Shown: positions 1-64,000 of the stretch, piece by piece
Layout of the letters: each line of letters begins with the position of its first letter
Position numbering within the stretch: position 1 is the stretch's first letter
Source: Gemmatirosa kalamazoonensis
GTDB taxonomy: Bacteria > Gemmatimonadota > Gemmatimonadetes > Gemmatimonadales > Gemmatimonadaceae
Direction: 5' to 3'
DNA: 64,000 nt
NCBI RefSeq assembly: GCF_000522985.1
Contig: NZ_CP007128.1
Location: 4,076,220 to 4,140,219 of the forward strand
Notes under the pieces: model-generated
Database searches by the model: none
What the model was told of the DNA's origin: nothing
The model's input: only the letters and a program-made list of their open reading frames with translations
Made by a program: the position numbers and the translations under genes

Positions 1-96
1 CGATGGGAGCGGACGGCCGGCCCGTGGGATGGCGCCGTCGCGCGATGTGGCGAGAACGTGACTTTCCGCTGCGTGGCGGGAGGATACGGCACAGGT

Positions 97-127
97 CGGC
101 CGCCCTACGTTATCACGCGGGCGGCCG
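97..127 (-). terminator. hairpin downstream of ftsK
   Basis: A perfect 9-bp stem (CGGCCGCCC at 97-105 with GGGCGGCCG at 119-127) closes a 13-base loop about 57 bases past the ftsK stop. There is no clear U tract, so it may be a terminator or only an mRNA 3' stabiliser. I see nothing else supportable in bases 1-184. Confidence 0.4.
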
Positions 128-184
128 CCGTCAACTCGTGCGGGTGGCGCGACGTACGGGCACTCCCACGCCGGGAATCCCACG

Positions 185-2659
185 TCACGCCTTGGGGCCG
201 AACTTCATCTCCAGCTCGTCGAGGCCCATGAGGACCTCGCGCGGCTTCGAGCCGTTCTTGCCGCCTAACACACCGGCCGCCTCGAGCTGGTCGATGATGC
301 GCGCGGCGCGGCCGTAGCCGACCTCGAACCTGCGCTGCAGCAGCGACGTCGACGCCTCGCGCTGGTGCACGAACAGCTCCGCGGCCTCGCGGAACAGCGC
401 GTCGCGCTTCTCGTCGCTCTCGTCGTCGAAGTCGTCGCCGTCCTTCCCGTTCAGCAGCGCCTCGCGCTTCTTCACCGTCTCGAGGATGTCCTCCTCCTCG
501 AGCACCGCGTCGACCGCCGCGGCGAGGTCGCGCGCCTCGGCCGACGTGCCGGCCTTCTGGTCGCGGTACCAGTGCATGAGCGCCTCCGTGTCCTCGCTGG
601 AGAGGAACGCGCCCTGGAGACGGGCCGGCTCGCTCTTGCCGGGCGGGATGAACAGCATGTCGCCGTTGCCGAGCAGCGACTCGGCGCCGACGCCGTCGAG
701 GATCGTCTTCGAGTCGACGCCCGACGCGACGCGGAACGCGATGCGGCTCGGGAAGTTCGCCTTGATGAGGCCCGTGATGACGTTCACGCTCGGGCGCTGC
801 GTGGCGATGATGAGGTGGATGCCGATGGCGCGCGCCTTCTGCGCGAGCCGCGCGATCGGCGTCTCCACCTCGCCCTGCACCGTCATCATCAGGTCCGCCA
901 TCTCGTCGATGACGACGACGATGTACGGCAGCTCGCCCTTCGTGTACGTGCGGTCCTCGAACGCGACGTCGGGGTTCTTCGGCTTGAGCAGCGGGACCTT
1001 GTCGCGCACGCGGTGGTTGAAGTCCTGCACGTTGCGGCAGCCGTTCGCCGCGAGCAGGGCGTAGCGCTCCTCCATCTCGATGAGCGCCCACTTCAGCAGC
1101 GCCGCCGCGTCCTTGCTGTCGGTGATGACCTTGTGCCGCATGTGCGGCAGGTCGTTGTACACCGACAGCTCGACCATCTTCGGGTCGACCATCAGGAAGC
1201 GCAGCGTGCGCGGCGTGTGCCGGTAGATGAGACTCGTGATGATCGTGTTCACGCACACCGATTTACCGGCGCCCGTCGCGCCGGCGATCAGCAGGTGCGG
1301 CATCTTCGCGAGGTCGGCGATGACCGGCTTGCCCTCGAGATCCTTGCCGAGCGCGATCGGCAGCGCCGCCTTCGCGTGCTCGAACTCGTTGCTGTCGACG
1401 ATCTCGCGGAACGCCACCATCTCGCGCGACGCGTTGGGCACCTCGATGCCGACGGCGCCCTTCCCCGGGATCGGCGCGACGATGCGGATGCTCGGCGCGC
1501 GCATGGCGAGCGCGAGGTCGTCGGCGAGCGACGCGATCTGGCGCACCTTCACGCCGGGCGCCGGCTCGATCTCGAACTGCGTCACGGTCGGCCCCACGGT
1601 GCGGCCGACGAGCTGTCCCTCGATCTTGAACGTGCGCAGCGCCTCCATGAGCTTCACGCCGGCGGCGTCGAGCTCGCGGCGATTCACCTCGGGGTTCTTC
1701 GGCGGCGGCGCGCTGAGAAGCTGCTTCGGCGGCCGCTCGAGCATCGTCCCTTCCGGCGGATGCTCGGTCGCGGTGATCTCGGCCTGCACGCGATCGGCGG
1801 CGCCGAGCGACTCGTCGCCCTTCGCGCGCTTCTTCTTGCGGTCGCCCTTCGCGTCCGCGTCGAGCGCAGGGTGCGCCGCCGGCGCGGCCGCCGCGACGGC
1901 CTCCATGGCGAGCACCGGGTCCACCGCCGGCATCTCCTCCGGCGACGGCTCCAGCACGACGGCGAGATCCTCCGACGCGTCCTTCCGGCGACGGCGCTTC
2001 TTCCCGTTAGGCAGCGCCGCGGCGTCGGCGCCGTCGACGAGCGACGGGCCGAGCACCTCCTCGTACGTGAGCGGCGGCGGCGGCGGGCCGGCGATGAGCG
2101 CGCGTAGCGGGCTCCAGGCGAGCGTCGTCACCGTGAGCACGCTGAGCGCGAGCAGCACGACGAGCCACGCGCCGACGGCGCCGAACAGCTCCGTCGCGTA
2201 GAACGCCACGAACCCGCCCCACAGCCCGGCGGCGAGGCTCTCCTCGCGGCCCACGTGCGTGGCGAGCGCGGTGACGATCGGCGCGAGCAGCACCATGCCG
2301 CCGAGGAACAGCAGCCAGTCGCGGTCGGAGCGCTTGTCGAGACGCCCGAACAGCCGCAGCGCGTGCACGGCCGGGGCGATCGGCACGAACAGCGAGCCCG
2401 CCCAGCCGAAGCCGGCGAGCAGCGGGCCGCCGACGACGTCGCCGAACGACCCGAACGCGCCGTGCGCGATCGACGGCGGGAGCAGTCGTGCGACGACGGC
2501 CCCTGCCAGGAAGCAGGCGGCGATCAGGAGGGAAACCGCGGAGAGCTCGCGCTTGAGCGCCGTCTCGCGGGGCAGTTCGGGAGGGAGGGTGCCGCGGGTG
2601 GGAGGAGGGGCGTCGTGACGCCCCCCCGGCGGGACTCCCGGGAGGGCGGGTGCGCCCAT
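185..2659 (-). CDS. ftsK: DNA translocase FtsK/SpoIIIE
   Basis: Membrane-anchored, ATP-driven DNA pump that clears chromosome ends through the division septum. The 824-residue protein has four hydrophobic segments at about residues 40-60, 78-101, 115-136 and 158-182, then a charged linker (about 190-320). The motor follows, with Walker A GATGAGKS near 460 and Walker B VVVIDEMADL near 583. The last 70 residues (LLQRRFEVGYGRAARIIDQL) match the winged-helix gamma domain that reads KOPS sequences. Length is normal for four-TM FtsK proteins. The start is an ATG 3 bases after the comB-like stop, so it is the distal gene of the operon that begins at 8336. Identification is firm; the exact start is less certain because the first 35 residues are Pro/Gly-rich and poorly constrained. 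Confidence 0.95.
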   Translation of the reverse strand: MGAPALPGVPPGGRHDAPPPTRGTLPPELPRETALKRELSAVSLLIAACFLAGAVVARLLPPSIAHGAFGSFGDVVGGPLLAGFGWAGSLFVPIAPAVHALRLFGRLDKRSDRDWLLFLGGMVLLAPIVTALATHVGREESLAAGLWGGFVAFYATELFGAVGAWLVVLLALSVLTVTTLAWSPLRALIAGPPPPPLTYEEVLGPSLVDGADAAALPNGKKRRRRKDASEDLAVVLEPSPEEMPAVDPVLAMEAVAAAAPAAHPALDADAKGDRKKKRAKGDESLGAADRVQAEITATEHPPEGTMLERPPKQLLSAPPPKNPEVNRRELDAAGVKLMEALRTFKIEGQLVGRTVGPTVTQFEIEPAPGVKVRQIASLADDLALAMRAPSIRIVAPIPGKGAVGIEVPNASREMVAFREIVDSNEFEHAKAALPIALGKDLEGKPVIADLAKMPHLLIAGATGAGKSVCVNTIITSLIYRHTPRTLRFLMVDPKMVELSVYNDLPHMRHKVITDSKDAAALLKWALIEMEERYALLAANGCRNVQDFNHRVRDKVPLLKPKNPDVAFEDRTYTKGELPYIVVVIDEMADLMMTVQGEVETPIARLAQKARAIGIHLIIATQRPSVNVITGLIKANFPSRIAFRVASGVDSKTILDGVGAESLLGNGDMLFIPPGKSEPARLQGAFLSSEDTEALMHWYRDQKAGTSAEARDLAAAVDAVLEEEDILETVKKREALLNGKDGDDFDDESDEKRDALFREAAELFVHQREASTSLLQRRFEVGYGRAARIIDQLEAAGVLGGKNGSKPREVLMGLDELEMKFGPKA

Positions 2660-2662
2660 GAG

Positions 2663-3409
2663 CTAACGCTCCCAGTCGGGTCCGAGCTTCACAATCTGAC
2701 GGTCCACGTAGACCGGCACAACGGGGTGCGCGTCGATCGCGGCACAGAGCGGGAGGTCGCCGCCGAAGCCGGCCGCCACGAGCGCGCGGCCGTGCTCCGA
2801 CTCGGCGAGCATGTCCTCCACCCGGTCGCCGTGGTGCCGGTCGAGCAGCGCGCACACCTGCGCCGCGTCGTTCAGCAGCACCCCGGCCAGCCGGCGCATC
2901 ACGCCGCGGACGTAGCGCCCCGCGCAGGCCGCGTCCTCGCGCGAGAAGTACCGCTCCCGCCCGGCGCAGACGATCGTGATGTCCACGCCGCCCCGCGCCG
3001 CAGAGCGCAGGTATGCGAGCACCGGCGACACATTGACGTACGAGGCCACCACGATGTCACGCGCCCCCTGCGCGGCGACGAGCGCGGGGGTGCCGTTCGT
3101 CGTCGACATCAGGATCGTCCGCCCCTCCACCGCGTCGGCGGTGAACTCGCGCGGCGAGTTGCCGAGGTCGAAGCCCGGCACGGGGAGCATCCGCCGCTCC
3201 CCGGCGAGCCGCACGTCGCGCCGCTCGAAGCTCTTCGAGCGGCGGATGACCTCCTCGGCGCTCTCCAGCGGAACGACCGAGCGGGCGCCGTGGTCGAGGG
3301 CGGTGGCGATCGACGTCGAGGCGCGGAGCACGTCGATGACGGCAACGACCCGACCGGCGACGTCGGCCGGGGTGACCGATGCCGCCCCGAACACGACGTC
3401 GAGGCGCAC
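2663..3409 (-). CDS. 2-phosphosulfolactate phosphatase family (ComB-like)
   Basis: The 248-residue protein matches the ComB family, which in archaeal coenzyme M synthesis removes phosphate from 2-phosphosulfolactate. Family features visible are the N-terminal VIDVLRASTSIATAL, the central STTNGTPAL and VCAGRERYFSREDAACAG. Bacterial members are common outside coenzyme M pathways and their substrate is usually unknown, so the name is a family call only. No comA, comC or other coenzyme M gene is in this window. The GTG start is directly adjacent to the accC stop, with no spacer, so translation is probably coupled. It sits between fatty-acid and division genes, which does not point to a substrate. 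Confidence 0.85.
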   Translation of the reverse strand: MRLDVVFGAASVTPADVAGRVVAVIDVLRASTSIATALDHGARSVVPLESAEEVIRRSKSFERRDVRLAGERRMLPVPGFDLGNSPREFTADAVEGRTILMSTTNGTPALVAAQGARDIVVASYVNVSPVLAYLRSAARGGVDITIVCAGRERYFSREDAACAGRYVRGVMRRLAGVLLNDAAQVCALLDRHHGDRVEDMLAESEHGRALVAAGFGGDLPLCAAIDAHPVVPVYVDRQIVKLGPDWER

Positions 3410-4804
3410 CTAGCTCGGCTCCCGCGCCGACGGCGCGGCGTCCCCGCGCTGCAGCTCGGACCGGATGCGATCGAACTCGCGCTCGAGCCACTTCGTGTCG
3501 ACGTCGCCGGCCTGGAACTGCGGGTGCTGCATCACGCGCGCGAGGAACGGCGACGTCGTGGTGACGCCCTCGATGATGAGGCTCTCGAGCGCGATCTGCA
3601 TGCGCTTGAGCGCCTCCTCGCGGTCGCGTCCCTGGACGATGAGCTTCGCGATGAGCGAGTCGTAGAACGGCGGCACCGTGTAGCCGGCGTACACGTGCGT
3701 GTCGAGCCTGACGCCCGGGCCGCCCGGCGGATGGAACACGTCGATGCGCCCCGGCGACGGCTGGAAGTTGCGCACCGGATCCTCGGCGTTCACGCGGCAC
3801 TCGATCACGTGGCCGCGCAGCGGCGGCATGCCGTCGACCGACAGCGGCTGTCCCGCCGCGACGCGGATCTGCTCCTTCACGAGATCGACGCCGGTCAGCA
3901 TCTCCGTCACCGGATGCTCGACCTGGATGCGCGTGTTCATCTCCATGAAGTAGAACGACCCGTCGGCGTTCAGCAGCATCTCGATCGTGCCCGCGCCGAC
4001 GTAGTCGATCGCCTTCGCGCCGCGCACCGCCGCCTCGCCCATGCGCGCGCGCAGATCCGGCGTCATCACCGGGCACGGCGCTTCCTCGACGAGCTTCTGG
4101 TGGCGACGCTGCACCGAGCAGTCGCGCTCCCCGAGGTGGATCACGTTGCCGAACGTGTCGCCGAGTACCTGGAACTCGACGTGCCGCGGACGCGTGAGGT
4201 ACTTCTCGACGTACACGTCGCCGTTGCCGAACGCGGAGAGCGCCTCGGAGCGCGCGAGCTGGAACGACCGCGCGAAGTCGTCGGGCTCCGTCGCGACGCG
4301 CATGCCCTTCCCGCCGCCGCCCGCCGCCGCCTTGATGATGACCGGGAAACCGATCTCCTGCGCGAAGCCTAACGCTTCCTCGGCCTCCTCCACGGGACCC
4401 GGCGTGCCGGGAACGACCGGGACGCCCACCGCGGCCATCGCCTTGCGCGCGGCGGCCTTGTCGCCCATGACGCGGATCTGCTCCGCCGTCGGACCGATGA
4501 ACGCGATGCCGGACGCGGCGCACGTCTCCGCGAACTCCGCGTTCTCCGCGAGGAAGCCGTAGCCGGGATGGATCGCGTCGGCGCCGGTGATCTCCGCCGC
4601 GGCGATGATGCGCGGGATGTTGAGATACGACTCGCGCGACGGGGGCGGTCCGATGCAGACGTCGTCGTCGGCGAAGCGCACGTGCAGCGACTCGCGGTCC
4701 GCCTCCGAGTAGACGGCGACGGTCTGGACGCCGAGCTCGCGGCAGGCGCGGATGACGCGCAGTGCGATCTCGCCGCGGTTGGCGATCAGGACTTTCTTGA
4801 ACAT
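3410..4804 (-). CDS. accC: acetyl-CoA carboxylase, biotin carboxylase subunit
   Basis: ATP-dependent carboxylation of biotin on AccB, the first half-reaction of malonyl-CoA formation. The 464 residues start with [18 protein letters not shown] (biotin carboxylase N domain). The ATP-grasp glycine-rich loop [12 protein letters not shown] lies near 159-170 and the catalytic [14 protein letters not shown] near 286-299. Length is close to the E. coli enzyme (449), so it is a stand-alone subunit rather than a multidomain pyruvate or propionyl carboxylase. I chose the ATG at 4804, which overlaps the accB TGA by one base (TGATG). A GTG one codon earlier gives a 4-base overlap and is equally possible. 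It is paired with accB; the carboxyltransferase genes accA and accD are not in the window. Confidence 0.96.
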
Positions 4805-5319
4805 CACCCGTTCGGGTCGATGCGGAACAGCACCTGCCCGTATTCGACCGGGTGCGCGTTGTCGGCCACGATCTCCTTCACGACGCCGTCGTACTCGCTC
4901 TCGATCTCGTTCATGATCTTCATCGCCTCGATGATGCAGACGATCTGCCCCTTCGAGACGCGCTGCCCGACGCTCGCGTAGGACGGCGAGTTCGGATCGG
5001 GCGCCGAGTAGAACGTGCCGACCATCGGCGACTTGATCTCGAGGAGCTTCGAGGCCGGCGCCTCGCCGCGCGCGCCGGCGCTCTCCGCGATCGCGCTCAT
5101 CCCATCGGCCGGCGTCGGCATCGACGGCGCGACCGGCGCGGGGAGCATGGCCGGCATCGCCGGCATCGCCACCGGCGCGGCGACCTGCATCGTGCCGCGC
5201 TGCTGCGGCGTCTTCGAGATGCGGAGCTTCATCCCCTTGTCCGAGGAGATCTCGATCGAATCGACGGACGACCCGTCGAGCATCTCGATGAGCTTCTTGA
5301 CGTAGCGCAGATCGATCAT
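4804..5319 (-). CDS. accB: acetyl-CoA carboxylase biotin carboxyl carrier protein
   Basis: Carries biotin between the carboxylase and carboxyltransferase. The 171 residues begin [20 protein letters not shown], the usual BCCP N-terminus. A Pro/Ala/Met-rich linker covers about 50-90, and a C-terminal biotinyl domain has the attachment motif EAMKIMNE with the biotinylated Lys near 132. The second residue after that Lys is Met in a KIMN rather than the more frequent KMMN context, which is a tolerated change. The reading frame stays open for 46 codons upstream, but that part is low-complexity and not BCCP-like, so the ATG at 5319 is the better start. The 3' end overlaps accC by one base. Confidence 0.95.
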
Positions 5320-5344
5320 GGGAGCGGAAGAAGGGGCGCGTGGA

Positions 5345-6436
5345 TCACGACAGCTCGATGAGGTCCCGCGGAAAGCGTGTGAGGATCTCCGGTCCGGTGG
5401 GCGCGAGGTGCACGTCGTCCTCGATGCGCACGCCGCCCCATCCGGGGAGGTAGACACCGGGCTCGATCGTCACCACGGCACCCGCGGGCAGCGCCGACTC
5501 CGCGCCACGTGCCAAGCGAGGCGCCTCGTGCACGTCCAGGCCCACACCGTGCCCCAGACTGTGCCCGAACGCCTCGCCCAACCCGCGCTCGTCAATGTAG
5601 TCGCGCGCTAGCGCGTCGGCATCCCGACCGCGCATGCCCGCCCGGACGTGCGTGCAGGCCACCGCGTTGGCCTCGCGCACCACCTCGTAGACCTCGCGCT
5701 GCCGCGCGTCCGCCGCGCCGAGCACCACGGTTCGCGTGATGTCCGAGCAGTAGCCGCCGACGATCGCGCCGAAGTCGATGAGCAGGAAGTCGCCGCGCGC
5801 GAGCAGGCGGTCGGCCGCTCGCGCGTGCGGCAGCGCGGCGCGCGGCCCACTCGCGACGATCGTCTCGAACGGGAAGCCCTCGCTCCCCTCGTCGCGCAGC
5901 GCACGCTCGAGCGCACCGGCGACGGCGAGCTCCGTCATCCCCGGTCGCACCTGCGCGAGCGTCTGCTGCAACGCGCGCTCGGCCACGGCGGCCGCGTCGC
6001 GGATGAGCGACACCTCCTCCGCCGCCTTCCGCTCGCGCAGCCGCTCGAGCACGTCGATCGTCGGCCGCCACGTCCATCGAGCGCCGCCCTCGAGCAGGCG
6101 CTGGAAGTCGCGGTGCAGCAGGTGCCCGCTCTCGAAGCCGGCGACCTGTACGTGCGTGAGCTGGGCGAGCTCGCGCCACAGCCCCGTCCAGAGGCTCTGC
6201 GGCTCGATGACCACGTGCGCGAGCTCGCCCACCTGCTCCGACGCCTGCGTCTGATAACGGAAGTCGGAGACGAACAGCACCTCGCCGCGGCCGGTGACGA
6301 ACAGCAGCGCGCTCGTGCCCGCGAACCCGGTGAGGTACCGGATGTTGGAGAGTCCCGTGACGAGGATGCCGTCGAGGTGCAGCCGCGCGAGATCGTCGAC
6401 GAGCGCAGCGAGCCGTTCGGATCGTCGGTCGGTCAC
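5345..6436 (-). CDS. pepQ: M24 family Xaa-Pro aminopeptidase
   Basis: Cytoplasmic metallopeptidase of the creatinase/prolidase fold that cleaves peptides with proline in second position. The 363 residues have an N-terminal creatinase-like domain (about 1-130) and a pita-bread catalytic domain. The five metal ligands are visible: Asp in [12 protein letters not shown], Asp in [10 protein letters not shown], His in [14 protein letters not shown], Glu in TIEPGVY and Glu in GVRIEDDV. Length fits the short bacterial Xaa-Pro dipeptidase/aminopeptidase group. I chose the GTG at 6436, five bases past the aroQ stop. The frame is open further upstream but overlaps aroQ coding sequence. The choice between dipeptidase and aminopeptidase cannot be made from the sequence. 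Confidence 0.9.
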
Positions 6437-6441
6437 GCTGG

Positions 6442-6909
6442 TCAACCCGCTGTAGAAGGAGAACCGCTCTGCGCTCGCGCGCGCAGCGTCGCGACCAGCC
6501 CGCGCAGCGCGAGCTCGTAGCCGTAGGTGCCGAACCCGCACAACACGCCGAGCGCCGCCGACGCGAGCATGGAGCGATGACGGAAGTCCTCGCGCGCGTG
6601 AACGTTCGTCACGTGCACCTCGACGAACGGCACGCCGACGCCGACGAGCGCGTCGCGCAGCGCGATGCTGGTGTGCGTGTACGCGCCCGCGTTGACTACC
6701 GCGCCGTCGGCGGCGCCGGCGAGCGCCTGGATCGCGTCGACCAGCTGGCCCTCGCCGTTGTGCTGCACGCACCGCACCGAGGCGCCCAGCTCCCTGCCCA
6801 CCTCGAGCAGGCGCGCCTCGACGTCGGCGAGCGTCGTATGGCCGTAGAGGTGCGGCTCGCGCCGCCCCAGCAGGTTCAGGTTCGGGCCATTCACGACGAC
6901 GATGTTCAC
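6442..6909 (-). CDS. aroQ: type II 3-dehydroquinate dehydratase
   Basis: Third step of the shikimate pathway: dehydrates 3-dehydroquinate to 3-dehydroshikimate. The 155 residues carry the family signature NIVVVNGPNLNLLGRREP with the catalytic Tyr in HLYGHTT. They also carry VNAGAYTHTSIALRDAL (substrate phosphate/hydroxyl contacts) and VEVHVTNVHAREDFRHRS (catalytic His region). The loop usually written QSNHEG reads QHNGEG here; the Glu is kept and this loop varies among type II enzymes. The GTG start overlaps the TPR-gene stop by 4 bases (GTGA), which fixes the start and implies coupling. It lies in an operon with pepQ and accBC, a frequent combination in bacteria. Confidence 0.95.
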   Translation of the reverse strand: MNIVVVNGPNLNLLGRREPHLYGHTTLADVEARLLEVGRELGASVRCVQHNGEGQLVDAIQALAGAADGAVVNAGAYTHTSIALRDALVGVGVPFVEVHVTNVHAREDFRHRSMLASAALGVLCGFGTYGYELALRGLVATLRARAQSGSPSTAG

Positions 6910-8336
6910 GAGTCCCGAAGCCCCCGCAGCCACGCGTTGAACTCGGCGAGGTCGTGCTCCTCGGACTCGGGCGCCGCGGGCGCCGGCGCGGGAGGCGCCG
7001 GCGGCGCCGGCTCGGCGGCGGGCTCGGGCCGGTCCGCAGCACGAGCCGGAAGCAGCGGCTCCGCGGCCGACGCGTCCGCGCTCAGCGCGCCGGCCCACGC
7101 ACTGGCGGCCCACGCGTCCCGCTCGGCGACGGGCTCGGGACTCGGCTGCGGGGTCGGCTGGGGGATCGGTTCGGGCATCGGCTCCGGCATCGCTTCGGGC
7201 TCGGGTTCGCGCGCTGGCTCCGGCGCGGCCTCCGCCGCGGGTTCCGGGCCGCCACGCTCGGCGAGCCCGCGGAGAAACGCACCGGCGGTCTCCCCGGCCG
7301 GCGTCGACGGGTGCAGCCGGTCACGCAGCTCGCGCGTGCGCCGCGCGAGCCCGGCGTCGTCCGGGCGCTGCGCGACGAGCCGCTCGAAGATCGCGAGCGC
7401 CTCCTCGTCGTGTCCCTGCTCCAGGCACAGCTCGGCCATCGTCTCGGTCGCGAACGCGTCCGACGTCACGAGGTCGTGGGCATCGCCCTCCTCGGGGATC
7501 CACGGATCCGGTGCCGGTGGTGCCGGCGGCCGCTCGGCGACGATCGACGTGTCCGCGGCGGGCGGCTCCTCCAGGTCGACGGTGGGCTCGAGCCGGTCGA
7601 GCGCCTCGTCGTGGGTCGGAACGAGGTCGAGGCCGACGACCGGGTCGAACGCGCCGGCGTCGACGAGCTCCGACGGCGGCCGCTCCGAAGCCTCCTCGCG
7701 CGACTCCTCGCGCACCTCGTCGCGCTCGTCCTCGGCGACCGGCGGCGCCCACTGGAAGTCGTCGTCGAGCAGGTCGATGAACCGGCCATCGGTCGGCTCC
7801 GGCTCACCCGGCGCGTCGGGCGGCACGACGTGCTCCACCGGCGGCTCCGTCGCGAGCGCCTGTGGCGGCTCCCAACCCGCGTCGTCGGTCAGCTCGGCGA
7901 CCTGCCCGACCGGGGCCGGAGTGACGGCGGGCTGGTTGCTCGGGTTCAGCGACTGGAGCAGCTCGGCGATCTGGTCGTTGTAGGGGTCCGTGTCGAGCAC
8001 CCGGCCGTACCACCGCCGCGCCGCGTCCGCGTCGCCGGTGACGTGGGCGATGTCGCCGAGGTGCCGGAGCGCGATGAGGTTCTCGGGATCGAGCTCCACC
8101 GCGCGCTCGAAGACCTGTCGCGCCTCGGCCAGCTCGCCGGCCTCGAACAGCGCCTGGCCGAGCACAACGTGACCGCTCATGTGCGTCGGGAACAACCGCA
8201 GCTGGGTGCGGCAGAGCGCGATCGCGGTGCCGAGATCGCCGGCCTTCCGGTACTCGTTGGCCAGCGGAGCGAAGTACCGCCGGGGATTCTCGTCGAACTT
8301 CGACCGGAGCTCGTCGATCCGAGCGGAAGCGGCCAT
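6906..8336 (-). CDS. TPR-repeat protein with acidic/Pro-rich linkers
   Basis: 476 residues, function not recognised. The N-terminal 125 residues contain at least three TPR helical pairs (for example GHVVLGQALFEAGELAEARQ followed by LIALRHLGDIAHVTGDADAA). A long acidic linker follows, then another TPR-like unit near 290-335 (MAELCLEQGHDEEALAIFE). Next is a Pro/Glu tract with PEP-type dipeptide repeats (about 355-405), and the protein closes with a short amphipathic helix (EFNAWLRGLRDS). No signal peptide is visible, so it is probably cytoplasmic. It is the first gene of the aroQ-pepQ-accBC-ftsK run and is preceded by a good promoter. Its layout resembles the other TPR protein at 12060-13988; TPR units suggest protein-protein contacts only. 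Confidence 0.8.
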   Translation of the reverse strand: MAASARIDELRSKFDENPRRYFAPLANEYRKAGDLGTAIALCRTQLRLFPTHMSGHVVLGQALFEAGELAEARQVFERAVELDPENLIALRHLGDIAHVTGDADAARRWYGRVLDTDPYNDQIAELLQSLNPSNQPAVTPAPVGQVAELTDDAGWEPPQALATEPPVEHVVPPDAPGEPEPTDGRFIDLLDDDFQWAPPVAEDERDEVREESREEASERPPSELVDAGAFDPVVGLDLVPTHDEALDRLEPTVDLEEPPAADTSIVAERPPAPPAPDPWIPEEGDAHDLVTSDAFATETMAELCLEQGHDEEALAIFERLVAQRPDDAGLARRTRELRDRLHPSTPAGETAGAFLRGLAERGGPEPAAEAAPEPAREPEPEAMPEPMPEPIPQPTPQPSPEPVAERDAWAASAWAGALSADASAAEPLLPARAADRPEPAAEPAPPAPPAPAPAAPESEEHDLAEFNAWLRGLRDS

Positions 8337-8398
8337 TCAGGTCCCTCGGCGGGCGGACGGCAGAGTCAGGCGCAGACTCCGACGGGGTGGAAGCCGGG

Positions 8399-8428
8399 AT
8401 AATACTCGGGCCGCCGCGGACAGGTCAA
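8399..8428 (-). promoter_or_regulatory. sigma70-like promoter for the TPR-aroQ-accBC-ftsK operon
   Basis: On the minus strand, TTGACC (8428-8423) and TATTAT (8404-8399) are separated by 18 bases, close to the consensus -35 and -10. The predicted transcript would start near 8392, about 55 bases before the ATG at 8336. This is the clearest housekeeping promoter in the window. On the plus strand of the same 228-base gap, a weaker TTGATT (8460-8465) with TAGGTT (8484-8489) could serve the ppiD-like gene. Confidence 0.55.
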
Positions 8429-8564
8429 CCGCGCCACCGCGCAGAAGTCGGTTGCTCCCTTGATTTTAGCTGCGTTTCCGGGCTAGGTTTTTTGGCTACG
8501 CGCTCCCGCGCGTCCCTCGTTCGTCCCCCCTCGCTTCACCGCCTCACGCCAGGAGTTACGCGCC

Positions 8565-10397
8565 GTGCTGCAATCGATGCGGAGCGCCGCCAAGTACGTC
8601 TGGATCATCATCGCGATCACGTTCGTCGGCGGCTTCCTCTTCGCGCAGGCGTCCGGTCTGCTCGGTCGCGCCCCGGTGACCACCACGACCGCCGTCGCGA
8701 AGGTGAACGGCGCCGAGATCCTCTACACGGACTACGAGCGCGCGGTGCAGAACCGCAGCCAGCAGGCGAGCCAGCAGCTCGGTCGCGCGCTCACGCTGGA
8801 CGAGGACGCCCGTCTGCGCCAGGAAGTCTTCGACGACATGGTGAACGACGCGCTCCTGCAGCAGGAGTACAAGAAGCGCGGCATCACGGTCACCGACGAG
8901 GAGATCATCAAGTTCGCGCAGACGTCGCCGCCGCCGGAGCTGCTGCGCAGCCCGGAGCTGCAGACGGAGGGGCAGTTCGACCCGGCGAAGTACCGTCGCT
9001 ACCTCGCCAACCCGGCGGCGCGCGAGGGGGGCCTGCTGCAGTATCTCGAGGCGTACTACCGCCAGGAGATCCCGCGCCAGAAGCTGTTCATGCAAGTGAC
9101 GTCCGACGTCTATCCGTCGGACGCGCGCCTCTGGTCGATGTGGCGCGACTCGCACGACTCGGCGCAGGTGACCTACGCCGCGCTCCGCACGGACCTCATC
9201 TCCGACTCGTCGGTGAAGGTCTCGGACGACGAGATCTCGTCGTACTACGACGCCCACAAGAAGCAGTACGAGCGGCCCGGCCGCGCCGTGCTGTCGCTGC
9301 TCACCATCCCGCGCGCGGTCACCGCGGCCGACACCGCCGCCGCGCGCGCACGCGCCGAGCAGCTGCGCGCGGAGATCGTCGGGGGGCAGAAGTTCGAGGA
9401 CGTCGCGAAGCGTGAGTCGTCGGATTCCGGCTCCGCGCGCCAGGGCGGTGACCTGGGCCGCGGCGGCAAGGGTCGCTTCGTCCCGGAGTTCGAGAAGGCG
9501 GCCTACGCGCTCACGCCGGGCGAGGTCTCGCAGCCGGTGCTCTCGCCGTTCGGCTACCACCTCATCCGCGTCGACGAGAAGAAGGGCGACACGCTCTCGG
9601 TGCGTCACATCCTCGTGCCGATCGGGCAGAGCGACTCGAGCGCCGCGCGCACGGATCGCGAGGCCGACGCGGTGGCGAAGCTCGCGGCGTCGCAGGAAGA
9701 CCCGAAGAAGTTCGACCAGGCCGTGGCGCAGTACAAGCTGTCGCGTGCCTCGGTCGTCGCGCTCGAGGGTGAGCCGGTGAGCTGGCTCGGCAAGCCGGTG
9801 CCGAGCGTGAGCGCGTGGGCGTTCGGCGGGGCGAAGGTCGGCGAGACGAGCGACCTGTACGACGCGCCCGATGCGTACTACCTCGCGCGCCTCGACTCGC
9901 TCACGCAGGGCGGGCAGCAGCCGCTCTCCGAGGTGAAGGAGGAGATCCGCCACCGCATCGCGCAGGACAAGAAGGTGGAGCAGCTCGTGCCGCGCGCCGA
10001 GAAGATCGCGCAGCAGGCCGCGTCGTCGTCGCTCGAGCAGGCGGCCGCGGCGAACGGCACGAAGGCCGAGCAGACACCCGTCTTCTCGCGCACGTCGCTC
10101 GTGCCGGGGCTCGGCCAGTTCACCCAGGCGATCGGCGCCGCGTTCGCGCTGCCGAAGGGCGCGCTGAGCGGCCCGGTGCCGTCGCGCGACGGCGTCTACG
10201 TGCTCCGCATCGACCGCCGCGTCGACGCCGACAAGGGCGCGTGGCAGGCGCAGAAGGCGCAGCAGCGCGACCAGGTGACCAACGCGCTGCGTCAGCAGCG
10301 GATTCGCGAGTATCTGGCGGGGCTGCGCGAGTCGGCGAAGATCGTCGACAACCGCAAGGACGTGCAGGCCGCGGCGCGCCGCCAGTCGGCGACCTGA
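8565..10397 (+). CDS. PpiD/SurA-like peptidyl-prolyl isomerase, membrane-anchored
   Basis: Periplasmic folding factor, probably a PpiD-type parvulin tethered to the inner membrane. The 610 residues start with a short basic segment and one TM helix (about 12-33). A SurA/PpiD N-terminal chaperone region follows (VAKVNGAEILYTDYERAVQN onward). A parvulin domain lies near 240-345, with DLGRGGKGRFVPEFEKAAY and FGYHLIRVDEKKGD. A second, more divergent parvulin-like stretch follows SVRHILVPIGQ. A GTG start is supported by AGGAG at 8551-8555, nine bases upstream; an ATG four codons later is an alternative. It is the only protein gene on the plus strand and ends at a strong terminator shared with tatA. 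Confidence 0.88.
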   Translation: MLQSMRSAAKYVWIIIAITFVGGFLFAQASGLLGRAPVTTTTAVAKVNGAEILYTDYERAVQNRSQQASQQLGRALTLDEDARLRQEVFDDMVNDALLQQEYKKRGITVTDEEIIKFAQTSPPPELLRSPELQTEGQFDPAKYRRYLANPAAREGGLLQYLEAYYRQEIPRQKLFMQVTSDVYPSDARLWSMWRDSHDSAQVTYAALRTDLISDSSVKVSDDEISSYYDAHKKQYERPGRAVLSLLTIPRAVTAADTAAARARAEQLRAEIVGGQKFEDVAKRESSDSGSARQGGDLGRGGKGRFVPEFEKAAYALTPGEVSQPVLSPFGYHLIRVDEKKGDTLSVRHILVPIGQSDSSAARTDREADAVAKLAASQEDPKKFDQAVAQYKLSRASVVALEGEPVSWLGKPVPSVSAWAFGGAKVGETSDLYDAPDAYYLARLDSLTQGGQQPLSEVKEEIRHRIAQDKKVEQLVPRAEKIAQQAASSSLEQAAAANGTKAEQTPVFSRTSLVPGLGQFTQAIGAAFALPKGALSGPVPSRDGVYVLRIDRRVDADKGAWQAQKAQQRDQVTNALRQQRIREYLAGLRESAKIVDNRKDVQAAARRQSAT

Positions 10398-10420
10398 CCC
10401 CCGGTAGCGCGGCGAATCGA

Positions 10421-10448
10421 AAAGGCCCCCGCGAAAGCGGGGGCCTTT
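10421..10448. terminator. bidirectional intrinsic terminator between ppiD-like gene and tatA
   Basis: A perfect 12-bp stem AAAGGCCCCCGC / GCGGGGGCCTTT closed by a GAAA tetraloop, with A and T runs at the stem base on both strands. It sits 23 bases after the ppiD-like stop and 26 bases after the tatA stop, between convergent genes, so it can end both transcripts. Confidence 0.9.
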
Positions 10449-10474
10449 CTCATGCTACCCGGCGACTGCGGGAG

Positions 10475-10759
10475 TCAGCCGATGAGTCGCTTCGGCGCCC
10501 GGGCCTGGTCTTCCTCGGCCGTCGTCTTCGGCGCGGGCGGGCGGAGCGAGGGGTCCTGATCTGCCGGCGGCACGGAGCGGTTCATCTCGTCGCGGATCGG
10601 ATCGGTGATCGCGCGCTGCGCGTCGGTCATGTTCCGCTTGAACTCGTTGATGCCTTTCCCGAGGGAACCGGCGACTTCCGGGATGCGCTTCGCCCCGAAC
10701 AGCAGCAGGACGATGAGCAGGATGATGAGGATCTCGGGAAGGCCCAGGTTGCTGAACAT
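10475..10759 (-). CDS. tatA: twin-arginine translocase subunit TatA/E
   Basis: Pore-forming subunit of the Tat export system for folded proteins. The 94 residues begin [20 protein letters not shown], a single N-terminal TM helix. The hallmark [20 protein letters not shown] hinge and amphipathic helix follow, then a Pro-rich acidic tail. Length and the FGxK(R)xP motif fit TatA rather than TatB. TAGGAG lies just upstream of the ATG on the minus strand. The partner tatC is 12 kb away at 22966 in another operon, and no tatB is seen in the window; many bacteria use a TatA-TatC minimal system. Confidence 0.93.
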
Positions 10760-10768
10760 GGCAGACTC

Positions 10769-11059
10769 CTAGAAGAGCGAGCGGGCGATCAGGTAGGCGA
10801 TCAGGACGCCCAAGAGGCTGAGCAGCGACACGTCCAGCGCCACCGGGCCGATTCCGAACTTCAATATAATGAGGTCCAGCTGTAGCGGTCCGATCGACGG
10901 GGTGACGCCGGTCGTTAAGAATTGCTTAACCCCACCGGCGGGGAGAAAGATGCGCGCTGCCTGGGTGAGCAGGCCGCCCACCACGAACCCTGCCGCCAGC
11001 ACGATGGCGTGGAAGCCAGGGCGACGCCGAGACGCTCCGCGAGAGGCCATCGTCGTCAC
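10769..11059 (-). CDS. small membrane protein, DUF4321-like
   Basis: 96 residues with two hydrophobic segments (about 18-40 and 75-94). They are separated by a short loop containing PSIGPLQLDLIILKFGIGPVA, which resembles the DUF4321 family of small bacterial membrane proteins. Function is unknown. The GTG at 11059 overlaps the upstream polyprenyl synthase stop by 4 bases; an ATG three codons later gives 93 residues. Sitting between an isoprenoid synthase and tatA, it could be an envelope accessory protein, but that is only context. Confidence 0.65.
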   Translation of the reverse strand: MTTMASRGASRRRPGFHAIVLAAGFVVGGLLTQAARIFLPAGGVKQFLTTGVTPSIGPLQLDLIILKFGIGPVALDVSLLSLLGVLIAYLIARSLF

Positions 11060-12063
11060 CAGCGCCGGTCGAGGACATAGCCGATCGCGTCGAACAGCGC
11101 GGTCCGCGCCGCCGACTCGGGGAGTGAGGCGAGCGCCTCCTCGGCCTCGCGCGTGACCTGCTCGCCGCGGCGCCGCGCGTACTCGAGGCCCCCGTGCTCG
11201 GTCACGATGCTCACGACATCGGCGACGAGCGCATCGTTCGGCGCGGGCTCGGAGAACAGCTGCTCGACCCGCTGGCGCGGGGCGGCGGGCATGTCGCGCA
11301 GCGCCGCGATGAGGGGCAGCGTGACCTTGTGCTCGCGCAGGTCGAGCCCCGTGGGCTTGCCGGTCATCTCCTGCGCCTCGGTGTAGTCGAGCAGGTCGTC
11401 GGCGATCTGGAACGCCATGCCGAGCCGCTCGCCGAACGTCGCGAGCGCGGAACGGTGGCTCGCGGCGCCGCAGAGGGCGCCGACCTCGGTCGCGGTGCGG
11501 AACAGGGCCGCCGTCTTCGCGCGAATCAGGCGGAAGTAGTCGTCTTCGTCGAAGCGCAGCGCGTCGAACGCGGAGAGCTGTCGCAGCTCACCGATCGTCA
11601 TCTCCGTCGACGAGCGCGCGAAGACGCGCATGACCTCGAAGTCCCCGACGCGCACCAGCTCGGCCATCGTGCGGGCGTACAGATAGTCGCCCATGATGAC
11701 CGAGATCTGGTGGCTGTAGAGCGCGTTCACGGTCGGCATCCCGCGGCGGAGCACCGAGTGGTCCACCGCGTCGTCGTGCACGAGCGTGGCGAGGTGCAGC
11801 ACCTCGACCGTCGCGGCGAGCGGAATCGCGCGCACATCGTCCGGCGTGTCGTCGACCGCGCTGGCGAGCAGAAGGAGCGTGGGACGGAACATCTTCCCCT
11901 TCATGCCCATCAGGTGAGCGCCGACCTCCTCGGCGAGCGGCAGGTCGGCGGCGACGATGCGCCAGATCTCGGCCGACACCGCCCCGAGGCGGTCGCGCAC
12001 GGGCGCCTGGATGTCGTTCAGCGCAGCGGCAACGTCGGCGCGGGAGCGCGCGGACAGCGTCAT
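11056..12063 (-). CDS. polyprenyl diphosphate synthase (trans-isoprenyl family)
   Basis: Makes long-chain all-trans prenyl diphosphate from farnesyl or geranyl diphosphate and IPP, usually for quinone side chains. The 335 residues contain the first Asp-rich motif DDAVD near 96 (LVHDDAVDHSVLRRG). The second, DDLLD, is near 224 (FQIADDLLDYTEAQEMTGK). Between them are KTAALFRTATEVGAL and the usual helices. Chain length (hepta- to nonaprenyl) cannot be read from sequence alone; the size and motifs resemble IspB/HepT rather than short-chain IspA. The ATG overlaps the preceding TPR-gene stop by 4 bases. Confidence 0.92.
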   Translation of the reverse strand: MTLSARSRADVAAALNDIQAPVRDRLGAVSAEIWRIVAADLPLAEEVGAHLMGMKGKMFRPTLLLLASAVDDTPDDVRAIPLAATVEVLHLATLVHDDAVDHSVLRRGMPTVNALYSHQISVIMGDYLYARTMAELVRVGDFEVMRVFARSSTEMTIGELRQLSAFDALRFDEDDYFRLIRAKTAALFRTATEVGALCGAASHRSALATFGERLGMAFQIADDLLDYTEAQEMTGKPTGLDLREHKVTLPLIAALRDMPAAPRQRVEQLFSEPAPNDALVADVVSIVTEHGGLEYARRRGEQVTREAEEALASLPESAARTALFDAIGYVLDRRW

Positions 12064-13988
12064 GGAGTCGGGGCTGGCAGTTGCGTTAGGCGTCGGGCGG
12101 CGTCGCGGAACTCGATGTCCGCCGTGACGACGCGCTGGAAGCAGGCGCGCGCCGGCTTGTGCTGCCCCAGCCGCGTGTGCGCCTCCCCGAGAAGATAAAC
12201 GACCCCGAGCAGCGCCAGCTCATTCCCGTCGCCGCCGGCCGTCGCCTCGTCGAGCGCACGCTCGAGCACGCCGATGGCCAGCTCCGGCGACCCGCGATCG
12301 AGGAAGCACTGGCCGAGCGCCTCGCGCGCCCGGAGCGCACCCTGCGGCGACCGCGCCGCGCGCTGGAACTCGCCGATCGCCTCCTCAATGAGCCCCATCT
12401 CCCGGAACGCGACGCCGAGGTCGTAGTGGCTGGCGTGGTCGCTCGCGTCGACGTTGCGGGCGAGGCCCGCCTTGAAGACGCCGAGCATGCGCTCGAAGTC
12501 CGCGGCCTCGTCACCGGTCGGCTTGACGTCCTCGGTGGTGATGCGCGTCGAGCGCGCCGGCTCCGCGTCGCGGATCCAGTCGCCGAGGTCGATGAACGAC
12601 TCGGCGCGCGGCACCGGCGTCGCCGCGGGCTGCGGCTCGACGAACGGCTCGGGCTCCGGCTGCTCGGGCTCGACCTGCAGCGTGACGGGCTCCTCCTCGC
12701 ACGCGTCGACCGCCTCGAACGCGTCGACCGCATCGAACGCCAGCGTCTCGGCAGGCATCGGCTCGAACGCGAGCGGCTCGTCCGCCGGCGCGTCGAGCTC
12801 CATCGTGTCGATCTCCAGCGACGTCACGTCGATCTCGGGAATCGCGATCCCGTCGAGCTCGAGCGGCTCGTGGCCGAGCGGCGCGTGGCCGGGCGGCTCA
12901 TCCGCGAGCGGATCCTCGTCGAGCGTCTCGATCGACGGCAGCGCGACGGTCGGCGCCGGCGTGTCCAGCGTCTCGAGACCGTCGAAGGTGTCCAGGCTCT
13001 CGAGCGTGTCGAGGCCGTCCAGCGTGTCGAACGAGGGCGCCGCGTCGGCGACGAGCGCCATGGGCTGCGGCGCCTCGTCGTCGAGGAGCGGCAGCGCACC
13101 GAACGACGGGACGTCCACGTCGTCCTCGACGTCGACCAGCGGTAGCGGGTCGACGCCCCACGAGGGCTCGTCGTCGAGGTCCACGTGCCCCGCGGTCTCC
13201 ACGAGCAGCCCCGGCTCGACCTCGGTGGTGCCCGACGGCGCCGGCTCCGGCTCGAACGGCGGCAGCTCCGCCGACACGGCGGTCAGCTCCAGGCCGGCCA
13301 CGGCGGCGACCGGGGCCGCGATGGAGTCCATCGAGACGTCGAGGAAGACCAGGTCGCGCCCGTTGTCGTCGGACGGCGCCGCCGCGACGACGACGCCGCC
13401 CAGCGGCGTCGGGCTCTTCGCAGCGGCTTCCTCGGCCGGCTCCGGCGCGACGGGGAGCATCGCCTCCAGCTTGGCGCCGATCTCCGTGCCGCGGTTCCCC
13501 TTCGCGAGGTGCCGCGCGAGCGCGGTGCGCGCGTCGTCGTCCGCGGGACACAGCGCGGCGAACTCGGTGAGCGCCTTCAGCGCCTCGTCGTCGCGGCCGG
13601 CGCGGTGCATCCGCTCGGCGTACTCGACGAAGTGGTACTTCGCGTCGCCGCGGAAGCCCTGCTTCGCGTGAAGGACGGCCAGCGTGTAGTGCGTCGGCGC
13701 GTGGTCGGGCGCCTGCCGCAGCAGCTTGTTGGAGACGGCGATGGCGTTGTTCAGCAGCCCGCCGGTCGCGTACGCGTCGATCGCGCGCTCGAAGTACCCC
13801 ACCGCGCGAGCCGAGTCGCCGAGCCGCATGGCGACGTCGCCGGCGCGATTGAACAGCGCCACGTCGACCTCTTCCCCGTCGGCGGCCGCCTCATCGAACA
13901 GCCGGGCGTAGAGCGCGAGCGCCTTGTCGAACTGCCGATCGTGCTCGAGCTGAACCGCCTGCTTGGAGAGCTTCGCGAGGTTGGACAT
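12060..13988 (-). CDS. TPR protein with long acidic low-complexity middle
   Basis: 642 residues, function not recognised. The first 150 residues hold several TPR units (KALALYARLFDEAAADGEEV, LFNRAGDVAMRLGDSARAVG, THYTLAVLHAKQGFRGDAKY). Residues of roughly 210-480 form a strongly acidic, Pro/Leu-rich region with degenerate short repeats such as LDTLESLDTFDGLETLDTPA. The C-terminal 160 residues return to TPR (SHYDLGVAFREMGLIEEAIG, LLGEAHTRLGQHKPARACFQ). The frame is open 40 codons farther up, but the ATG at 13988 overlaps the hutI stop by one base (TGATG) and begins the TPR fold, so it is the likely start. No signal peptide. Two TPR blocks joined by a disordered linker suggest a scaffold. Confidence 0.78.
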   Translation of the reverse strand: MSNLAKLSKQAVQLEHDRQFDKALALYARLFDEAAADGEEVDVALFNRAGDVAMRLGDSARAVGYFERAIDAYATGGLLNNAIAVSNKLLRQAPDHAPTHYTLAVLHAKQGFRGDAKYHFVEYAERMHRAGRDDEALKALTEFAALCPADDDARTALARHLAKGNRGTEIGAKLEAMLPVAPEPAEEAAAKSPTPLGGVVVAAAPSDDNGRDLVFLDVSMDSIAAPVAAVAGLELTAVSAELPPFEPEPAPSGTTEVEPGLLVETAGHVDLDDEPSWGVDPLPLVDVEDDVDVPSFGALPLLDDEAPQPMALVADAAPSFDTLDGLDTLESLDTFDGLETLDTPAPTVALPSIETLDEDPLADEPPGHAPLGHEPLELDGIAIPEIDVTSLEIDTMELDAPADEPLAFEPMPAETLAFDAVDAFEAVDACEEEPVTLQVEPEQPEPEPFVEPQPAATPVPRAESFIDLGDWIRDAEPARSTRITTEDVKPTGDEAADFERMLGVFKAGLARNVDASDHASHYDLGVAFREMGLIEEAIGEFQRAARSPQGALRAREALGQCFLDRGSPELAIGVLERALDEATAGGDGNELALLGVVYLLGEAHTRLGQHKPARACFQRVVTADIEFRDAARRLTQLPAPTP

Positions 13989-15405
13989 CAGCGGGGGGAA
14001 GGCTCCGAGGGGGGACCAGTCCGCTCGTCCTCGGGCGCGAACGCGGCGCAAGCTACCCGTGGCTCGTACGGGTGACAAGCGACGCCGCGCGCCCACGTTC
14101 CCCTGCACAACCGATCGCCGTACCAGTACGGGATCTCGCGCACGTCCTCGGCGTCGAACAGCGCGAGATCGGCGGAGAAGCCGGGCGCGATCTGGCCGAC
14201 CTGGTCGGCGAGACCGAGCGCCGCCGCGCCGTTGACGGTCGCGGCGACGAGCGCCTCGGACGCGTTCAGGCGGAGCTGGCTGACGGCGAGCGTGAGCACG
14301 AGGGGGAAGTTGACGGTCGGACTCGTCCCGGGGTTGAAGTCGGTCGCAAGCGCGACGGCGACGCCGGCCTCCACCAGCGCGCGCGCCGGCGCCTGCCGGG
14401 CACGTCCCAGGAACAGCATCGTTCCCGGGAGGAGGGTCGCCACGGTCCCCGACGCGGCGAGCGCCTGGACGCCCGCCTCGCTCACCGCCGCCAGGTGGTC
14501 GGCGGAGACGGCGCCGAGGGCAGCGGCCAGCTCGGCCCCTCCCGACGGCTCCAGCTCGTCGGCGTGCAGCTTGAGCCCCAACCCGCGGGCGCGGGCGGCC
14601 TCGAGCAGCACGCGGCTCTCCTCCAGCGTATAGACGCCCGGCTCACAGAAAACGTCAGCAAATCGCGCCAGCCCCTCGGCGGCGACCGCGGGCAGCATCG
14701 CCTCGGTGACCAGCCTCACATACTCGGCCCGCCCCCCGTCCCGGGACCGGTACTCGAGCGGGATCTCGTGCGCCCCCAGAAACGTCGGGACGATGCGCAT
14801 CGGCAGCCGCTCGGCCAGGCGGCGGATCACCCGCAGCGTCTTCAGCTCGTCGTCGAGCGACAGGCCGTAGCCGGACTTCACCTCCACGGTGGTCGTGCCG
14901 TACGAGGCGAGGCGCTCGAGCCGCGGCCGGGCGAGCGCGAACAGGTCGTCCTCGGAGCGACCGCGGAGGTCGCGCACGGAGCTGTGGATGCCGCCGCCGC
15001 GCCGGGCGATCTCCTGGTACGGCACGCCGGTGGCGCGCAGCTCCTGCTCCTCGTAGCGCGCGCGCGTCCGAAGATGGCGTGCGTGTGCGAGTCGACGAGT
15101 CCGGGCGTGAGCAGCCGGCCGCCGCAGTCGATGACGTGGGCGTCGGGATGCAGGCGACGCAGCTCGCCGTCGGGCGCGACCGCGGCGATGCGCTCTCCGA
15201 CGACGGCGACGCCGACGCCCTGCCTGACGCCGGCGTCGGACAGCTCAACGCCGCGGCGGGCGCGCGCGGGGCCCGCGCAGGTCGCGAGCTGTCCGACGTT
15301 CAGGAACAGCGTCTCACGCGGAGACGCGGAGACCGCGGAGAACTGCCCATCGCTTTGGGATTGCTCCGCGTTCTCCGCGTCTCCGCGTGAGACGGAATCG
15401 CTCAT
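13988..15405 (-). CDS. hutI: imidazolonepropionase HutI, apparently frameshifted
   Basis: Third step of histidine degradation, hydrolysing imidazolone-5-propionate to formiminoglutamate. The protein is encoded in two frames. The N-terminal frame (15405 to about 15058) carries NVGQLATCAG and the metal-binding PGLVDSHTHAIFGRAR. The C-terminal frame (about 15057 to 13988) continues with YEEQELRATGVPYQEIARRG, then KSGYGLSLDDELK, LHADELEPSGG and ATDFNPGTSP. The break is in a CG dinucleotide run of 11 bases near 15056-15066, where removing two bases (or adding one) restores one frame. Starting only in the second frame would lose the HTH zinc ligands. The ATG at 15405 overlaps the radical SAM stop (ATGA) and places a palindromic repeat in frame as residues 4-32. 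It could be a sequencing error, a pseudogene or a slippage site. Confidence 0.8.
15310..15394. repeat. palindromic element, unit ACGCGGAG, read in frame in hutI
   Basis: Two 31-base arms (15310-15340 and 15364-15394) are inverted copies with one mismatch, around a 23-base centre. Each arm is built from near-tandem copies of ACGCGGAG. The right arm ends seven bases past the stop codon of the radical SAM gene. Read on the minus strand it contributes about 29 residues (SVSRGDAENAEQ onward) between the HutI start codon and the first conserved HutI residues LFLNVGQL. Confidence 0.9.
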
Positions 15406-16388
15406 CTCGCCGCCGTCCCCATGACATCGGCGACGCGCGACGCGATGCGGATGGGGGCCTGCGCCTCGCCGCGGCACGCGTAGTAGCACGCGTTGCAGTC
15501 GATCGGCTCGTACGTGCGGTAGTCCGACCAGTGGAAGTCGGTCGGGAAGTCGGGGCAGCGCCGGACGTGGCCCGTGGGGCTGATGTGGATCGTGTCGCGT
15601 CCGCTGCGGCACGGCTCGGTCATCTCGCCGCGCAGGTAGCGCGGGATCTGCTCGAGGTAGTAGTCCGAGTTCGTGATCACGCCACGCCGCCGCCGCTTGA
15701 ACGCGAGCAGCTCGTCGACGACCGCCTGTACCTCGGCCAGCTGCTCGCCGCGCACGAGATGCGCGCGGTTGCCGTTCTTGCTGTCGGTGTAGACGCTGAA
15801 GTTCACGCCGCACCCCACCGACTCCGCGCGCCGCACGATCGGCAGGATCTGATCGAGGTTGTCGTCCTTGATGACCGTGTTGAAGCGCACGTTGTCGATG
15901 CCGCGCGCGCGCATGGCCGGCACGGTGCGGAAGATCTTCTCCACGAGCCCCGGGATGCCGCGCGCGCGGTCGTGACGCTCGTCGAGGTAGTCGAGCGAGA
16001 TGTTGAACTGATTGATGCCCGCGTCCCACAGCGACGTCGCCCGCTCGGGGGTGAGCATCCCGCCGTGCGTGATGAGCGTGACGTACTTCAGCCGCACCGC
16101 GCGGTCGACCGCGGCCACGAGATCCTCGAGGTCGCGCCGCAGCAGCGGCTCGCCCCCGGTGAACGTGACGAGCATCGGATCGAAGTGGCGCGCCGCGTCG
16201 GCGAAGCTCTTCAGCTCATCGGCCTTCGCGGACGCGTCGGTCTTCCAGTAGTCGCAGAATCCGCAGCGCGCGTTGCAGCGCAGCGTGACCTCGAAGTGCA
16301 CGAGCACGGGACGCTTGCGCGCCTTGAGCCACGCGTACTTCGCGAGGAAGAGCGGAACGTGGTACGGCTTGAACTTCGCTGAGAGCAT
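15402..16388 (-). CDS. radical SAM protein in the hut operon
   Basis: Radical SAM enzyme of unknown substrate. The 328 residues carry the cluster motif CNARCGFC (CxxxCxxC) near residue 40, followed by TFTGGEPLLRRD (SAM contact). A C-terminal Cys-rich tail is present (CRSGRD, RRCPDFP, CNACYYACRG), which resembles SPASM/twitch auxiliary-cluster regions. I chose the ATG at 16388 (MLSAKFKPYHVPLF); ten further codons are open upstream but run into the palindromic repeat. The stop overlaps the hutI ATG (ATGA). Radical SAM enzymes are not part of the standard histidine pathway, so its position between hutU and hutI is unexplained; peptide or cofactor modification is possible but not shown. Confidence 0.82.
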   Translation of the reverse strand: MLSAKFKPYHVPLFLAKYAWLKARKRPVLVHFEVTLRCNARCGFCDYWKTDASAKADELKSFADAARHFDPMLVTFTGGEPLLRRDLEDLVAAVDRAVRLKYVTLITHGGMLTPERATSLWDAGINQFNISLDYLDERHDRARGIPGLVEKIFRTVPAMRARGIDNVRFNTVIKDDNLDQILPIVRRAESVGCGVNFSVYTDSKNGNRAHLVRGEQLAEVQAVVDELLAFKRRRRGVITNSDYYLEQIPRYLRGEMTEPCRSGRDTIHISPTGHVRRCPDFPTDFHWSDYRTYEPIDCNACYYACRGEAQAPIRIASRVADVMGTAAR

Positions 16389-16399
16389 CGGACTCCGAC

Positions 16400-16470
16400 G
16401 CTCCGCGCTCCGCTCCACACTCCACGCTCGGGTCGAGTCAGCGTGGAGCGTGGAGCGTGGAGCGTGGAGC
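16400..16470. repeat. palindromic element, unit GCGTGGA, directly after hutU
   Basis: The right arm (16440-16470) is four tandem GCGTGGA heptamers. The left arm (16400-16428) is an inverted, degenerate copy; the inner 17 bases pair with one mismatch across an 11-base loop. The outer edge overlaps the last base of the hutU stop codon. The 17-mer AGCGTGGAGCGTGGAGC at 16440-16456 is also present at 56532-56548 after rpsD. Confidence 0.88.
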
Positions 16471-18176
16471 TAACGCGTCATGGGAAGTGTGATTCCGTTT
16501 CGCCGAGCCGTCTCGATGGCGCTCTCGTAGCCCGCGTCCGCGTGGCGCGCGACGCCGATGCCGGGGTCGTTCGTGAGCACGCGCTCCAGGCGCGCACGCA
16601 TGCGCGGCGTCCCGTCGGCGACGATCACCTGCCCCGCGTGCAGCGAGTTGCCGATGCCGACGCCGCCGCCGTGATGGAACGACACCCACGACGCGCCGCT
16701 CGCGGTGTTCAGCAGCGCGTTCAGCACGGCCCAGTCGGCGATCGCATCGGAGCCGTCCTTCATCCCCTCGGTCTCGCGGAACGGCGACGCGACGCTCCCC
16801 GTGTCGAGGTGGTCGCGGCCGATGACGATGGGGCCGATCTCCCCGCGCGCGACGAGGTCGTTCAGCGCGACGCCGAACTTCGCGCGGTCGCCCTGCCCCA
16901 GCCAGCAGATGCGTGCCGGCAGGCCCTGGAACTGGATGCGCTCGCGCGCGAGCGTGATCCACCGCTTCAGCGCCGCGTCGTGCGGGAACAGCTCCAGCAC
17001 CAGCTCGTCGGTGCGCGCGATGTCGCGCGCATCGCCCGACAGCGCGACCCAGCGGAACGGCCCCTTCCCCTCGCAGAACAGCGGACGCACGTACGCCGGC
17101 ACGAAGCCGGGGATGTCGAACGCGCGCGCGACGCCGGCGTCGAACGCGACGGTGCGGATGTTGTTGCCGTAGTCGAACGCGACCGCGCCGCGCCGCTGCA
17201 TCTCCAGCATCGCCTCGACGTGCCGCGCCGCGGCCGCGGTGGAGCGCCGCACGTACGCCGCCGGATCCTCGGCGCGCAGCACGGCCGCGTCGGCGAGCGA
17301 CATGCCATCGGGCACGTAGCCCTGCAGCATGTCGTGCGCGCTCGTCTGGTCGGTGACGACGTCGGGCGTGACGCCGCGGCGCACGAGCTCGGGCAACACC
17401 GTCGCCGCGTTCCCGATGAGCGCCACCGACAGCGCCTCGCCCGCGCGCTGCGCGGCGCCGAGCCAGCCTAACGCCTCGTCGAGGTCGTGCGTCTTGCGGT
17501 CGCAGTAGCGCGTGGCGAGCCGCTTGTCGGCGCGTGCCTCGTCCACCTCGACGGCGAGGATCGCGGCGCCGTTCATCGTCGCCGCGAGCGGCTGCGCGCC
17601 GCCCATGCCGCCGAGCCCCGCGGTGACCACGAGGCGGCCGGCGAGCGAGCCGCCGAAGTGCTGTCGAGCGACGGCGGCGAACGTCTCGTACGTGCCCTGC
17701 ACGATGCCCTGCGAGCCGATGTAGATCCACGAGCCCGCGGTCATCTGCCCGTACATCGTGAGGCCTAACGCCTCCAGGCGGCGGAACTCGTCCCACGTCG
17801 CGAAGCGCGGCACGAGGTTGGAGTTCGCGAGGATGACGCGCGGCGCCTGGTCGTGCGTGCGGAACACCGCGACCGGCTTGCCACTCTGCACGACGAGCGT
17901 CTCGTCGTCGCCCAACGACTTCAGCGCGTCGACGATCGCGTCGAACGCGGCCCAGCTCCGCGCCGCGCGTCCGGTGCCGCCGTAGACCACGAGGTCGTCC
18001 GGCCGCTCGGCGACGTCGGGGTCGAGGTTGTTCATGAGCATGCGCATCGCCGCCTCCTGCTCCCAACCGCGGCACGAGAGCGTGGTGCCGCGCGGCGCGC
18101 GGACGAGGCGCGGGCCCGACGCCGGCGCGGACGCGCGGTCGGTCGCGGGTGTCGAGGTCGGGGCGACGGTCGTCAC
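16470..18176 (-). CDS. hutU: urocanate hydratase
   Basis: Second step of histidine degradation, adding water to urocanate to give imidazolonepropionate with tightly bound NAD as electrophile. The 568 residues show the family start [20 protein letters not shown] and [11 protein letters not shown]. The NAD-binding [18 protein letters not shown] is near 190-207 and the catalytic-Cys segment [20 protein letters not shown] near 362-381. The C-terminal [15 protein letters not shown] is also intact. Length matches the family (about 550-560) plus a short Thr/Pro-rich N-terminus. The GTG start overlaps the hutH stop by 4 bases. The stop codon abuts a palindromic repeat. Confidence 0.97.
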
Positions 18177-19708
18177 GAGGTCACCTCCTGCGCAGCGATG
18201 CGCGGCGTGAACGCGTCCGCCGCGATGCCGCCGGCGAGCGCCTCGATGTCGGGAGAGAGCACGCGGTCCTCGGCGAGCCGCGGCACGCGCGCGCGCACGG
18301 CGGCGTGCGCGGCACGGAGCGCGGCGGCGGGGCGCAGCGGCGCGCGCAGGTCGATGCCCTGTGCCGCGCACATGAGCTCCACGGCGAGCACGCGCCGGAC
18401 GTTCGCGACGATGCGCCGCAGCTTCACCGCGGCACCCATCGCCATGGGCACCACGTCCTCCTTGTTGCCGTCGGTCGGGATGGTGTCCACGCTCGCCGGA
18501 TGCGACAGCACCTTGCACTCGCTGGCGAGCGCCGCGGCGGTGACCTGCGCGATCATGAACCCCGAGTGCACGCCGGGATCCGACGCGAGGAATGCGGGAA
18601 GCCCATAGTTGAAGTCGGGGTGCACGACGCGGTCGATGCGCCGCTCCGACATCGTCGCCAGGTTCGTGAGCGCGATCGACATGACGTCGCACGCCATCGC
18701 GACCGCCTGGCCGTGGAAGTTGCCGCCGCTCAGCATCGCGCCGTCGTCGAACACGAGCGGATTGTCGGTGGCGGCGTTCAGCTCGCGCGCGACGAGATCC
18801 TCGGCGAACCGCAGCGCGTCGCGCACGGGACCGTGCACCTGCGGCATGCAGCGGAGCGCATAGGCGTCCTGCACGCGCGGATCGCCGTGCCGGTGCGCCT
18901 CGCGGATCTCGCTGTCCTCGAGCAGCGCGCGCAGGAGCGCGGCGCTCTCGCACTGACCGCGCTGCCCACGCACGTCGTGGATGCGCGCGTCGAACGCGAC
19001 GGGCGTGCCCATGAGCGCCTCGAGGCTCATCGCGCCGGCGACGTGCGCCGTCGTCCACAGCTGCAGCGCGTCGTGCAGCGCGAGCGCAGCGACCGCGGTG
19101 TGCGCCTGCGTGCCGTTGATGAGCGCGATCCCTTCCTTCGGCTGGAGCACCGCGGGCTCGAGCCCCGCGGCGCGCAGCGCGTCGGCCGCCGGCCGCTCGC
19201 CGTCGGGCGTGACGAGCGTGCCCTCGCCGATCAGCGACAGAGCGAGGTGCGCCAGCGGTGCCAGGTCGCCGCTCGCGCCGACGCTTCCCTGCTCCGGCAC
19301 CGGCGGATACAGGAAGTCGTTCAGCATGCCCGCCAGCAGCTCGGCGAGCGCCGGCCGCGCGCCGGACAGACCGCGCGCGAGCACGTTGGCGCGCAGCAGC
19401 ATCATCGCGCGCACCTCGCGCTCCGGCAGCCGCGCACCGACGCCGGCCGCGTGGCTGCGCACGAGGTTGCGCTGCAGCTCGAGCAGCCGCGCAGGCGGGA
19501 TCGCGACCTCCGACAGCTTGCCGAAGCCGGTCGTGACGCCGTACACGACCTCGTTGCGCGCGACGACGCCGTCGACGACGGCGCGCGACCGCCGCATCCG
19601 CTCCGCCGCCTCCGGCGCGAGCCGCACCGTCGCCGCGCCGTCCGCCACCGCGCGCACCGCGTCGAGCGTGAGCGACGTCCCATCGATGTCGACCTGCGAA
19701 CCCGTCAT
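18173..19708 (-). CDS. hutH: histidine ammonia-lyase
   Basis: First step of histidine degradation: eliminates ammonia from L-histidine to give urocanate. The 511 residues contain the Ala-Ser-Gly triad that cyclises into the MIO cofactor, in [15 protein letters not shown] near 138-152. The Tyr loop [12 protein letters not shown] is near 55, and [15 protein letters not shown] and [14 protein letters not shown]-type segments follow. The ATG at 19708 gives the usual length; an in-frame start 14 codons earlier is possible but adds non-conserved residues. It is first in the order hutH-hutU-radical SAM-hutI. No HutC or HutP regulator, hutF or hutG is in the window, so the route after HutI and its control are unknown here. 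Confidence 0.97.
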
Positions 19709-19776
19709 TGGGACAATGATCGACAGGGGGCGCGCGGGGAGCAAGGCCACTCCGCTCTCCGTCGCGCCGTCCTGGA

Positions 19777-19911
19777 CTCCACGTACGTGGTGTGGTGGGA
19801 CTGAAGGAGGACTGAAGAGGGACTGAAGAAGGAGACACCAACGAGAAGGGTTGGTCCTTCTTCAGTCCTCCTTCAGTCCTTCTTCAGTCCTCCAGAAACA
19901 CGTACGTGGAG
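19777..19911. repeat. long palindromic element, unit GGACTGAAGRAG, after lptD
   Basis: The base is a perfect 13-bp inverted repeat (CTCCACGTACGTG at 19777-19789, CACGTACGTGGAG at 19899-19911). Inside, 36-base arms each hold three near-tandem copies of a 12-base unit GGACTGAAGRAG and match at 33 of 36 positions. The total is about 135 bases in the 219-base gap between lptD and hutH. Its outer edge is 16 bases after the lptD stop. It lies upstream of hutH, so it could end lptD transcription or affect hutH expression. Confidence 0.92.
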
Positions 19912-19927
19912 CCGTGAACGGCGCACC

Positions 19928-22900
19928 TCAGAACGGACTGCTCGGCGACCGGAACGTGTTGCGGCTGTAGTCGAACTTCAGGTCGGGCTCCGCCTTCAGC
20001 GCGACGAAGAAGTTGAACGCGAAGTTGCCGTTCGGCGACTGCGTGAACGCGAACACCGCGCGCCAGTCGTGCAGCTCGCGCTGCAGGCTCACGACGTTGC
20101 TCGCGAAGCTGTTGCGCACCAGATCGTACGACGTGTTCCACGACGCGGCCCACTTCTGCGTGAGGTGGAACGACGTCTGGGTCTGGAGCGACTTCACCGG
20201 CGGCTGCCGGAAGATCGCGCCGCCGTAGGTGCTCGTGCCGAACTGCGACGTTCCCGCCTGCGGCGCGGTCTGCGCGCGCGCGACGCACAGCTCGTAGCCG
20301 ATGACGTCACCGGCCTGCTGGTACGACTGGCACTGCACCGTGGGATCGATCGTCACCAGGTTGCCGCGGATGTCGGGGCGCTGCCGGCTGGAGGTGAACG
20401 TGAAGCTCGCCTGCCATCCCTGGCCCGACGGGATGTCGAACTGCGCGTTGCGCGCCGCGCTGCCCGCCACCTGCTGCGCGACCGCCTGCTGCGAGAAGAA
20501 CGGATCGCCGCCGCGCGGATTGCCCGTCGGCGTGGTGGCCGACGACGGGGAGTTCCCGGCCGGCGTCGACGGCGTGATGCCGAACAGCTTCCCGATGGTG
20601 CGGAACAGCGCCGAGTTGCGGTCGAGCGAGAACGTGACGTCGATGTTCGTGAGGTACGGCTTGAAGACCGCGGTGTCGCTCTGCGGGTTGCCCAGGAACA
20701 GCGAGTAGTTCGTGCGGAAGCTCATCCCCGGCAGCAGATCCGACTGCAGCGTGTAGCCCCACGTCTGGTCGGTGATGCCGCGGCGGTTGAACAGGCTCTT
20801 GCCGACCGAGTCGGCGATCACGAAATCGTAGTTGAGCCCCGTGAAGTTCGCCGACAGCAGCCGCACCTTGTTGCCCGTCACGTTCGTCGTGTCGCCCTTC
20901 CGTCCGCGCAGCTTCGCCTCGATGTTCGACGTGAGCTGCATCGCGAAGCGCGCCTGCTTCAGCGAGCCGAGATAGCCCTGCCGCGTCGCGCCGACGGCCG
21001 AGAGGAACTCGTCGCTCACGCTCTTCGCCGGCGAGTACGTGAGCGAGAACGACGGCGAGATGGAATGACGGAACCGCTCCACGGGCCCGAAGCCCGGCGG
21101 GAACGCGTAGAACGTCGGCGAGGAGCTGATGCCGTACGACAGGCGGAAACCCTGGTTCACCCACTGCCCGCCCGTCCGCTCCGTGCGCACGAAGAGGCCG
21201 AACTGCGGGTCGACGTTCTGGATCGACACCGTCGGGCTGACGTTCCACGTGCCCTGGAAGAAGCGCGGCAGCGAGAACCCGGTCTGGTAGAACAGGTTCG
21301 ACGTGTACGTCTGGTTGAAGACGCGCGTCTCCTTCGTCGACGTGTCGCGGATGTCGCGGTAGACGACGCGCGTCTGCGGGAAGTCCTGCACGTCCTCCGT
21401 GAAGCGGAAGGAGTTCTGCCACTGGAAGTCGAAGATCTTCAGCGGCGTCTCGAAGCCGAGGTTCGTGTTGCGGCGCGACGCGCGCACCGGCTTGGCGACG
21501 AGCGAGCCGCTCGGGCTCAGCGTGAACACGGAGTCGAACTGCGTGCCCTGGTCGATGCGGAAGTTCTGCGTGTTCGAGAACGACAGCGTCGGCGTCCAGT
21601 CGAGCCACGGCGCGAGGCTCAGCGTCCCGGTCGACAGGTTGATGTTCGGGAAGTCCTGATCGACCTGCGGCCGCCCGGGATACTGCTTGCGCGAGCCGCC
21701 GGCGCTGAACGATACGGGCCCGAACTTGTCCGAGTAGTTCAGCTGCGAGCTGATGGTGCCGAGCACCGCGCTCGGGTTGTACGTGTTCTGCCGCTGGACC
21801 GTGGTGTTCTGGACCCAGTTCAGGTTCGCCGAGATGTGCCGGTTCTGGTTGAACGACTGCTCGTGGGCGAACGAGATGGCGGTGTTGCGCGTGCCGTCGC
21901 GGCGCGCATTGTACGACGCGGAGAGCCGCCCCTGCAGGAACCGGTCGATGATCTTGTAGCGCGACTCGGCGTTGAACTGCACGTAGCCGGGGTCGAACGT
22001 GTCGCCGCGCGAGCCGCTGCGCCAATCGAACCACGCCTGCGCGTCGGCGTACTTCCCCATGTTCACGTAGTAGCCGAGATTCTCGAGCGAGCGCTTGTAG
22101 CTCGGGCTGTTGCGCAGCAGCTCCGCGATGCCGAAGCGCGGCGTGAGCAGCCCGCTGCGTCGCCCGCTGCGCGTGTCCTGGAAGACGAACGGCAGCCACA
22201 GCACCGGCACGTCGCCGATGTACAGCACCGCGGGGCGCACCACGAGCAGATTCTTCTGGACGTACTTGATGTCCTTCGCCTGGAAGTGGTAGTGCGGGAT
22301 GCTGTCGTTGCAGCTCGTGATCGACCCGTTGTGCGCGAAGAAGATGCGGCCGCCCTGCACCGTCGTGTCGCTCACCATGGTGCCGCGCGCGCCGCTCACG
22401 TACCACGTCTCGCCCTGCGTCGCGGCCGTGCGGAAGTTGCGGATCGTGCCCTTCTGCGAGGCGATGTCGTAGACGATGCTCGTCTGGACGATGAGGTCCG
22501 CCTGCTCCGGCTGCCGCATCACCACGCTGTCGCGCCGCGCGGTGTCCGCGGTGGCGGTGACGATCTGCGTGGAGTCGTTGTAGATGACCGAGTGCCCGAC
22601 GAGCGTGACGTCCTCGCGCTGTACCGCGGCCGGTTTCCCTTCGAGCACGAGCACGCGGTCCGATGCGCGGAAGCGCACCGTGTCGCCCTGATAGCGCACG
22701 GCGCGGTAGCCCTCGCGCTTCAGCAGCTCCTCGAACACGGAGTCCGTCGCCGCCCACTTCACGAGCTCCACCGGCGCGCCCGGAGGCCCGCCGGTGGTGT
22801 CGCCGGGCGCTCGAGCGCGCGTCGTGTCGGGGCGCGCGGGGGGCAGCGTCGGGACGGCGCTCGGCGGCAGTCCCGGAACCGGGTTCTGCGCGCGCAGCCG

Positions 22901-22969
22901 CGACGCGCCGACGAGCGACGCGCCGACGAGCACGAGGGCGAGCGCGCCCAGGGCGACGCGGCGACTCAC
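19928..22969 (-). CDS. lptD: LPS-assembly outer-membrane protein LptD
   Basis: Outer-membrane beta-barrel that inserts lipopolysaccharide into the outer leaflet. The 1013 residues start with a signal peptide (about 1-28, ending LRAQ). A short Pro/Thr-rich stretch follows, then an OstA-like beta-jellyroll region (about 80-240, with VTLVGHSVIYNDSTQIVTAT). The family-typical VLYIGDVPVLWLPFVFQDTR begins the barrel, where repeated Tyr/Phe-rich strands continue to the terminal RNTFRSPSSPF. Only three cysteines are apparent, so the E. coli two-disulfide arrangement is not conserved. It is longer than E. coli LptD (784), in line with barrel-loop expansion. The GTG start overlaps the tatC stop by 4 bases. 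No lptE gene is seen nearby. Confidence 0.9.
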   Translation of the reverse strand: MSRRVALGALALVLVGASLVGASRLRAQNPVPGLPPSAVPTLPPARPDTTRARAPGDTTGGPPGAPVELVKWAATDSVFEELLKREGYRAVRYQGDTVRFRASDRVLVLEGKPAAVQREDVTLVGHSVIYNDSTQIVTATADTARRDSVVMRQPEQADLIVQTSIVYDIASQKGTIRNFRTAATQGETWYVSGARGTMVSDTTVQGGRIFFAHNGSITSCNDSIPHYHFQAKDIKYVQKNLLVVRPAVLYIGDVPVLWLPFVFQDTRSGRRSGLLTPRFGIAELLRNSPSYKRSLENLGYYVNMGKYADAQAWFDWRSGSRGDTFDPGYVQFNAESRYKIIDRFLQGRLSASYNARRDGTRNTAISFAHEQSFNQNRHISANLNWVQNTTVQRQNTYNPSAVLGTISSQLNYSDKFGPVSFSAGGSRKQYPGRPQVDQDFPNINLSTGTLSLAPWLDWTPTLSFSNTQNFRIDQGTQFDSVFTLSPSGSLVAKPVRASRRNTNLGFETPLKIFDFQWQNSFRFTEDVQDFPQTRVVYRDIRDTSTKETRVFNQTYTSNLFYQTGFSLPRFFQGTWNVSPTVSIQNVDPQFGLFVRTERTGGQWVNQGFRLSYGISSSPTFYAFPPGFGPVERFRHSISPSFSLTYSPAKSVSDEFLSAVGATRQGYLGSLKQARFAMQLTSNIEAKLRGRKGDTTNVTGNKVRLLSANFTGLNYDFVIADSVGKSLFNRRGITDQTWGYTLQSDLLPGMSFRTNYSLFLGNPQSDTAVFKPYLTNIDVTFSLDRNSALFRTIGKLFGITPSTPAGNSPSSATTPTGNPRGGDPFFSQQAVAQQVAGSAARNAQFDIPSGQGWQASFTFTSSRQRPDIRGNLVTIDPTVQCQSYQQAGDVIGYELCVARAQTAPQAGTSQFGTSTYGGAIFRQPPVKSLQTQTSFHLTQKWAASWNTSYDLVRNSFASNVVSLQRELHDWRAVFAFTQSPNGNFAFNFFVALKAEPDLKFDYSRNTFRSPSSPF

Positions 22970-23763
22970 GCGGCGCCCGGCTGGTCGAGCGTACCGATGG
23001 TGTTATCGGCCAGCGCGCGACGCTGGCGACGGGCGTAGATCGCCTTCGACAGCACCACGCTCAGCTCGAACAGCAGATACAGTGGCACGGACAGCGCGAA
23101 CAGCGACGTCGGGTCGGCACCCGGCGTGATGAACGCGGCGCCCACCACGCACAGCACGATCGCGTGCCGGCGGTACTTCGAGAGGAACGCCGGCGTCACG
23201 ATGCCGAGCGCGGTGAGCGCGAGGATCAGGATCGGCAGCTCGAACACCGCGCCGAACGCGAGCGACATGCTGATCGCGAACCCGAAGTACTCGCTCGCCG
23301 TGATCATCGGCTCCAGCGCTTCCGTCTGGAAGTTCAGCAGGAAGCCGAGCGTGAACGGCAGGACGACGTAGAACGAGAGCGCGACGCCGGCGAGGAACAG
23401 CCCGACCGCCCCGAGCAGCACGGGGACGACGAGCTTCTTCTCGTGCGCGTACAGCGCCGGCGCGAAGAACGCCCACGCCTGGTAGCCGATGACCGGCAGC
23501 GCGAGGATGACCCCGAGCGCGAACGCGGCGTTCAGCACGATGCCGAACGGATCGCCGGGATGCGTGAACACGAGCTTGCGCCCGTGCAGGTACGGCAGCA
23601 CCGGACGCTCGAGGAAGCGGATGACGTCGACCTTCTGCAGCAGCACGAAGGCGACGAACAATCCGACGCAGAACGCGATGAGCGAGTACAGGATGCGCCA
23701 GCGCAGCTCCTCGAGGTGATCGAGGAACGGCATCTCGGCGCTGCCCTTCATGAACTTCGCCAT
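22966..23763 (-). CDS. tatC: Sec-independent translocase TatC
   Basis: Receptor subunit of the twin-arginine export pathway, inner membrane. The 265 residues have the conserved N-terminal MPFLDHLEELRWR (twin-Arg recognition) and six hydrophobic segments. Family landmarks include YQAWAFFAPALYAHEK and PFTLGFLLNF. The C-terminal 30 residues are basic and cytoplasmic. The ATG is 16 bases downstream of the ybgF stop, and the gene is coupled by a GTGA overlap to lptD. tatA is at 10475. Confidence 0.96.
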   Translation of the reverse strand: MAKFMKGSAEMPFLDHLEELRWRILYSLIAFCVGLFVAFVLLQKVDVIRFLERPVLPYLHGRKLVFTHPGDPFGIVLNAAFALGVILALPVIGYQAWAFFAPALYAHEKKLVVPVLLGAVGLFLAGVALSFYVVLPFTLGFLLNFQTEALEPMITASEYFGFAISMSLAFGAVFELPILILALTALGIVTPAFLSKYRRHAIVLCVVGAAFITPGADPTSLFALSVPLYLLFELSVVLSKAIYARRQRRALADNTIGTLDQPGAA

Positions 23764-23779
23764 CCGCCTCCGCCTGCGC

Positions 23780-24592
23780 TCAGCGCTTCGGACAGACGCT
23801 GGGCATCGCGCCGCACGCGAGCACGGCCTCGTCGGACTTCGGATACTTGCGCACGAGCTCCTGGTACAGCGTGCGCGCCTCGGAGGTCCGCCCCGCGCTC
23901 TGCTTGATGCGCGCGCGCTTGTACAGCGCCTGCGCCGCGCGCGGCGACGACGGGTAGCGCGTCACCAGCGCCGCGTACGCGGAGTCGGCCGCGCCGGTGT
24001 TCTTCTCCGCGGCGAACGACTCCGCGTCGTAGTACTGCGCGTCGGCGGCGACGTCCGCGGTCGGGTAGCGGCGCAGCAGATCCTCGAAGCCGGCGCGCGC
24101 CGTCGCGTAGCTGCCGCGCTGGTACTGGTCGAGGGCGAGCTGGTAGAGCTGGTTCGGCCCGGGGGCCGCGCCGGCCGTCCCGGCGGTGGTGTCGCCGGGC
24201 GTGGCGGGCGGGATCGCCGGCTCGGCGCGCGCCTCCACCGCCGCGCGCACCTCCTGCAGGCGGCGCTGCAGCTGCCCCGTGACCTCCTGCACCTGCGTGA
24301 CCGCCTCGCGCAGCTCACGCAGCGACTCGCGCGCGTCGCCCTCGAAGCGGCCCGACTGCGTCGCGATGTAGCGCAGCGTGTCGCTCGTGATGGTGAGCTG
24401 GCGGATGATGCGGTCGATCTGCGCGGCACGCGCCGAGTCGCCATAGGCGCGCTCGGCGCGGAGCGTGGCGATGTCCGTCTGCAGCAGACGAACATCGTTG
24501 CGCGTGGCGAAGCACCCGCCGCACGCGAGGAGCGCGGCGAGCGACGCAACTCGACGGAGCGCGCGCGCGTACGGCGGGGTGTTCATCGTCAC
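23780..24592 (-). CDS. ybgF: Tol-Pal system protein YbgF/CpoB
   Basis: Periplasmic Tol-Pal accessory protein; in E. coli it links Tol function to peptidoglycan synthesis. The 270 residues have a lipoprotein-like signal (LAALLACGGC, lipidated Cys probably 24). A coiled-coil segment rich in Arg/Glu follows (about 35-120), then a Pro/Thr linker. A C-terminal block has three TPR-like repeats beginning with NQLYQLALDQYQRGSYATAR. This coiled coil plus TPR order is diagnostic. The GTG start overlaps the pal stop by 4 bases; an ATG two codons later is possible. A lipobox is unusual compared with soluble E. coli CpoB. Confidence 0.88.
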   Translation of the reverse strand: MTMNTPPYARALRRVASLAALLACGGCFATRNDVRLLQTDIATLRAERAYGDSARAAQIDRIIRQLTITSDTLRYIATQSGRFEGDARESLRELREAVTQVQEVTGQLQRRLQEVRAAVEARAEPAIPPATPGDTTAGTAGAAPGPNQLYQLALDQYQRGSYATARAGFEDLLRRYPTADVAADAQYYDAESFAAEKNTGAADSAYAALVTRYPSSPRAAQALYKRARIKQSAGRTSEARTLYQELVRKYPKSDEAVLACGAMPSVCPKR

Positions 24593-25221
24593 CGGTCGCT
24601 GTTAGGCAGCGTGAGATTCTGGCCGCCGGCGGTGAGCTCGAACTCCGCGCGACGGTTGCGGGACCAGCACGACTCCTCCTCCTCCGTGCACGTCGGCCGC
24701 TCCTTGCCGAAGCTCACGATCTCCATGCGCGAGCCGTCGACGCCGCGCTCGGAGAGGAACGCCTTCACCGACGCCGCGCGGCGCGAGCCGAGGGCGAGGT
24801 TGTACTCGTCGGAGCCGCGGCTGTCGGTGTGGCCCGCGATGCGCAGGCGGATGTCCGGGTTCGCCGTCAGGATCGGGAGCTTCGACTCGAGCGTCGCGCG
24901 CGCGTCGTCGCGGATCTCCGCCATGTCGTAGTCGAAGAAGATCGGGGCCGTGAGCGCCGTCCGCGCCGCCGCGAGCCGCGACGCGCGGTCGCGATTCGCG
25001 CGGTCGATCGAATCGGCGACGAAGCGCGCGCGCTCCTGCGCCCGACGCACCGAGTCGGCGTAGGCCTGCGCGCGACGCGCGCTGTCCTCGTTGAACGTCG
25101 TGGTGGTCGGCGTCGGCGCGGGGGCCGGCTTCTTCTTGTGGCAGGCGGCGAGGGACGCGGCCGCCACGACGAATAGCACGGCGGAGCGAGTGGACGCGAA
25201 CGAACGAACGAGGCTGGCCAT
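24589..25221 (-). CDS. pal: peptidoglycan-associated lipoprotein Pal
   Basis: Outer-membrane lipoprotein that grips peptidoglycan and docks TolB. The 210 residues contain a lipobox SLAAC (Cys 27), a charged helical linker rich in Arg/Ala (about 45-95) and an OmpA-like domain. That domain carries IFFDYDMAEIR, the diaminopimelate-binding GHTDSRGSDEYN and RRAASVKAFLSERGV. CTEEEESCWSRNRRAEF places two Cys close together, as in many Pal proteins of this type. A GGGAGA ribosome site precedes the ATG. A 70-base gap separates it from tolB. Confidence 0.95.
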   Translation of the reverse strand: MASLVRSFASTRSAVLFVVAAASLAACHKKKPAPAPTPTTTTFNEDSARRAQAYADSVRRAQERARFVADSIDRANRDRASRLAAARTALTAPIFFDYDMAEIRDDARATLESKLPILTANPDIRLRIAGHTDSRGSDEYNLALGSRRAASVKAFLSERGVDGSRMEIVSFGKERPTCTEEEESCWSRNRRAEFELTAGGQNLTLPNSDR

Positions 25222-25291
25222 TGCGAAGATCTCCCTGGGGGGTCCGCGCGAGCCGGGCGTGCTCGGCGGGGTTCTCGGTTAGGCGGGGGGC

Positions 25292-26608
25292 CTAGGGCGC
25301 GCGCACGAGCGGCGGCGACCATGCCGGCATGCGCGTGCTCGCCCCGCGCGTGAGCTGCCGTGCGCGCCCCGTCTCGGTGTCGAGCACGAACAGCTGCCGG
25401 CTGCCCGTGCGCGTCGACATGATGACTACGTGGCGCGAGTCCGGCGCCCACGATGGCGCCTCGTTGCGCGCCTCGGTCGTCAGCCGCTTCACGCTCCGGT
25501 CACGCAGCGAGATCGTGAACACCTGGAACACGCCGCCGATCATCGACTGGAACGCCACCAACCGTCCGTCGGGCGACCAGTCCGGATCCGACCGGTAGTT
25601 CTGGTCACCGAAGTCGTACGAGGTGAGCAAATCGACGTCGGCGCCGTCGGCGTCGGTAATATAAACCTCCGGGTGCCCGGAACGCCCCGACGTGAACGCG
25701 ACACGCCGACCGTCCGGGCTGAACGTCGGCGACACGTTGATCGAGCCGCGCCCGACCGTGAGTCGACGCGGGGAGCCGCCACCGAACGGCACCGCGTAGA
25801 GGTCGACACCCGCCTCCTCGCCGTGCGCGTACACGACGGTCTGCCCGTCGGGCGACACGGTGGGGGTGAGGTTCGTCACCGGCGACGACGCGAGCACGCG
25901 CGCGCCGCCGTCGAGGCTCTGCGCCACGATGCGCTGCCGCCCCGCATCGTCGAGCGTGCCGTAGACGACCGCGGTGCCGCTCGGGTGCCACGCGGGCGAC
26001 AGCGCGCCCCGCTCGGAGATCGGCCGCGCGTACTCGCCGTCGCTGTCCACGATCCACACGCGCCCGTCACGCTCGAACGCGAGCCGCGTCGCCGCGATGC
26101 CGCGCACCCCCGTGAGCCACTGCTCGATCTGGTCCGACACCGCGTGCACCGACAGCCGCCACGCCGCCGACGCCGCGAACGCGCCGAGCGGGAAGTCGCG
26201 CACCGTGAGCACCTGCTGGCGCGCCACGTCGTGCACGGCGACGTGCAGCGCCCCGGCGTTCGTGAGCGTGCCCTGCACCACCGCGGCGGCGCCGAGCTTC
26301 GCGGCGAGCGCATAGTTGATGCGCCCGTCGGTCATCGGCGCATCGGCCGCGCTCCCCGTGACGACGTTCACACGGTCGCCGTAATCGAGGTCGCGCTGGA
26401 TGATCGCCCGGATGGAGTCGCCGCCGGCGCCGCGCACCGGGAGCACGATGACGCCCGGCCGCGTGCCGGCATCGTAGTTCAGCCGGACGCTGACGCCCGG
26501 CCGGGGATTCGTGTCGACCTGCGCGCGGGCCGCCGTGGGAAGCGCGAGCGCGGAGAGCGCGAGCGCGGCGAACACCGCGAGGGTCGACGGTACGGAGAGA
26601 CGCTGCAT
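25292..26608 (-). CDS. tolB: Tol-Pal periplasmic beta-propeller TolB
   Basis: Periplasmic protein that shuttles between Pal and the TolQRA motor. The 438 residues have a Sec signal peptide (about 1-29, cleaved after AARA). An N-terminal domain follows (about 35-165, PGVIVLPVRG). A six-bladed propeller comes next, whose blades show the recurrent pattern SPDG plus residues: VSPDGQTVVYAHG, FSPDGRRVAFTSGRSG, WSPDGRLVAFQS, WAPDSRHVVIMSTR. Length equals E. coli TolB (430). The ATG is directly adjacent to the TonB/TolA-like stop. Confidence 0.95.
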   Translation of the reverse strand: MQRLSVPSTLAVFAALALSALALPTAARAQVDTNPRPGVSVRLNYDAGTRPGVIVLPVRGAGGDSIRAIIQRDLDYGDRVNVVTGSAADAPMTDGRINYALAAKLGAAAVVQGTLTNAGALHVAVHDVARQQVLTVRDFPLGAFAASAAWRLSVHAVSDQIEQWLTGVRGIAATRLAFERDGRVWIVDSDGEYARPISERGALSPAWHPSGTAVVYGTLDDAGRQRIVAQSLDGGARVLASSPVTNLTPTVSPDGQTVVYAHGEEAGVDLYAVPFGGGSPRRLTVGRGSINVSPTFSPDGRRVAFTSGRSGHPEVYITDADGADVDLLTSYDFGDQNYRSDPDWSPDGRLVAFQSMIGGVFQVFTISLRDRSVKRLTTEARNEAPSWAPDSRHVVIMSTRTGSRQLFVLDTETGRARQLTRGASTRMPAWSPPLVRAP

Positions 26609-27487
26609 CTACCGGATGACGCGAGGATCGAAGCTGAACGTCACCGGGAGCACGTCGCCGCGGAACTCGTCGGGCAGCGGCCCGAACGCGCGCTTCGACG
26701 ACACCGCCTCGATCGCGCCCTGCGCCTCGAGGTCGAACGAGTAGCTGCCCGAGCGCCGCACGAAGCGCACGTCGGTCACGGACCCGTCCCGGTGAATGAG
26801 GAACGACACGTCCGCGGTGTACGCGCCCCCGCGCGGCGGTGAGAAGACGAGCGCGACCTGGCGGACGATGTTCGCGAGATACCCGGGGAACGGGAAATCG
26901 AGCCCCTTCACGTGGACGTTCGCGACGTCCGCGCCCTTGCCGCCTTCCGGCCCACCGCCGGCGCGCGGGCCCGGCGTCCCCTTCGCGGTGCTCTTCTCGG
27001 GCGTCGTCGCCTTCGGGGGCGTCGTCGTCTTCGGGGCCGCCTTCGCCGTGTTCGCCTTCGTCGGCGGGACGGGGGTCGCCTTCGCCGGCGCGGGCTTCGC
27101 CTTCACGGGCGTCGGCAGCGGCTTCGCCTTCGGCGGCGGGGCCTCGGCGCGCGGAGGCGGCGTCGGCGCGGGCGTCGCCTTCGGCGGCGTGGGCGCGGGC
27201 GCCGGGGCGGCGGCCGGTGGCTCCGGCGTCACCGTGCCGATCGACCGCGGCCCCGGCGGCGCGGCCACGAGGTCTACACGGTAGACCGGCGGCTCGGCCG
27301 GCCGCGGCGGGGCGCGGTGAAGCAGGAGCGCGGCGAGCGCCGCCACGTGCAGCAGCGCGGAGACGCCGATACCGCCGGCGAGCCGCTTCGACACGGCGGC
27401 ATCCGGCCCGGGCGTGCGCCACGACGCCGCGCGGCGCGCGCGCTGCCGCGCGGGCGACGGCCCGAGCTCCGCCGGTGCCGCGCTCAC
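26609..27487 (-). CDS. TolA/TonB-like energy transducer
   Basis: Couples the TolQR motor to the outer membrane. The 292 residues have one TM helix (about 39-60, GVSALLHVAALAALLLH). A long Pro/Lys/Ala/Thr spacer (about 75-185, PTPPPRAEAPPPKAK type) is suited to spanning the periplasm. A C-terminal TonB/TolA-like domain (about 200-292) contains VSFLIHRDGSVTDVRFVRRS and FGPLPDEFRGDVLPVTFSFD. From position (between tolR and tolB) it acts as TolA, but the end domain looks like the TonB C-terminal family. The GTG start overlaps the tolR stop by 4 bases. Confidence 0.87.
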   Translation of the reverse strand: MSAAPAELGPSPARQRARRAASWRTPGPDAAVSKRLAGGIGVSALLHVAALAALLLHRAPPRPAEPPVYRVDLVAAPPGPRSIGTVTPEPPAAAPAPAPTPPKATPAPTPPPRAEAPPPKAKPLPTPVKAKPAPAKATPVPPTKANTAKAAPKTTTPPKATTPEKSTAKGTPGPRAGGGPEGGKGADVANVHVKGLDFPFPGYLANIVRQVALVFSPPRGGAYTADVSFLIHRDGSVTDVRFVRRSGSYSFDLEAQGAIEAVSSKRAFGPLPDEFRGDVLPVTFSFDPRVIR

Positions 27488-27891
27488 GCGCCGCCCTCCG
27501 GCTCCGCGACGAGCCCCACGTCGGACACGCCGCTGGCGCGCATCGCGGCGAGCACGCGCACCACGAGCCCGTACGGCACGCCCGCGTCGGCGCGCAGGTA
27601 GACGCCGCCCTCGCCGCGCTTGTCGGCGAGCGCCTTGAACGCGCCGCGGAACTCCTCGTACGTCATCCGCGCGTCGTCGACGTAGATCTCGCCGGCCTTC
27701 GTCACGCTCACCGTTAGGCCGCTCTTCGGCTCGAGCGCCTTCGTCTCGGCGGAGGGCAGCGCCACGTCCACGCCGCCGGTCATCATCGGCGCCGTGATCA
27801 TGAAGATCACCATGAGCAGCATCATCACGTCGATGAGGCTGACCACGTTGATCTCGGCGTTCAGCGCCATGCCCCCCCGCCGGCGACGCAT
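27484..27891 (-). CDS. tolR: ExbD/TolR biopolymer transport protein
   Basis: Proton-channel partner of TolQ. The 135 residues have a short basic N-terminus and one TM helix. The essential membrane aspartate is in EINVVSLIDVMMLLMVIFMI. A periplasmic ExbD domain follows (TVSVTKAGEIYVDDARMTYE, YLRADAGVPYGLVVRVLAAM). The ATG at 27891 overlaps the tolQ stop by one base (TGATG); a second ATG seven codons in is possible. Confidence 0.94.
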   Translation of the reverse strand: MRRRRGGMALNAEINVVSLIDVMMLLMVIFMITAPMMTGGVDVALPSAETKALEPKSGLTVSVTKAGEIYVDDARMTYEEFRGAFKALADKRGEGGVYLRADAGVPYGLVVRVLAAMRASGVSDVGLVAEPEGGA

Positions 27892-28712
27892 CAGATCCTC
27901 CCCTCGCGCACGAGCATCGCGATGAGCTCCGAGCCGAACCCTTCGAGCTCGCTGTCGACGCGGTTCAGCCGGCTCGCGAAGATGTTGTACCCGAACACCG
28001 CCGGAATGGCGACCGCGAGCGCCGCGGCGGTCGCGATGAGCGCCTCCGCGACGCCCGGCGCCACCGCGCCGAGGTTGCCGGATCCCTTCTGCGCGATGCC
28101 GGTGAACGCGGAGATGACGCCGAGCACCGTGCCGAACAGACCGATGAGCGGGCTGACCGAGCCGATCGTCGCGAGCCACGGGATGAAGCGCGACAGGCGA
28201 TCGCGCTCCGCGTTGGTCTCGGCGTCGAGCACGAGCCGCAGCGCCTCGACCTGCGAGCCGCTGAGGCGCGCCGTGCGATCGGTGGTGCCGCCTAACGCGG
28301 GACGCGTCTCGGAGAGGAACAGCATCGCGCGGCGGAACACGTCGGTGAACGGGCTCGCCATCGCGCGGTTCGCCGCCGTCTCCGCCGCGTCGAGCGACGG
28401 CGCGTGCTCGAACTCGCGCAGGAACGCGTGCCCCGAGCGCGTGACGCGGCGCAGCTCGAACCACTTCGCGAGCATCACACCCCAGCTGATGAGCGACAGC
28501 ACGACGAGCAGCGCGAGCACGATCTTCGTCGCCGTGGAGCCCTCGGCGATGAGCTCCATCGGCGTGCTGGGGACCCCGGCGCGCGCGGGCTGCGAGAGCT
28601 GCTGCGCGCCGACCGACGGCGCGACGAGCGGCAGGGCGACCAGGGAGGCGAGCGGGGCGAGCCGGGTGCCTAACGACGCCGCGCCGCGCCAGACGAGCGG
28701 GCGCGCCATCAT
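27891..28712 (-). CDS. tolQ: MotA/TolQ/ExbB proton channel protein TolQ
   Basis: Inner-membrane proton channel that drives Tol-Pal. The 273 residues have an N-terminal hydrophobic stretch that could be a signal sequence (about 15-40, LASLVALPLVAPSVGA). The three canonical TM helices follow: IVLALLVVLSLISWGVMLAK, then the pair around FIPWLATIGSVSPLIGLFGT and VAEALIATAAALAVAIPAVF. The GLFGTVLGVISAF motif is family-defining. The first of two consecutive ATG codons overlaps the galE-like stop (ATGA), so it is translated with that gene. The extra N-terminal hydrophobic segment is unusual compared with E. coli TolQ (230). Confidence 0.92.
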   Translation of the reverse strand: MMARPLVWRGAASLGTRLAPLASLVALPLVAPSVGAQQLSQPARAGVPSTPMELIAEGSTATKIVLALLVVLSLISWGVMLAKWFELRRVTRSGHAFLREFEHAPSLDAAETAANRAMASPFTDVFRRAMLFLSETRPALGGTTDRTARLSGSQVEALRLVLDAETNAERDRLSRFIPWLATIGSVSPLIGLFGTVLGVISAFTGIAQKGSGNLGAVAPGVAEALIATAAALAVAIPAVFGYNIFASRLNRVDSELEGFGSELIAMLVREGRI

Positions 28713-29677
28713 GCCGTCGCGGGCGCCCGCCGCCGGGCGGCGAAGAACTCGTACGTCTCGCGCAGCCCGTCGGCGAGCGACACCTGCGGTGCCCACCCGA
28801 GCTCGCGGCGTGCCTTGTCGATGACGAGCGCGCTGCGCTGCAGCTCACCCGTGCGAGCGGGCGCGCGCTCGATCGCCGTGTCCGACCCGGCCGCCGCCTT
28901 CAGCTGCGCGGCCAGCTCGTTCACCGATGTCTCGATCCCCGTGCCGACGTTGAACGCGCGCGCGTCGAGCGGGCCGACCGCCGGCAAGCTCTTCGTCGCC
29001 GCGGCGAACACCGCGCGCGCGACGTCCTTCACGAACACGTAGTCGCGCGTCTGCTCACCGGTGCCGAACGTCGTCATGGCGCGGCCGTCGAGGATGCGGT
29101 TGCAGAAGATCGCGACCACCCCCGCCTCGCCGTGCGGATCCTGGCGCGGCCCGTACACGTTCGCGAACCGCATCGCGCAGCACTCCATGCCGTGCTGCCG
29201 CGCGTAGTACGCCATGTAGTACTCGACGCTCAGCTTCGCGATGCCGTACGGCGACTCGGGATCCTTCGGATCGGTCTCCGTGGCCGGCGGCGTCACGAAG
29301 TCGCCGTACAGCGCGCCGCCGGTCGACGCGAAGATCACGCGTGGCGGGCGACCGCTCTGCTTCGCCGCCTCGAGGACGTTGAGCGACCCGAGGATGTTCT
29401 GGCGCGCATCGAACGCCGGGTCGTTCACGCTCTTCCGCACGTCGATCTGCGCCGCGAGATGCGCGACGACGTCGAAGCCGCCCTCGCGCACGAGCGCCGC
29501 CGTCTCGGGCGAGCCGATGTCGAGCTCGTGGAACGTGGCGGCGGGGTTCAGGTTCTCCCGCCGGCCGCTCGACAGGTTGTCGATGACGGTGACCTCATAG
29601 CCCTCGGCGACGAGCAGGTCGGCCACGTGCGAGCCGATGAACCCCGCGCCACCGGTGACGAGCGCTTTCTTGGCCAT
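28709..29677 (-). CDS. NAD-dependent sugar epimerase (GalE-like)
   Basis: Extended short-chain dehydrogenase acting on a nucleotide sugar, most like UDP-glucose 4-epimerase. The 322 residues have the Rossmann motif TGGAGFIGSHVADLL at 7-21, the acidic NAD-binding VIDNLSSGRRENL and the catalytic Ser/Tyr/Lys set (FASTGGALYG, SPYGIAKLSVEYY). Substrate segments are FANVYGPRQDPHGEAGVV and TRDYVFVKDVARAV. It is shorter than E. coli GalE (338), and substrate choice (Glc/Gal, GlcNAc or others) cannot be fixed. It heads the Tol-Pal run and is coupled to tolQ by a 4-base overlap. Envelope polysaccharide work fits the context. Confidence 0.85.
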   Translation of the reverse strand: MAKKALVTGGAGFIGSHVADLLVAEGYEVTVIDNLSSGRRENLNPAATFHELDIGSPETAALVREGGFDVVAHLAAQIDVRKSVNDPAFDARQNILGSLNVLEAAKQSGRPPRVIFASTGGALYGDFVTPPATETDPKDPESPYGIAKLSVEYYMAYYARQHGMECCAMRFANVYGPRQDPHGEAGVVAIFCNRILDGRAMTTFGTGEQTRDYVFVKDVARAVFAAATKSLPAVGPLDARAFNVGTGIETSVNELAAQLKAAAGSDTAIERAPARTGELQRSALVIDKARRELGWAPQVSLADGLRETYEFFAARRRAPATA

Positions 29678-29767
29678 GGTTCTGATGAGTGAGACGCCCC
29701 GGACCGACCCTCGTGCGGGTCGGGGACGGGCAATCTAAACCCTCCCGGCGTCCACTTGGACCTTTCG

Positions 29768-29900
29768 ACGGCGACCTGTTCGCGGCGAAGGTGTAACGGC
29801 GAGCACGAAACGGCGACCGCGCGCACTGCGATGGATCGCAGGCACACGGTCGCCGTCTTTCCGGTCGCCGCTCATGCGGACGCCGTCACACGGTCGCCGT
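29768..29900. repeat. degenerate palindromic element, unit ACGGCGACC
   Basis: Copies or near-copies of ACGGCGACC recur at about 29768, 29782, 29796 and 29810. Inverted copies (CGGTCGCCG type) recur at about 29847, 29862, 29879 and 29891, separated by 5-8 variable bases. The centre is the small palindrome CTGCGATGGATCGCAG. The right edge abuts the stop codon (29901-29903) of the secreted unknown. It occupies most of the 223-base gap before the galE-like gene. Confidence 0.8.
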
Positions 29901-30707
29901 TCAGGGCAGGGTTCGCGCGGCCATGCCGATGCTCACCACCGGCTGCGCCTGCGACTCGAGCCGGGCCGACGCGCCCTGCGGCGTGACCCGCACCACACGC
30001 AGCACCGCGGCACGCGTACCTGGCAGCATCGGACCGCCGGCGATGCGGCGGCCGTCACCCACCACCTCGAGCCGGTCGCCCTCGCGCAGGCTCGTCCCCG
30101 CGCCGCCGGCGAGCACCACGGTCCGCTGCAGCGACGGCAGCTCCGCCCCGCCGTCGATCCAGACGATCGACGTCTCGCGACCGCCCGAGGACCGCAGGGT
30201 CGAATCCACCGGCGGCAGCGCCGGCAGCGGCAGCACGGCCTGCTCGGCGGCGACCACGTCGTAGACGCGTACGAGCCGCGCGGTGCGCAGCGAGCCGGCG
30301 ATGCCGTCGACGACGGCGATCCCGGTCGGCAGCAGCACCTGGCCCGTGCCGAGCACCGGGCCGCGTCGCACGAGGAGGAGCGAGTCGCCCACCGCGCCCT
30401 GACGGCCGGCGGGGGCGGTCACGATCAGTCGATCGAACAGCTGGAAGCGACGCGTGACGCCGCGCGAGCCGTCGGGCGTCAGGTCCACGCCGTCGACGAC
30501 GGCGCCCGCACCGTGGGGCGCCTCGGCTTCCGCGACGTACGGCGTGCCGTACCACGCGACGGCCCGCGCTTCGGCGGCCGACAGCACCGCGGCCCGGGGG
30601 CTCGGCGCGGGCGCGGGCGCTCCCTCGGCCGACTGCGCGGCGGCGGGACGGGCGAGCAGAACGAGCGAGAGGCCGGCGAGGGCCAGCGAGGAAGACGGCT
30701 TCGCCAT
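29901..30707 (-). CDS. secreted protein of unknown function
   Basis: 268 residues; no family recognised with confidence. A clear Sec signal peptide covers about 1-25 (LALAGLSLVLLARPAAAQ, cleavage after AAA). The mature part is Ala/Val/Gly-rich and beta-prone, with segments such as YGTPYVAEAEAPHGAGAVVD, LPTGIAVVDGIAGSLRTARL and a C-terminal repeat of short strands (LRVVRVTPQGASARLESQAQ). The paired segments on gaining or losing a property (GDSLLLVRRGPVLGTGQVL, GDRLEVVGDGRRIAGG) recall SAF/LysM-linked periplasmic domains, but this is weak. The ATG at 30707 starts the signal peptide. It stands alone between ssb and the galE operon. Confidence 0.7.
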   Translation of the reverse strand: MAKPSSSLALAGLSLVLLARPAAAQSAEGAPAPAPSPRAAVLSAAEARAVAWYGTPYVAEAEAPHGAGAVVDGVDLTPDGSRGVTRRFQLFDRLIVTAPAGRQGAVGDSLLLVRRGPVLGTGQVLLPTGIAVVDGIAGSLRTARLVRVYDVVAAEQAVLPLPALPPVDSTLRSSGGRETSIVWIDGGAELPSLQRTVVLAGGAGTSLREGDRLEVVGDGRRIAGGPMLPGTRAAVLRVVRVTPQGASARLESQAQPVVSIGMAARTLP

Positions 30708-30726
30708 GGATCGAGGCTCCATTTGG

Positions 30727-30766
30727 CCGACGCTCCCGGCATCCGGAGGGACACCGGGAGCGTCGG
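30727..30766 (-). terminator. hairpin between ssb and the secreted unknown
   Basis: A perfect 13-bp stem CCGACGCTCCCGG (30727-30739) / CCGGGAGCGTCGG (30754-30766) with a 14-base loop. It lies 101 bases after the ssb stop and 19 bases before the next start. No U tract follows, so it may be an attenuator or a leader structure rather than a classic terminator. Confidence 0.5.
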
Positions 30767-30867
30767 CTCCCACAGTGGGACGGCTCGGCGCGCCGCCGAG
30801 TAACGGCCGCGGCCGTTCAGGGCGCGTCTCAGGTCACAGGAAGTTCCCCGCGCCTCGGGGGGGGCGC

Positions 30868-31395
30868 TCAGAACGGCAGGTCGTCGTCGCTGTCCTCGAG
30901 CGCGCCCGGGAAGTCCTCGAAGTCGTCGCCCCCCCCACCCTGCGCGGCCGGTTTGCTGGGCCGGGCCGCGGCGGCGGGCGCCGGCGCCTGGCGACGGGGC
31001 GCCTGGTAGCCCGGGCTGCCGCCGTCGGTGTCCCCCTCGTGCCCCTCGCGACGGCCACCGAGCAGCAGGAGCTCGCGCACGTTGATCTCGGTGCTGTAGC
31101 GCGTCTGGCCGTCCTTGTCCTGCCACTGACGGTACTCGATGCGCCCCTCGACGTAGATCTTGTCGCCCTTCTTCACGTAGCGCTCGACGATGTCGGCGAG
31201 CTGCGACGCCTTCGTGTTCCACACGACGCAGCGGTGCCACTCCGTCTTCTCCTGTCGCACGCCCGCCTGGTCGTTCCAGGTGCGGCTCGTGGCGAGGGAG
31301 AACTGCGCGACGCGATTGCCGCCCGGCGTGGCGCGCACCTCGGGATCGCTTCCGAGGTTCCCGATCAACGTGACCTTGTTCAAGCTCCGGCTCAT
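30868..31395 (-). CDS. ssb: single-stranded DNA-binding protein
   Basis: Tetrameric ssDNA-binding protein of replication and repair. The 175 residues start MSRSLNKVTLIGNLGSDPEV, the OB-fold N-terminus. WHRCVVWNTKASQLADIVER and KKGDKIYVEGRIEYRQWQDK follow. The tail from about 115 is Gly/Pro/Ala-rich and ends in the acidic tip DDDLPF, which docks repair proteins. GAGGAGG lies eight bases before the ATG at 31395, a strong ribosome site that supports this start over upstream in-frame codons. It is not next to rpsF/rpsR, the usual neighbours. Confidence 0.97.
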   Translation of the reverse strand: MSRSLNKVTLIGNLGSDPEVRATPGGNRVAQFSLATSRTWNDQAGVRQEKTEWHRCVVWNTKASQLADIVERYVKKGDKIYVEGRIEYRQWQDKDGQTRYSTEINVRELLLLGGRREGHEGDTDGGSPGYQAPRRQAPAPAAAARPSKPAAQGGGGDDFEDFPGALEDSDDDLPF

Positions 31396-31489
31396 GGTGC
31401 CCTCCTCACAGGCTAAGTAGTCCAGTCCAGTCCAAACCTCTCCAGTCGAAGCTACGGGATTCGAGCGGAGCCCAGCGGTCGATCCGACG

Positions 31490-31522
31490 CACACCGGTCA
31501 TCCAGAACGCACGACCGGTGTG
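31490..31522 (-). terminator. hairpin spanning the rimI stop codon
   Basis: A perfect 10-bp stem CACACCGGTC (31490-31499) / GACCGGTGTG (31513-31522) with a 13-base loop. The stop codon of rimI (31498-31500) lies inside it. No U run follows, so a role as an mRNA end-protecting structure is as likely as termination. Confidence 0.5.
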
Positions 31523-32040
31523 TCCTGCACAGACGCGCCGTGCGACGCCCTCGCGACCAGGTCGCGGCGCAGCACGAGCGCGTCCTCCTGCGGGCGACGA
31601 TAGTACTTCCGCCGTCGCCCCACCTCCGCGAACCCGCGCGACGCGTACAGGCGGCGCGCCGCGGCGTTCGACTCCCTGACCTCCAGATACACCGCCGACG
31701 CGCCGCGCGCCATCAGCTCGCCCAGCGCGGTGTCCAGCAGCCGCGCGCCGATGCGCAGGCCGCGCAGCGTGGGCGCGACGGCGAGGTTCGCGATCTCCGC
31801 CTCGTCGGCGGCGAGCCACGCGACGACGTACCCCGCCACCTCGGTCGGCGTGCCCCACGACTCGTGATGCGGCGGCCCGGCGCGCCAGTCGGCGACGAGG
31901 AACAGCACGTGTCGGTGGCCGAGGAGCGACACGAACGAGCTGCGCGACCACGGATCGGTGAACGACACGAGCTCCATGCGCGACACCGCCTCGACGTCCT
32001 GCTCCACCGCGGGGCGTACGGTGAGGGTGCCGAGCGGCAT
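31498..32040 (-). CDS. rimI: ribosomal protein S18-alanine N-acetyltransferase family (RimI)
   Basis: GNAT acetyltransferase; RimI acetylates the N-terminal Ala of S18. The 180 residues show RPAVEQDVEAVSRMELVSFT at the start. The acetyl-CoA loop is in NLAVAPTLRGLRIGARLLDT (motif A, R-x-x-R/G-x-G/A) and the C-terminal VYLEVRESNAAARRLYASRG-type motif is nearly complete. The ATG overlaps the tsaB stop by one base. Adjacency to tsaB and tsaE is a common bacterial arrangement and supports RimI over other GNATs. The C-terminus is about 25 residues longer than E. coli RimI (148). Confidence 0.88.
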   Translation of the reverse strand: MPLGTLTVRPAVEQDVEAVSRMELVSFTDPWSRSSFVSLLGHRHVLFLVADWRAGPPHHESWGTPTEVAGYVVAWLAADEAEIANLAVAPTLRGLRIGARLLDTALGELMARGASAVYLEVRESNAAARRLYASRGFAEVGRRRKYYRRPQEDALVLRRDLVARASHGASVQDTPVVRSG

Positions 32041-32741
32041 CAGCTCCCTGCCCCGCCGTCGAGCGCCACGGCGACCGACGGCAGCTCGCGCCCGTGCGCC
32101 GCCTCCCACTTCACCTGCGCCTCCGCCTTGCGTCCGTAGTCCGGCTCCCACGCGTCGAGATCGACCGGCCCTCGCTCCGCGAGCAGGCGCCCGAGCGCGG
32201 CGACCGCCGCCGCCCGAGGCGCCGTCGACTCCCCGGCCCGCAGCGGCGTCGCGTGGTGCGCCCGCGCGAGGTCGTCGAGCGCGTCGGCGTGCACCACCCC
32301 GAGGTACTCGTAGCCGACCACGTCGCCGGCATCGTCGAGCGCGACGACCGCCGCGTACGCTTCGCCGCGCAAAGCGTCGAGCGACGCGAGGTGCCGGCCC
32401 GCCGTCCGACGTCCTCCCGTCATGAGCGCGAGCGACGGTGCCGCGAACAGCGGGCGCTCCGCGACCTGCGCCAGCCCCTTCGCGATCGACGCCGCGATGC
32501 GCAGGCTCGTGAAGCTGCCGGGCCCCGCGCCGCACACGAGGCCGGTGAGATCGCGCGGGCTCGCGCCGGCCGCGTGCAGCGCGTCGACGACGGTCGGCAT
32601 CAGCCGCTCCTCGCGCTCGCCGCGCATCGCGACCTCGCGCGCCGCGACGACGTCGCGACCGCGCAGCACGGCGACGGTTCCGGCGTACGTGGACGCGTCG
32701 ATCGCCAGCCACGTCGTGCCGCTGGTGAACGGCGTCGTCAT
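32040..32741 (-). CDS. tsaB: tRNA threonylcarbamoyladenosine protein TsaB
   Basis: Partner of TsaD in making t6A37 on ANN-decoding tRNAs. The 233 residues have the ASKHA-fold start WLAIDASTYAGTVAV and the signature CGAGPGSFTSLRIAASIAKG near 76-95. LASLDALRGEAYAAVVAL also fits the family. The C-terminal YGRKAEAQVKWE is typical. The ATG at 32741 overlaps the tsaE stop by 4 bases. tsaD and tsaC are outside the window. Confidence 0.93.
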   Translation of the reverse strand: MTTPFTSGTTWLAIDASTYAGTVAVLRGRDVVAAREVAMRGEREERLMPTVVDALHAAGASPRDLTGLVCGAGPGSFTSLRIAASIAKGLAQVAERPLFAAPSLALMTGGRRTAGRHLASLDALRGEAYAAVVALDDAGDVVGYEYLGVVHADALDDLARAHHATPLRAGESTAPRAAAVAALGRLLAERGPVDLDAWEPDYGRKAEAQVKWEAAHGRELPSVAVALDGGAGS

Positions 32742-33217
32742 CCGGCGAGCAGCACGCGTCGCCCGTCGTCGCCGGGCGCGTATTCCAGGTCGATCGGCAC
32801 GTGCGGGGGCAGCCGCGAGCCCGCGCGCTCCGGCCACTCCACGAGCACGAGCGCGTCTTCCGCGGCGAGCAGGTCGTCCCAGCCGAGGTTCGTCAGCTCG
32901 TCCTCGTGCTTCAGGCGGTACAGGTCGAGGTGGTACACGCGGCCGTTGGGCGCGCGGTACTCGTGCACGAGCGCGTACGTCGGGCTCGTGACCTCGTCGG
33001 TGACGCCGAAGCCGCGGCAGATCGCCTGCGCGAGCGTCGTCTTGCCGGCGCCGAGCTCTCCGGCCAGCGTCACGACGAGGGGCGGCCGCGCCGCGCGGCC
33101 GAACGACGTGCCCCACGCCTCGAGCTCGTCGCGCGTGACGGCGATGCGGCTGCGCGTCGCCTCGGGCGGCAGCGGCTTCGCGAAGTGGCCGTCGGAGGTG
33201 AGATGGCCGTCGGTCAT
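32738..33217 (-). CDS. tsaE: tRNA threonylcarbamoyladenosine ATPase TsaE
   Basis: Small ATPase that resets the TsaBD complex during t6A synthesis. The 159 residues hold the Walker A loop GELGAGKTTLAQAI near 53-66, then SPTYALVHEY, YHLDLYRL and the Walker B-like VLVEWPERAG. These match the family closely. The N-terminal 25 residues are not conserved, so a start slightly downstream is possible. A 7-base gap separates it from the uvrB stop. Confidence 0.94.
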   Translation of the reverse strand: MTDGHLTSDGHFAKPLPPEATRSRIAVTRDELEAWGTSFGRAARPPLVVTLAGELGAGKTTLAQAICRGFGVTDEVTSPTYALVHEYRAPNGRVYHLDLYRLKHEDELTNLGWDDLLAAEDALVLVEWPERAGSRLPPHVPIDLEYAPGDDGRRVLLAG

Positions 33218-33224
33218 CGCGGGC

Positions 33225-35336
<2,112 letters not shown>

Positions 35337-35404
35337 CCCGACAATGTAATCGATCCTGCCGGATTCTGTTCGGGGAAGGGCGATGGAGGGAGGGACGAGC
35401 TGTG

Positions 35405-35468
35405 AGGCGAGTACGAATGGGGATCCCCAGATCCTGAAGCATCCCGGGATCCCCATTGGTACTCGCCT
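35405..35468. repeat. palindromic element after the MFS gene, upstream of uvrB
   Basis: Two 23-base arms (35405-35427 and 35446-35468) are inverted copies with 22 of 23 matches, around an 18-base loop. The arms carry a nested GGATCC. The outer edge lies 13 bases after the MFS stop, and the inner edge is 69 bases upstream of the uvrB ATG, so it would also be in or near the uvrB leader. Confidence 0.92.
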
Positions 35469-35481
35469 GGTCCCGATCGCC

Positions 35482-36747
35482 TCATCGCCGAGATCGCGCC
35501 GGCTCGCCGGCGCTCGGCAGCGCCGCCTCGCTCGCGCTCACCGCGGCCGCCATGGCCTGATCAGACACGACGCGGTGCGTCGACGTCTCCAGGCGCAGCG
35601 GGAGCCGCGCCGCGAGCGCGAGCCCGATCGCGGCGAGCAGCGCGCCGGACCAGAACGGGCTTCCGACGCCGAACCGGTCGATCGCGAACCCCGTCCACAC
35701 CGGCAGCGCCACCCGCGCCACGCCGCCGAGCGCCTGCTGCACGCCGAGGTACACGCCGCGCTCCGCCGGCGACGCGACGCGCGACAGGAGCGCGGTCACC
35801 GCGGGAAACGTGAGGGCCGTGCCGAGCGGCATCAGGAGCATCGGGACCGCGAGCGGCGCGAGGTGCCGCGGCAGCGGGAACGTCGCCAGCCCCACCGTGA
35901 GCAGCACGAGGCCCACGCGGCACAGCCGCGACTCGCCGAGCCAGGTCACGAGCCGGCCCAGGATGCCGAGCCGCACGACGACGCCGACGCCGCCGAAGAA
36001 CATGACGAAGTAGCCGATCGTCGCCTCGGTCACGCCGAACACGCGCGCGAGGTACAGCGGGAACACGGCGATCATGCCGTAGAAGGCGCCGATGCCGACG
36101 GTGTAGATCCAGATCAGCCGCGACGCGGATGCGGCCGGATGCCGCAGCACCTCGCGCAGCACCTCGCGCGACGACCGGCTGCCCTTGCGACGCGCCTCGT
36201 GCTCGGCCGTCGTGATCTTCGTCTCGCGCAGGGCGAACAGCGCGTACACGAGGTTCGCGAGGCACAGGGCCGCGGCGACGATCCCCGGCGCGGCACGCCC
36301 GAACTCCTGCGCCGTCACCGAGCCGATGACCGGCCCCACGACCGCGCCGAGGCTCGTCGACGCCGTGAGCCAGCCGATGCTCTTCGTGCGCTCCGCCGAC
36401 GTGCTCGCGTCGGCGATCGCCGCGTTGATCACGCCGACGGTGCCGCCGCCGAACCCCTGCACGATGCGCGACACGAGCAGCACGACGATCGAGTCCGCGC
36501 CGGCGAACATGAGGTAGCCCAGCGCCGAGACGCCGAGCCCCGCCAGCAGTGCGGGCCGCCGGCCGCGCCGGTCGGAGAGGCGCCCCCACGTCGGCGCGCT
36601 GAGGAGCTGCGCGACGGAGAACGCGGCCACGAGCATGCCGACGACGGTGCCGCTCGCGCCCATGCGCGTGGCGTAGAACGGAAGCAGCGGGACGATCATC
36701 ACGACGCCGAGCATGTCGACGAACGCGATGACGATGAGGGTGAGCAT
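35482..36747 (-). CDS. MFS transporter, drug:H+ antiporter type
   Basis: Inner-membrane exporter of the major facilitator superfamily. The 421 residues contain twelve predicted hydrophobic segments. Motif A is present as [20 protein letters not shown] between TM2 and TM3, and [20 protein letters not shown] lies in TM4. Motif C-like [19 protein letters not shown] in TM5 marks 12-TM drug/H+ antiporters (TetA-like). Substrate is unknown. The ATG at 36747 places TM1 ([20 protein letters not shown]) at the N-terminus, which fits the family; earlier in-frame codons add only repeat-derived residues. It is flanked on both sides by palindromic elements. Confidence 0.88.
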
Positions 36748-36774
36748 CGTTCCCACGCGGCCTCCCGAGAGCCT

Positions 36775-36855
36775 AGTGCGTAGTGCGCATTGCGTAGCTA
36801 CGTCCTGCGCACGCAAAACCGGACACCGCTACGCAGTACCGACTACGGAGTGCGC
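36775..36855. repeat. degenerate palindromic element after relA/spoT
   Basis: The left half (36775-36798) holds near-tandem TAGTGCG/TTGCGTAG units and the right half (36828-36855) the inverted, diverged counterparts. The inner TGCGTAGC (36791-36798) and GCTACGCA (36828-36835) pair perfectly. The right edge is four bases after the relA/spoT stop. It is the most degraded member of the set. Confidence 0.7.
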
Positions 36856-36859
36856 GGTC

Positions 36860-39040
36860 TCATTCCTCCACGTCGAGCCGCTCGCGCCGCGCCACCTCGG
36901 TGATGCCTTTCACGCGCCGCGCGGCGCGCACGATCTTCTGCAGGTGGACGAGGTTCTCCACCTCGACGACGATCGAGCCGGTCGCGCGCCCCTCCGCCGT
37001 CTTCAGCTCCATGTGGCGGATGTCGGTGCCCGTCGACGTGACCGCGCCGGCGACGTCGGCGTACAGGCCGCGGCGGTCGTAGCCCTCGAGCGTGAGCCGC
37101 ACCGTGAAGCGCTCGCCCTCCATCTCCTGCCAGTCGATCTCCAGCCGCCGCTCCGGCTCGTGCACGAGCATGAGCAGGTTCGGGCAGTCGGCGCGGTGGA
37201 TGCTCACCCCGCGGCCGCGCGTCACGTAGCCCACCACCTGGTCGCCGGGCACCGGCTGGCAGCACTGCGCGTAGCGCACCATGAGGCCGTCCGCCCCCTG
37301 GATGCGCACACCCTTCGACACGCCGCGCACCTTGTCGACGATCCGCTCGAACGCGCTCGGCGGCTTCGCGGCGTCGGGCGCCGGGTCGAGCTCCGGGTAG
37401 ATCGCCTTCAGCACCTGGAGCACCGGCACGTCGCCCTGCCCGATCGACGCGATCAGGTGGTTCGCGTCGGCGAGCTTGAGCTGCTTCGCGACGGCGAGCA
37501 GCTGGCCGTCGTCGGGCTTCGCGAGCTTCCGCTTCTTCGTCTCCTTCTCGAGCATCTCGCGGCCGATCTTCGCCGCGGTCTTCTGCTCCTCGATGCGCAG
37601 CCACTGCCGGATCTTGTGCCGCGCGCGGCTCGTGCGCACGTGCGCGAGCCAGTCGCGGCTCGGCCGCGCGGTGCTCGAGGTGATGATCTCGACCGTCTCG
37701 GAGTTCTTCAGCTGCCGCGCGAGCGGCGCGATGCGCCCGTTGATCTTCGCGCCGCCGCAGTGCAGCCCGACCTCGGTGTGCACGGCGAACGCGAAGTCGA
37801 TCGGCGTCGCGCCCTTCGGGAGCTGGATGACGTCCCCGGTCGGCGTGAAGACGAAGATCTCGTCCTGGTACAGGTCGAGCTTCAGGAACTCGAGGAACTC
37901 GTCCGGATCCTTCGCGTCGAGCTGCAGCTCCAGCACCTGCCGGAACCAGGCGAGGTGCCGCTCCAGCTCGTCCCCCTTGTCGCTGCTCGCCTCCTTGTAG
38001 CGCCAGTGCGCCGCGATGCCGTAGTCCGCGGTGCGGTGCATCTCGCGCGTGCGGATCTGGATCTCGAACAGCTGCCGACCCGGCCCGAACACCGTCGTGT
38101 GGAGCGACTGGTAGCCGTTCGACTTCGGCTGCGCGATGTAGTCCTTGATGCGCTCCTGCACCGGCGTCCACCACTCGTGGATGACGCCTAACGCGTGGTA
38201 GCACTCGGGCACGGTGTTCACGAGCACGCGGATCGCGAGGAGGTCGTAGATGTCCTCGTACCCGCGCTCGCGCTGCTTCATCTTCTTGTAGATCGACCAC
38301 AGGTGCTTCGGCCGTCCGGCGACGTCGAGCACGTCGATGCCGGCCGCCTTCAGCTGCCGCTCGAGCGGCTCCCGGAGCTGGTTGATGAGCGCCTCGCGCT
38401 CGCCGCGCTTCGTCGCCACGAGCTTCGCGAGCGAGCGGTACTCGTCGGGCTCGAGGTGCTTGAACGCGAGGTCCTCCAGCTCCCACCGGATCTTCGCCAT
38501 GCCGAAGCGGTGGGCGAGCGGTGCGTACAGGTCGCGCGTCTCCTGCGCGATCCGGCGGCGCTTCTCCGGCGGCAGGTAGTCGAGCGTCCGCATGTTGTGC
38601 AGCCGGTCCGCGAGCTTGATGATGATCACCCGCGCGTCCTTCGCGACCGACACCAGCAGCTTGCGGTAGTTCTCGACCTGCCGCTCCTGCGTGGAGTGCA
38701 TCGGCAGCGTGCCGATCTTCGTCACGCCGTCGACGATGAGCGCGATCTCGCTCCCGAACTCGCGCTCCACGTCGGCGATCGTGATCGTCGTGTCCTCCAC
38801 GACGTCGTGCAGCAGGCCGGCGGCCACCGTGACGGTGTCGAGCTGCAGGTCGGCGAGCGTCTTCGCCACCTCCACGCAGTGCGTGACGTACGGGTCGCCG
38901 GACGAGCGCGTCTGCCCCTCGTGCGCGCGCTCGCTGAAGCGGTACGCGCGCACGAGCAGCTCCGGGTCGAGGCGCTCGTGCACCGCGTCCGCACCGAGAT
39001 CCCACCCCGGGATCGAATCGCTCAGAACCGTGGTCGACAT
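36860..39040 (-). CDS. bifunctional (p)ppGpp synthetase/hydrolase RelA/SpoT
   Basis: Makes and/or degrades the stringent-response alarmone. The 726 residues have an HD hydrolase domain (about 40-200) with an intact HDVVEDT motif at 77-83, so hydrolase activity is expected. A synthetase domain (about 240-360) follows, with KPKHLWSIYKKM, YDLLAIRV and SNGYQSLHTTV. Next are a TGS domain (FVFTPTGDVIQLPKGATPID) and a C-terminal ACT domain (RRGLYADVAGAVTSTGTDIR). This full-length layout is the Rel/SpoT type usual in bacteria with a single long RSH. The gene begins four bases after the radC stop with a GAGGG ribosome site. Confidence 0.95.
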   Translation of the reverse strand: MSTTVLSDSIPGWDLGADAVHERLDPELLVRAYRFSERAHEGQTRSSGDPYVTHCVEVAKTLADLQLDTVTVAAGLLHDVVEDTTITIADVEREFGSEIALIVDGVTKIGTLPMHSTQERQVENYRKLLVSVAKDARVIIIKLADRLHNMRTLDYLPPEKRRRIAQETRDLYAPLAHRFGMAKIRWELEDLAFKHLEPDEYRSLAKLVATKRGEREALINQLREPLERQLKAAGIDVLDVAGRPKHLWSIYKKMKQRERGYEDIYDLLAIRVLVNTVPECYHALGVIHEWWTPVQERIKDYIAQPKSNGYQSLHTTVFGPGRQLFEIQIRTREMHRTADYGIAAHWRYKEASSDKGDELERHLAWFRQVLELQLDAKDPDEFLEFLKLDLYQDEIFVFTPTGDVIQLPKGATPIDFAFAVHTEVGLHCGGAKINGRIAPLARQLKNSETVEIITSSTARPSRDWLAHVRTSRARHKIRQWLRIEEQKTAAKIGREMLEKETKKRKLAKPDDGQLLAVAKQLKLADANHLIASIGQGDVPVLQVLKAIYPELDPAPDAAKPPSAFERIVDKVRGVSKGVRIQGADGLMVRYAQCCQPVPGDQVVGYVTRGRGVSIHRADCPNLLMLVHEPERRLEIDWQEMEGERFTVRLTLEGYDRRGLYADVAGAVTSTGTDIRHMELKTAEGRATGSIVVEVENLVHLQKIVRAARRVKGITEVARRERLDVEE

Positions 39041-39044
39041 ACCC

Positions 39045-39803
39045 TCACAGTAGTCCAGCTTCCGCGAAGCTCACGAACCGGCCGCGCCCGACGATCACGT
39101 GGTCGTGCACGGGGATGTCCAGCAAGCGGCCGGCCGCGACCAGCTGCTCCGTCACCGCCCGGTCGTCCGGCGACGGCGTCGGGTCGCCGCTCGGGTGATT
39201 GTGCACCAGCACGATCGCCGCCGCACGCTCGGCGATCGCTTCCCGGAACACCTCGCGCGGATGCACGAGCGAGGAGTTCAGGATGCCGCGCGTCACCAGG
39301 ATGTCCCGCTCGAGCCGGTGCTGCGCGTCGAGCACGGCGACGTGAAACTCCTCGACCGGCAGATCCTGCAACCGTCCCACGTACGCATGATACACGTCCC
39401 GCGGCGAGCGGATCGGAGCCCCTTCATCGCGCCCCTCGTCCGCCAGCCGCCGGCCGAGCTCGAGCGCCGCGTGGATCGCGACCGCGCGTGCCGGTCCGAC
39501 CCCCGGGACTCCCGTGAGCGCGGCCACCGGCAGCAACGCCAGCCGCCGCAGGGAGCCCTCCGCGCGCCCCAGCACCGCCTGCGCCACCGCGATGGCCGAG
39601 GAGGTGCCGGTGCCGCTGCCGAGCACGATCGCGAGCAGCTCGGCCGCGTTCAGCGCCTGCGGTCCCAGCCCCTTGAGCCGCTCGCGCGGCCGCTCGGAGC
39701 GGGGTAGCTCTCGTATACTACAGCCGCCGGCCGCGCGCGAGCCAGACGTGCGGGGTCGTGCGGGACGCGCGTGCTCGCGCAGGACCGCGACCGGAGTCTC
39801 CAT
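39045..39803 (-). CDS. radC: RadC family JAB-domain protein
   Basis: Named for DNA repair but of unsettled function; likely a JAMM metalloenzyme fold. The 252 residues have an N-terminal helix-hairpin-helix segment (ERLKGLGPQALNAAELLAIV, LTGVPGVGPARAVAIHAALE). The JAB domain follows with the zinc motif HNHPSGDPTPSPDD near 199-212 and VHDHVIVGRGRFVSFAEAGL at the end. The ATG at 39803 includes about 35 non-conserved Arg/Ala-rich residues; a start nearer SIRELPRSERP is also plausible. The 174-base stretch before the ABC gene is extremely G/C-rich with only a weak 5-bp hairpin near 39950. Confidence 0.9.
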   Translation of the reverse strand: METPVAVLREHARPARPRTSGSRAAGGCSIRELPRSERPRERLKGLGPQALNAAELLAIVLGSGTGTSSAIAVAQAVLGRAEGSLRRLALLPVAALTGVPGVGPARAVAIHAALELGRRLADEGRDEGAPIRSPRDVYHAYVGRLQDLPVEEFHVAVLDAQHRLERDILVTRGILNSSLVHPREVFREAIAERAAAIVLVHNHPSGDPTPSPDDRAVTEQLVAAGRLLDIPVHDHVIVGRGRFVSFAEAGLL

Positions 39804-39977
39804 CGGTCGATCCTCCCCTCCCTCGGCCGGCGGATCGGCGGCCGCCGGCGGTCGGCGCCGGCCGGGCGGGTGCCCGGGTCCGACGTGCCGAGCCGAGCGT
39901 ACGGGTCGTCCGGGACCGCCACCCACTCGGCCGGACGCGCACGGGGCCCGGCGATTGCCGGCCGCCGCGCAGGCCGC

Positions 39978-41774
39978 TCAGGCCACGCGCACGAGCGACA
40001 CCTCGTCGGGCGCGTCGCTCGTCGGCGCGGCGAGCTGATGGCGCACGAGCGCGGCGTACGTCGGACAGCTCTCCACGAGCGTGTCGTGCGCGCCGTCGCC
40101 GACGATGCGGCCGTCGCGCAGCACGACGATGCGGTCGGCGTCGCGCACGGTGTTCAGCCGGTGCGCCACGATGAACGTCGTGCGCCCGGCCCGCAGCGAG
40201 CGCAGCGCACCCTGCACCGCGTGCTCGCTCTCCGTGTCGAGCGCCGCCGTCGCCTCGTCCAGCAGCAGCACCGCGGGGTCGACGAGGAACGCGCGCGCGA
40301 TCGCGATCCGCTGCCGCTGTCCACCCGAGAGCCCGCGCCCGCCCTCGCCGAGCCTGTGGTCGTAGCCCCCGGGGAGCTGCACGATGAACTCGTGCGCGTT
40401 CGCCGCGCGGGCGGCCGCCTCCACCTCGGCACGCGTCGCGCTCGGCCGGCCGTACGCGATGTTCGCCGCCACGGAGTCGCTGAACAGCACGACCTCCTGC
40501 GGCACCACGCCGAGCTGTCGGCGCACGCTGGCGATCTGCAGCCCGCGCACGTCGACGCCGTCGAGCAGCACACGGCCCGCGTCGGGATGATGCTGTCGCT
40601 GCAGCAGGCGGAGCATCGTCGACTTCCCGCTCCCCGACGGGCCGACGAGCGCCACCGTCTGCCCCGGCGCGACGACGAGGTCGAGCGCGTCGATGGCCGG
40701 CCGCCCCGGGTGATACTCGAACCGCACGCCCTCGAAGCGCACCTCGCCGCGCAGCGACGGGGCCGTCCGCGCGTCGGGCACGTCCGGCGCCTCGTCCTCC
40801 GCGTCGAGCACGGCGAACACCGCGTCGAGCGCGACGACCGCTTTCCGGATCGTGGGATAGAGCCCGATGATCGTCTGCACCGGCGCGAACACGCCGCCGA
40901 TGTAGCCGAGGAACGCGAGCAGCGCGCCGACCGAGAGCTGCCCGTCGACGACGAGGAAGCCGCCGTAGCCGAGCACCGCGAGACGCGCGAGCAGCTCGCA
41001 CAGCGCCGCCGTGGACGTGACGAGCGCGTCGAGGTGAATGCCGCGCTGGATGCTGCCGAACGCCCACTTCACGCGGCGCACGAACCGCCGCTCCTCGGCG
41101 CGCTCGTTCGCGAACGCGCGCACCGTCGCCATGCCGTGCAGCACCTCGCCGTACCACGACCAGAGCCGCATCCAGAAGCGCTGATGCATGCGGTCGCGGC
41201 GCGTCTGCCGGCGCGCCGCGAGCGTCGCGACGATCGCCGGCAGCGGCACCACGCACAGCACCATCGCCGTCAGCGCGCCGTTCAGCCGCGCCATCCCCCA
41301 CGCCGACAGCGCGACGTAGACGACGATCGGCGTCAGCCCGTACGCGATGTCGGTGAACGCCGTCGCGAGATGCGGTGCGCTCACGTCGACGGCGTGTCGC
41401 AGCCCGCCGGTGCCGATCTGCGCCTGCGTGCGCGGCGAGAGCACGCTGAGCTTCGCCGCGACGCGCGAGCGGAGCTGGAACTCGATGTTGAGCCGCACGG
41501 CCCACGTGCGGCTGGTCTGCAGCGCGTTGCCGGCGATGCGGCACGCGAGCACCGCGCCGAACAGCGTGACCGACGCGACCAGGCCGCCGAGCGTGCCGCG
41601 AACCTGCGCGGCCGTCAGTCGGTCGACGACGGCCTTCAGGAGCAGCGGCTCGGTGGCGGACAGCACCGCGACGGCGAGCGCCACGACGAGCGTGAGCTGC
41701 ACGCGTGGCGCGTTCGGGCGCACGAACAGGGCGACCGCCCGCCGGGCGGACGACAGGTGCTTGCGGTGAAACAC
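39978..41774 (-). CDS. ABC exporter, fused TM and ATPase (MsbA-like)
   Basis: Homodimeric type IV ABC exporter. The 598 residues have a six-helix TM domain (about 25-310) and a nucleotide-binding domain. The latter carries Walker A GPSGSGKST near 378, Q-loop VVPQEVVLFSD, signature LSGGQRQRIAIARA, Walker B VLLLDEATAALD and H-loop IVAHRLNT. All catalytic residues are present. Lipid A/lipid flippases and multidrug exporters share this layout, so the substrate is open. The start is a GTG (41774) without an obvious ribosome site. It stands between radC and secA. Confidence 0.9.
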   Translation of the reverse strand: MFHRKHLSSARRAVALFVRPNAPRVQLTLVVALAVAVLSATEPLLLKAVVDRLTAAQVRGTLGGLVASVTLFGAVLACRIAGNALQTSRTWAVRLNIEFQLRSRVAAKLSVLSPRTQAQIGTGGLRHAVDVSAPHLATAFTDIAYGLTPIVVYVALSAWGMARLNGALTAMVLCVVPLPAIVATLAARRQTRRDRMHQRFWMRLWSWYGEVLHGMATVRAFANERAEERRFVRRVKWAFGSIQRGIHLDALVTSTAALCELLARLAVLGYGGFLVVDGQLSVGALLAFLGYIGGVFAPVQTIIGLYPTIRKAVVALDAVFAVLDAEDEAPDVPDARTAPSLRGEVRFEGVRFEYHPGRPAIDALDLVVAPGQTVALVGPSGSGKSTMLRLLQRQHHPDAGRVLLDGVDVRGLQIASVRRQLGVVPQEVVLFSDSVAANIAYGRPSATRAEVEAAARAANAHEFIVQLPGGYDHRLGEGGRGLSGGQRQRIAIARAFLVDPAVLLLDEATAALDTESEHAVQGALRSLRAGRTTFIVAHRLNTVRDADRIVVLRDGRIVGDGAHDTLVESCPTYAALVRHQLAAPTSDAPDEVSLVRVA

Positions 41775-41828
41775 GAACCGTGGGAGGGGAGTGGCGCGGG
41801 GCGCGGCGTGCGCCTCCCACGGACGACC

Positions 41829-41863
41829 CGAGGGCCGCCGCCGTTACTCGGCGACGGCCCTCG
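41829..41863 (-). terminator. hairpin after secA
   Basis: A 15-bp stem with one mismatch (41829-41843 with 41849-41863) and a five-base loop TTACT, 24 bases past the secA stop. It lacks a U tract but is the strongest structure in the 113-base secA-ABC gap. Confidence 0.6.
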
Positions 41864-41887
41864 CGTTAGGCGTCCGGCGGTCCGGCG

Positions 41888-45316
<3,429 letters not shown>

Positions 45317-45324
45317 CGGTTCCT

Positions 45325-45927
45325 CTAACGGTACAGCCCCGCCGACTCGATGAAGTCGGCGACGCTCTCGGGGACGAATCCGCGAATCGATAATCCTGCC
45401 CGGACGCGCGACCGGATCTCGGTGGACGAGACGTCGACGCGCCGCGTGCGGAGGCGCTGCGGCGGGCCGCCGATCAGCGCGTGATCGACGTCCGTCGCGT
45501 GCGCCGCCTCGGCAGCGGTGGGGTCGGCGGCCCGCGTCAGTACAACCAGCGTCGCCAGCCGCCGGACACGCTCCGGGTCTCGCCACCGGTCGAATGACGC
45601 CAGCACGTCCGCCCCGACGAGCAGGAAGAGCTCGGCGCCGTTCCACCGGCCGGTGAGGGCCCCGAGCGTGTCAACCATGAATGATAACCCGCCCCGGTCG
45701 ATTTCGATTGGGTCGACCTCGAATCGAGGATCGCCGTCCGCGAGGAGCCGGGTCATCGCCAGCCGCGCGTCCGCCGGGGCCGAGATCGCTCCTGCCTTCA
45801 GCGGCTGGGTGCCCGCCGGGACGAGCACCATCCGATCGAGGGCGAGCGCCTCGCAGGCGTCCGAGGCGACGAGCAGATGCCCCACGTGCGGCGGATCGAA
45901 GGTCCCGCCGAAGACCCCCACCCGCAT
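45325..45927 (-). CDS. nadD: nicotinate-nucleotide adenylyltransferase
   Basis: Converts nicotinate mononucleotide and ATP to deamido-NAD in NAD synthesis. The 200 residues start MRVGVFGGTFDPPHVGHLLV, with the nucleotidyltransferase GGTFDPPHxGH motif. They also carry MVLVPAGTQPLKAG and the C-terminal VDVSSTEIRSRVRAG (ISSTxIR motif). Length fits NadD (about 190-215). The ATG at 45927 is 16 bases after the bamD stop, and only eight bases separate its stop from secA. rsfS, often next to nadD, is absent here. Confidence 0.95.
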   Translation of the reverse strand: MRVGVFGGTFDPPHVGHLLVASDACEALALDRMVLVPAGTQPLKAGAISAPADARLAMTRLLADGDPRFEVDPIEIDRGGLSFMVDTLGALTGRWNGAELFLLVGADVLASFDRWRDPERVRRLATLVVLTRAADPTAAEAAHATDVDHALIGGPPQRLRTRRVDVSSTEIRSRVRAGLSIRGFVPESVADFIESAGLYR

Positions 45928-45943
45928 ACGCCCCGCCGCCGGG

Positions 45944-46783
45944 TCAGGGGATCCGCGGACGCGTCGAGTCGGCCGCGGCGCGCGCGGAGTCGGCCACCAC
46001 GCTCGGCACCGAGGCGCACGCATGCGTCACGTCGGCATCGGTGGGATAGAACTTCCGCGCCTCGGTGCAGATCTCGGCGATGTCCTCCTTGTAGTTGATC
46101 GCGCGGAATGCCTCGACCATGCGGAGGTACGACTGCTTCGCCGCCGGCGTGCCCGGGTACAGTCGGGTGACGTCGCGGAAGTAGATGATCGCGGAGTCGT
46201 AGTACTTCCGGCGCATGTAGTAGTCGCCGGCGTCGTAGTCCTTCTGCGCGAACCGGGCGTTCAGGTCGGCGATCCGCGCCCCGGCCACCGGCACGAGCTT
46301 CGAGTCCGGGTAGAGCGACAGCAGCTGCCGGTAGGTCGCGAGCGCGGTCTGCCCGTACTGCGGGTCGAGCCGCGGCTTCTTCCACAGCTCCTCGTAATCC
46401 TGGCCGGTGCGCATGAGCGCGTCGTCGGCCAGCGAGTCGTCCGGGAACGCGTCGATGATGCGCGAGTAGGCCTGCGCCGCCAGGAGGTGCTCCTCCTTCC
46501 GGTCGTGCGTCTGCCCCTGGTACCAGTAGACGTCGGCGAGGAGCGTGTCGCGCGCCGGAAGCTGCTGCGACAGGAGGTCGAGGCCGGCGAGCGCGTTGTC
46601 CCAGTGGTGGCGGTCGTACTCGCGCACGGACGCGTGGAAGAGCGCGAGGGTCGTCGGGAAGCTCCGCGGCTTGAACTGCGGCGCGCAGGCGGCGCCAGCG
46701 AGGGCGAGCGCACCGAGCAGCACCGCGCCGAGGCGCCGTCGGCTGGTTGGACCGGCAGTCGTGAGGGACGTGAGACGAAGCAT
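45944..46783 (-). CDS. bamD: outer-membrane assembly lipoprotein BamD
   Basis: Part of the BAM complex that inserts outer-membrane proteins. The 279 residues have a signal with a lipidation site near Cys 33 (ALAGAACAP; Gly at -3 is slightly atypical). TPR repeats follow (ASVREYDRHHWDNALAGLDL, YSRIIDAFPDDSLADDALMR, TYRQLLSLYPDSKLVPVAGA, YFRDVTRLYPGTPAAKQSYL). This TPR spacing with the P-x-S/D motifs is typical of BamD/YfiO. It lies upstream of nadD and secA. Confidence 0.88.
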   Translation of the reverse strand: MLRLTSLTTAGPTSRRRLGAVLLGALALAGAACAPQFKPRSFPTTLALFHASVREYDRHHWDNALAGLDLLSQQLPARDTLLADVYWYQGQTHDRKEEHLLAAQAYSRIIDAFPDDSLADDALMRTGQDYEELWKKPRLDPQYGQTALATYRQLLSLYPDSKLVPVAGARIADLNARFAQKDYDAGDYYMRRKYYDSAIIYFRDVTRLYPGTPAAKQSYLRMVEAFRAINYKEDIAEICTEARKFYPTDADVTHACASVPSVVADSARAAADSTRPRIP

Positions 46784-46842
46784 GGCGGCTCTGGTACCCG
46801 GCGGCCCAACCCGAGGTTCGCACGGGGCGGCCGGATAATGAC

Positions 46843-46894
46843 GCGAGGCGGAGCGCACGGCCCCGCCTCGCACGCCCGGCCCGAACGGGCCGGG
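46843..46894 (-). terminator. two hairpins after the nucleotide-sugar dehydrogenase
   Basis: Stem 1: CCCGGCCC (46875-46882) / GGGCCGGG (46887-46894) with a GAAC loop. Stem 2: GCGAGGCGG (46843-46851) / CCGCCTCGC (46863-46871). They follow the dehydrogenase stop at 46912 by 17 bases and precede bamD. Without a U run they are probable but not certain terminators of the sugar operon. Confidence 0.6.
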
Positions 46895-46911
46895 GTTACC
46901 CGACCCGGAAC

Positions 46912-48303
46912 TTAGTGACCCGCCGTCTGCAATGCAGGGGCCGCGGACACCTCGTTGAACAGGTGATCGTGGGACGCGAGCGCGACCACGCGGGCCCCCG
47001 ACTTCCGGGTCTTCGCCGTCACGTTGCGGGTGTCGACGACGATCTTCGCCTCGTCCACCACGAGCTGGTAGTCCACCGCCGCCGGGCTGTGGTCGGTCAC
47101 GATCACCACCGCGTCCGCCGAGTGCAGCTCGTCCGCCGTCAGCGGCACCGAGTGGCGCAGCCGCGACCCCGCCTCGTGCTCGTGCTCCCGGAAGTGCGGC
47201 ACGAACGGATCGTGGTACACGACCTCGGCGCCGCGCTGCTCCAGCAGCCGGATCACGTCGAACGCCGGGCTCTCGCGCATGTCGTCGATGTCCTTCTTGT
47301 ACGCGATGCCGAGGACGAGGACGCGGCTCCCGTTCACCGCCTTGCGGTCGTCGTTCAGCGCGCGCGCCACCTTCTCCACCACGAAGTCCGGCATCGCCGC
47401 GTTGATCTCGCTCGCGAGGTCGATGAAGCGCGTCTTGTAGTTCAGCGTCCGCATCTTCCACGCGAGATAGTGCGGGTCGAGCGGGATGCAGTGGCCGCCG
47501 ATCCCCGGGCCCGGCGTGAACTTCATGTACCCGAACGGCTTCGTCGCCGCCGCCTCGATCACTTCCCAGACGTCCACGCCGAGCTTGTCGCAGATGATCG
47601 CGATCTCGTTCACCAGCCCGATGTTCACCGCCCGGAACGTGTTCTCGAGCAGCTTCACCAGCTCCGCCGCCTCGGGGCTCGAGACCGGCACCACGCGCTC
47701 GATGCACGCCTCGTAGAGCGCGGTCGCGGTCTCCACGCACGCCGGCGTCACGCCGCCGAGGACCTTCGGCGTGTTCTTCGTGTGCCACGTCGGGTTGCCC
47801 GGGTCGACGCGCTCGGGGCTGAAGGCGAGGAAGACGTCCTCGCCCACGGTGAGCCCGGCAGCCTCCATGCGCGGCTGGAACAGCTCGCGCGTCGTGCCCG
47901 GATAGGTCGTGCTCTCGAGCACGATCACCATGCCCGGATGCGCCTGACGCTGGATCGCGTCGCCCGCGGCCAGCACGTACGCCATGTCCGGGTCGCGCGT
48001 CTTGGAGAGCGGGGTGGGGACCGCGATCGAGATCGCGTCGCACTCGCGGAGCCGCCCCTCGTCGGTCGTCGCGGTGAAGCGGCCGGACCGCACCGCCTCG
48101 GCGACGTCGGCCGCGGCGACGTCCTGGATGTGGCTCTCGCCCTGGTTCAGGAGCTCGACGACGCGCGTGCTGATGTCGTAGCCGACGACCGTGAACCCGG
48201 CCTTCGCGAACTCCACCGCCAGCGGTAGCCCGACGTAGCCGAGACCGACCACGCCCACCACGGCGCTCCGGTCGTGGATCTTCTGCAGAAGCTGATCTTT
48301 CAT
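46912..48303 (-). CDS. nucleotide sugar dehydrogenase (UDP-GlcNAc/ManNAc type)
   Basis: Oxidises the C6 hydroxyl of a UDP-sugar to a uronic acid in two NAD-dependent steps. The 463 residues have the N-terminal Rossmann GVVGLGYVGLPLAVEFAKAG near 17-36 and a dimer helix (VKLLENTFRAVNIGLVNEIA). The catalytic Cys is in GPGIGGHCIPLDPHYLAWK near 268, and the C-terminal lobe contains VLGIAYKKDIDDMRESPA. The IPLDPHYL form is typical of the UDP-N-acetylhexosamine dehydrogenases (WbpA/WecC) rather than UDP-glucose dehydrogenase. With the neighbouring DegT aminotransferase it resembles part of a WbpA/WbpE-type 2,3-diamino-uronate route, but the other two enzymes are missing here. Confidence 0.9.
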   Translation of the reverse strand: MKDQLLQKIHDRSAVVGVVGLGYVGLPLAVEFAKAGFTVVGYDISTRVVELLNQGESHIQDVAAADVAEAVRSGRFTATTDEGRLRECDAISIAVPTPLSKTRDPDMAYVLAAGDAIQRQAHPGMVIVLESTTYPGTTRELFQPRMEAAGLTVGEDVFLAFSPERVDPGNPTWHTKNTPKVLGGVTPACVETATALYEACIERVVPVSSPEAAELVKLLENTFRAVNIGLVNEIAIICDKLGVDVWEVIEAAATKPFGYMKFTPGPGIGGHCIPLDPHYLAWKMRTLNYKTRFIDLASEINAAMPDFVVEKVARALNDDRKAVNGSRVLVLGIAYKKDIDDMRESPAFDVIRLLEQRGAEVVYHDPFVPHFREHEHEAGSRLRHSVPLTADELHSADAVVIVTDHSPAAVDYQLVVDEAKIVVDTRNVTAKTRKSGARVVALASHDHLFNEVSAAPALQTAGH

Positions 48304-48325
48304 CGGAGACTCGGAGGGACGTGGC

Positions 48326-49438
48326 TCAGCGGCCGTAGAACGCGCGGACCGTCGAGGCGACTTCCTCGAGCTGATCGCGCGTCAGCTCGGGGTAGATCGG
48401 GAGGGAGATCACCTCGCTCGCCGCGCGCTCGGCTTCCGGGCACGCGCCCGCCTGATAGCCGAGGTACGCGAAGCACGGCTGCTGATGCAGCGGCAGCGGG
48501 TAGTAGATCGACGTGCCGATGCCGCGCTCCTTCAGGTGCGCCTGCAGCGCGTCGCGGCGGTCCGTGCGGATGGTGTACTGGTTGTAGATCGACTCGTTCG
48601 CGGGATCCACGTACGGCGTGCGGATCTCGGCCACGTCGGCGAACGCCTCGTCGTAGAACGACGCGTTGCGCCGGCGCGCCTCGCTCCATCCCGCGAGGTG
48701 CGGCAGCTTCGCCCGCAGCACCGCGGCCTGCAGCGCGTCGAGCCGGCTGTTGTATCCGACTTCGTCGTGGAAGTAGGTCTTGAGGCCTCCGTGCACGCGC
48801 AGCCGCGAGAGCCGCGTCGCGACACGGTCATCCTGGGTGACGATCATTCCGCCGTCGCCGTAACCCCCGAGGTTCTTCGACGGGAAGAACGAGAACGTCC
48901 CGATCGTCGCGGCCTCGCCGGCCATGCGCCACTCGCCGTCGATCTGGCGCCGCGCGCCGATCGACTGCGCCGCGTCCTCGATCACCGGGAGCCCCTTGGA
49001 CACGCGCAGCAGCTCCTCGATGGGCGCCATCTGGCCGAACAGATCGACCGGGATCACCGCCTTCGTCTTCGGTCCGATCGCCGCCTCCACCGCGGCCGGC
49101 GCGATGTTGAACGTCGCCGGATCGATGTCGACGAACACCGGCCGCGCGCCCGCGTTGTGGATCGTCCCCGCCGTGGCGAAGAACGTGAACGGCGTCGTGA
49201 TCACCTCGTCGCCGGGACCGGTGTCGATCGCCCGGAGCGCGAGCAGCAGGGCGTCGGTGCCGCTCGCGCAGCCGATGGCGTGCCGCGTGTGCGACAGGGC
49301 GGCGACCTCGCGCTCGAGCGCCGCGACCGGCTCGCCGAGGATGAACGCCTGCGCGTCGACCACCTCCATCATCGCCTTGACGACGTCGTCGCGGATGGTG
49401 GCGTGCTGCGCGCGCAGGTCGAGAAGAGGAACGGGCAT
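48326..49438 (-). CDS. DegT/DnrJ/EryC1/StrS sugar aminotransferase
   Basis: PLP-dependent aminotransferase that aminates a keto nucleotide sugar. The 370 residues begin MPVPLLDLRAQHATIRDDVV. The fold's nucleotide contacts are seen in CASGTDALLLALRAIDTGPG and FTFFATAGTIHNAGARPVFV. The PLP lysine is in FSFFPSKNLGGYGDGGMI near 185, and VHGGLKTYFHDEVGYNSRLD follows. High similarity in style to WbpE-type enzymes, which act after a UDP-GlcNAcA dehydrogenase, agrees with the gene immediately downstream (22-base gap). Exact substrate is not provable from sequence. Confidence 0.92.
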   Translation of the reverse strand: MPVPLLDLRAQHATIRDDVVKAMMEVVDAQAFILGEPVAALEREVAALSHTRHAIGCASGTDALLLALRAIDTGPGDEVITTPFTFFATAGTIHNAGARPVFVDIDPATFNIAPAAVEAAIGPKTKAVIPVDLFGQMAPIEELLRVSKGLPVIEDAAQSIGARRQIDGEWRMAGEAATIGTFSFFPSKNLGGYGDGGMIVTQDDRVATRLSRLRVHGGLKTYFHDEVGYNSRLDALQAAVLRAKLPHLAGWSEARRRNASFYDEAFADVAEIRTPYVDPANESIYNQYTIRTDRRDALQAHLKERGIGTSIYYPLPLHQQPCFAYLGYQAGACPEAERAASEVISLPIYPELTRDQLEEVASTVRAFYGR

Positions 49439-49469
49439 CGAGGAAAGCTGCGAGTCTGGGGAAAACGGG

Positions 49470-52746
<3,277 letters not shown>

Positions 52747-52763
<17 letters not shown>

Positions 52764-53678
52764 CGTGGTGCGCGATCAGGTCGTCGAGAAGGTCGTCGAG
52801 CGTTCGGCGCGGCGACCAGCCGGTCGCGGCCCGGAGCTTCGAGGGATCGCCGACGAGCCAGGGCACGTCGGCGGGGCGGACGAGCGCGGGGTCGCTCGCG
52901 ATCGGGGCGTCGACCCCGCAGCGCTGCAGCACGCGGCGCGCGAGCTCGCCGACCGACGTGCCGACACCGCTCGCGACGTTGTACGCCTCCCCCGGGGAGC
53001 CGCGCTCGGCGAGCGAAATATAGGCGGCCACGACGTCGCTCACATGCAGGAAGTCGCGGACGGGTCGCTGGTTGCCCATCCGGAGCGCGCCGCCGCGCAG
53101 CGTCCGCGCGCGGCGGACGAGCGCCGGCAGCAGGAAGTGCGGCGCCTGCCCGGGGCCGCTGTGATTGAAGCTGCGCGTCGCGATCACGCGCACTCCCGCC
53201 GAGCGCCACGCCTCGAGCGCGATCGCTTCCTGCGCCACTTTCGTCGCCGCGTACACCGAGTGCGGGCGCTGCTCGGCGCGCTCGGCGACGGGCATCTCCC
53301 CCTCCTCGTGCCGGCCGTACTGCTCTGCGCTCCCCGTGACGACCACCACCGGGTCGAGCACGCCCGCGCGCTTCCGCTCGCGCAGCAGGCCGAGGAGCCG
53401 CGCCGCGGCGACGACGTTCACCTCCGCGGTGGCGCCCGGGTCGTCGCCGGCCGCCGGCACGAACGTCACGCCGGCGAGGTGAAAGACCGCGTCCGGGCGC
53501 GCGGCGTCGAGGGCGTCGGCGAGATGCGCCCCGTCGCGCACGTCGCCGGTGACCCAGCGGACGCCGTCGATCGCCGCCGGCTCGAGCGCCGCGCCGGTGA
53601 CGTCCCACCCGCGCTCCACGAGCTCGCGGGCGAGCCAGCGGCCGACGAACCCGGCGGCGCCGGTGATCAGCGCCCGCA

Positions 53679-53679
<1 letters not shown>
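52747..53679 (-). CDS. NAD(P)-dependent reductase/epimerase (GDP-6-deoxymannose reductase-like)
   Basis: Extended SDR, 310 residues. It has the Rossmann motif [20 protein letters not shown] near 3-22, the catalytic Ser in [11 protein letters not shown] and the YxxxK pair in [34 protein letters not shown] and [13 protein letters not shown] follow. The NHxGPGQ motif after the active site is characteristic of GDP-4-keto-6-deoxy-D-mannose reductases (RMD), which make GDP-rhamnose. Directly behind GMD, this is the expected partner. A GTG start overlaps the gmd TAG by one base (TAGTG). The end overlaps carB by 17 bases. Confidence 0.83.
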
Positions 53680-54978
<1,299 letters not shown>

Positions 54979-54989
54979 GATGCTTCTCC

Positions 54990-55346
54990 TCAGCGCTCGA
55001 CGAGCTCGATGCGGGCCATGTCCGCGCCGTCGCCCCGGCGGTGCCCCAGCTTCAGGATGCGCGTGTAGCCGCCCGGGCGCGTGGCGAACTTCGGCCCGAC
55101 CTCGCGGAACAGCTTGTCGGCCGTCTCGCGCTTCTGCACGTGACGCCCGGCGAGCCGGCGCGCGTGCAGCGTGCCCGACTTCGCCTTGGTGATCAGCTTC
55201 TCGACGAACGGGCGCAGCTCCTTGGCCTTCGCCTCGGTCGTCTCGATCGCGCCCTGCTCGATGAGCGAGGACGCCAGGTTGCGGAGCAGCGCGAGACGCT
55301 GCTCGCTCGTGCGGCGCAGCTGCCGCCCGGCCTTGCGGTGACGCAT
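54990..55346 (-). CDS. rplQ: 50S ribosomal protein bL17
   Basis: Large-subunit protein near the exit tunnel, 118 residues. The start MRHRKAGRQLRRTSEQRLAL and the segment RNLASSLIEQGAIETTEAKA are typical. It ends in VGPKFATRPGGYTRILKLGH. It lies three bases after rpoA, the usual alpha-operon order. Confidence 0.97.
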   Translation of the reverse strand: MRHRKAGRQLRRTSEQRLALLRNLASSLIEQGAIETTEAKAKELRPFVEKLITKAKSGTLHARRLAGRHVQKRETADKLFREVGPKFATRPGGYTRILKLGHRRGDGADMARIELVER

Positions 55347-55349
55347 GGT

Positions 55350-56426
55350 TTACTCCTCGTCGTCGTCTTCTGGCGCGTTCGCGGCGGCGCGGCTCGGTGC
55401 GGTGCCCCAATCGGTGATCCGCACTCCGCCGTCGCCCGCTTCCTCGTAGCGCATGCCAAAGTTCAGCCCCTCGCGCTCGAGGAGATCGGCGATCTCCTGG
55501 AGGGACTTCTTGCCGAAGTTCTTGACCTGCAGGATCTGGTTCTCCGTCTGACGCACCAGATCGCCGAGCGTGCGGATGTTCGAGTTCTTGAGCGAGTTGA
55601 CGCTGCGCACCGAGAGCTCGAGATCGTCGATCGACGTGCGGAGCAGGTCACCCATCCGCAGCGCGTCGGCGCCGTTGCCGTCGCCGCCCGCCGCCACGCT
55701 GGCCGCGGCGTGCGAGCCGAAGCCGGCGAAGTACTGGAAGTGCGTCTGCGCGAGCGCCGCGGCGTAGCTCACCGCCTCTTCCGGCGTGATCGTGCCGTTC
55801 GTCTCCACGGTCAGCGTGAGCCGATCGTAGTCCGTGCGCTGCCCGACGCGCGTCTCGGCCACCGCGAAGTTCGCGCGGCGCACCGGGTTGTAGATCGAGT
55901 CCACGCGGACGAGATCGACCGGCAGGCCGCGATCGACCGGATGCTGGTCGCTCTCGACGTAGCCGCGCCCCTTGTTCACGTAGAGCTCGATGTTGAGCTC
56001 GCGGTCCTCCTGGAGCGTGAGGAGGTGGTGCGCGGCGTCGACGATGCGCACGCCGCTGGCGCCCTGGATGTCGCCGGCGGTGATCGGACCCGCCTCGGTC
56101 TTCTGGATGCGCAGCACCGCCGTCTCGACGTCGTCGTCGAGCGTCAGCGTGAGCGTCTTCAGATTGCCGATGATCTGGTGCACGTCCTCCACGACGCCCG
56201 GAATCGTCTGGTGCTCGTGGACGACGCCGTCGATGCGGAAGCCCCACACCGCCGCGCCGCGGAGCGACGACAGCAGCAGGCGGCGCATGGAGTTGCCGAG
56301 CGTGTGCCCGAAGCCGCGCTCGAGCGGCTGCAGGCGGAACTCGGCGACGTTCAGGTTGTCCTCGCGCTTCGTCGCTTCGACGAGCTGCGGCCGGACGAGC
56401 CCGCGGAGATCGATCGTGGTAGCCAT
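55350..56426 (-). CDS. rpoA: DNA-directed RNA polymerase subunit alpha
   Basis: Alpha subunit that nucleates RNA polymerase assembly. The 358 residues have an N-terminal dimerisation/assembly domain (FRLQPLERGFGHTLGNSMRR near 46-65). A C-terminal helix-hairpin-helix domain (about 270-330, ELSVRSVNSLKNSNIRTLGD) contacts UP elements and activators. The tail is acidic. It is longer than E. coli alpha (329) by about 30 residues, mostly in the linker and C-terminal tail. The gap to rpsD (56427-56605) holds a palindrome, unusual inside this operon. Confidence 0.97.
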   Translation of the reverse strand: MATTIDLRGLVRPQLVEATKREDNLNVAEFRLQPLERGFGHTLGNSMRRLLLSSLRGAAVWGFRIDGVVHEHQTIPGVVEDVHQIIGNLKTLTLTLDDDVETAVLRIQKTEAGPITAGDIQGASGVRIVDAAHHLLTLQEDRELNIELYVNKGRGYVESDQHPVDRGLPVDLVRVDSIYNPVRRANFAVAETRVGQRTDYDRLTLTVETNGTITPEEAVSYAAALAQTHFQYFAGFGSHAAASVAAGGDGNGADALRMGDLLRTSIDDLELSVRSVNSLKNSNIRTLGDLVRQTENQILQVKNFGKKSLQEIADLLEREGLNFGMRYEEAGDGGVRITDWGTAPSRAAANAPEDDDEE

Positions 56427-56531
56427 TGCGTTAGTCAGTCCTCATTGGTCACGCCCTTTCGGGCGACGCCCTGCCCCGCCCTTCACGCGCGGCAGGCCCG
56501 TACGGGAGTGAAGGTCCCGACCCGTATCCCC

Positions 56532-56598
56532 AGCGTGGAGCGTGGAGCGTTGAGCGCCGAGTGAGTTCCTCAACGCTCTCCGCTCCACGCTCCACGCT
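56532..56598. repeat. palindromic element between rpsD and rpoA, unit GCGTGGA
   Basis: A perfect 17-base inverted repeat AGCGTGGAGCGTGGAGC (56532-56548) / GCTCCACGCTCCACGCT (56582-56598) surrounds an imperfect inner GTTGAG/CTCAAC pair. The outer edge is seven bases past the rpsD stop. The 17-mer is the same sequence found after hutU (16440-16456). The rest of the 179-base gap contains a small CGCCC/GGGCG hairpin near 56450-56467. Confidence 0.92.
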
Positions 56599-56605
56599 CG
56601 GCTTG

Positions 56606-57241
56606 TTACTTCGAGTAGAGCTCGACGACCAGCTGCTCCTGCGCGGCGATCGGGATGCTCGGCCGCTGCGGGCGCTCGAGCATGCGGCCGGAGAACGACT
56701 CCTTGTCGACCGCGATCCAGGCGAGCGGCGCGCCGCGGGCCGACTGATCCATCGCGGCCTGCACGGCGACCATCTCGCGCGACTTCATGCGGACGCGGAG
56801 CTCCTCGCCCGGCTTCACCTGGTAGCTCGGGACGTCGACCGTCTTGCCCTTCACCTCGACGTGGCGATGGCGGATGAGCTGACGCGCGGCCTTGCGGCTG
56901 GCGGCGAAGCCCATGCGGTACACCATGTTGTCGAGGCGGCTCTCGAGCGCGGCCAGCAGGTTGTGGCCCGTGATGCCGGGCAGCGTGCTGACCTTCTCGA
57001 ACGTGTTGCGGAACTGCCGCTCGCTGACGCCGTAGATGCGCTTGATCTTCTGCTTCTCGCGCAGCTGCTTGGCGTACTCGCTCGTCTTACGACGGCGCGC
57101 GGTGTTCTGGCCGTGCTGACCCGGCGCGTACGGACGACGCTCGACGGGGCACTTCTCCGTGAAGCACTTGGTGCCCTTGAGAAACAGCTTGGTCCCCTCG
57201 CGGCGGCACTGGCGGCAGCTCGGACCCGTGTAGCGAGCCAT
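56606..57241 (-). CDS. rpsD: 30S ribosomal protein uS4
   Basis: Primary 16S rRNA binder. The 211 residues start MARYTGPSCRQCRREGTKLF with a four-Cys cluster (CRQC then CFTEKC), indicating the zinc-bearing C+ form. The S4 RNA-binding domain follows (LDNMVYRMGFAASRKAARQL, RHRHVEVKGKTVDVPSYQVK). The ATG at 57241 is two bases after the rpsK stop. In E. coli S4 is the translational repressor of this operon; the palindrome immediately downstream makes its mRNA context unusual here. Confidence 0.97.
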   Translation of the reverse strand: MARYTGPSCRQCRREGTKLFLKGTKCFTEKCPVERRPYAPGQHGQNTARRRKTSEYAKQLREKQKIKRIYGVSERQFRNTFEKVSTLPGITGHNLLAALESRLDNMVYRMGFAASRKAARQLIRHRHVEVKGKTVDVPSYQVKPGEELRVRMKSREMVAVQAAMDQSARGAPLAWIAVDKESFSGRMLERPQRPSIPIAAQEQLVVELYSK

Positions 57242-57243
57242 CG

Positions 57244-57621
57244 TCAGACCCTCCGCCGCTTCGGCGGCCGGCAACCATTGTGCGGGATCGGCGTCACGTC
57301 CTTGATCGACTTCACGGTGAGACCGGCGGCGGCGAGCGCCTGGATCGCGCTCTCACGACCCGAGCCGGGACCCTGCACGCGCACGTGCACGCGGCGCACG
57401 CCGAGCGTCATGGCCTCCTTGGCGCACTGCTCGGAGGCGACCGTCGCAGCGAAGGGCGTGGACTTCTTGGAGCCCTTGAACCCCGCCTTGCCGGCCGAAC
57501 CCCACGACAGCGCGTTCCCGCGGCTGTCGGTGATGGTGATCGTCGTGTTGTTGAACGTCGCGCTGATGTGCGCGACGCCCTCCGCCTCGACGATCTTCTT
57601 GGTCTTCTTCGCAGTAGCCAT
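57244..57621 (-). CDS. rpsK: 30S ribosomal protein uS11
   Basis: Small-subunit platform protein. The 125 residues include [40 protein letters not shown] and the conserved C-terminal [14 protein letters not shown]. One base separates its ATG from the rpsM stop. Confidence 0.97.
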
Positions 57622-57622
57622 G

Positions 57623-58000
57623 TTACTTGGTCACCTTCTTCTTGCCCGCGATCGCGCGGCGCGGCCCCTTCTTCGTGCGCGCGTTCGTGTGCGTCCGCTG
57701 CCCGCGCACGGGAAGGCCACGGCGGTGGCGGATGCCACGGTACGAACCGATGTCCATGAGCCGCTTGATGTTCATGGCGACCTCGGTCCGCAGCGCACCT
57801 TCGACCTTGTAGGTGCGCTCGATTTCGGCGCGAAGACGAGCGACGTCGGCGTCGCTCAGGTCGCGCACACGCTGCTCGGGCTTCACGCCCGACGCGCCAA
57901 GGATCTTCTGCGCCGTGGAGCGCCCGATCCCGAAGATGTAGGTGAGCCCGATCTCGACCTTTTTGTCGCGCGGGAGATCGACGCCTGCGATGCGAGCCAT
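57623..58000 (-). CDS. rpsM: 30S ribosomal protein uS13
   Basis: Head protein contacting the P site and the B1 bridges. The 125 residues start [20 protein letters not shown] and include [14 protein letters not shown] and [20 protein letters not shown]. The basic C-terminal tail is [19 protein letters not shown]. It follows rpmJ by one base. Confidence 0.97.
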
Positions 58001-58001
58001 A

Positions 58002-58118
58002 TCAGCCCTGACGCTGCTTGTGCTTGGGGTTGCGCTTGCAGATGATGCGAGTCACGCCGTCGCGCTTGACGACCTTGCAGTGCTCGCAGATCGGCTTCAC
58101 GCTGCTGCGGACTTTCAC
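58002..58118 (-). CDS. rpmJ: 50S ribosomal protein bL36
   Basis: The smallest ribosomal protein, 38 residues, beginning with a GTG codon ([17 protein letters not shown]) and ending [10 protein letters not shown]. The zinc ligands are intact as CEHC, then C and H in IICKRNPKH, so it is the C+ form. Its position directly before rpsM is the standard alpha-operon order, which secures this very short gene. 45 bases separate its start from the pyrF stop. Confidence 0.95.
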
Positions 58119-58163
58119 AGTGCGCTCCAGTCTGGCGAGGGGAATTCCGGCCAAGACTCGGAA

Positions 58164-58877
58164 TTAAGCGGGTTTACGCCCTGCACGCAAGTCCGCCAGC
58201 CCCGGCGCTTTCGCGTCCCGCAGCTCCGCCGCGATGCCCGCCAGCGCCCGCACCGGGTCCGCCGCCTGCGTCACGGCACGGCCGAGCACGACGTACGTGG
58301 CCCCGGCCTCCGCCGCCTGTGCCGGCGTGACGACCCGCGCCTGATCGTGCGAGCCGACGCCGCCCGGTCGGATCCCCGGCACCAGCGTCGCGAGTCCGGT
58401 CCCGTACCGCGACCGCACCGCCGCGGCCTCGCGTCCGCTGCACACGACGCCGTGCAGCCCCGCCTCCGCGGCGAGCGCCGCGAGCCGGAGCACCTCGCCC
58501 TCCGGCGCTTCCATGGAGGTGAGCACGGTGACCCCGAGCACGTCGCAGCCCGTTCCCGCCGCGGCCTGCGCGGCGGCGGAGAGCATCGCCGCGCCTCCGG
58601 CCGTGTGCACGGTGAGCAGACGCACGTCGAGCCGGGCGGCGCTCCGCACCGCGCCGGCGACCGTGTTCGGGATGTCGTGCAGCTTCAGATCGAGGAAGAC
58701 ATCGACCCCAGCAAGTCGCAACGTGCGAACGACTTCCGGGCCCGCCGCGACGAACAGCTCGAGCCCCACCTTGTAGAAACGGCATCCATCGCCGAGCCGG
58801 TCCACGAGCGAGAGGGCGTCGGCGGCGGTCGGCACGTCCAGCGCGACGATCGGGATCGGGGTGCTCAGCTTGGCCAT
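58164..58877 (-). CDS. pyrF: orotidine-5'-phosphate decarboxylase
   Basis: Final step of UMP synthesis. The 237 residues have IPIVALDVPTAADALSLVDR at the start. The catalytic Asp-Lys-x-x-Asp set is in VFLDLKLHDIPNTV near 59-72, followed by LTVHTAGGAAMLSAAAQAA. The phosphate loop is VPGIRPGG, then YVVLGRAVTQAADPVRAL. Length matches the short bacterial family. The start overlaps the pyrD stop by 13 bases. Confidence 0.96.
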   Translation of the reverse strand: MAKLSTPIPIVALDVPTAADALSLVDRLGDGCRFYKVGLELFVAAGPEVVRTLRLAGVDVFLDLKLHDIPNTVAGAVRSAARLDVRLLTVHTAGGAAMLSAAAQAAAGTGCDVLGVTVLTSMEAPEGEVLRLAALAAEAGLHGVVCSGREAAAVRSRYGTGLATLVPGIRPGGVGSHDQARVVTPAQAAEAGATYVVLGRAVTQAADPVRALAGIAAELRDAKAPGLADLRAGRKPA

Positions 58878-59839
58878 TCCAGGGAGCCGATGATGTCCGA
58901 GAGTCGCGTCACGCCGTGCCGCCCGCACCAGCGCGCGAGATCGCGCGCGACCTGCTCCGGCAGCCGCGGATTCTGCATCGCCGCCGTACCCACCCCCACC
59001 AGCGTCGCACCGGCCAGGAGATACTGCAGCGCGTCCGTCGCGCTCCGCACGCCGCCCAGGCCGACGATCGGAAGGTCGACGGCGCGGGAGACCTTCCAAG
59101 CCGCGAGCACCCCGGCCGGCAGCAATCCGGCGCCGCTCATGCCGCCGGAGCCGAAGCCGAGCACCGGGCGCCGCCGCTCGACGTCGATCACGAGCCCGGG
59201 AAGCGTGTTCACGAGCGTGAGCCCGTCGGCGCCGGCGTCGGCCGCGATGCGCGCGCTGCCGACGATGTCGGGGAGCGTCGGCGACAGCTTCACGAACAGC
59301 GGGCGACGCGTCGCCGCACGCGCGCCCTCCACCACCGCACGGAGCGACGCGGGGTCGGCGCCGAACTCCATCCCGCCGCACTTGGTGTTCGGGCAGCTCA
59401 CGTTCAGCTCGAATCCGTCCACGCCCGCCTCGCCGTCCAGCCGCTCGACGACGCGCGGGAACTCGTCGACCGCGAAGCCGACGACGTTCACGAGCACGCG
59501 AGTGCCCCGCGCCGCCAGGTGCCGGGCGAGCCACGGCAGGTGGTCGCGGGCGACGGCCTCCATCCCCGGGTTCGCGAGCCCGACGGCGTTGATCATCCCG
59601 CCGGGGAACTCGCCGACGCGCGGCGCCGGCGCCCCGCCCCGCGGCTCCACGCTCACCGCCTTCGTCACGAGCCCGCCGAGCGCGTCGAGGTTCATCACGC
59701 GGTGCAGCTCGTGCCCGTAGCCGGCGGTGCCGGAGGCGAGCAGCAGCGGGTTGCGGAACGCCAGCCCTGCGGCCACAACGCCGAGCGGCCCGACCGGCTC
59801 GACGGCCGTGTTCGACGGCGGGGCGGCGACAGTCGTCAT
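58865..59839 (-). CDS. pyrD: dihydroorotate dehydrogenase, class 1
   Basis: Oxidises dihydroorotate to orotate with FMN. The 324 residues show LLASGTAGYGHELHRVMNL at the FMN entry, NAVGLANPGMEAV and the catalytic Cys in FELNVSCPNTKCGGMEFG near 145. LVNTLPGLVIDVERRRPVLG and VGLGGVRSATDALQYLLAGA follow. The extra KCGGMEFG after the catalytic motif and the sequence style fit class 1B (NAD-linked, needs PyrK). No pyrK is adjacent, so the electron acceptor is unproven. The ATG overlaps the amidase stop by 4 bases. Confidence 0.93.
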   Translation of the reverse strand: MTTVAAPPSNTAVEPVGPLGVVAAGLAFRNPLLLASGTAGYGHELHRVMNLDALGGLVTKAVSVEPRGGAPAPRVGEFPGGMINAVGLANPGMEAVARDHLPWLARHLAARGTRVLVNVVGFAVDEFPRVVERLDGEAGVDGFELNVSCPNTKCGGMEFGADPASLRAVVEGARAATRRPLFVKLSPTLPDIVGSARIAADAGADGLTLVNTLPGLVIDVERRRPVLGFGSGGMSGAGLLPAGVLAAWKVSRAVDLPIVGLGGVRSATDALQYLLAGATLVGVGTAAMQNPRLPEQVARDLARWCGRHGVTRLSDIIGSLEWPS

Positions 59840-61134
59840 CGAGTGCCGCCGTCGCCGGCGCCGGTGCGCTCCGCGCGCGACAGGTACTCGACCGTCGCGT
59901 CGGCGATCGCGCTCGCGAGAGCGCGCTGCCCCCGGGCGCTCGCGATGAACGCGGCGTCGTCGGCGTTCGTGCCGAAGCCGACCTCCACGAGCACGGCGGG
60001 CATCGACGCCCAGATGAGCACCTTGAAGCCGGCCTGCTTCACCCCGTGGCTCGGTCCGGGGTGCACCTTCGTCAGGTAGCGCTGCACGAGCGTCGCCAGC
60101 CGGCTCGACTCGCGCTGGTGCTCGTTCTGCGCCATGTCGCTGAGGATGAAGCCGAGCGGGTCCTGGCCGGTCGACGAGGCGGCCGTCTCGAAGCGCACCG
60201 ACTCGTTCTCGCGCGAGGCGACCTGGCGGGCGTCCTCGCTCTTCGCGTCGGCGAGGAAGTAGGTCTCGAACCCGCGATACGCGGCCGCGTTCTTCCACGA
60301 CGGGTTCGCCGCGTTGACGTGGATGGAGAGGAACAGCTCCCCGTGCTGCTGGTTCGCGATCCGACCGCGGTCGGCGAGGGCGATGAGCGTGTCGCGCGCG
60401 CGCGTCATGACGACGCCGACCCCGCGCGATCGGAGCGCCGCGTCGAGCTGCCGGGCGATCCCGAGGGTCACGTCCTTCTCGTCGACGCCGGAACCGTGCA
60501 TGCCGGAGTCCGGCCCGCCGTGCCCCGCGTCGACGACGACGACGTGCGTGCCGCGGGCGCGGCGCGGCGGCGCGGTGCGCGTCGTCGGGGCCGGCTCCGG
60601 CATCGGCTTCGCGGCGGCGGGCGCCGGGACGGGTGCACTCTCCGGCGCCTTCGTCACCGGCGTCGGGGCCTGCCGCTGCGGCTTCGGCGTCGGCTCCGGC
60701 GCGGTCGCCACGGCGGTGAACGTGCGCAGCTCTCGATGCTCCTCGTCGTACAGCAGGCCGTGGCCGGCCCGCGGCAGCACGTCGGTGACGAGCTGCAGCG
60801 GGATCCAGACCCGCTCGCCGTCGCGCACGGGCGCCGTCGACAGGGGCACGACCTCGCCCTCGACGCGGGCGAACGGCGCTTCGGGTGCCAGATCGACCGT
60901 GAGCCCAGCGACGCGCAGCCGGACGAGCTCGGGGGCGTCCTCCGCCGGCCCGACGGTGCCGCCGAGCGCCTGGGCGAGGCGGTCGGCGCGGACGAAGCGG
61001 TCGGCGGACGGACCGCGCGCCTCCACCGGCAGGGAGCGCTCGACTCCCGGCGCGGGCCGGACGACGATCGGGCGCGGCGGCGTCGTCGGCTGCGCCGCGC
61101 CGGCCAGCAGGAGCGCGAGGAGTGGCGCGATCAC
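59836..61134 (-). CDS. N-acetylmuramoyl-L-alanine amidase (AmiC type)
   Basis: Peptidoglycan hydrolase that splits stem peptides from glycan at division or growth sites. The 432 residues have a signal peptide (about 1-16). An N-terminal domain (about 40-140, with [20 protein letters not shown]) resembles copper amine oxidase N or AMIN-type stalks. A Pro/Thr linker follows (about 145-195). The zinc amidase_3 domain has [18 protein letters not shown] (first ligand His), [18 protein letters not shown] (third) and [20 protein letters not shown] with the catalytic Glu. All visible metal and catalytic residues are present. It sits between pyrD and smpB. Confidence 0.9.
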
Positions 61135-61616
61135 CGCGCCCGCACCGCCCGCGCCATCTCGCGCTCGTCGTCGCGGCGGCGGATGTCCTCGCGCTTGTCG
61201 TGCAGCTTCTTTCCCTTCGCGAGGGCGATCGAGACCTTCACGCGTCCATCCTTGAAGTGCAGGTCGAGTGGCACGAGCGTCAGCCCCTCCCGCTCGACCG
61301 AGCCGATGAGGCGTCGAATCTCGCGCCGGTGGAGCAGCAGCTTGCGGGTGCGCGTCGGCTCGTGGTTGAAGACGTTGCCCTGCTCGTACTGCCCGATGTG
61401 CAGGTTGAGGAGGAACGCCTCGCCCTCACGGACGTGCCCGTAGGCGTCGGTGAGCGTCGCCTTGCCCTGGCGCAGCGCCTTGACCTCGGTGCCGGTCAGC
61501 ACGAGCCCCGCCTCGAAGGTGTCGAGGATGTGGTAGTCGTGGCGGGCCCGCTTGTTCCGGGCGATCACGCCGTCGTTGTCGGACTTGTCGCCGGACGCTC
61601 CGGACCTGGCCATCAT
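61131..61616 (-). CDS. smpB: SsrA-binding protein SmpB
   Basis: Binds tmRNA and brings it to stalled ribosomes. The 161 residues include [20 protein letters not shown] and [20 protein letters not shown]. The C-terminal basic tail [20 protein letters not shown] is also present, all highly conserved. Either of two consecutive ATGs (61616 or 61613) can start it. No ssrA (tmRNA) gene is found in the window. Confidence 0.97.
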
Positions 61617-61676
61617 GCGCGCAACTTACTCGCGCCCGGCGACGTGCGGCAGCGTGAGGCGACGTCTGCCGCGGCG

Positions 61677-61705
61677 TTGACTTCACCACACCCGTCCTCT
61701 AGCTT
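61677..61705 (+). promoter_or_regulatory. sigma70-like promoter for tRNA-Leu
   Basis: TTGACT (61677-61682) and TAGCTT (61700-61705) are separated by 17 bases. Transcription would begin near 61712, 26 bases before the mature tRNA, giving a short 5' leader. Bases 61617-61737 otherwise hold only the divergent smpB leader. Confidence 0.5.
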
Positions 61706-61737
61706 TCTCGTTCTCGCGCCGTCAGTTAGGCGCTGGA

Positions 61738-61821
61738 GCTCGGGTGGTGGAACTGGTAGACACGCAGGTCTCAGAAGCCTGTGTCGGCGACGACGTGGGG
61801 GTTCAAGTCCCCCCCCGAGCA
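61738..61821 (+). tRNA. tRNA-Leu (anticodon CAG)
   Basis: Decodes CUG. The acceptor stem GCTCGGG (61738-61744) pairs with CCCGAGC (61814-61820). The D arm carries the class II pattern GTGGAACTGGTAGAC. The anticodon arm is CAGGT/GCCTG with loop CTCAGAA, anticodon CAG at 61772-61774. A long variable arm (TGTCGGCGACGACG) is typical of tRNA-Leu, and the T loop is GGTTCAAGTCC. The discriminator is A at 61821 and the 3' CCA is not encoded. It stands alone. Confidence 0.95.
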
Positions 61822-61833
61822 CTGTGAAAACAC

Positions 61834-61863
61834 ACGGGGCGGCTGCCATCGCAGCCGCCCCGT
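61834..61863. terminator. intrinsic terminator after tRNA-Leu
   Basis: A perfect 13-bp stem ACGGGGCGGCTGC (61834-61846) / GCAGCCGCCCCGT (61851-61863) with a CATC loop and TTTT after it on the plus strand. A run of As precedes the stem, so it can also terminate the convergent gene ending at 61884. Confidence 0.9.
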
Positions 61864-61883
61864 TTTCGCGCTCGCCGGTCCCG

Positions 61884-62438
61884 TCAGGGTGCGCCGCCGA
61901 CGGCCGACGGCGGCACGTCCTCGGGGAGCGACGGCGTGCCGAATGCGTGCTCGAGCGCGGAGCCGACCTCGGCCAAGTACCGCGTGAGCACCGTCGCGGC
62001 GTGCGCGAGCACCTCGGGCTTCGGGCGCACCTGTCCGGTGAACGCGAGCAGGATCCGCGCGACGCGGGTGCCGGTCGGCTCGCCGGAGCGCGACGCGAGC
62101 GCATCCCGGTACGCGGCGAGCCGCTCGTTGAACTGCCGCTCGGCGAGCGTGAGCGCTCCGACGGCGATGTACGGGTCGCGGGTGAACGCCTCGCTCAGCT
62201 CCTGCGCGATGAGCGACGGCGTGCGGTCATCGAGCGCGTTGCGCTGCGCGACGAGCAGGCCGAGCGCGCGGCGCGCGTAGCGCCACTCCCATCGCGCGTG
62301 GTCGGCGTCGCCGCCGGCGGCAGCGCCCGCGAGCCAGGCCACCTCGTCGTCGAGCGGCTCGGCGTGCAGCGCGCGGACGTACCCCGCGGCGCGGCGGCGA
62401 CGGTCGCGCTCCGCCTGCCAGTCGCCGAAGAGTCGCAC
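61884..62438 (-). CDS. conserved-looking unknown cytoplasmic protein
   Basis: 184 residues, no family recognised. It is highly charged and mostly helical, with no signal or TM segment. Segments such as WEWRYARRALGLLVAQRNAL, SEAFTRDPYIAVGALTLAER and ATVLTRYLAEVGSALEHAFG look like packed amphipathic helices. The start is a GTG at 62438, nine bases after the Rrf2 stop, so it is probably co-transcribed with the regulator and the aspartase-like gene. High Ala/Arg/Leu content matches neighbouring genes, so it is likely a real gene rather than a shadow frame. Confidence 0.6.
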   Translation of the reverse strand: MRLFGDWQAERDRRRRAAGYVRALHAEPLDDEVAWLAGAAAGGDADHARWEWRYARRALGLLVAQRNALDDRTPSLIAQELSEAFTRDPYIAVGALTLAERQFNERLAAYRDALASRSGEPTGTRVARILLAFTGQVRPKPEVLAHAATVLTRYLAEVGSALEHAFGTPSLPEDVPPSAVGGAP

Positions 62439-62447
62439 GGGCGCGGG

Positions 62448-62960
62448 CTACGCCTGAAGGACCGGAAGACCGCGGCGGGGCTCGGCGTCCGGCACCAGCG
62501 GCGGGATCGCGCTCCGCCGGCCGAGCCCGACACGCTCACGCACGGCGCCCTCCTCGTGCAGCAGGTCGGACAGGCAGACGCTGTCGAGCACATCGTCGAT
62601 CCGGCGCTGCAGCATCTGCCACACGGGGCGGATGCTGCAGCTGTGCGACGTGGAGCAGCGCTCCTCGTTCACCGGATGCGTCACGCAGTGGAGCTCGAAC
62701 GTCGCGAGCTCCGAGGCGTGGATGATCTGTCGGACGGTGATCTGCTCCGCCGGCCGATCGAGCACGTAGCCGCCACGCGCGCCGCGCGTGCTCCGCACGA
62801 TCCCAGCGCGGCGGAGCCGGAGCAGGATCTGCTCGACGTAGTCGGTCGGCAGCCGCTCCTTCTCCGCCACGTCGCGGCCGGTGACCGGCCCCTCGGCGAC
62901 CCGCTTCGCGAGGTGCAACGCGCAGATGAGGCCGTACTCGGCCCAGGTCGTGATTCGCAC
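62448..62960 (-). CDS. Rrf2-family transcriptional regulator, IscR-like cysteines
   Basis: Winged-helix regulator of the Rrf2 family, 170 residues. It shows ITTWAEYGLICALHLAKR and KERLPTDYVEQILLRLRRAG (helix-turn-helix), the wing STRGARGGYVLDRPAEQI and a three-Cys cluster in CVTHPVNEERCSTSHSC near 91-107. Two of the Cys are six residues apart, as in IscR, while the first gap is longer (ten). An Fe-S cluster is therefore possible but not the canonical IscR spacing. The start is GTG at 62960, 18 bases after the aspartase-like stop. Its target is unknown; iron, redox or nitric-oxide sensing is usual for the family. Confidence 0.85.
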   Translation of the reverse strand: MRITTWAEYGLICALHLAKRVAEGPVTGRDVAEKERLPTDYVEQILLRLRRAGIVRSTRGARGGYVLDRPAEQITVRQIIHASELATFELHCVTHPVNEERCSTSHSCSIRPVWQMLQRRIDDVLDSVCLSDLLHEEGAVRERVGLGRRSAIPPLVPDAEPRRGLPVLQA

Positions 62961-62978
62961 GCGTGGAAGCTATCGGCT

Positions 62979-64000
62979 TCAGCCGCCGGCGACCATACCG
63001 TGCGCGCCGCCGGGCACGCCGATCTCGGTCATCTTCCGGAGGTCGAGCACCTCGTCGATCTGCTCGTCGGGGAGGACCTTGTCGCGCTTCACCATGTCGC
63101 GGATCAGGATTCCCTCCTTCACCGACTGCTTGCTGATCTCGGCCGCCTTCGCATAGCCGATGTGCGGCATGAGCGCGGTCGCGAGTGCCGCCGAACGCTC
63201 CACCCAGTACGCGAGCATCGGCTCGTTCGCCTCGATCCCCTTCACCGTCTTGTCGGTGAGCACGGTCGCCGCGCTTGTGAGGATCTGCATCGACAGCAGG
63301 ATGTTGTGCGCGATGACGGGCATCATGACGTTCAGCTCGAGCTGCCCGTGCTCGCTCGCGATGGCGACCGTCGTGTCGCACCCCATGACCTGGAAGCAGA
63401 CCTGATTCACCATCTCGGGGATCGACGGATTGATCTTCCCCGGCATGATGGAGCTGCCCGGCTGCACGGCCGGGAGCTTGATCTCGTCGATGCCGGTGCG
63501 CGGCCCCATCACCATGAGCCGCAGGTCGCTCACGATCTTGCTCAGATCGATCGCGAGCCCGCGCAGCGTGGCGCTGAACGCCGCGGCGTCACCCATGCTC
63601 TGCATGAGCTGGATGCGGTCCTCGCCGACGCGCACGTCGAGCCCCGTGATCTCCTTCAGGTACCGGTTCATGAGCGCGGGATACTCCGCCTCCACCGTCA
63701 CGCCGGTCCCGACGGCGCTGCCGCCGATCCCGAGGTCGCGCAGATAGTCGGCGGCCTGCGTGGCGCGGCGGAGCGCGCGGTCGATGGAGCCCGCGTACGC
63801 GGTGAACTCCTGGCCCAACCGAATCGGCATCGCGTCCTGCAGGTGCGTGCGACCGGCCTTCACGATGTGGTCGAACTGGCGTCCCTTCTCGGCGAGCGCG
63901 TCGCGCAGCCCCTCGAACGCACGCTGCAGCGCCGGCAGCTGCGACAGCGCGGCGAGCCGGATGTTCGTGGGGATCGTGTCGTTCGTCGACTGCGCCATGT
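62979..64000 (-). CDS. aspA: aspartate ammonia-lyase (5'-truncated by window edge)
   Basis: Fumarase/aspartase superfamily lyase; the gene runs off the high-coordinate end, so the N-terminus is missing. About 340 residues are visible, with AQSTNDTIPTN and KAGRTHLQDAMPIRLGQEF. The superfamily signature GSSIMPGKINPSIPEMVNQV is followed by CFQVMGCDTTVAIASEHGQL. The IPEMVNQ continuation (instead of the QCEA typical of class II fumarase) and KGIEANEPML match aspartases such as Bacillus AnsB. It would interconvert aspartate and fumarate plus ammonia. A class II fumarase or other lyase is less likely. It probably heads the transcript with the Rrf2 regulator. Confidence 0.87.
   Translation of the reverse strand, partial: MAQSTNDTIPTNIRLAALSQLPALQRAFEGLRDALAEKGRQFDHIVKAGRTHLQDAMPIRLGQEFTAYAGSIDRALRRATQAADYLRDLGIGGSAVGTGVTVEAEYPALMNRYLKEITGLDVRVGEDRIQLMQSMGDAAAFSATLRGLAIDLSKIVSDLRLMVMGPRTGIDEIKLPAVQPGSSIMPGKINPSIPEMVNQVCFQVMGCDTTVAIASEHGQLELNVMMPVIAHNILLSMQILTSAATVLTDKTVKGIEANEPMLAYWVERSAALATALMPHIGYAKAAEISKQSVKEGILIRDMVKRDKVLPDEQIDEVLDLRKMTEIGVPGGAHGMVAGG

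Follow-up and report, generated by a model that had tools for sequence, protein, structure and literature searches.

Many bacteria contain an excess of seven-base repeats, whose spread and function are described as still unexplained (PMC4692102). According to the available parts of that study, the heptamers of Xanthomonas (GGGAATC) and Nostoc (GGGGA(C/T)T) usually form arrays of four units, about 90% of them intergenic and near the end of the upstream gene; inverted pairs number 70 in Xcc and 75 in Xac, none of the repeats is reported from a plasmid, and sister species share junctions at which length and sequence are altered (PMC4692102). Seven-nucleotide motifs of class I or class II also build the P6b stem of the Nostoc trnL intron (PMC4476775). 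A large survey of inverted repeats covers no Gemmatimonadota in the part of its text that is available (PMC13155455), and our literature search, with subscription papers and preprints outside its scope, found no report of a family of heptad hairpins in this phylum or of a turnover of repeat words across genera at one junction. Here, we describe such hairpins, for which the closest known kind is that of the Xanthomonas and Nostoc repeats.

The locus from which we started lies in a 64,000-nt stretch of the genome of the soil bacterium Gemmatirosa kalamazoonensis (the window), where the minus strand carries rpsM, rpsK, rpsD, rpoA, and rplQ in the usual order (names from their sequences and the preliminary description). 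The preliminary description had placed a perfect 17-bp inverted repeat between rpsD (encoding S4; 56606-57241) and rpoA (55350-56426), and both flanking genes are indeed found on the minus strand around a gap of 179 nt (56427-56605). The inverted repeat is real, since a search of the window finds the 17-mer AGCGTGGAGCGTGGAGC exact on both strands and both arms, at 56532-56548 (plus) and 56582-56598 (minus). With up to 3 mismatches, AGCGTGGAGCGTGGAGC has 9 matches in the window versus 1.0 expected and a maximum of 3 in 100 shuffles, and GAGCGTGGAGCG occurs 5 times versus 0.05 expected. The full hairpin (56529-56601, minus strand) has 30 bp, presents its purine arm first, is made of GAGCGTG-type units, and starts 4 nt past the rpsD stop codon (56606-56608), which stands directly before it. 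On the mRNA strand, its 5' arm (56569-56601) reads GAGCGTG twice, then GAGCGGA, GAGCGTT, and GAG, while in the 3' arm (56529-56561) the unit AACGCTC matches the variant GAGCGTT. The arms are 33 nt each with 85% complementarity; folded as RNA, they form 30 pairs inward from 56601/56529, with an energy of -65.8 kcal/mol and a z-score of -11.6 relative to dinucleotide shuffles. Tandem Repeats Finder detects period 7 in both arms as well as at a second site, 16440-16470. The same program lists 11-nt tandem repeats in inverted order at 19798-19893 (GGACTGAAGAA / GTCCTCCTTCA), perhaps another hairpin with repeated arms but of period 11. Much of the gap remaining downstream of the palindrome is occupied by an intact leader RNA that is described below.

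The second site belongs to another heptad hairpin of the minus strand (16399-16470), located between two minus-strand genes. The recurrence of the 17-mer about 40 kb away that the preliminary description had reported thus holds as to the place, with the qualification that the arm order there is reversed, pyrimidine arm first. That the repeat is a family and not a local accident is borne out by the whole genome: the three tandem units of GAGCGTNGAGCGTNGAGCG have 240 matches (134 forward and 106 reverse), and the reversed-pattern control has 0. Patterns for whole hairpins, searched on one strand and with several matches per hairpin, gave 70 purine-first and 60 pyrimidine-first matches and 0 in the pattern controls. 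A 26-mer of four units is found 81 times in contig C2, 4 times each in C3 and C4, and not in C1, so the heptad repeats are mostly chromosomal.

Among the matches listed, 57 stretches of this genome contain 73 clusters of units, 62 of them paired into hairpins (27 purine-first and 35 pyrimidine-first), a share that is biased because the hairpins were collected around strict pattern matches. In both arms the commonest number of units is four. GAGCGTG accounts for 282 of 354 units, and GAGCGGG, the sole variant bearing GGG, for 20 of 354. At G000:C2:4594743 and C2:5146486, GAGCGTG is repeated in tandem about 13 times or more, versus the usual four. By a home-made ORF caller with a simple codon model, for which gene starts are rough, 45 of the 62 hairpins are intergenic. 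The remaining 17 were called inside genes, with their strand context assigned by hand, but the coding frame shifts across most of them. Of the 45 distances measured to a stop codon, 38 do not exceed 32 nt, and short intergenic spaces are filled by the elements. Codirectional genes flank 35 of the 45 intergenic hairpins, a share similar to that of the background (102 of 135 junctions of at least 60 bp).

To follow the junction through relatives, rpsD was located in 80 named loci (Gemmatimonadaceae and Gemmatimonadota records) and, across the order, in 148 of 151 genomes. The rpsD-rpoA gap was obtained from 87 of 110 loci and is represented by 77 gaps, distinct by sequence and not by species; the other 23 loci gave no gap because of a contig end or an unrecognized rpsD or rpoA signature. 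The preliminary description had opposed an insertion to a conserved operon feature, and the palindrome is indeed not fixed: the exact 17-mer occurs in 1 of the 77 gaps, on which ground we rejected a fixed operon palindrome, and in 20 of 77 the stretch before the leader is nearly empty (at most 24 nt). The lone insertion did not hold up either, as the comparison revealed a third case in which 29 of 77 gaps contain a stem of at least 18 bp, mostly built from other heptamers. Among these 29 long hairpins, the best lag is 7 in 25 (shuffled arms: mean 3.3, maximum 9) and 27 start 0-16 nt past the rpsD stop codon; 4 lack the 7-nt period, and the gaps of many species contain either an ordinary hairpin or nothing. 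The words in the gap include GAGCGTG (2 of 77, in this genome and that of Roseisolibacter sp. H3M3-2), TTGGCTA (2), GACGG types (4), GAGT..T types (4), and others. Outside the 77, locus L078 has a heptad hairpin of GGGAAAC type, and L062 and L072 have long hairpins of another make. Both a conserved operon palindrome and a lone insertion are therefore set aside: the palindrome belongs, as a single site, to a family of heptad hairpins that is dispersed and fast-rewritten. One Gemmatimonadaceae-like rpsD region (L154, CALQGY020000048.1) came from a record titled Candidatus Kuenenia stuttgartiensis, which is probably a misbinned or mislabeled contig.

Even close relatives differ at this junction. 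In genus g22 the gap hairpin is present in genome G118 and absent in G114, and in genus g14 it is present in G040 and G076 and absent in G086. Within a clade of 8 species, the hairpin stretch has a mean identity of 64% (55-77%) versus 90% (87-97%) for the adjoining leader and 48% for the shuffled stretch. A scan of 1.24 Mb (the window and the 80 named loci) found 30 hairpins with stems of at least 18 bp, 14 of them with best lag 7, and its block-shuffled control found 0. At 4 loci (L105, L111, L122, and L136), a second hairpin elsewhere is spelled like the gap hairpin, with the identical word or one closely similar to it.

Period 7, a high copy number, and genus-specific words characterize the family. 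Triples of GAGCG number 240 in the own genome, 157 in G118, and 52 in G114, with 1-2 in 4 more genomes and at most 2 in each of the remaining 148 of the 151 genomes of the order. Triples of TTGGC are similarly concentrated in one genus (G040, 223; G076, 214; G086, 78), with 1-4 in 6 others and at most 4 in each of the remaining 71 of 74 genomes. GACGG triples are broader and occur in 27 of 74 genomes (G058, 215; G070, 175; G032, 161; G038, 101; G158, 98; G052, 93), and GAGT..T triples were counted in 26 chosen genomes, not the whole family (G001, 48; G060, 16; G036, 11; G054 and G098, 3 each). The word at the rpsD-rpoA site and the abundant word of the genome agree often but not always. In G001 the abundant GAGT..T word fits that of the gap, yet G130 and G054 have GAGT-type gap hairpins with only 0 and 3 exact GAGT triples, respectively, and G058 has a gap unit of GAGACGT type while GACGG is its abundant unit.

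At orthologous sites, hairpins of the family are gained or lost and their unit number changes, and pairing is preserved even where loops are exchanged. At one such site in the three g14 congeners, the hairpins of G040 and G086 share their arms and have unrelated loops, whereas G076 retains the 3' arm only, its 5' arm being absent along with some flank. At another, the outer arms are the same in all three genomes and the loops differ; one G040 arm has about 14 units and G076 has a doubled hairpin. Overall, unit number at orthologous sites ranges from 4 to about 14 among the three congeners. Kept arms with unrelated loops, as at locus L224 and its orthologues L263 and L264 in three congeners, look as if the loops had been exchanged. 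One G040 element recurs at many other places in all three g14 genomes, where 85-95 nt align with 73-82% identity, indicating that certain copies derive from others. Most loops are unrelated by descent, since pairs with at least 70% identity number 14 of 300, 29 of 528, and 2 of 171 (0.8, 1.0, and 0 in shuffles), and whole-element copying is thus demonstrated for a minority only.

The two arm orders differ in their relation to ribosome-binding sites. In gene orientation, a Shine-Dalgarno-like motif adjoins the hairpin at 28 of 38 pyrimidine-first sides versus 3 of 23 purine-first ones, a contrast to which the purine arm contributes in part by its own sequence, since GTGGAG is similar to GGAGG. 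The motif is followed by a start codon at 18 of 38 versus 0 of 23 sides, and the 5' edge has a complementary CTCYR at 20 of 38 versus 0 of 23. Many pyrimidine-first elements finish with ...GAGCG TGGAGG and then a start codon, so their last heptad is often the ribosome site itself and their first bases can pair with it. Loci L046, L191, L199, and L202 of the own genome, for example, have TGGAGG and the start codon at the end and the complement of TGGAGG at the beginning. Pyrimidine-first hairpins could thus mask a downstream gene's ribosome site, while purine-first ones would not. Distances to start and stop codons are alike between the arm orders (Mann-Whitney p 0.36 and 0.97). Masking of this kind is inapplicable to the rpsD-rpoA palindrome, which is purine-first and 111 nt away from rpoA.

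How such a hairpin came to lie between two essential pieces of the expression machinery can be read in several ways. Chance pairing in a GC-rich genome has next to no probability and was rejected in view of the fold z-score of -11.6, the block shuffles (0 versus 30 hairpins with stems of at least 18 bp in 1.24 Mb), and the pattern controls of 0. A terminator or attenuator that reduces rpoA relative to rpsD would suit a very stable hairpin immediately past a stop codon, and in the own set the convergent versus divergent ends are 4/0 for purine-first and 1/4 for pyrimidine-first hairpins (Fisher p 0.048). However, there is no terminator-like site with a T-run in 56300-57300, none of the 31 sides examined downstream of purine-first hairpins has an 8-nt window with more than 4 T, most copies are flanked by codirectional genes about as often as in the background, and 3 of the 20 paired TTGGC hairpins in sister genus g14 separate divergent genes. 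Nor does rpoA have a separate promoter match, as a scan of 56300-57300 found no sigma-70-like promoter in the rpsD-rpoA gap. Since no U-tract follows the hairpin, an intrinsic terminator was rejected, and we regard termination or attenuation in general as unlikely.

An even smaller probability is given to a REP/BIME-type element mobilized by a RAYT (Y1 tyrosine) transposase, despite the short palindrome, the many intergenic copies near 3' ends, and some copies of whole elements. A search for PF01797, which covers Y1 transposases only, had matches in 16 of 74 family genomes but 0 in the complete own genome, and the domain is also absent from the heptad-rich genomes G040, G076, G086, G058, G118, G038, and G052. 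GTAG is present at 11 of 124 ends versus about 4 expected, mostly in the CTA variant of the unit; the CGTC tag is not above chance; and arms of period 7 are not among the REP traits in the available part of PMC3733652. RAYT-driven REP was therefore rejected for want of a RAYT in the genome and of a regular GTAG/CGTC end. Somewhat better placed than a terminator, although still improbable, is an ordinary hairpin shaped by local replication slippage and quasi-palindrome correction alone, with neither dispersal nor genome-wide homogenization. In its favor, bacteria commonly have seven-base units, for which an origin by slippage has been suggested (Mrazek 2007, as cited in PMC4679880; PMC4692102), and unit number does differ at orthologous sites. 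Slippage alone leaves unexplained, however, why a word that occupies hundreds of sites in a given genus is all but missing from the next, and why elements at different sites match over 85-95 nt with 73-82% identity.

As the probable explanation, we favor a dispersed set of Gemmatimonadaceae intergenic hairpins that includes the palindrome and whose arms are tandem copies of a genus-specific seven-base word. Copies would arise and move between sites, and their arms would lengthen or shorten by slippage in steps of 7 nt. Recombination or template switching, both from arm to arm and from copy to copy, would keep the arms complementary, and the same process would spread one word through a genome. 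We infer that dispersal, unit slippage, and arm-arm exchange all act. At the rpsD-rpoA junction, the hairpin immediately follows the rpsD stop codon in the mRNA, and its likeliest effect is a mild one: as a stable 3' structure bordering rpsD, it would hinder exonucleases or reinitiation without terminating transcription. The downstream gene rpoA is essential, and little polarity would therefore be expected at the hairpin. Control of rpoA expression would fall to the conserved kissing-loop leader that comes next. A bolder alternative, which we hold to be possible but doubtful, is that an enzyme or biased recombination rewrites all sites of a genus to one word while position, stem length, and pairing are kept, as in satellite DNA under concerted evolution, and that the subset of hairpins with a Shine-Dalgarno sequence in the last heptad masks many ribosome sites.

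The leader RNA is not part of the heptad family. It extends over 56465-56523 on the minus strand and consists of two hairpins, one at 56503-56519 (loop 56508-56514) and one at 56466-56501 (loop 56480-56486), whose 7-nt loops are complementary to each other and are predicted to kiss. We aligned 71 of 75 references (L128, L115, L102, and L100 were omitted, and the window row took the place of L061), and the 18 proposed pairs form in 93.4% of the cells of this alignment versus 76.6% when shuffled and at most 56% when slid by 1-3 columns; changes on both sides are seen at 15 of the 18 pairs. In a second alignment of 44 of these 71 rows (41 distinct), 23 pairs form in 98.4%. Covariation across the leader is strong, and the loop-loop helix is 98% paired, with 6 of its 7 pairs changed on both sides. 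Conservation of GCG[AG]GG in these alignments is partly by construction because the regular expression that cut the gaps includes a portion of the leader motif. With strict filters, a model of the two-hairpin leader matches 101 of 298 genomes of the phylum, that is, 101 of 103 in the own family and 0 of 195 others, and all 30 loci checked have the match between rpsD and rpoA.

Rfam returned no match for the leader RNA, Alpha_RBS included; microRNA names that appeared in this search were rejected as the usual response of such models to long hairpins, far below gathering scores. Like the S4 leaders (Rfam Alpha_RBS; PMC7247131), it is a structured RNA inside the alpha operon. In the available part of the survey PMC7247131, however, S4 leaders precede rpsM or rpsD and come from other phyla only, whereas the RNA described here follows rpsD, precedes rpoA, has a kissing-loop topology, and lacks an Rfam match. 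A literature search with subscription papers and preprints outside its scope found nothing on a kissing-loop leader of rpoA in Gemmatimonadetes. We think that it is a new, apparently undescribed leader RNA of rpoA-rplQ, and it could govern rpoA.

Set against the published accounts, as far as these are available, the heptad hairpins share with the repeats of Xanthomonas and Nostoc a seven-base tandem unit in many dispersed copies, the usual number of four units, an intergenic location near the end of the upstream gene, and inverted pairs (PMC4692102). They differ in their long complementary arms, in the change of word from genus to genus at one orthologous site, and in the association of one arm order with Shine-Dalgarno sequences. 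The G-quadruplex potential of GGG runs, a trait of those two published words rather than of heptameric repeats at large, is not found here. The P6b stem of trnL resembles the heptad hairpins in its complementary seven-base repeats, in the gain and loss of units on both sides, and in class switches that leave the structure intact, but is a single intron locus, whereas the heptad hairpins are dispersed between genes (PMC4476775). With REP, BIME, REPIN, and TIR elements (PMC3733652), they have in common many short palindromes downstream of genes, between codirectional or convergent genes, and in species-specific families; unlike those, they have no GTAG/CGTC tag, no RAYT, and arms made of a variable number of tandem heptads. 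The TAACTGA repeats of marine Beggiatoaceae are likewise abundant intergenic heptamers, but as described in PMC4679880, these are direct repeats upstream of start codons with one inverted case only.

The leader RNA is the more surprising by-product compared to the palindrome itself, and it may be a new family-wide regulator of the alpha subunit of RNA polymerase or of ribosomal protein L17. For the heptad hairpins, the rpsD-rpoA junction is a fixed orthologous site that can be compared across dozens of species, each with nothing, a plain hairpin, or a heptad hairpin in its own word, so that slippage, dispersal, and homogenization become separable at a single locus.
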